From IMG/VR virus record IMGVR_UViG_3300009441_000051, positions 1-23,151 of that record: a DNA stretch of 23,151 nucleotides. One strand, written 5' to 3'. Below are positions 1 through 23,151 of this stretch, in pieces. The notes under the pieces are model-generated. The model was given only the letters and a program-made list of their open reading frames with translations, was not told where the DNA came from and ran no database searches. This stretch comes from a virus. Within the stretch, counting starts at the first letter, position 1. Each line of letters starts with the position of its first letter. Position numbers and translations under genes: made by a program.

Positions 1-54
1 GTTAGAGACGGAGGTCACGATAAAAAGTTACCATTCAAATCAAAGGAAGATTAA
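1..54 (+). CDS. 3' end of an upstream gene (partial)
   Basis: The first 17 codons of the window read open in frame 1 (VRDGGHDKKLPFKSKED) and end in TAA, one base before the next start codon at 56. This fits the tight packing of the other genes, so I read it as the tail of an upstream late gene. The fragment is charged and too short to assign. From position in a T4-type late region it could be the end of a head gene, but nothing in the sequence shows that. Confidence 0.55.
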   Translation, partial: VRDGGHDKKLPFKSKED

Positions 55-55
55 C

Positions 56-361
56 ATGAAATTTATAAAGTTATTCGAACAATTCATTACAGAGAAAAAA
101 CCAGCAGGAGCTCCAGACTTTAACAAGTCAGACGCACCTGAGGCTGAAGGTAGATTCAAAGATTTAGGAATTAAAGATTTAGCAGCATGGTTAATTAAGA
201 CTCGTAAGAGTGATGTTAAGAAGATAAGTGGTTCACTAACTCAACAAGTTGTATTTAATCGTAATGACGATCCAAAGTACGCTGAAAAGATGGAAAAGGT
301 TCGTAAAGAAGTTTATAAACAATTAGACCGCCAGGATCTAATAGATAATATGGAAAAATAA
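56..361 (+). CDS. small protein with capsid-targeting-like N-terminus
   Basis: A 101-residue charged, probably helical protein with no recognised domain. It begins MKFIKLFEQFITEKK, closely resembling the starts of two neighbours (364 and 1300). Known context: T4 internal head proteins begin with a short peptide of the type MKTYQEFIAEA that targets them to the prohead core and is cut after (L/I)xE by the gp21 protease. Here ITE|K at residues 11-14 is a similar site. The body (residues 15-101) is rich in Lys and Asp and contains a KKISGSLTQQVVFNRNDDP segment. The start at 56 is chosen because the homologous-looking N-terminus begins there, although the frame stays open upstream. Two bases separate its stop from the next gene. 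It is probably a core or internal head protein, but this is inference. Confidence 0.75.
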   Translation: MKFIKLFEQFITEKKPAGAPDFNKSDAPEAEGRFKDLGIKDLAAWLIKTRKSDVKKISGSLTQQVVFNRNDDPKYAEKMEKVRKEVYKQLDRQDLIDNMEK

Positions 362-363
362 AT

Positions 364-903
364 ATGAAGTTTATTAAAACATTTGAAGGCTGGAACAAAG
401 TTTCTCCAGAATTAAAGGCACATTTAGAAGAAGATTTAGATTTAACAAATTCATTCTTTAGATTAGGAAGTGATTCATATTCTAAACTATTCGAAGAGGT
501 TAAAGAATACTGGGACAAAAATAACATTATTCTAAAAGGACCTAGTGGATGGATGGCTAAAAATCTAGACGTAGGTAAACCTGCATTATATACTCCACGT
601 GGTGGTAATACTAAAAAGGTAAAGTTAGATTCTCCAGAGCGAGGTGGAGGTAAAAAGTTTATAGTATATAGAGACGGCGGTAGAAAAGATAAAGAAGGGA
701 ATGTATTAGCAAAGAAAGTAGAATGGGGAGATCCTAAACTTTCAGTAAAGAATGATGATCCTGGAAAGGCTGCCAGTTTTTGGGCAAGACATCAATGCGA
801 TCAAGCTAAGAAAATGGATCCTATGAAGGCAGGATTCTGGGCATGTTATGGTCCAACTCTTTTTGGAAAACAATTAGGTTTAAAATCAGATCAGCCATGG
901 TAG
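364..903 (+). CDS. conserved phage protein with ARHxCD...FWAC motif
   Basis: A 179-residue protein starting MKFIKTFEGW, again like the capsid-targeting peptide of T4-type internal head proteins. Residues about 95-170 carry the pattern KFIVYRDGG...KKVEWGDPKLSVKNDDPGKAASFWARHQCD...FWACYGP. From memory this (GDP.l..K.ddp....F.ARH.CD....k..fWaC) is a motif shared by many marine and T4-like phage proteins of unknown function, catalogued, I believe, as DUF5872. The Arg, His and two Cys residues could bind a metal or zinc, but no reaction is established. It sits two bases after the previous gene, and its last codons overlap the next start at 897. The N-terminal tag and position suggest it goes into the prohead; it might also be a head-maturation factor. 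Confidence 0.8.
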   Translation: MKFIKTFEGWNKVSPELKAHLEEDLDLTNSFFRLGSDSYSKLFEEVKEYWDKNNIILKGPSGWMAKNLDVGKPALYTPRGGNTKKVKLDSPERGGGKKFIVYRDGGRKDKEGNVLAKKVEWGDPKLSVKNDDPGKAASFWARHQCDQAKKMDPMKAGFWACYGPTLFGKQLGLKSDQPW

Positions 904-1247
904 ATAAAGACTGCAAATGCACATCATGCAAATGTGGTGATATGACAATGGATGAATTAGTATCTAATATTAATGATCAAACAAAGCCTTTTATTGAAGA
1001 GACTTTTGAAGGTTATGTTATACGAACATTCGATCCAAGTTACCCAGATCACTTATATAAGTGGCACAGCGACCCTGAGGACAGGGTTATTGAAGTATTA
1101 GAAGATTCCGACTGGAGATTTCAATACGACAATGAGCTACCAACTCCTTTGATAACAGGAGTAGATATTAAAATACCTAAAGGAACTATACATAGGATCA
1201 TAAAGGGTACAAATATATTGAAAATAAAAATCTACAAAAGTTATTAA
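897..1247 (+). CDS. small cupin-like protein with CxCxxCxC cluster
   Basis: A 116-residue protein. The ATG at 897 overlaps the previous stop by seven bases. An in-frame ATG at 843 would add 18 residues wholly inside the upstream gene and is unlikely. The N-terminus holds a dense cysteine cluster, DCKCTSCKCGD (residues 4-14), a possible metal site. The rest reads like a single-domain cupin (double-stranded beta-helix): HLYKWHSDPEDRVIEVLE, then WRFQYDNELP, a Gly turn, and IKIPKGTIHRIIKG followed by a final strand LKIKIYKSY. The pattern of an acidic strand, the IPxGxxHR turn and KG.L.I.I is typical of small phage cupin-like proteins. Only one histidine of a classic cupin metal triad is clear, so a catalytic role is doubtful. 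Confidence 0.75.
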   Translation: MVDKDCKCTSCKCGDMTMDELVSNINDQTKPFIEETFEGYVIRTFDPSYPDHLYKWHSDPEDRVIEVLEDSDWRFQYDNELPTPLITGVDIKIPKGTIHRIIKGTNILKIKIYKSY

Positions 1248-1299
1248 TATATTATAGATATATAGATTAATAATAAAAAACAATAAAATAAATTATATT

Positions 1300-2259
1300 A
1301 TGGCTAAATTAAAATCATTTGAGCAGTATGTTTCTGAAAAAGAAGCTAATATTGATCAAGACGCGGTAAACACGCAGGAAGTTCAAGAAGCAACTGTTGT
1401 AATGGATGCAGTAGATCCAAAATCAAAGGGGCTTGCTAAATTATTAAAAAAGAACAATGTCTCGATTGAAGTTGTCACTAAGGTAGGTCCTTCAGGATGG
1501 CCGGAAGTTGAACTAACAGGAGATAGAAAAGATCTTGAGATAGTTCTAGCAGATTCTCAATACGGATGGGACGATGCTGATTTAGCAGAGTACATTGAAG
1601 AATCAAAAGACACTTTCACTGTTAAAGTTAAATCAATAGAAGAAGGTGCTAAAGAAGAGGAAATTGAAGAAGGTAATGCTTTCGGAGATGCAGTTAGAAA
1701 AGCTAAAGAAGCTGGAGATAAAGAATTTGAATTTGAAGGAAAAACTTATAAGGTTGAAGAATCTAAAGAAGTTAAGGTTGAAGAAGAAGAAGTTGAAGAA
1801 GGTAATGCTTTCGGAGATGCAGTTAGAAAGGCTAAAGAAGCTGGAGATAAAGAATTTGAATTTGACGGAAAAACTTATAAGGTTGAAGAATCTGAAGAAG
1901 TTAAAGTTGAAGAAGAAGAGGAAGAAGAAGGTAAAGAAGAATCTGAAGAAGAAGTAAACGAAAATCCAGCGGCAGCGATCGCAGTAGCATCAATGTTAAA
2001 GGAAGTTTACGAAGCTTGTAAAAACGAAGCTAAAGTATGGGAAGATGACGCGCACGATTCACATACTATAGAATCTTATATGGCTGAAAATGCAGCATTA
2101 GTTGCATCTTTAGCAGCAAAATCTCTTAAAGAAATGAAAGATGAATATTCAACTGAAGCATTTGAAGCAGCTTGTAATTCAATGATTGAATCTTACACTA
2201 CTAAAATTAATGAAATGAAAGAATCTGAATTAGCTGACGACGCTGCTGATGTAGAGTAA
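1300..2259 (+). CDS. acidic repeat protein, candidate prohead core/internal protein
   Basis: A 319-residue protein. The N-terminus MAKLKSFEQYVSEKEA resembles the T4 capsid-targeting peptide, with VSE|K as a possible prohead-protease site. Residues about 53-110 look like a small alpha/beta domain. Residues 122-207 are two nearly identical 43-residue repeats (GNAFGDAVRKAKEAGDKEF then (E/D)GKTYKVEES and a run of Glu). Residues 205-220 are almost all acidic, and 222-319 look alpha-helical and Ala/Glu-rich. T4 core proteins such as gp67 are small and strongly acidic, which is the closest analogy. An A/T-only 52-base leader without a Shine-Dalgarno sequence precedes it, and a strong terminator follows 21 bases after the stop, so it closes a transcription unit. 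Function is inferred, not shown. Confidence 0.85.
   Translation: MAKLKSFEQYVSEKEANIDQDAVNTQEVQEATVVMDAVDPKSKGLAKLLKKNNVSIEVVTKVGPSGWPEVELTGDRKDLEIVLADSQYGWDDADLAEYIEESKDTFTVKVKSIEEGAKEEEIEEGNAFGDAVRKAKEAGDKEFEFEGKTYKVEESKEVKVEEEEVEEGNAFGDAVRKAKEAGDKEFEFDGKTYKVEESEEVKVEEEEEEEGKEESEEEVNENPAAAIAVASMLKEVYEACKNEAKVWEDDAHDSHTIESYMAENAALVASLAAKSLKEMKDEYSTEAFEAACNSMIESYTTKINEMKESELADDAADVE
1663..1920 (+). repeat. two tandem 129-bp coding repeats
   Basis: Units 1663-1791 and 1792-1920 are in frame, 43 codons each, and differ at only about six bases by eye. Each encodes a GNAFGDAVRKAKEAGDKEF segment, a GKTYKVEES strand and a Glu-rich linker. The low divergence, including at third positions, suggests a recent duplication or continuing homogenisation. 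Copy number could vary between related phages. Confidence 0.9.
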
Positions 2260-2280
2260 TTCATTTTTAAATATAAAACT

Positions 2281-2306
2281 AAAAGCCTGGAGAAATCCAG
2301 GCTTTT
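2281..2306 (+). terminator. intrinsic terminator
   Basis: A perfect 11-bp stem, AAAAGCCTGGA paired with TCCAGGCTTTT, encloses a GAAA tetraloop. It runs directly into further T residues up to 2309. It lies 21 bases after the stop of the acidic repeat gene and before the dCMP deaminase gene. It is the strongest terminator in the window. Confidence 0.93.
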
Positions 2307-2332
2307 TTTGTAAACAATGCCCGACTAATTGG

Positions 2333-2340
2333 TATAAATA
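2333..2340 (+). promoter_or_regulatory. candidate T4-type late promoter
   Basis: The octamer TATAAATA, identical to the T4 late-promoter consensus, lies just after the terminator at 2281-2306 and 15 bases before the start codon at 2356. By T4 spacing, transcription would begin around 2346 and leave a leader of about ten bases. In A+T-rich DNA the octamer can occur by chance, but this position between a terminator and a gene is where a promoter is needed. Confidence 0.45.
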
Positions 2341-2355
2341 TTATAATATAATAAT

Positions 2356-2859
2356 ATGCCTAGAATATCAATTAAGTCAGTTTATATGCAAAACGCATAT
2401 CAATACGCAACATTAAGTTACGCAGAAAGACGTAAAGTCGGATGTGTTATTGTAAAGGATCACCAAGTAATATCATTCGGTTATAATGGAACTCCACATG
2501 GTTTCGATAATGAATGCGAAGAAACAGATACCAGGTATTACGAAAATCCAGACCTCGCTGTTGATTTAGCGGATCAGGGATATGAATGTAACAATGGTGT
2601 TTGCCACAAGCATGGAGCAATAACAAAACCTGAAGTTCTGCATGCAGAATCAAATGCAATTATGAAAGTTGCAAAATCAACAATGAGTTGCGATGGTGCA
2701 GAATTATATACAACAACATGTCCTTGTTTTGGATGTGCTAAATTAATCATACAAGCCGGAATTTCAAAAGTATATTATACAGAAACATATAGAGATATGA
2801 GTGGCGTAGAGTTATTGGGAAAAGCTGGAATCATAGTCGAACATTTAAAATTTATATAA
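2356..2859 (+). CDS. dCMP deaminase
   Basis: A 167-residue zinc-dependent deaminase that would convert dCMP to dUMP and so feed dTMP synthesis for phage DNA replication. Motifs in order: KVGCVIVKD (27-35), FGYNGTPHGF (41-50), the catalytic zinc ligand and proton shuttle in LHAESN (H96, E98), and the second zinc motif TCPCFGC (C124, C127). Extra Cys and His residues between positions 54 and 85 (NECEE, YECNNGVCHKH) match the second metal or allosteric region found in T4-type dCMP deaminases, as opposed to simple cytidine deaminases. It follows a terminator and a TATAAATA box, and its stop overlaps the next start (TAATG). A metabolic gene among virion genes is not rare in T4-like phages. Its T4 counterpart is gene cd. 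Confidence 0.93.
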   Translation: MPRISIKSVYMQNAYQYATLSYAERRKVGCVIVKDHQVISFGYNGTPHGFDNECEETDTRYYENPDLAVDLADQGYECNNGVCHKHGAITKPEVLHAESNAIMKVAKSTMSCDGAELYTTTCPCFGCAKLIIQAGISKVYYTETYRDMSGVELLGKAGIIVEHLKFI

Positions 2860-3038
2860 TGGGATTCAATAAAAGATATCTACCAGAATTAGAAGATTTA
2901 AAAAGAAGAAGAATCGAGTTAGGTGACACTTTCTTTTATAAAATATACATAACGAGCCCTGACGCAGTGATAGGCCCTACGGAATCTATAAACTATATTA
3001 ATAGGTTTAACAAAGAGTACACTGACGCTATAAAATAA
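2859..3038 (+). CDS. small hypothetical protein (59 aa)
   Basis: A short gene of 59 residues whose ATG overlaps the deaminase stop by one base (TAATG). The protein begins MGFNKRYLPELEDLKRRR, has a basic helical start, a middle segment GDTFFYKIYITSPDAVIGP and a helical end INYINRFNKEYTDAIK. No family is recognised. It is supported by the overlap with the upstream gene, an uninterrupted frame filling the gap to the next leader, and composition like its neighbours. Confidence 0.7.
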   Translation: MGFNKRYLPELEDLKRRRIELGDTFFYKIYITSPDAVIGPTESINYINRFNKEYTDAIK

Positions 3039-3079
3039 ACAAAATGTGTTTTTTTAATATAACTATTAAATAATTTAAA

Positions 3080-3580
3080 ATGACAGAAGTGCAAGAAGAG
3101 TTAAAACAATATCAATGGAAAAAAGGAGATAACTTTGGAGAGGTTGTTGACGTTGCATCAGACGACGGAGAGTTTGTGAATTTTACAAACGGACAAAGAA
3201 TATTTAAATCAGTTTTATCTGAGTTTTTAGATCCAGTAGTTTCTGGTAATTTACCTTTTCCTCCAACTTCTTTACAATCAAAGGTTGCGCAGCCTGTTGT
3301 TCAAATTGAACAACCTAAGCAGGTCGATGACAAAGGAGCTCCTTCAATTATGGGAGCAATGATATTAAAGATGAGTAAGAAAAACGTAGTAAACGTACCT
3401 ATTCAAATCAATCTTAATATCCCAACACCTACATTATATGCAATGCTAGGAGAAGGAATGGAAGAAGAAGATCTTAACGATGAAATAACTGAAGTAGCTT
3501 TATCCCAAATCAAAATAGATAAACTACAAGAATACATTAAATTAAGTGTAACTGATTTTTTGTCAGAATACTACTCATAA
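3080..3580 (+). CDS. hypothetical protein (166 aa)
   Basis: Not recognised. A 166-residue soluble protein in three parts. Residues 1-55 form a small beta-rich segment (WKKGDNFGEVVDVASDDGEF, then VNFTNGQRIFKS). Residues 56-90 are a Pro/Gln-rich, probably disordered linker. Residues about 95-166 are a mixed segment containing VPIQINLNIPTPTLYAML, an acidic stretch GMEEEDLNDE and a helical end. The leader (TTTTTTTAATATAACTATTAAATAATTTAAA before the ATG, partly quoted here as A/T-only) has no Shine-Dalgarno sequence. Position before the baseplate block fits a structural or assembly role, but that is only context. Confidence 0.75.
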   Translation: MTEVQEELKQYQWKKGDNFGEVVDVASDDGEFVNFTNGQRIFKSVLSEFLDPVVSGNLPFPPTSLQSKVAQPVVQIEQPKQVDDKGAPSIMGAMILKMSKKNVVNVPIQINLNIPTPTLYAMLGEGMEEEDLNDEITEVALSQIKIDKLQEYIKLSVTDFLSEYYS

Positions 3581-3589
3581 TATAATCCA

Positions 3590-3597
3590 GATAAATA
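3590..3597 (+). promoter_or_regulatory. candidate late promoter (GATAAATA)
   Basis: GATAAATA, one base from the T4 late consensus, lies between the stop at 3580 and the start at 3622. With T4 spacing, transcription would start near 3603 and leave a leader of about 19 bases, a sensible arrangement. Support is position plus similarity only. Confidence 0.35.
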
Positions 3598-3621
3598 ATA
3601 CCTAACTAATACAAAACGATA

Positions 3622-4014
3622 ATGGGCAAAGGAACAACAGCATCAAGAAGACAAAAGAGAAAAGATTTCAGCGGCGCTGGTTTCTTAAAGATAAAAAATC
3701 AATTCGGACATTACTCTCCACAGGGAAAGGCATGGTACGATAAAATGCGAGAAGATGGTAATGCAGCGTTTGAGGCAAATAAAAATAGAGTCAATGACGA
3801 TATTGAAAACCAGCTACAAGTTAAGTTAAATGGATTAAAAGAAACTTGGAAAAACACTGGATATAATACTGAGGAAATTTTAAAGTTAGAAGAAGCATGG
3901 TCGATCCAAACAATAAAAGATAAAGATACTTTAAAGGAAGATAAAAAGAAGGTTAAATCTCTAAGAAAAGAAGTACAAGAATCTTTTAGTTCGAGAAAGA
4001 ATGCAGGAAATTAA
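3622..4014 (+). CDS. basic hypothetical protein (130 aa)
   Basis: Not assigned to a family with confidence. The 130-residue protein is strongly basic. It starts MGKGTTASRRQKRKDFSGAG, followed by a segment FGHYSPQGKAWYDKMREDG, then long charged helices to the end (a likely coiled coil, residues 60-125). The flexible basic N-terminus suggests binding to DNA, RNA or an acidic partner. From memory, proteins with this MGKGT.ASRRQKRKDF start occur in other T4-like marine phages without known function. Its 3' end overlaps the next gene by 14 bases. Confidence 0.78.
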   Translation: MGKGTTASRRQKRKDFSGAGFLKIKNQFGHYSPQGKAWYDKMREDGNAAFEANKNRVNDDIENQLQVKLNGLKETWKNTGYNTEEILKLEEAWSIQTIKDKDTLKEDKKKVKSLRKEVQESFSSRKNAGN

Positions 4015-4315
4015 TATAAAACTTGCAGATAACGGCGTAATAAAGACTGTTTTTGACGATAATATAAATGGAGGTGGAGCAGAGTACGAATCAACTATTG
4101 TATATGAATTTGATTCTGCTTTAAATAAAATAAAATTTATAGAAGAACTATGTGTTGATCTTGGTCTAGAGTTTGGAAATTCAAATTCTAGGAATCAAAT
4201 ACAAGTAAGAAATGGATGGGGAGCTAATTACAAACCAACTGAAAAGGAAATTTCCTTTAAAATAAAGAATCTCAAGGCTCGTATATCGAACCTTGAACAA
4301 ACTAATAATGGATAA
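4001..4315 (+). CDS. hypothetical protein (104 aa)
   Basis: Not recognised. A 104-residue acidic protein beginning MQEINIKLADNGVIKTVFDD, followed by a Gly-rich turn (NGGGAEYE), a strand-helix segment around residues 30-57 and a C-terminal helix (residues 80-100) that may coil. The start at 4001 overlaps the end of the previous gene by 14 bases. A similar short overlap joins it to the next gene, so these small genes probably form one translationally coupled string. Confidence 0.72.
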   Translation: MQEINIKLADNGVIKTVFDDNINGGGAEYESTIVYEFDSALNKIKFIEELCVDLGLEFGNSNSRNQIQVRNGWGANYKPTEKEISFKIKNLKARISNLEQTNNG

Positions 4316-4715
4316 CTTAAAAATAGAATGTGTTTGGTATCAGTCGAAAAGAGATTTTAATAAGTTCGTAAGAGCTATTGAAGATCCACAATTGACTGTT
4401 ATCGACTTTTCTATTATTAAGAACAAATTAATTAAAGCAGATCCATATAGTAATGAACCTAGCGACTCGGTTATAGGTTTAAATATTATGAATTCGTTTA
4501 AAACTGTAATGAATTCCCAAAAGAAAAAAACCACAACTATTGTATATACTTTTAGAGAATTAGATGCTGATGTAATATCTAACTTTAAAAAAATGGCTTC
4601 TGATTATACAGATAGACATATTGAATTTATCCTTAATTCATTAAGCATGGATAAAGTACCAGATAAAAGTATTTTAAGTCAATTCGACTTCGTTAAATTT
4701 GTAGATAATGATTAG
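4308..4715 (+). CDS. hypothetical protein (135 aa)
   Basis: Not recognised. The preferred start is the ATG at 4308 (MDNLKIECVWYQSKRDF), eight bases inside the upstream gene and preceded by an A-rich tract as elsewhere in the window. The ATG at 4293 would add five residues and a longer overlap. The protein alternates strands and helices: IECVWYQ, LTVIDFSII, then a helical middle with NIMNSFKTVM, a strand TTTIVYTFREL, and a helix ending in FVKFVDND. The next gene overlaps its stop by eight bases. There is no signal peptide or membrane segment. Confidence 0.72.
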   Translation: MDNLKIECVWYQSKRDFNKFVRAIEDPQLTVIDFSIIKNKLIKADPYSNEPSDSVIGLNIMNSFKTVMNSQKKKTTTIVYTFRELDADVISNFKKMASDYTDRHIEFILNSLSMDKVPDKSILSQFDFVKFVDND

Positions 4716-5298
4716 ACACCGTTTATTTAATAAAGGTGAACACATACATGCTCTTATTTCAAACACTAGATATTCAAATATTGTTTTCCCAGTTAGAGTA
4801 TTAATATACGACGTTAAATTCGACGAAACTATGCCTAAGTATCAGGTTAGGATTGTTAAGTTTTACGATGATATTAATTTTCTTAAAAGATATTTCTTTG
4901 GAATGAAATTCGATAAGAATTTCGAAGGTGGATCTACTACTTTTGGATTTAATAGATCTACTATTAAAAATAAAAAGGAACTTCAAAAACATTTAGATAC
5001 AAACTCCGAGACTTACATGATTACCGTTGATTCCGTATTATGTACTAAGACCTTTAATCAAATCCAAGAACTTTATCTTAATATTCAAGACTTTTTAATT
5101 GAGAAAGAGATTAGGGAGCTATACGAAAAGTCCTCACGTGTTTCTTATTCTAAGGGTAAATACTATTACGAATCTAAAGGAGTCTTCGAGGCTCACTTAA
5201 AGAAATTCCTAGGTGATCGAACTCCGAAAGATCCTGAATACTTCAACAAATTATTATTCCGACCAATGGGACCCGATTACGATAACTTAAAAGGGTAG
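4708..5298 (+). CDS. hypothetical protein (196 aa)
   Basis: Not recognised. A 196-residue basic protein. The N-terminal half is beta-rich (HALISNTRYSNIVFPVRVLI, then YQVRIVKFYDD and a FFGMKFDKNFEGG stretch). The middle (110-145) is helical. The C-terminal part is rich in Tyr and Lys (SYSKGKYYYESKGVFEAHLK) and ends in FRPMGPDYDNLKG. It lies directly before the baseplate hub block, so a head-tail joining or tail assembly role is possible by position only. Confidence 0.75.
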   Translation: MIRHRLFNKGEHIHALISNTRYSNIVFPVRVLIYDVKFDETMPKYQVRIVKFYDDINFLKRYFFGMKFDKNFEGGSTTFGFNRSTIKNKKELQKHLDTNSETYMITVDSVLCTKTFNQIQELYLNIQDFLIEKEIRELYEKSSRVSYSKGKYYYESKGVFEAHLKKFLGDRTPKDPEYFNKLLFRPMGPDYDNLKG

Positions 5299-5328
5299 AG
5301 AATTAATCTTAATATATAGAGTACTACG

Positions 5329-5340
5329 TATAAAACAATA
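5329..5340 (+). promoter_or_regulatory. recurrent leader motif TATAAAACAATA
   Basis: The 12-mer TATAAAACAATA occurs here, 12 bases before the start at 5352, and again exactly at 11059-11070, six bases before the start at 11076. Both copies are in short intergenic leaders of virion genes. It resembles the T4 late box TATAAATA and may be the phage's late promoter or an A-rich ribosome standby site. Confidence 0.35.
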
Positions 5341-5351
5341 GTATAATATAT

Positions 5352-7100
5352 ATGAGCTTAGACATTAGTGGAGGTATAAATAACTCAAACAACGCGATTA
5401 CAAAGATTAGCGAATTAGGAGTTAATACTCTTAAAGATAAACTTAATGACTTATTTGACATTGAAAACCCAGATGGGGTTCATGCACAATTAAGAACTAG
5501 AAACGATGAGAATTCTCTAAAGTCTTCTAATGAAGAAGATTCAAGTTTAAATATTGCTGCAAGAAAAGGTGAGCCTGCCCAAGAAAACAGAGGTACTAGA
5601 AATAGCGATGTTTTTTATAATCAAGATGTAGACTCATATAAACACAAAGATGCTAACGGAGATGCTAACATAACTCTAGGTAAAAGGCCTTATTCTGTTT
5701 TTAATAAATATTCATTAGTAAATTTTAGAGGTACTCCTATTGCAATGGAAGGTTCTAAAAATGGAGGTAAGAGCGAGTTTTATAATAAAATAGATCAAAC
5801 AACTTTGGTTAATCCAACCGCATCTAAAATTATTGAATTAACAGATGCTTGTGGAAGCAATGGATATAAATACCAATACTCTGATTTTGCTATGGCGAAA
5901 TACTTTGGTAAAATACCAAACAACATGATGGTAACCCTTAGGAGATTTACGTCACCTGCTCCTGATGATATTATTAGTCCATCTGGATTAACAGGAGCTA
6001 ACACACAGGAGCCTGATATTGCTCGAGCAGTTACATGGCTTGGCGAATCTTCTGGTAATCAACTTTCAGCAATTATGAATTTCTCGCATGGATTTGAATG
6101 GAAGAATGCAGAAGCTGAAGTACAGGCATTACAATCACAGAATAAAGCAAGTGGTGGTAAAGTCGGAGGTATAATTAATAATAATAAAGTACTTAAGGCT
6201 GCTAGTAATGCAGCATCCGGACGTACTGCAGAACAACAGAAAAGATTAGATAACGGTGGAGCAGGTTTTGATTCATTTAGTAATACATATCCTAACCACG
6301 TATTTGGACCACTTAACGTTATTAAGAAAGTACTAGTTAGGCAACAGGGATTAGAATTCAACCAAGAATTTAAACTTAAATTTGAATACGAACTGAGAGA
6401 CTTGGGAGGAGCAAATCCAAAAATATTAATGTTAGATCAATTAGCTAACATATTAGCACTTACATATAATAATGCTCCGTTCTGGGGTGGAGATGTTAGA
6501 TACATCGGAGATGGTAGTGTTGCTAGACCTTTAGGTAAACTTGGTTTATTAAAAAGTGGAGACTTTGGAGGATATATGAAATCAGTAGTTTCGGATTTAA
6601 CAGGTAAGGACACAGGATCTACTTGGAAAAATTTAACTGAAGGTGTTTCGGATTTTGTAAGCGGTGATAATATTCAAAAGACTGTTAATAACCTTTTATC
6701 TGGAAGTTTAATGGATATGTTTAATTCACCACAAGGAGGACAGGCTGTTGCTGCACTATTATCAGGTGATCCTACTGGACAATGGCATGTTACTATAGGT
6801 AACCCATTAAACCCTATCGCGGTTATTGGTAATTTAGCGTGTACTAACACTGCAGTTAATTTTGAAGGACCAATGGGACTTCAAGATTTTCCTGAAAAAT
6901 TAGTAGTTGAAATTACATTAAAGCCAGCAAGACCAAGAGATAAAGCAGAAATTGAAAGTATGTTTAATTCAGGTAGAGGTAGATTCTACATTCAACCTGC
7001 TGATGAAATCGATATTAATGCAACTATCGATGTTAATGCATACGGTAAAACTCAAAAATCAAAACTTGATTCTGAGTTAAGAAAATATTCAAACGGATAA
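5352..7100 (+). CDS. baseplate/tail-tube-related virion protein
   Basis: A 582-residue protein at the head of the hub block. The N-terminal 80 residues are polar and low-complexity. A globular part follows with MVTLRRFTSPAPDD, DIARAVTWLGES and ILNFSHGFEW-like segments. After a Gly/Ala/Asn-rich insertion (about residues 255-310) comes a strand-rich part with FNQEFKLKFEYELRDLGGANPKI (only partly quoted here) and ALTYNNAPFWGGD. The C-terminus LVVEITLKPARPRDKAEIES followed by MFNSGRGRFYI looks like the beta-hairpin pattern of tail-tube and tube-initiator proteins (T4 gp19, gp48, gp54 fold). No catalytic motif is visible. The gene is followed one base later by the LysM-type gene, as expected for coordinated baseplate assembly. 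The exact T4 counterpart is uncertain. Confidence 0.6.
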   Translation: MSLDISGGINNSNNAITKISELGVNTLKDKLNDLFDIENPDGVHAQLRTRNDENSLKSSNEEDSSLNIAARKGEPAQENRGTRNSDVFYNQDVDSYKHKDANGDANITLGKRPYSVFNKYSLVNFRGTPIAMEGSKNGGKSEFYNKIDQTTLVNPTASKIIELTDACGSNGYKYQYSDFAMAKYFGKIPNNMMVTLRRFTSPAPDDIISPSGLTGANTQEPDIARAVTWLGESSGNQLSAIMNFSHGFEWKNAEAEVQALQSQNKASGGKVGGIINNNKVLKAASNAASGRTAEQQKRLDNGGAGFDSFSNTYPNHVFGPLNVIKKVLVRQQGLEFNQEFKLKFEYELRDLGGANPKILMLDQLANILALTYNNAPFWGGDVRYIGDGSVARPLGKLGLLKSGDFGGYMKSVVSDLTGKDTGSTWKNLTEGVSDFVSGDNIQKTVNNLLSGSLMDMFNSPQGGQAVAALLSGDPTGQWHVTIGNPLNPIAVIGNLACTNTAVNFEGPMGLQDFPEKLVVEITLKPARPRDKAEIESMFNSGRGRFYIQPADEIDINATIDVNAYGKTQKSKLDSELRKYSNG

Positions 7101-7101
7101 T

Positions 7102-7626
7102 ATGAACTTTAAATCTATAGATAATAAAAAAATAAAGAACGGGAAGTTAAGAATAACTGAACCTGTTGTGATTTTTCCAGAAAACACGAGAACAATAGCA
7201 GTTCACACTGTTACTTCTGATGAAATCTGCAGAATCGATATAATATCTAGAATTTATTATAATTTAGATGACTATTCTGAACTTATTTTAAAGTTTAATA
7301 ATATATCAAATCCTTTTTCAATAAATGAGGGTGATGTATTGAACATACCAGATAAGAATAATGTGTTTGCTGCTTGGAAAACTATTAAAAGCATAAATAC
7401 AGGATCTATAGGATCAGATCCATCTGATGAAGATTCACTAGATGATTCAATCAAAAGCCAATTTATTAGTTCTAAGAGATTAACAGTTAAAGATGCTAAA
7501 AGAGCAGAATACTTAAAGAAGAAGGCAGATCAAAAACAAAATGGATCTAAACAGATTTTACCTCCTAACATATTAAAAGACGGAGATAAGAATATAGATA
7601 TTAACGGAGATATTATAACACTATAA
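7102..7626 (+). CDS. LysM-domain baseplate protein (gp53-like)
   Basis: A 174-residue protein. Residues about 44-83 fit a LysM fold: RIDIISRIYYNLDDYSELIL, then FNNISNPFSINEGDVLNIPD, matching the family pattern of D.ia.ryYg....w..il..N.i.dp..i..G..l.iP. In T4 the wedge protein gp53 has a LysM-like C-terminal domain, and in many contractile tails a LysM protein bridges tube and hub and may touch peptidoglycan. The tail (110-174) is charged, Lys/Asp-rich and probably disordered. It sits one base after the previous gene and one before the gp27-type hub gene, a classic tail-assembly order. The role is well supported as a family call; the exact contact is inferred. Confidence 0.7.
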   Translation: MNFKSIDNKKIKNGKLRITEPVVIFPENTRTIAVHTVTSDEICRIDIISRIYYNLDDYSELILKFNNISNPFSINEGDVLNIPDKNNVFAAWKTIKSINTGSIGSDPSDEDSLDDSIKSQFISSKRLTVKDAKRAEYLKKKADQKQNGSKQILPPNILKDGDKNIDINGDIITL

Positions 7627-7627
7627 G

Positions 7628-9121
7628 ATGGCATTAGAAGGTAAAATTTTAACTAGGTTAGAACCTACAATAGAGTTAGATAAGTATAAATTTGAATCGT
7701 ATGGAGAACAAGATAGTGATAATCCTGGAGATGCAAATACTACTCGAGAGCTAGGGGTTGAATTTCCACTGATAATTATAAATGGATATCGATTTAATCA
7801 AGCCGATCTAAAATCATTTGAAATATCACTAGAAGGTTTTGTACCAACAATATCACTTGGTATAATAGATACTGAATCTTATTTTAATGTAGAATCTTTT
7901 CCAAGAGATGGAGATGTTATTACAGTTAGATTGGCAGCAAGGTCAAAGGACGCCTATAAGGATATTAGAATAGATTTCGATATCACGAATGTTGAATCTC
8001 CAACAACAGGTGGAGCCGCACGGGGATCTGGCGGAGGCAAGTACTTTTTTACTGGGGAAATGAAAATACCTGGTTTAAACGCAGAGCAGTGTAAGTCATA
8101 TGGTAAAGGAACAACTATAGATCACTTAGAGAGTATATCAACAGATTTAAAAATAGGGTTTGCATCTAACGTCGATATAACAGACGATGAAATGAACTGT
8201 GTTACTACTTTTGAGCCGATTATAGATACAATAACTGATTTAGTAAAACACTCATATGTTAATGATGATTCTTTTCAAACCTTTTGTATTGATCCCTTTT
8301 ACTATTTAACGTATGTTGATTTAAATATTATGTTAAATGCATCGGATGATTTTGAAGATGCTTTAATAGCAATGGACACTGACATGAATGATACTAAGGG
8401 GCCTGACGCTACGAATGCTACTAATGAAATGGAAGGAGTATTAGTACTTAGTACAAAAGCAGAAATGGAAGGTACTAACTGCCATATTGATAAATATTCT
8501 CTTAAGAATAATGCAGGAACTGTCGCTAAAAGAAATGGATATAAAAGAGTCTTACAATATTTTGAAAACGATTCGGAAGAAGGTTTAGTAAATTTCGATA
8601 TAGAACCTCTTACAAGTACTGATCTAAAGGATATAGTTGAGCCCCTGAAGGGACGTAGGGATGAGGAGAGATATCAACAAGAAATAAAGTATAAATATGT
8701 AGGTAGGAGAAACAGCGACCCTGAGACTTCCAATACACACTTAAACTACAACTTTGCAGAAATACATAATCAACAGAATCTACAGGAATTAGATAAAATG
8801 ATGCTAGAAGTAGAATTAACGACATGGAATCCTGCAATATATAGATACCAAAGAATACCTGTTGTAATCTTTCACCAAACACAGGATCAAATGTCAGCAG
8901 ATACTAGTATAAAAGTTAAAAAAGAAGAGCTAGGGTTTGATGCAGCTCCACAGTCCGATCCTGATAATCCAAATTTAGGATATACATCAGTTGTTGATGA
9001 ATTTTTAAGTGGGTTTTATATTGTAGGATCTATGAAGTATGTATATAAGGGTGGAAGTATTAGACAACATTTAACTCTTTTAAGAAGAGAATGGCCAAGT
9101 AGATTAAATAATATGACTTAA
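7628..9121 (+). CDS. baseplate hub protein (gp27 / late-control-D type)
   Basis: A 497-residue protein. Residues 44-110 show the opening of the gp27/VgrG/phage-D fold: EFPLIIINGYRF, then LKSFEISLEGFVPTISLGII (a strand pair describing the coupling of two beta-barrels), and GDVITVRLAARS. A second barrel region includes IDFDITNVESP and FFTGEMKIPGL. The middle carries DLVKHSYVNDDSFQTFCID, a typical hub segment. The C-terminal third ends in VDEFLSGFYIVGSMKYVYKG and IRQHLTLLRREW, as in hub proteins that dock the spike. In T4, gp27 forms the trimer that adapts the six-fold tube to the three-fold spike. The spike gene follows two genes later. Its length exceeds T4 gp27 (about 390 residues), with an extra insertion around 240-290. 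Confidence 0.75.
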   Translation: MALEGKILTRLEPTIELDKYKFESYGEQDSDNPGDANTTRELGVEFPLIIINGYRFNQADLKSFEISLEGFVPTISLGIIDTESYFNVESFPRDGDVITVRLAARSKDAYKDIRIDFDITNVESPTTGGAARGSGGGKYFFTGEMKIPGLNAEQCKSYGKGTTIDHLESISTDLKIGFASNVDITDDEMNCVTTFEPIIDTITDLVKHSYVNDDSFQTFCIDPFYYLTYVDLNIMLNASDDFEDALIAMDTDMNDTKGPDATNATNEMEGVLVLSTKAEMEGTNCHIDKYSLKNNAGTVAKRNGYKRVLQYFENDSEEGLVNFDIEPLTSTDLKDIVEPLKGRRDEERYQQEIKYKYVGRRNSDPETSNTHLNYNFAEIHNQQNLQELDKMMLEVELTTWNPAIYRYQRIPVVIFHQTQDQMSADTSIKVKKEELGFDAAPQSDPDNPNLGYTSVVDEFLSGFYIVGSMKYVYKGGSIRQHLTLLRREWPSRLNNMT

Positions 9122-9146
9122 GCTTAAAAAGCCCTTACAAAAACAA

Positions 9147-9154
9147 GATAAATA
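9147..9154 (+). promoter_or_regulatory. GATAAATA box very close to a start codon
   Basis: GATAAATA ends only four bases before the ATG at 9159. As a T4-type late promoter it would place the transcript start at about the start codon, giving a leaderless message. It may instead be chance in A/T-rich DNA or an A-rich initiation signal. Confidence 0.25.
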
Positions 9155-9158
9155 CTAT

Positions 9159-10328
9159 ATGTCAGATTTCAAGAAAATATCAGATTTTAGAAAAGGTAAG
9201 AGAGCTAATCAACAATATCAAGACCCGACTTATATGTCATTTCTTATGTTGTTTGATTTTGCAGATGCTGCCAACTCACCTCTATTGTCGGCTCCCGCTG
9301 AGGAATTCTTAAAAAAATTATCGAACGATTCATATTATGCTGAGAAACTAGAAGCACTTCAAAACTTTAAGAAAGCTCTAAAGCTTATTAATAATGAAAT
9401 GCCTTGGTTTTGGCAAAGTTTATCTGGTTTAGAAAAAATACAACAATATAATCCTAATAATGCATATCTAGGAGGAGATGATTCTGTAATAACAATTGGA
9501 ACTCTGGAGTCTATTAACTTAACAATATCAGGTTTAATGCACTTATACAGAAAGGCTGTTTTCGACGAAAGAAAATGGACTTATGTTTTACCTGCTAATT
9601 TAAGAAAGTTTAGAATGTATATCTATGTTACTGAGGTTAGATCTATTAAAAATATGTCTTCACCTAGTTTGAGTGGACTTGACTTAGGAGGATTCCCAGA
9701 TAATTTTAAACCGAAGATTGGTATAGAAAATGCGAATGATGGTATATCAGGTACTGGTGCAAAACCTTATTTTATGTTTGCCCTTAAATTTTGTGAATTT
9801 GATATAGCATCAGGAACTACAATATTTGCAGATTTACAAAAAGCAACACCTGAAGCAGCAACCGGTGAAATATCAATAAAATATGAGGCATTATATGACA
9901 TGGAAGCTAGGGTACTTAATGGTATTATAGAAACTTCTTATAACAATGATGATATATCGCCTGCTCCTGATTCTGAAAATAAAGAAATTAATAGTTTAGG
10001 AGATTGGGTAAAAGACCAAGCAGTTCAAAAAGCAACAGCGTTTGCTGATCGTGCTGTCGGTGATTTAAAAAACACGGCAATAAATAAAGTTAATGAATTA
10101 AAACAACAAGCGAAAGACGCTACTATAGGTAGAGTTAACGTCGCTGTTAATAATTTATATAAAGATTTTGTACAGGGCGTTGATAATGTAGCAAGTCCTG
10201 CTGCAAATAGAAATAACGTTGCTGCCGCACTTGGAGATAACGTACATGGTTTAATAGAACCGGGACAAACTATAGGTGATGCATTGAATAGTGCAGCTGC
10301 TAGATCTCTAGGTAATATATACGAATAA
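9159..10328 (+). CDS. probable tail-tube-fold baseplate protein
   Basis: A 389-residue protein between the hub and spike genes. The N-terminus SDFKKISDFRKGKR is basic. Residues 25-90 are largely helical. The segment LESINLTISGLMHLYRKAVF, followed by the strand pair LRKFRMYIYVTEVRSI (residues about 150-165), YFMFALKFCEFDIASGTTIF (about 205-224) and a further strand ISIKYEALYDMEAR, has the alternating strand pattern of tail-tube proteins (gp19/gp54 type). The last 110 residues are Ala/Asn-rich helices, probably elongated. Its stop overlaps the spike start (TAATG at 10326-10330), suggesting coupled synthesis of the two in matched amounts. The tube-fold call is my reading of the pattern and not a match I can verify. 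Confidence 0.5.
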   Translation: MSDFKKISDFRKGKRANQQYQDPTYMSFLMLFDFADAANSPLLSAPAEEFLKKLSNDSYYAEKLEALQNFKKALKLINNEMPWFWQSLSGLEKIQQYNPNNAYLGGDDSVITIGTLESINLTISGLMHLYRKAVFDERKWTYVLPANLRKFRMYIYVTEVRSIKNMSSPSLSGLDLGGFPDNFKPKIGIENANDGISGTGAKPYFMFALKFCEFDIASGTTIFADLQKATPEAATGEISIKYEALYDMEARVLNGIIETSYNNDDISPAPDSENKEINSLGDWVKDQAVQKATAFADRAVGDLKNTAINKVNELKQQAKDATIGRVNVAVNNLYKDFVQGVDNVASPAANRNNVAAALGDNVHGLIEPGQTIGDALNSAAARSLGNIYE

Positions 10329-11047
10329 TGGCAAGAGATAAAGAACTTGAAAAGGACAATATTAGAGAAACTCACTGGCTTGGTGAGGTAGTAGATAATG
10401 CGGATCCTTCAAATTTAAGTAGATGCAAGGTTAAAGTGTATGGTAAATTTGATTTACTAGAAACTGAATCTATTCCGTGGGCAACCGCAATGAATAGAGA
10501 TATAGTAGGCTCACATCACGTTCCAAGAATTGGAGATATTGTTGCAGTTCGTTTTGATAACGGTAACATATACCATCCAGAATATTGGTTTCAAATTAAT
10601 CAAAATAAAGAATTAAAGGAAGACATACTTGATTCTTCAGACGCTGCACATGACGTTATAAGTTTAGTATATGACGCTGAACGTAATGTTAGGATTTATC
10701 ATTCTCCGGAAGACGGGTTAGTAATTACAAGAGGTTCTGGTGCAAAAGAGCGACCACTTATACAGATTGATGAGGAAGGCATTATTAAGATCTCAACTGA
10801 TGAAAAAATCTTTTTAGATTCTGGAAACATATTCTTAAGTAATACTGGAGAAGACGGTGCTGATGAGTCAGAGCCTGCAGTTAGAGGAGTTTCTTTGGAG
10901 AAGTGGTTAAACGAATTACTAGATGATTATAAAGCACACTTTCACCCAACGGGTGTTGGCCCATCGGGACCACCTGCTCCGATTACACCAGCAACGATTG
11001 CAAAACTAAAGAGTACTCACATAGATTATCAGCAGACTGGTAAATAG
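10328..11047 (+). CDS. 5: gp5-type baseplate spike with OB-fold domain, no lysozyme
   Basis: A 239-residue protein. Residues 14-90 form the gp5/VgrG OB-fold: ETHWLGEVVDNADPSNLSRC, KVKVYGKFD, IPWATAMN and HHVPRIGDIVAVRFDNGN, followed by HPEYW. This domain plugs the hub trimer. Residues 110-175 are short strands (RIYHSPEDGLVITRG, PLIQIDEEGIIKIS, KIFLDSGNIFLSN) of the kind that build the trimeric spike. The C-terminus has a helix (RGVSLEKWLNELLDDYKAH) and a Pro/Gly-rich segment FHPTGVGPSGPPAPITPAT. T4 gp5 carries an internal lysozyme domain, and none is present here; wall digestion must come from another protein. The position directly after a tube-type gene and near the gp27-type hub supports the call. 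Confidence 0.85.
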   Translation: MARDKELEKDNIRETHWLGEVVDNADPSNLSRCKVKVYGKFDLLETESIPWATAMNRDIVGSHHVPRIGDIVAVRFDNGNIYHPEYWFQINQNKELKEDILDSSDAAHDVISLVYDAERNVRIYHSPEDGLVITRGSGAKERPLIQIDEEGIIKISTDEKIFLDSGNIFLSNTGEDGADESEPAVRGVSLEKWLNELLDDYKAHFHPTGVGPSGPPAPITPATIAKLKSTHIDYQQTGK

Positions 11048-11058
11048 GATATATAATC

Positions 11059-11070
11059 TATAAAACAATA
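11059..11070 (+). promoter_or_regulatory. second copy of leader motif TATAAAACAATA
   Basis: An exact copy of the 12-mer at 5329-5340, here six bases before the start at 11076 in a 28-base leader. Two exact 12-base matches in two short leaders suggest function, either a late promoter or an initiation element. Confidence 0.35.
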
Positions 11071-11075
11071 TAAGC

Positions 11076-12935
11076 ATGCCGGCAAAATGGCCTTTATTTA
11101 TTAATAATGTATCTGCAAAACTAATAGCAAGAAGTGCAGAGAGTATGGGATTACCTCAGGTACCTCCACATACTCCGGGCATTGGAGACTTTTCCTCGTT
11201 TCTAGCAGACGAATATGTTGCCGCAGTATCAACAGCACAAACCCCATTCGGAAATACACATAGCAATGCTGGCGTAAAGACTGTGTTGGCGGAAGGTTTT
11301 GACAAGGCATTTAAAAAGCTTTTCGAAGATTATGAAACCTCTCTTGAGGATAGAAAAACTTTATCGCAGTATCAGTCTATTACTGAAATACTTCCAGAAG
11401 CTGACCTAACGTTCGACGCACACTGCGAGATTGAGAAATGGACTCTGGAAAACACAAACACACTAGAGGAGTTTAACTTTTACCCTTTATATAATTCAAC
11501 ATGCCCAGTTCCATATCCACAAGATGACCCTAATGATGCTACAAATGATGGGGATATAGATTTTAGTGTCGTATCAAACGCATCTTCAGATATAAATAAA
11601 GCATCCCATAATTATGTAGTTAGATTTATATTAAATAAATTTAACCCAGAGCAATCTTTTAAGATAAAATATACAATAAATGGAGTTGAACAACCTCTGC
11701 TTATAATAGGGTCAGTTGGATCAGGGGCAAACCCATCCAACAAAGGATCTGGTAGTGGGGCAGGTTCCGGTAATACAACCTTTACAGCAATAAACGTACC
11801 AACTCAACCTGGAGAATACATATATACTTTTAAAGAAATACTAGATATGACAGGTAAATCTTTAATAAAGCAGGTTAATAAAACCAAATCAATTACAATA
11901 AGCGATGGTGGTGTATTAGAAAAACTAAGTGATATCGATGAGAAATTACAAGGAGATGCTGCAGGATATCCGGAAGTTATGAGTAAACCTGTTAGAAATA
12001 CAATTCCAGATTTAAATGAAGAAGAGAAAATAGATGCTCTAGTAAATAGAATACTATTAAGTAATGACGGAACTCCTAGTTTTAAAACATGGGTAAAACA
12101 ACTTAATTCAGGTAGTTCATTTAACGGTGGTCCAGTTGTTTCAGCATTATCAAAAAAGATATATGCTAAAATAGACAAGCTAGAAAAAGAATGGAGAGCT
12201 GTTGAAAAAGAAGAGAAAAAAACATGGGTTGGCAATGGCGGTGCAGGATATGCACTAACAAAGAAAACTATAATGCCTCCCTTTAACATTGAAGATAATA
12301 ATATTAATCGATATATCTTTCAAGAAAGCCACGAAGATAGACCAACTGAAATTCCAGAAGAAATTAAAATAAAGTTTATCACTGCGTTTACATACGTCCC
12401 ATCAATTGATGAAGATGCTGGTCAAAACTATAATAACATGGCACAGATCTTAGCTAGACAAAGAGCTAAAAAGAAACTATGGGAGAAAGAGCAGAAAAGA
12501 TGGTGGGAAACTCAAATAAAATGGGCTAGGTATTTAGAAGAAATAAATAAACAAGAACAAGGAGAAGACGGAGAAGATCCTTACGAAATAATGGCAAGTG
12601 CTATTATTAAATACTGGCAATCAGCGGCGGTTCAGCCGTTTAAGAGTACTCCTCCAATTCCGCCATGCAATATACCTGCACCATTAGGCGGTATATTTGC
12701 TCCTATATATTATGGAAGTAAAACAATGTTGGCTAACGATTTAAGAAGAGCATGGAACAACGGTAAGATTTTCGATGTTCAACCTGCAAATCCAGTTGCT
12801 TCAAAACTTGTTGCAGCAGCAGTTGCGCTAGCATGTGCAAAACATCTATTATTATTAAAGTTTCTATATTTAGGAGGTATTTCAACCCCAGTAGGCCCAG
12901 TGCCTATGATAGGTTTTATGCCAGTTGCATTTTAA
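11076..12935 (+). CDS. large virion protein with Ig-like insert and hydrophobic C-terminus
   Basis: A 619-residue protein of unknown exact role. Residues 1-135 are helical (MPAKWPLFINNVSAKLIARS, then AAVSTAQTPFGN). Residues about 178-280 look like an Ig-type beta-sandwich (VVRFILNKFN, FKIKYTINGVEQPLLIIGS, VPTQPGEYIYTFKEIL, KTKSITISDG) interrupted by a Gly/Ser-rich loop at 213-233. Residues 285-500 are charged helices, including a Trp/Lys/Glu-rich coiled stretch (KLWEKEQKRWWETQIKWARY). The C-terminal 90 residues are Pro-rich then markedly hydrophobic (PVASKLVAAAVALACAKHLL and a Gly/Pro end). It follows the spike gene and precedes the S1 gene. It may be a hub or tip protein that meets the cell envelope; that is inference. 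Confidence 0.7.
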   Translation: MPAKWPLFINNVSAKLIARSAESMGLPQVPPHTPGIGDFSSFLADEYVAAVSTAQTPFGNTHSNAGVKTVLAEGFDKAFKKLFEDYETSLEDRKTLSQYQSITEILPEADLTFDAHCEIEKWTLENTNTLEEFNFYPLYNSTCPVPYPQDDPNDATNDGDIDFSVVSNASSDINKASHNYVVRFILNKFNPEQSFKIKYTINGVEQPLLIIGSVGSGANPSNKGSGSGAGSGNTTFTAINVPTQPGEYIYTFKEILDMTGKSLIKQVNKTKSITISDGGVLEKLSDIDEKLQGDAAGYPEVMSKPVRNTIPDLNEEEKIDALVNRILLSNDGTPSFKTWVKQLNSGSSFNGGPVVSALSKKIYAKIDKLEKEWRAVEKEEKKTWVGNGGAGYALTKKTIMPPFNIEDNNINRYIFQESHEDRPTEIPEEIKIKFITAFTYVPSIDEDAGQNYNNMAQILARQRAKKKLWEKEQKRWWETQIKWARYLEEINKQEQGEDGEDPYEIMASAIIKYWQSAAVQPFKSTPPIPPCNIPAPLGGIFAPIYYGSKTMLANDLRRAWNNGKIFDVQPANPVASKLVAAAVALACAKHLLLLKFLYLGGISTPVGPVPMIGFMPVAF

Positions 12936-12936
12936 A

Positions 12937-12949
12937 AACGTATATATAA
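12937..12949 (+). promoter_or_regulatory. recurrent leader motif AACGTATATATAA
   Basis: The 13-mer AACGTATATATAA begins one base after the stop codon of the preceding gene and lies in the 62-base leader of the S1 gene. The same 13-mer recurs at 18411-18423 ahead of the gp25 gene. It is a candidate late promoter of this phage; I cannot test it. Confidence 0.35.
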
Positions 12950-12997
12950 AGTATAATTATTCATAACACTATTATTAACTATTTAAATTAAAAAAGA

Positions 12998-14266
12998 ATG
13001 TCAGAAGACGTTAAAACAAAAAGAGTAAGATTGGTTGAAAATAAACCAGAAACTCAACCAAAAAAAGAAAATGACAAATTAGCATACTTAGAAAATGCTA
13101 ACGTCGCACCTGAGAAATTCGACTGGGATGCTCACCAAGCATCGTGTCCTTCTAGATCTAGAAAGATAAACAAAGGTCTTAAGAATACAGGTAATCACAA
13201 TGTGTATTCACATGAGCCGTATGCTCAAGATTTCTTAAACCTATTAAACGGATACGAAGAAACTAAACCTGTTCAGATGAAAATCGAGGTAGGTGAGATT
13301 TATACAGGTAACATTTATAGCATAAACGAGGAATGGGTATCAGTTGATATTGGTTATCGTGAAAATGTATATGTTAACGTATTGAAAGAAGAGGCTAGTG
13401 TTAGAGGGTTATTTGTACCTGATGCAGAAGTTAAGATTCAAGTTATTCAAATTGAAGGAGGGAGAGGATTCGTATTAGGATCTATTAGCGCTGGTATTAA
13501 ATCAGCAGTAGCTAAAGAGATAATGGCATCCATTGAAGAAGGTACTACCGGATATATGGGTACAGTTTCTTACATGATCCCTGGAGGAGGTTATATAGTA
13601 ACTGTTCAAGGAATTGAATGTTTTATGCCAGGTTCTCTAGCAGGAATTAACAAATTAGCAGATTTTGAATCTATCGTAGGAAGTGACATGTATGTTGTTC
13701 CAGTAAGTTTTTCAGAAAAAAGAGGAACTATTGTAGTATCTCATAGAGAATACTTAAAAGCGATGATTCCTTCTAAGATTGACGCATTAAAGGAAAACTT
13801 AGGACAAGATCTCACAGGTAAGGTAACAGGTTCTGCAAAATACGGAGTATTTGTAGAGTTTGATGAATGTTTAACAGGGATGATCCATGTTAACGACCTA
13901 ACACCTGAATTATTAAAAGCACATAGATCAAGAGAGATTAAACCAGGAGATGATATTGCTTTTAAGATTAAGGAAGTTGTATCAAATGAAAAGATTATTC
14001 TAACTCAATTAGATGCGAAACCAGTTGTTGACCTATGGGACGGCATATCAGAACGTATTAAAACACCAAGTGAAGTTGTTGGAACTGTAAGAGCAGTTAA
14101 AGATTACGGAATCTTTGTAGATATTGAAAAAGGAGTTGCCGGATTATTGCATATTTCAGAAATTGAAGATGTAATAGATTTAGAGACTATTAAACCAGGA
14201 GATAAAATAACGGTACAGGTTACTAGAATCGACGCAGACTCTAGAAAGATTTTCTTGAAAATCTAA
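12998..14266 (+). CDS. phage ribosomal protein S1-like protein, four S1 domains
   Basis: A 422-residue RNA-binding protein related to bacterial ribosomal protein bS1, which captures mRNA on the 30S subunit. Residues 1-30 are a basic disordered tail. APEKFDWDAHQ (37-47) matches the N-terminal (D/E)(F)(N/D)WDA motif I recall from Bacteroidota bS1. S1 domains lie at about 97-163, 181-254, 270-340 and 357-422. Domain 2 keeps GGGYIVTVQGIECFMPGS, typical of bS1 domain 2. Domains 3 and 4 keep the canonical YGVFVEF / YGIFVDI and TGMIHVNDL / AGLLHISEI strands. Cellular Bacteroidota bS1 usually has about six domains, so this is a shortened form that retains the ribosome-docking end. The A-rich leader lacks a Shine-Dalgarno sequence, and a terminator follows at 14289. 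Redirecting host ribosomes to phage mRNA is a reasonable but unproven role. Confidence 0.92.
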   Translation: MSEDVKTKRVRLVENKPETQPKKENDKLAYLENANVAPEKFDWDAHQASCPSRSRKINKGLKNTGNHNVYSHEPYAQDFLNLLNGYEETKPVQMKIEVGEIYTGNIYSINEEWVSVDIGYRENVYVNVLKEEASVRGLFVPDAEVKIQVIQIEGGRGFVLGSISAGIKSAVAKEIMASIEEGTTGYMGTVSYMIPGGGYIVTVQGIECFMPGSLAGINKLADFESIVGSDMYVVPVSFSEKRGTIVVSHREYLKAMIPSKIDALKENLGQDLTGKVTGSAKYGVFVEFDECLTGMIHVNDLTPELLKAHRSREIKPGDDIAFKIKEVVSNEKIILTQLDAKPVVDLWDGISERIKTPSEVVGTVRAVKDYGIFVDIEKGVAGLLHISEIEDVIDLETIKPGDKITVQVTRIDADSRKIFLKI

Positions 14267-14288
14267 TACTACTTTATTTTTATAAACT

Positions 14289-14319
14289 AAAGGCCCATTC
14301 ATTTTATGTTTGGGCCTTT
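14289..14319 (+). terminator. intrinsic terminator after the S1 gene
   Basis: A perfect 9-bp stem, AAAGGCCCA with TGGGCCTTT, around a 13-base A/T-rich loop, followed by CTTATTTATAA. It lies 22 bases after the S1 stop. The T tract is short, so termination may be partial. It separates the baseplate/S1 unit from the next small genes. Confidence 0.8.
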
Positions 14320-14386
14320 CTTATTTATAATCATTATAAATTACAAAATAAATGCACAAAAGTTTTTTTATATCAATAAAAAGTGT

Positions 14387-14394
14387 TATATTTA
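14387..14394 (+). promoter_or_regulatory. candidate promoter -7 box
   Basis: TATATTTA lies in the 151-base gap after the S1 terminator and 23 bases before the start at 14418. It is one base from the Bacteroidota -7 consensus TAnnTTTG. I see no clear TTG at -33; the upstream stretch is a run of T at 14363-14369. A promoter is expected here because a terminator precedes it, but the exact box is a guess. Confidence 0.3.
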
Positions 14395-14417
14395 ACTATA
14401 ATTAAAAACTAACAGAT

Positions 14418-14639
14418 ATGTCAACAGAACTTAAATCACTTAAAGGTCAATTTCACAGTCAAAAGACAAATGAAATGGAAAGCACTGAAATGTCACTAAC
14501 AAGATTCAGTGGTGGTAAAGAAGGTATGAAAGTACAATTAACAATGAGAGACCAAGGAGACTTCTTTACTCACATTACTCTTAATAAAAAAGAAATTAAA
14601 AAGCTAATCAAAGAACTTCAAGAAAACTTTGAACTTTAA
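14418..14639 (+). CDS. small hypothetical protein (73 aa)
   Basis: Not recognised. A 73-residue protein: MSTELKSLKGQFHSQKTNEM, a Thr/Ser-rich strand segment, MKVQLTMRDQGDFFTHITLN as a strand pair, and a basic C-terminal helix KKEIKKLIKELQENFEL. The strand-strand-helix layout suggests a small compact nucleic-acid- or protein-binding fold. It is first in a unit after the S1 terminator, so it may have its own promoter and be made in quantity. Confidence 0.75.
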   Translation: MSTELKSLKGQFHSQKTNEMESTEMSLTRFSGGKEGMKVQLTMRDQGDFFTHITLNKKEIKKLIKELQENFEL

Positions 14640-14652
14640 AAAATATAAAGAC

Positions 14653-14940
14653 ATGATAACATTTAAAGACCTTATTTTCAAAGATCACCATCACATGATT
14701 AATGCACATCATGTATTTGATAACAATTGGGAGATCTCAGTTTCAGCAGGTACTGGAATATACTGTACACCTAAAGAAGATCTTAAAAATCAAGAATCTT
14801 TCTCATCTTTTGAGGTTGCAATCTTTAATCAAAACGGAGACTACGCAACTAGTGAAGTTTTACAAATTGACGATGACGTTGTTGGATGGCAAGGAAGAGA
14901 GGATATTAATAACATTATAGAAATGATAATCTCACAATAA
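14653..14940 (+). CDS. small hypothetical protein (95 aa)
   Basis: Not recognised. The start is placed at the ATG at 14653 (MITFKDLIFKDHHHMINAHH), 13 bases after the previous stop and preceded by an A-rich tract. An ATG at 14629 is in frame but overlaps the upstream gene. His-rich N-terminal residues (HHHM, AHH) are followed by strands WEISVSAGTGIYCT and SSFEVAIFNQNGDYATSEVL, then an acidic segment DDDVVGWQGREDINN and a helical end. The fold looks like a compact beta-rich domain. The stop overlaps the next start (TAATG). Confidence 0.72.
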   Translation: MITFKDLIFKDHHHMINAHHVFDNNWEISVSAGTGIYCTPKEDLKNQESFSSFEVAIFNQNGDYATSEVLQIDDDVVGWQGREDINNIIEMIISQ

Positions 14941-15110
14941 TGAAAGAAATACTTAAAACTAGAGTTGCATTTTACGTTGGATTCGGAGTAATGTATGTTA
15001 TATTATCAGAAATAGTAGGTTTTGAATATACTGTAATATGGTGTTTAGGAACTATAATCGGAGAACAAGCATTTATAGCAACAGAAAAAGATGAAAAAGA
15101 TAAATTATGA
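14940..15110 (+). CDS. small membrane protein (56 aa)
   Basis: A 56-residue gene joined by overlap to both neighbours (TAATG upstream, ATGA downstream). A short basic start (MKEILKTR) leads to a first membrane segment VAFYVGFGVMYVILSEIV (residues 9-26) and a second hydrophobic stretch YTVIWCLGTIIGEQAFIA (30-47), ending in a charged tail TEKDEKDKL. It is probably a two-pass inner-membrane protein with both ends in the cytoplasm. Small phage membrane proteins can act in lysis control or superinfection exclusion; nothing here decides between these. Confidence 0.72.
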   Translation: MKEILKTRVAFYVGFGVMYVILSEIVGFEYTVIWCLGTIIGEQAFIATEKDEKDKL

Positions 15111-15469
15111 TAAAATTAATACCAATTAGACACAGACAGAGAATATCAAGATGGTTATTAGGAGATCAAATGTCAGTCTTCGAACATAAGGTAGTAAATT
15201 ATCATCCTAAATCAGAAGTATTCCGTTCCGAACATGAATATGATTTGAGGGTACTTGAAACTAGCTACTCAGAAGAAATTAAAAAAGATATTAAAAAGCA
15301 AGTAGTAATGAATTTAGTAGAAGGAATTTTAGAATCTGGTTTTGTTAAGTTAGAAGAAATTGAAAACCCTATGGATAGGGTTGGTACAATTAGAGCAATA
15401 TTAAGAGTTCATGAGATATTACCTGAGTCTACTAATAGAATCTATAGCAACACCCATTTTGGATTTTAA
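15107..15469 (+). CDS. hypothetical protein (120 aa)
   Basis: Not recognised. A 120-residue soluble protein starting MIKLIPIRHRQRISRWLLGD, with a basic N-terminus. The middle SEHEYDLRVLETSYSEEIKK is charged, followed by helices (residues 60-85) and an end rich in Arg and Glu (NPMDRVGTIRAILRVHEIL). The start overlaps the membrane-protein stop by four bases (ATGA), so it is probably co-translated with it. It is the last gene before the structured-RNA locus. Confidence 0.72.
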   Translation: MIKLIPIRHRQRISRWLLGDQMSVFEHKVVNYHPKSEVFRSEHEYDLRVLETSYSEEIKKDIKKQVVMNLVEGILESGFVKLEEIENPMDRVGTIRAILRVHEILPESTNRIYSNTHFGF

Positions 15470-15697
15470 TAAAACACAAAACTAATTGATTGCCGGTAAC
15501 AAGTTTCGTACCTTTGCCCCTAAACGTAGGGGGAATACCCAAAATGGTGAGACCGGAAAGCTTTCGTAAACGTATCCAAACAGGCAGTAGGGGATAACGA
15601 AAAGAAACAAATTGTATAATGGTGAAATATGGAATCGGCCGATAAACATAGAGTAGCATGAAAAGAATATCCTGAACCATTTAGCGCAAAGCTAATG

Positions 15698-15850
15698 TTA
15701 CGGGAGAATAACGAAGCCTATGGTATCATTCAAAAGCCTCCTCGTGGCGATACTGGAAATTGGATTATGCAGTTGCAACTGTCGTTAACCAAGCTAATTT
15801 TGAACTGAATAGGTAACTGAAAGAATGTGGTTCGAGTCCACACCCGTAAT
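15698..15850 (+). tRNA. tRNA-like element A, over-long (about 150 nt)
   Basis: The T arm is perfect: TGTGG, loop TTCGAGT, CCACA (15826-15842). It is followed at once by CCCGTAA (15843-15849), which pairs in all seven bases with TTACGGG at 15698-15704. That is the exact layout of a tRNA acceptor plus T arm. However, 121 bases separate acceptor and T stem where a tRNA has about 41, so roughly 80 extra bases are present, and no clear five-base anticodon stem with a seven-base loop is seen. No CCA is encoded. Either an insertion or intron interrupts a tRNA, or this is a tRNA mimic in a larger RNA. I cannot assign an anticodon. Confidence 0.4.
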
Positions 15851-15908
15851 AGCCAAAGGGTTGAAGCATTGAGGATGATGCGTAAGTTATAACAGATCTG
15901 CAGATCTA

Positions 15909-15967
15909 TGAGTGTTTTGGTTAAAGCCGTCGACGACAGGCAGGGGGTTCGAATCCCCCCACTCAAC
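15909..15967 (+). tRNA. tRNA-like element B, short (about 58 nt)
   Basis: T arm GGGGG, loop TTCGAAT, CCCCC (15943-15959) is followed by CACTCA (15960-15965), which pairs with TGAGTG at 15909-15914. Between them are a D-loop-like TTGGTTAAAG (15917-15926), then CGTC|GACG (15928-15935), which looks like an anticodon stem with no loop, and a normal-looking variable segment AGGCA. A complete tRNA needs about 72 bases, so both the D arm and the anticodon loop appear shortened. It could be a decayed or truncated tRNA, a 3' exon of a split tRNA, or a tRNA mimic. No CCA is encoded and no anticodon can be read. Confidence 0.4.
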
Positions 15968-15982
15968 TAAAAACAAATTACA

Positions 15983-16207
15983 ATGATTAGAAAGAAATTA
16001 CATAAACACCAGGAAGATCCAATTATAATAGATCTTACAGGCCCAGATGGCAATGCATTTGCCCTTTTGTCTTATGCAAAAAAGTTTAGTGAGGATCTAG
16101 ATAAACCATATGAGCAACTATTAATTCATATGCAAAGTGGGGATTATGAAAATTTAATTAAAGTTTTTGATGAAGCATTTGGTGATTTTGTGATATTAGA
16201 AAGATAG
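15983..16207 (+). CDS. small conserved phage protein (74 aa)
   Basis: A 74-residue protein beginning MIRKKLHKHQEDPIIIDLTG. The core DLTGPDGNAFALLSYAKKF followed by QSGDYENLIKVFDEAFGDFV resembles, from memory, a small protein common in large phages (DLxGPxGNAxxL...MxSGDYexLixxFdxxFGxxV) with no assigned function. It is probably a compact helical protein. It lies 14 bases after the RNA locus and 64 bases before the amidoligase-like gene. The leader AAAAACAAATTACA is A-rich without a Shine-Dalgarno sequence. Confidence 0.8.
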   Translation: MIRKKLHKHQEDPIIIDLTGPDGNAFALLSYAKKFSEDLDKPYEQLLIHMQSGDYENLIKVFDEAFGDFVILER

Positions 16208-16271
16208 TTTCAATATTATCATAATATAACTTGAATATATAAACTAACTTAAGTTTAACATATATTCGAGA

Positions 16272-17564
16272 ATGAACACATTTAACGATTCAGAGATACT
16301 GAAAAATTGCCTTGTTGGGGTAGAATTTGAATTCTATTCTAATCTACCAATTGATAAAACTGCAAAAGAACTTGCTGGATTATTAAATAAGAAGATTAGA
16401 GTAGAGGATAAAGCACATAGTGATTTTGAAGTTACTTCCAGTGAGTTTAAAATAGAGCCAGATATGAGTGGTGGTGAAAAGCTAATGGAGCTTGTTACCG
16501 GCGCACTGCCATATTATAGTGCTAGATTGATGATTATCAATGTATGCAAATGGATCGAAGAGAACGGCTACACAAATGATAGATCTTCAATTCACCTAAA
16601 TTTATCTTTCGATAAAAATAAAATAGAGGACAAGAACAGAATTTCTAAAATGAATGTTCTTAAATTTATACTTGACTTTAAAGAGGAAAAAGTATTTAAA
16701 TTCTTTCCAAAGAGAGAAGATTCAGCGTATGCTAAATCTGTAAAATTTGTACTACCAAAAGAAGGTATGAGTTTCTTTAACGGAGAACATATACACTCAC
16801 AGAACTTCATCTACCCTGATTCTAAATACTATGGAATCAACTTTGACAAGAGACATAAAAACTATTTAGAGTTTAGATATATCGGAGGGAAGGACTGGGA
16901 AAAGAAAACATCATCAATCCTACACTTGTTAGATCAATTCCTAATACAACTTTGGAATTCAACAGAAGATAAACATTTCAATCCTTTGAACGCAATAGAG
17001 TTAAAGAGGATATTGTCTGACAATAAAAGAATAATTGACGCTAGGTTAAATTGGAGAACAATTGAAAAGGAATGGAAAAACGTAAAGTTTACTGTTGATT
17101 TACAAAATGACTCTCAAGTTTTAGATTTACACTGGCCTAATATAAAGGACAAGGTGATAAAATTATTTACACACGGATCTCTAGTAAAAGGACATATTAA
17201 TTACGATTCAGATACAGGTAAGGTTCAAGTAAATGAAGGTGAATTAAATTACTGTGTTGAACTTGAAAGATACGATTTTATAGGATGCCATATACAAGGT
17301 GAATTATACTACTGCGATATGTTTCAATGTACCGTTGAAGGATCTGACATGTATGACTGTAACTTTTACGATAGTTGTGAAATAATTTCTTCAAAGATAA
17401 AAAGTAGCTATATTCACCAAAGTGTCAAAATAAAAGATGGTTATATATATGGTGATGGTATCTTAAAAGGTTCTATGGAAGGTGGAATATTTAGAGAAGG
17501 AAGATACGATAAAAAAATAGCAAAGTTTAATGGAACTGAAAAGATTCTATATACTGAAGTTTAA
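16272..17564 (+). CDS. amidoligase-like enzyme with Cys-rich beta-helical tail
   Basis: A 430-residue protein. The N-terminal 220 residues fit the GS-fold amidoligase family (COOH-NH2 ligases): GVEFEF at 16-21 (first metal/ATP-binding Glu pair), KIEPDMSGGEKLMELVTGAL (60-79) holding the acidic residue and the ElvtP-type strand, a helix YYSARLMIINVCKWIEENGY, then SSIHLNLSF (105-113), the conserved His strand, and YLEFRYIGG (198-206). Such enzymes use ATP to join an amine to a carboxylate, on peptides, proteins or small molecules. Residues about 325-411 repeat short strand-turn units with six Cys (328-369), e.g. FIGCHIQGELYYCDMFQCTV, suggesting a right-handed beta-helix like pentapeptide repeats. 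No partner ATP-grasp or peptidase gene is seen beside it. The substrate is unknown. Confidence 0.78.
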   Translation: MNTFNDSEILKNCLVGVEFEFYSNLPIDKTAKELAGLLNKKIRVEDKAHSDFEVTSSEFKIEPDMSGGEKLMELVTGALPYYSARLMIINVCKWIEENGYTNDRSSIHLNLSFDKNKIEDKNRISKMNVLKFILDFKEEKVFKFFPKREDSAYAKSVKFVLPKEGMSFFNGEHIHSQNFIYPDSKYYGINFDKRHKNYLEFRYIGGKDWEKKTSSILHLLDQFLIQLWNSTEDKHFNPLNAIELKRILSDNKRIIDARLNWRTIEKEWKNVKFTVDLQNDSQVLDLHWPNIKDKVIKLFTHGSLVKGHINYDSDTGKVQVNEGELNYCVELERYDFIGCHIQGELYYCDMFQCTVEGSDMYDCNFYDSCEIISSKIKSSYIHQSVKIKDGYIYGDGILKGSMEGGIFREGRYDKKIAKFNGTEKILYTEV

Positions 17565-17580
17565 AAATAAATAATAAAAA

Positions 17581-18411
17581 ATGAGTAATATTTTTGTAGG
17601 CGAAGAGTCATGGTTAGACGCTCCAGAATTTGGAAGCGATTGTTTTAATGCATTTGTATTAGAATTAGCGGAAGACGTTACAGGGTCGTGTATGATTCCT
17701 ATGAATTTACCTAAAAAGGAAGTTCAAAACATAGTTAAAAGAGCAAAGAAATGGTTTTATAAAAATTACGAATACTCTGTTAAAGAAAGTTTTGTAGTAT
17801 TGCCAGTTGCTCTTTTTGATTCAGCTAAATTTAAAGCAACCAGGTCTTTTACCTTACCAGGACCAGATGCTACGACGGGTGGTAACGAGATATACTCAGT
17901 ATATGGATGTTCTACTACCGGTTCAAGATGGGGAGGTTCAAGCGATATTGATTTTCAAAAAGGAGATTTCAGCATGGAAAGAATGATGATGCAAGGAACT
18001 TATGGTGGGGCAAATACGGCTGCAGCTGCAGAAAATTTACAATCATATGTAATTAATGAAAGTTTTTATGATCTTGCTAGACAGATTATAGATAACCCAA
18101 TCAGTTTTAATTATAACCAATTAACACATGAGCTTAAATTCACAGGAGAAACACCAGCAAGAGACATTATATTAGAAGTTTATGAAACTATTCCAGAATG
18201 TGCGCTGTTTGGCGATGAAGCATTCTTTAGATATTGTGCTGCCAAGATCAAAGTATCTTTAGGTCAAAAACTAGGAATATTTGGATTTACATTGCCTGGA
18301 AATATACAAGTAAATGCAGATCTTATACAGGGATTAGGAGAAGGAGAATTAGAAGCAGTAATTGAAGAAATAAAGAACGACGAAGGAACGGATTGGATGA
18401 TGCATTCTTAA
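17581..18411 (+). CDS. virion-type structural protein (neck/connector candidate)
   Basis: A 276-residue protein just upstream of the gp25 and gp6 genes. The N-terminal part has WLDAPEFGSDCFNAFVLEL and a helix LPKKEVQNIVKRAKKWFYKN. A Gly/Ser/Met-rich middle follows (TTGSRWGGSSD, MERMMMQGTYGGANTAAAAE). The C-terminal part is conserved-looking: SFYDLARQIIDNPISFNYN, CALFGDEAFFRYCAAKIKVS, GIFGFTLPGNIQVNADLIQG, then ELEAVIEEIKNDEGTDWMM. From memory, proteins with the FxLPGNxxxN and EGTDWM end occur in the virion modules of several large contractile-tailed phages. No enzyme motif is present. A neck or baseplate-peripheral role is a guess from position; the virion assignment is firmer than the exact part. 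Confidence 0.6.
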   Translation: MSNIFVGEESWLDAPEFGSDCFNAFVLELAEDVTGSCMIPMNLPKKEVQNIVKRAKKWFYKNYEYSVKESFVVLPVALFDSAKFKATRSFTLPGPDATTGGNEIYSVYGCSTTGSRWGGSSDIDFQKGDFSMERMMMQGTYGGANTAAAAENLQSYVINESFYDLARQIIDNPISFNYNQLTHELKFTGETPARDIILEVYETIPECALFGDEAFFRYCAAKIKVSLGQKLGIFGFTLPGNIQVNADLIQGLGEGELEAVIEEIKNDEGTDWMMHS

Positions 18412-18423
18412 ACGTATATATAA
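18411..18423 (+). promoter_or_regulatory. second copy of leader motif AACGTATATATAA
   Basis: An exact copy of the 13-mer found at 12937-12949. Here it overlaps the last base of the preceding stop codon and ends four bases before the gp25 start at 18428. The shared position, immediately after a stop and before a virion gene, suggests a promoter or initiation signal. Confidence 0.35.
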
Positions 18424-18427
18424 TCAT

Positions 18428-18781
18428 ATGGAGTTTTACGTAAAAAATATAGGAGAACCAAATTATAAGTCTGATGAAATGCAGATTGATACTGAATTGG
18501 AACAATTATTAACACAAATATCAACACTACTTTTCACAAGAAAGGGAGAGGTATTAGGCGATCCTGATTTTGGAGCTAATTTAGAAGATTATGTATATGA
18601 ACTAAGATATAATGATTATCAGTTAAAAACAGTTATTGACTATCAATTATCAGAATATGTACCATTAGCATCTAAATATAATGTTGATATTAGTATTGAA
18701 ACAGTAGATGATGTGAGTAATCATATAGTCTTTTTAGATATTACAGTAGATTCTAGATTCCAATTAGGAGTCTATATATAA
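18428..18781 (+). CDS. 25: baseplate wedge protein gp25
   Basis: A 117-residue protein, close to the family's usual length of about 130. In T4-like phages gp25 forms the inner wedge core with gp6 and gp53 and starts sheath assembly. The sequence shows the family pattern: an N-terminal acidic helix with DTELEQLLTQISTLLFTRKG, then GEVLGDPDFGANLEDYVYE (residues 40-58), the hallmark segment in which Glu, Gly-Asp-Pro and FG are conserved. A helix (KTVIDYQLSEYVPLASKYNV) and final strands HIVFLDITVDSRF and LGVYI follow. The gp6-type gene starts 17 bases later, the standard wedge order. Confidence 0.92.
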   Translation: MEFYVKNIGEPNYKSDEMQIDTELEQLLTQISTLLFTRKGEVLGDPDFGANLEDYVYELRYNDYQLKTVIDYQLSEYVPLASKYNVDISIETVDDVSNHIVFLDITVDSRFQLGVYI

Positions 18782-18798
18782 AATTAATAAAATAAACA

Positions 18799-20619
18799 AT
18801 GGCTGAATTTAAATTTTTAAATACAACTAGATTAAAAGCAAATGAAATGATCGCAGACACTCGATCATATATAGCTCGTTTATATGGAAGGACTGGTGAA
18901 TTATTCACAACAGCCTCTCCATTCTCACAAATCTTGGATGTATTATCTGAAATCACTAAACTGATTTTCTTCTATGTTGAAGATGCAACAGTTGAGCAAA
19001 ACATATTAACTGCTCAAAACCCTGAATCAATATACGGACTTGCAAGACTTGCAGGTCACGATGCCTTTAGAGGGGCAAGTGCGTATGGTGAAATTAAAAT
19101 AAGGTTAAACACAACAGCATCTACTGATATTGCAGGAGACGCTCTTAATATACCTCAAAATTCTGTTATAAAATGTACGTCTAATGGTTTAGAATATGTT
19201 TTAAGAACTAACAACGATCAATTTAGACTTGAAAAGAGCAATGCAAATCATATTTATATTCCAGTAGTACAAGGTAAAATTGAATCACAAACAGTTACAG
19301 GTACTGGTGAAAAGCTACAGTCATTTAACGTAATTACTAAAAAAATGACAGATCATCATTCTGTTAGAGTAAGTGTTAATAGTATGCTATGGACCAAGTA
19401 TGACTCATTGTATGACATGAAAGTTGGAACTAATGGATATTTAGTTAAAACCGGAATTAACGGTGGATTAGATATTTATTTCGGTAATGGTTCTTTCGGT
19501 AATATTCCGCAAACAGGGGCTTCAATTGAAATTGAATATTTAAATACGGACGGATCAAAGGGTAATTTAACCGGATCAAAAGATCTTACTTTTAAATTTA
19601 TGTCTGAAGGATCTGATTCATTAGGAGAAACGTATGATTTAAACGTATTGTTAGAATCTTCTTTTACAAAAGCACCGAAGATGGGAGCAAACTCCGAATC
19701 AACTGGATTAACTAAATTAATAGCACCGCTACAATCACATTCATTTGTATTAGCAAACCCTGCATCTTTCGAACATTTCCTTTCAAGATATGGAATGTTT
19801 TCTTATTTAGATGCATACAATACAACTGACGATGGATATATTGATGATGATAATGTGATTTACTTATTTATGCTGCCAGATACTGCTAAAAAATTAACTA
19901 AGAATAAAGACTATTTTAGTTTAGAATTAGATGAGTTCTTTTTCTCAAGCGAAGAAAAGAATGGATTTTTAGAATTACTTGAAAATAGTGGACAGCAGAT
20001 GGTTACGACCGAAGTTAAAATAGTTGAACCAGATGTTCAGTATTTTAGCATGGATGTTAAAGTTAGATATTTTGAAGGTTATAATAAACCAGCTTTATAT
20101 TCTGAAATCAGATCTAAAATATCAGACTATTTAATCAATATAACAAGAAGAGATCGTTTACCTAAATCAGACATTATAGCCCTATTAGAAGGCGTTGAGG
20201 GGATTGATTCAGTAAATATAAGATTTATATCAAAGGTTGAAGAAGATGCACGTAGACTAGGTTATTACATCCTAGAGAAAGTTACAGTAACACCTTCAAC
20301 TCCAGTTTTAGAAACTATCGGAAATGGAAAACAAAAATATGTTTTCTTTAAAAGAACAGTGTCTGAAAGAAAAATTAATTTTGAACCAAATGCAGCTCTA
20401 CCAGAAGAAGTTATTAATTTAGATTCTTTCGGTGATATCTTGTTAGGAAAAGAAGAAGTTGCCTTATTTAGAGGAGGTTGGTTAGATCGAGACGGTATTG
20501 TAATGCCAGATGATGCTAAGCTAGGAGAACAAGCAGCACTATCAATTTACTTTGATGAGCCTGCTGTTCCAAATACAATATTCTCTAAAATACAAGCTAA
20601 AAATAGAAGAGCACTATAA
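18799..20619 (+). CDS. 6: baseplate wedge protein gp6 (J-type)
   Basis: A 606-residue protein, near the T4 gp6 length of about 660. Residues 40-110 match the family start: SPFSQILDVLSEITKLIFFY, then NILTAQNPESIYGLARLAGH and RGASAYGEIKIRLN, where ar.aG is the conserved turn before the first beta domain. Residues 130-330 are beta-rich (NSVIKCTSNGLEYVL, YFGNGSFGNIPQTGASIEIE, the usual fGdG..G..P..G..i.i pattern). The C-terminal third has VQYFSMDVKVRYFEGY, then KSDIIALLEGVEGIDSVNI, the docking domain used in the gp6 ring. It directly follows gp25 and its stop overlaps the next small gene (TAATG). The gp6 ring forms the iris of the baseplate. Confidence 0.88.
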   Translation: MAEFKFLNTTRLKANEMIADTRSYIARLYGRTGELFTTASPFSQILDVLSEITKLIFFYVEDATVEQNILTAQNPESIYGLARLAGHDAFRGASAYGEIKIRLNTTASTDIAGDALNIPQNSVIKCTSNGLEYVLRTNNDQFRLEKSNANHIYIPVVQGKIESQTVTGTGEKLQSFNVITKKMTDHHSVRVSVNSMLWTKYDSLYDMKVGTNGYLVKTGINGGLDIYFGNGSFGNIPQTGASIEIEYLNTDGSKGNLTGSKDLTFKFMSEGSDSLGETYDLNVLLESSFTKAPKMGANSESTGLTKLIAPLQSHSFVLANPASFEHFLSRYGMFSYLDAYNTTDDGYIDDDNVIYLFMLPDTAKKLTKNKDYFSLELDEFFFSSEEKNGFLELLENSGQQMVTTEVKIVEPDVQYFSMDVKVRYFEGYNKPALYSEIRSKISDYLINITRRDRLPKSDIIALLEGVEGIDSVNIRFISKVEEDARRLGYYILEKVTVTPSTPVLETIGNGKQKYVFFKRTVSERKINFEPNAALPEEVINLDSFGDILLGKEEVALFRGGWLDRDGIVMPDDAKLGEQAALSIYFDEPAVPNTIFSKIQAKNRRAL

Positions 20620-20891
20620 TGGCGTCAATAATACAAAATCTATTTAAGAGTAGGCAAAAAAGGAATTACAGCATTCGAGAGAGTGTCATGGATAAGCGTA
20701 AGAACTTAGGTAACGATTATACAAATAATATGTTTAGAAAATCGTTGTCTTCTTATATTGTTAGAAATAATCGTATGAATGATTTCGTGGTTTTAATCCA
20801 AAAGGTATTAGCAGACTTAGTAGGTTCAGTTACATATTTAAAAGGGTTTAAATCATTTACAACTAAAAAAGACTATAAAAACTTTAGATAA
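20619..20891 (+). CDS. small basic protein between wedge genes (90 aa)
   Basis: Not recognised. A 90-residue, strongly basic protein (MASIIQNLFKSRQKRNYSIR and NMFRKSLSSYIVRNNRMNDF), predicted helical, with a more hydrophobic segment VVLIQKVLADLVGSVTYLKG (residues 57-76) and a basic end. It is joined by TAATG overlap on both sides, between the gp6-type gene and a very large virion gene, so it is almost certainly co-translated with them and may be a small wedge component or chaperone. Confidence 0.75.
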   Translation: MASIIQNLFKSRQKRNYSIRESVMDKRKNLGNDYTNNMFRKSLSSYIVRNNRMNDFVVLIQKVLADLVGSVTYLKGFKSFTTKKDYKNFR

Positions 20892-23151
20892 TGGCACACG
20901 TATATGAAAATATAAGATTTTTCGACAGTGAATCCGACGACTTAAATTTAATTTGGGATGAAGAATTAAATATATGGAAAGGAGTTACATACCTGCCACT
21001 TGTATCAGCCGGATTATATGAGACTTTGACTTTATGTGTTTTAGAAGAAGTAGTAGGACCTCTAAATGAAATTCTATATATTACTCCAATAGCAGAGGCT
21101 TCAGGAAATGTTAAATTTTGCGCTGAATTTATAGATGATTACAATACAAGCGAAGACTTGTATTTATACAGTGGCGAAAAAGAAAGTGGGGAATATTGTG
21201 TTCAAGTTGATAAAAAACAATTTCAAAACCTACTGCCATATGAAACTGCAGGACAAGATGGCCACGCGGACGATCACACACATATTGTTAATACCAATTT
21301 AAAAGCCGATCCATTAGTTTGGAGAATCGCTTTAAATTCTGAAATTGAAGGTTTTCATATTAGGACATTAAGCATATGTGAATGGATTGATGGTGTTAAT
21401 ATAAAAGAAATTGCACAAATAAAAGTATATGGAGAAGTTGAAGGTGAAGACGAAAGATTAAAAGTATTATTGTCTAACATTGGAATGAACTTAGATGATT
21501 TAGATTACTTTATATTTAAAGACTCTAATATCCGAGAACAATCTCCAGATTTTACTATCTTAAATCAAAAACGTAAGGAATTACTATTACAAGCTAGCCA
21601 AATAAAACCTTTTATTGGAACTTATAAGGCATTGTTAAGCGCGATTGATTTCTTCGGATACGACAAAATAACATTAAAGGAATATTGGTTAAATATTAAT
21701 GAACAATCTGAAAACTTTGGAAAACTAAAGGCAGTCGCTGTTCCAAATCAAGATGCTGTTGGTTTTTTAGCTGATAAAAATAAAGGTGGAGAGTTACCAA
21801 GCTCAAATCAAAAGAAAACTTCAAGGTTTTCACTAGTGTATAGATTAAATACGCCAACCGGTTTACAAGACGAATGGGATATCCCAACAGTAAAAGAAAC
21901 TATTGATTATTCGCCAGATGAGGTTTTAATTAAATTATACGGATTAAAAAAGAAATTACAAAAAGATTACTTACCATTACAGGCAAAGATTGTAGATATT
22001 ACAGGTGAAGGCGATTACTTTTCTCAATTTAATCAAAATGTTTGGAACAATCAGCATATGATTCAAAACCAAAATGCTGGAATAGAATTCAATCCGGTTA
22101 TAAAGCCAGGAGGCAGAAACATTTTTATAGAGGATTTACGTAAGGTTGATTACAGACTAACAGGATTTAATCAAGACTTTAAAGCTTTAAAAGGTGTATA
22201 CGAACAAACAGATATTGAATTTACAAATGCCCCAGTTATAATTTCAGGGTATTGTAATAATATTTTAACAATTACTGGTGAAGATTTATCGAAAGAATGT
22301 ACTTTAGATTTTTCATATCTAGAATCAACTACATTAGGATCTTATGTTGAAATATTAAATGTATCGTTTGATGGATCTAATACAGTAATAAAAACATCTG
22401 ATGCAATAAGCACAGCATACGTCACACAAGTAGGAACTCAAATTATTGCAATATACTCTAATACTTCTGAAATTATACGTGATTCAATTAACACGTTCTA
22501 TACAGAATATTATAACAGTAATTTAGATACTTTTAATACGATTGATGGAATTCCAATTGGAGCACCAATAAATCTAGAGATTGAGGGTATTGAAGATAGT
22601 TGGAATTCAGCTAAATTTACATGGATAGATGCACAAGATACTGAAGTTTCTAATGTAATTCAATCCTTAGAAACAGATACATCATCCGCCGGATTAAATA
22701 CATTAAGCAATTATAAAGAAGAACACGATAAAACTCTTAGTAATTTATTAACATGGAATAACTGGTGGCATCAAGGAGTTTATGAAATTGAATGGGTATT
22801 GAGAGGTCCTAGGAATTATCTAAAATCTTTTAGAGGACCTATTAAAGAATATATTAATTTTCAAATGACGCTACCTTACTCCGGTTTATATACGGTTGAA
22901 GCTAACTTATATGATTTATATAATGTAAAAAGTACTAAGATTTTAAAAGACGGAATTGAAGTTAAAAACAAAAATGTTGAAGTTTATGGTTTAACTCAAT
23001 TAGCTCCTAAAAAATTAGATTGGAAGAATTACAAACATATATGGGATATGGCAGGTTCTAGTTGGGATTGGTCACGTGAGAACGTTTTACCGGTTCGTGA
23101 CGTAATTAGTACTTATTATTTAACAATGGATCGTGCAAATTATGTTTATGA
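20891..23151 (+). CDS. large virion/baseplate wedge protein (partial, open at 3' end)
   Basis: The ATG at 20891 overlaps the preceding stop (TAATG). The frame then stays open for 753 codons to the end of the window, so the gene is truncated by the window edge. The N-terminus reads MAHVYENIRFFDSESDDLNL. A region near residues 235-265 reads LLLQASQIKPFIGTYKALLS then AIDFFGYDKITLKEYW. Further on are RLNTPTG, IKLYGLKKKLQKDYLPLQAK then IVDITGEGDYFSQFNQNVWN, a pattern I associate with very large wedge proteins of marine T4-like phages. Later residues include an Ig/PKD-like stretch FQMTLPYSGLYTVEANLYDL. By position (25, 6, small gene, then this) it corresponds to T4 gp7. The match to gp7 is positional, not by sequence. 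Confidence 0.75.
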   Translation, partial: MAHVYENIRFFDSESDDLNLIWDEELNIWKGVTYLPLVSAGLYETLTLCVLEEVVGPLNEILYITPIAEASGNVKFCAEFIDDYNTSEDLYLYSGEKESGEYCVQVDKKQFQNLLPYETAGQDGHADDHTHIVNTNLKADPLVWRIALNSEIEGFHIRTLSICEWIDGVNIKEIAQIKVYGEVEGEDERLKVLLSNIGMNLDDLDYFIFKDSNIREQSPDFTILNQKRKELLLQASQIKPFIGTYKALLSAIDFFGYDKITLKEYWLNINEQSENFGKLKAVAVPNQDAVGFLADKNKGGELPSSNQKKTSRFSLVYRLNTPTGLQDEWDIPTVKETIDYSPDEVLIKLYGLKKKLQKDYLPLQAKIVDITGEGDYFSQFNQNVWNNQHMIQNQNAGIEFNPVIKPGGRNIFIEDLRKVDYRLTGFNQDFKALKGVYEQTDIEFTNAPVIISGYCNNILTITGEDLSKECTLDFSYLESTTLGSYVEILNVSFDGSNTVIKTSDAISTAYVTQVGTQIIAIYSNTSEIIRDSINTFYTEYYNSNLDTFNTIDGIPIGAPINLEIEGIEDSWNSAKFTWIDAQDTEVSNVIQSLETDTSSAGLNTLSNYKEEHDKTLSNLLTWNNWWHQGVYEIEWVLRGPRNYLKSFRGPIKEYINFQMTLPYSGLYTVEANLYDLYNVKSTKILKDGIEVKNKNVEVYGLTQLAPKKLDWKNYKHIWDMAGSSWDWSRENVLPVRDVISTYYLTMDRANYVY

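What the first reader, a model, noticed from the sequence alone, without database searches (positions are those of the whole stretch)
12998..14266. Phage-encoded, shortened Bacteroidota-type ribosomal protein S1
Seen: four S1 domains, an N-terminal FDWDA motif and a domain-2 segment with GGGYIVTVQGIECFMPGS. Known: bS1 docks on the 30S subunit through its N-terminal domains and captures mRNA; Bacteroidota start sites mostly lack Shine-Dalgarno sequences. Inference: the phage took the host gene, kept the ribosome-binding end plus mRNA-binding domains and lost about two domains, so it could compete with host S1 and favour phage messages that also lack Shine-Dalgarno sequences. Its location at the end of a baseplate unit points to late expression.
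Basis: partly seen in the sequence, partly recalled or inferred. Interest (0 to 1): 0.8.

Follow-up and report, generated by a model that had tools for sequence, protein, structure and literature searches.

The report
Phage-borne shortened ribosomal protein S1
A large phage that probably infects Bacteroidota carries its own four-domain version of ribosomal protein S1, locked among its tail genes and in near relatives paired with a phage copy of ribosomal protein S21, so it probably refits host ribosomes to start making phage proteins.

Summary
The ORF at 12998-14266 (422 aa) is real and is a bS1-derived protein. Domains 1 and 2 match cellular bS1 D1 and D2 in 19/19 relatives. The best structural matches are 30S-bound bS1, and an N-terminal F-x-W motif is shared with Bacteroidota bS1, including that of the F. 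johnsoniae ribosome. It belongs to a conserved phage family (80 loci fetched). The gene keeps its place in the tail/baseplate cluster, has its own conserved upstream box and terminator, and is under purifying selection (dN/dS about 0.07). Lak and 462-735 kb huge phages carry relatives. All phage S1s form one clade on a long branch, not nested in the Bacteroidota sampled, so recent capture from the host is not supported. Register of D3/D4 is ambiguous, so 'lost the last two domains' is plausible but unproven. New here: close relatives also encode bS21, about 18 kb upstream, with the tyrosine that locks the anti-SD in Bacteroidia. Phage messages do lack SD, but so do host messages, so SD absence cannot be the basis of selectivity. 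Huge-phage rpS1 and the hijacking idea were published in 2020. Verdict: new variant of a known kind; ribosome docking likely but untested.

The parts
12998..14266 (+). phage bS1-like protein, 422 aa, four S1/OB domains
   Evidence: ORF; NCBIfam rpsA models; AF2 model and Foldseek to 30S-bound bS1
13118..13135 (+). FDWDAH motif, residues 41-46; F-x-W in all 46 distinct phage S1s of the clade and in the Bacteroidota bS1s examined; probable 30S anchor
13211..13264 (+). pre-D1 helix region, residues 72-89 (HEPYAQDFLNLLNGYEET region), aligns with E. coli uS2-binding helix SFAQLFEESL
   Evidence: AF2 helix 76-89, alignment, E. coli function PMC4288201
13280..13495 (+). S1 domain 1 (residues 95-166), with D117/R121 at the positions of E. 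coli D39/K43
   Evidence: domain profile: D1 best in 19/19; alignments
13541..13756 (+). S1 domain 2 (residues 182-253), most conserved; Y199/F209 at E. coli F120/F130
   Evidence: domain profile: D2 best in 19/19
13790..14011 (+). S1 domain 3 (residues 265-338), RNA-binding type, F285 and H297 invariant
   Evidence: best profile is cellular D5, so register ambiguous
14051..14263 (+). S1 domain 4 (residues 352-422), RNA-binding type, Y370, F373 and H385 invariant
   Evidence: D4 and D5 profiles tie
12942..12949 (+). ATATATAA box, promoter-like, upstream of S1; same box precedes g16, amidoligase, gp25 and gp6 genes
   Evidence: 45 of 46 distinct relatives have ATATA[AT]A within 100 nt upstream vs 14% of shuffles; window sites
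14289..14319 (+). intrinsic terminator of S1, 9-bp stem; compensatory stem changes in relatives
   Evidence: fold z -4.4, relatives' sequences

Best explanation
It is a phage-adapted, four-domain bS1, made with the late structural genes. It docks on the 30S subunit of a Bacteroidota host through its F-x-W motif, pre-D1 helix and domain 1 on uS2, in place of loosely bound host bS1. Domains 3 and 4 hold single-stranded leader RNA and feed it to the mRNA channel. In most of the clade it acts together with a phage bS21, so the two mobile proteins at the mRNA exit site of a share of the ribosomes become phage-made, favouring initiation on late phage messages. Shown: bS1 ancestry, conserved anchor-like features, conserved gene order, purifying selection, co-carried bS21 in relatives, SD-less phage genes. 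Inferred: ribosome binding, host bS1 replacement, late timing, and preference for phage messages, whose basis is unknown.
For: Collinear rpsA match; D1 and D2 identity in 19/19; top structural hit is the 30S mRNA-delivery complex bS1, E 2.7e-27. F-x-W is conserved outside the S1 domains and shared with cellular Bacteroidota bS1; pre-D1 helix and D39/K43 equivalents are kept. In E. coli D1-D3 suffice for 30S binding and D5-D6 are dispensable (PMC3858243). Gene order is fixed in the relatives and in LR756500; dN/dS about 0.07; own box and terminator. bS21 co-occurs. Added bS1 raises initiation on an SD-less mRNA in F. johnsoniae (PMC9976891).
Against: No experiment. Identity to cellular bS1 is only about 27-28% and the branch is long. 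LR756500 and the 635-735 kb relatives lack the F-x-W motif, so docking need not hold for the whole family. K43 is R in most members. Register of D3/D4 is uncertain. The host is inferred, not known. Nothing shows preference for phage over host mRNA.
Confidence: 0.58

Rival explanations
1. Dominant-negative shut-off: it occupies the bS1 site on uS2 and blocks host initiation, without promoting phage messages.
For: Over-produced E. coli S1 residues 1-106 displace native S1 and inhibit translation of canonical mRNAs (PMC3296737); the protein keeps the docking end.
Against: Domains 3 and 4 with invariant RNA-face aromatics and His are kept under purifying selection, which a pure blocker does not need; phage messages are equally SD-less and would be hit too; late-type context.
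Confidence: 0.13
2. Off-ribosome RNA chaperone or cofactor, such as an mRNA stabiliser or partner of a phage nuclease or polymerase, as host S1 serves T4 RegB and Q-beta replicase.
For: Precedents (PMC13157829; Foldseek hit 4q7j); huge-phage relatives lost F-x-W but kept D2-D3; Al-Shayeb et al. left 'on or off the ribosome' open; the Lak gene lies beside a tRNA-His guanylyltransferase and DnaB helicase.
Against: In the window clade the F-x-W motif, helix and D1 loop are conserved; bS21, a ribosomal partner that touches bS1 D1 in E. coli, is co-carried.
Confidence: 0.2
3. Virion or baseplate structural protein that merely derives from bS1.
For: Locked between tail/baseplate genes in the relatives.
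Against: The Lak relative is not in a structural block; RNA-binding residues are conserved; best fold matches are ribosomal S1.
Confidence: 0.05

Closest known systems
Cellular bS1 (rpsA) of Bacteroidota, e.g. F. johnsoniae (PDB 9zcd) and Bacteroides
   Same: D1-D2, F-x-W-type N-terminal motif, RNA-binding S1 domains after D2
   Different: 422 vs 591-600 aa, four domains not six, about 27-28% identity, N-terminal extension, gene in a phage tail cluster
rpS1-like proteins of huge phages (Al-Shayeb et al. 2020, PMC7162821) and their homologues in Lak phages
   Same: same phage-specific clade in the tree, three or four domains; hijacking hypothesis and rarity of SD already published
   Different: window clade keeps F-x-W; S1 is in the tail module (shared with LR756500); the window clade was found in IMG/VR and its S1 is not described in that paper's main text
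Phage bS21 of Bacteroidota phages (Chen et al. 2022, PMC9723584; Mizuno et al. 2019, PMC6375957)
   Same: phage-coded mobile 30S protein near structural genes, proposed ribosome substitution late in infection
   Different: a different ribosomal protein; those phages were reported to lack other ribosomal protein genes, whereas this clade has bS1 plus bS21 in a DnaJ-bS21-PhoH cluster
bS1 of Microcystis phage PhiMa05/MaAM05 (PMC13157829)
   Same: phage-encoded bS1, about 359 aa
   Different: falls outside the Bacteroidota-phage S1 clade in the tree; carried next to bL21 and bL27

Membership tests
bS1 (ribosomal protein S1) | tandem S1 domains with the bS1-specific degenerate D1 and D2 in order | tested here: met
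   D1 and D2 profiles best in 19/19; collinear rpsA match
bS1 (ribosomal protein S1) | full-length score above curated rpsA cut-off | tested here: not met
   160 vs 524 bits for NF004952 and similar; expected for a shortened, divergent relative, so filed as bS1-derived and not as canonical bS1
bS1 (ribosomal protein S1) | N-terminal 30S (uS2) anchor | tested here: met
   sequence level only: F-x-W, pre-D1 helix, D117/R121
bS1 (ribosomal protein S1) | binds the 30S subunit and mRNA | not testable with these tools
   needs pull-down or cryo-EM
Bacteroidota bS1 lineage | branches within Bacteroidota bS1 | tested here: inconclusive
   not a split with the Bacteroidota sampled; long branch; six Bacteroidota sequences, only one from Flavobacteriia
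Phage S1 clade of large Bacteroidota phages | monophyly with Lak and huge-phage S1 | tested here: met
   UFBoot 98 (D1-D2) and 85 (D1-D4)
PNPase / RNase S1 domains | closest S1 domains from nucleases | tested here: not met
   rpsA models down to 5.6e-47 vs PNPase 7e-15 and RNase R 4e-10

The most novel reading that the evidence does not exclude
A two-part phage 'initiation-site kit': a four-domain bS1 and a Bacteroidia-type bS21 with the anti-SD-locking tyrosine, both made by one phage, jointly replace the two mobile proteins at the 30S mRNA exit site and create phage-specific ribosomes that pick late phage messages in an SD-independent way.
Probability: 0.3. Interest if true: 0.85.

Novelty: new variant of a known kind. 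Interest (0 to 1): 0.6.

Why it matters
Phage rpS1 was reported in 2020 with doubt over whether such proteins are true S1. Here the evidence for true bS1 ancestry and kept docking features is concrete, the gene is an old, fixed part of a phage clade, and its pairing with bS21 points to the exact ribosome site that governs SD-free initiation in Bacteroidota. That makes the question of how phages steer SD-blind ribosomes directly testable with one or two genes in a model flavobacterium.

Tried and rejected
Scan of GTDB genome contigs for cellular relatives found only a rumen contig (L083) and two weak partial matches, so cellular bS1s were taken from plasmid-labelled records and one PDB chain. 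Scan of IMG/VR with Bacteroides bS1 found nothing. The genome search cannot draw kin for a virus record. The automatic terminator scan missed the S1 hairpin because of its 13-nt loop; folding found it. ATATATAA is not over-represented in the window as a whole (6 vs 5.7 expected); only its placement is informative. A weak Ribosomal_L21p hit in the ORF at 1300-2259 (E 0.004, under the cut-off) was rejected as an effect of its acidic repeats. The dN/dS figure for L005 was discarded (indel, no codon alignment). A domain tree gave no support for any single register of phage D3/D4.

Full report
OBSERVATION. The window is a 23,151-base IMG/VR virus fragment. The ORF 12998-14266 encodes 422 aa. Pfam S1 (1.2e-25) and many NCBIfam ribosomal protein S1 models match collinearly, best NF004952 with query 68-420 on 22-371 of 580. 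Scores are far under the full-length cut-offs, as expected for a short divergent relative. The gene is inside the tail/baseplate cluster and not at its end: it is followed on the same strand by an Amidoligase_2 gene, an Ad2-like adaptor, gp25-like and gp6-like genes.

RELATIVES. 103 IMG/VR stretches encode relatives; 80 loci were fetched. Aligned representatives are 47-81% identical to the window protein and other fetched loci reach 90%; the complete ones are 396-442 aa. Across the fetched loci, as far as each contig reaches, S1 lies downstream of the spike gene g15, in most next to g16, and upstream of amidoligase, Ad2, gp25 and gp6 genes, same strand. The 462-kb phage LR756500 keeps spike, baseplate protein, S1, amidoligase and Ad2-like genes in the same order at 35% S1 identity. 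Four 635-735 kb phages and Lak phages have more distant relatives. Lak S1 ends after about three domains and sits near a tRNA-His guanylyltransferase and a DnaB helicase. Thus the gene is an old core gene of the window's clade, under purifying selection (dN/dS 0.07-0.13 against close relatives; dS is high, so this is approximate).

IS IT A TRUE bS1? Al-Shayeb et al. noted that true rpS1 is hard to tell among S1-domain proteins. Profiles of each cellular domain assign phage D1 to D1 and D2 to D2 in 19 of 19 sequences. Phage D3 scores best against cellular D5 (41.5 bits vs 31.9 for D4 and 24.7 for D3), and phage D4 ties D4 and D5; a domain tree does not resolve this. So the last two domains are RNA-binding-type S1 domains of uncertain register. 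The AF2 model (pLDDT 73.6, pTM 0.47) has a helix at 76-89 and four OB folds; Foldseek's best hits are bS1 in 30S mRNA-delivery complexes (9gut, E 2.7e-27).

ANCHOR. E. coli bS1 is held by Phe5/Phe9 of an N-terminal helix on uS2 Phe32 and by loop residues Asp39/Lys43 (PMC4288201; PMC10123108). The phage family keeps a helix YAQ-[ED]-[LFM] that aligns with SFAQLF, Asp117 at Asp39 and Arg121 (K in a few) at Lys43. Upstream of it, F-x-W occurs in all 46 distinct sequences of the clade. Cellular Bacteroidota bS1s have the same F-[ND]-W motif near their N-terminus: Bacteroides, Parabacteroides, Prevotella and a gut contig, and PDB 9zcd, which shares its bS21 chain with the F. johnsoniae ribosome 7jil. 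The E. coli, Pseudomonas, Neisseria, Thioclava and Sulfurovum proteins examined lack it. Lak keeps F-[DN]-W; LR756500 and the 635-735 kb phages do not. That F-x-W is the uS2 anchor in Bacteroidota is my inference.

SHORTENING. In E. coli, D5-D6 can be deleted with a limited effect on growth, D4 stimulates, and D1-D3 suffice for 30S binding and for initiation on tested mRNAs (PMC3858243). If the phage set is equivalent to D1-D4 (or D1-D3 in Lak), it is close to the minimal working unit.

ORIGIN. In trees of D1-D2 and D1-D4, all 27 phage-type S1s (window clade, Lak, huge phages, rumen contig L083) form one clade (UFBoot 98 and 85) on a branch of about 1 substitution per site, and do not nest in the six Bacteroidota bS1s. 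Long-branch attraction and thin cellular sampling limit this. The F-x-W motif favours a Bacteroidota source; recent capture is not supported.

EXPRESSION. 45 of 46 distinct loci have ATATA[AT]A within 100 nt upstream of S1, mostly 34-58 nt from the start, against 14% in shuffles. In the window all five + strand ATATATAA sites lie just upstream of g16, S1, amidoligase, gp25 or gp6 genes, which suggests a shared late-type promoter. S1 ends in a 9-bp hairpin terminator (z -4.4) whose stem changes on both sides in relatives. Late expression is therefore a fair inference, not shown.

bS21. Ten of 16 S1-bearing contigs also encode bS21 over the Pfam cut-off, 16-34 kb upstream of S1 on the same strand, in a DnaJ-like / bS21 / PhoH-like cluster (gene identity of the two neighbours read from sequence). 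Conversely, nine of ten searched contigs with the closest bS21 relatives carry S1 (the tenth, G037, ends about 6 kb beyond its bS21 and is uninformative), while the ten searched contigs with more distant bS21 show none. Two large contigs of one subclade (G003, G007) lack bS21, as do LR756500 and Lak; the 635-735 kb phages have it. The contig of L001 (90% S1 identity to the window) has it 18 kb upstream, so the window's phage probably has it about 5 kb outside the window. All aligned copies keep the tyrosine that in F. johnsoniae bS21 (Tyr54) redirects the 16S tail and occludes the anti-SD. bS21 also touches bS1 D1 in E. coli. Unlike host rpsU, the phage bS21 genes show no SD, so they would escape the host's SD-based autoregulation (inference).

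SELECTIVITY. Only 16 of 294 genes in the window and relatives have a 4-base SD core, and mean pairing energy equals shuffles. This agrees with the published link between huge-phage rpS1 and missing SD. But Bacteroidota host genes are SD-less as well, so this does not explain preference for phage messages; leader composition, supply of limiting bS1 (sub-stoichiometric in F. johnsoniae preparations) or sheer message abundance are open options.

VERDICT. New variant of a known kind: phage ribosomal proteins and even huge-phage rpS1 are known; the sharper bS1 case, the anchor motif, the fixed place in the tail module and the bS1-bS21 pairing are what is added. I found no paper in the held library that treats them, but that library is partial.

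Noticed in passing
56-361, 364-903, 1300-2259: Three proteins begin with a similar short motif (MKFIKLFEQFITEKK, MKFIKTFEGWNK, MAKLKSFEQYVSEKE) that recalls, from memory, the capsid-targeting N-terminus of T4 internal head proteins; similar starts occur near S1 in huge phages (L082, L104, L105). S1 itself lacks it. They could be packaged and injected proteins.
   Followed up: no
1300-2259: Acidic protein with two near-identical copies of a stretch of about 40 residues (EEGNAFGDAVRKAKEAGDKEFEF.GKTYKVEES).
   Followed up: no
L110-L119, 16-34 kb upstream of S1 in relatives: Conserved cluster of DnaJ-like protein, small protein, bS21, small protein and PhoH-like ATPase in phages that carry S1.
   Followed up: partly
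16272-17564: Amidoligase_2 gene lies downstream of S1 in the relatives and in LR756500, and has homologues in 635-735 kb phages; its role in a tail module is unexplained.
   Followed up: partly
2356-2859: Deoxycytidylate/cytidine deaminase (PF00383, 4.8e-23), found upstream of the tail genes in several relatives too.
   Followed up: no
L083:5908-7053: S1 of the phage type (35% identical) on a contig binned as a rumen Erysipelotrichaceae MAG; probably phage DNA or a misbinned contig.
   Followed up: no
843-1247: The listed ORF overlaps its upstream neighbour by 61 bases; a start at the internal Met of MVDKDCKC is more likely.
   Followed up: no
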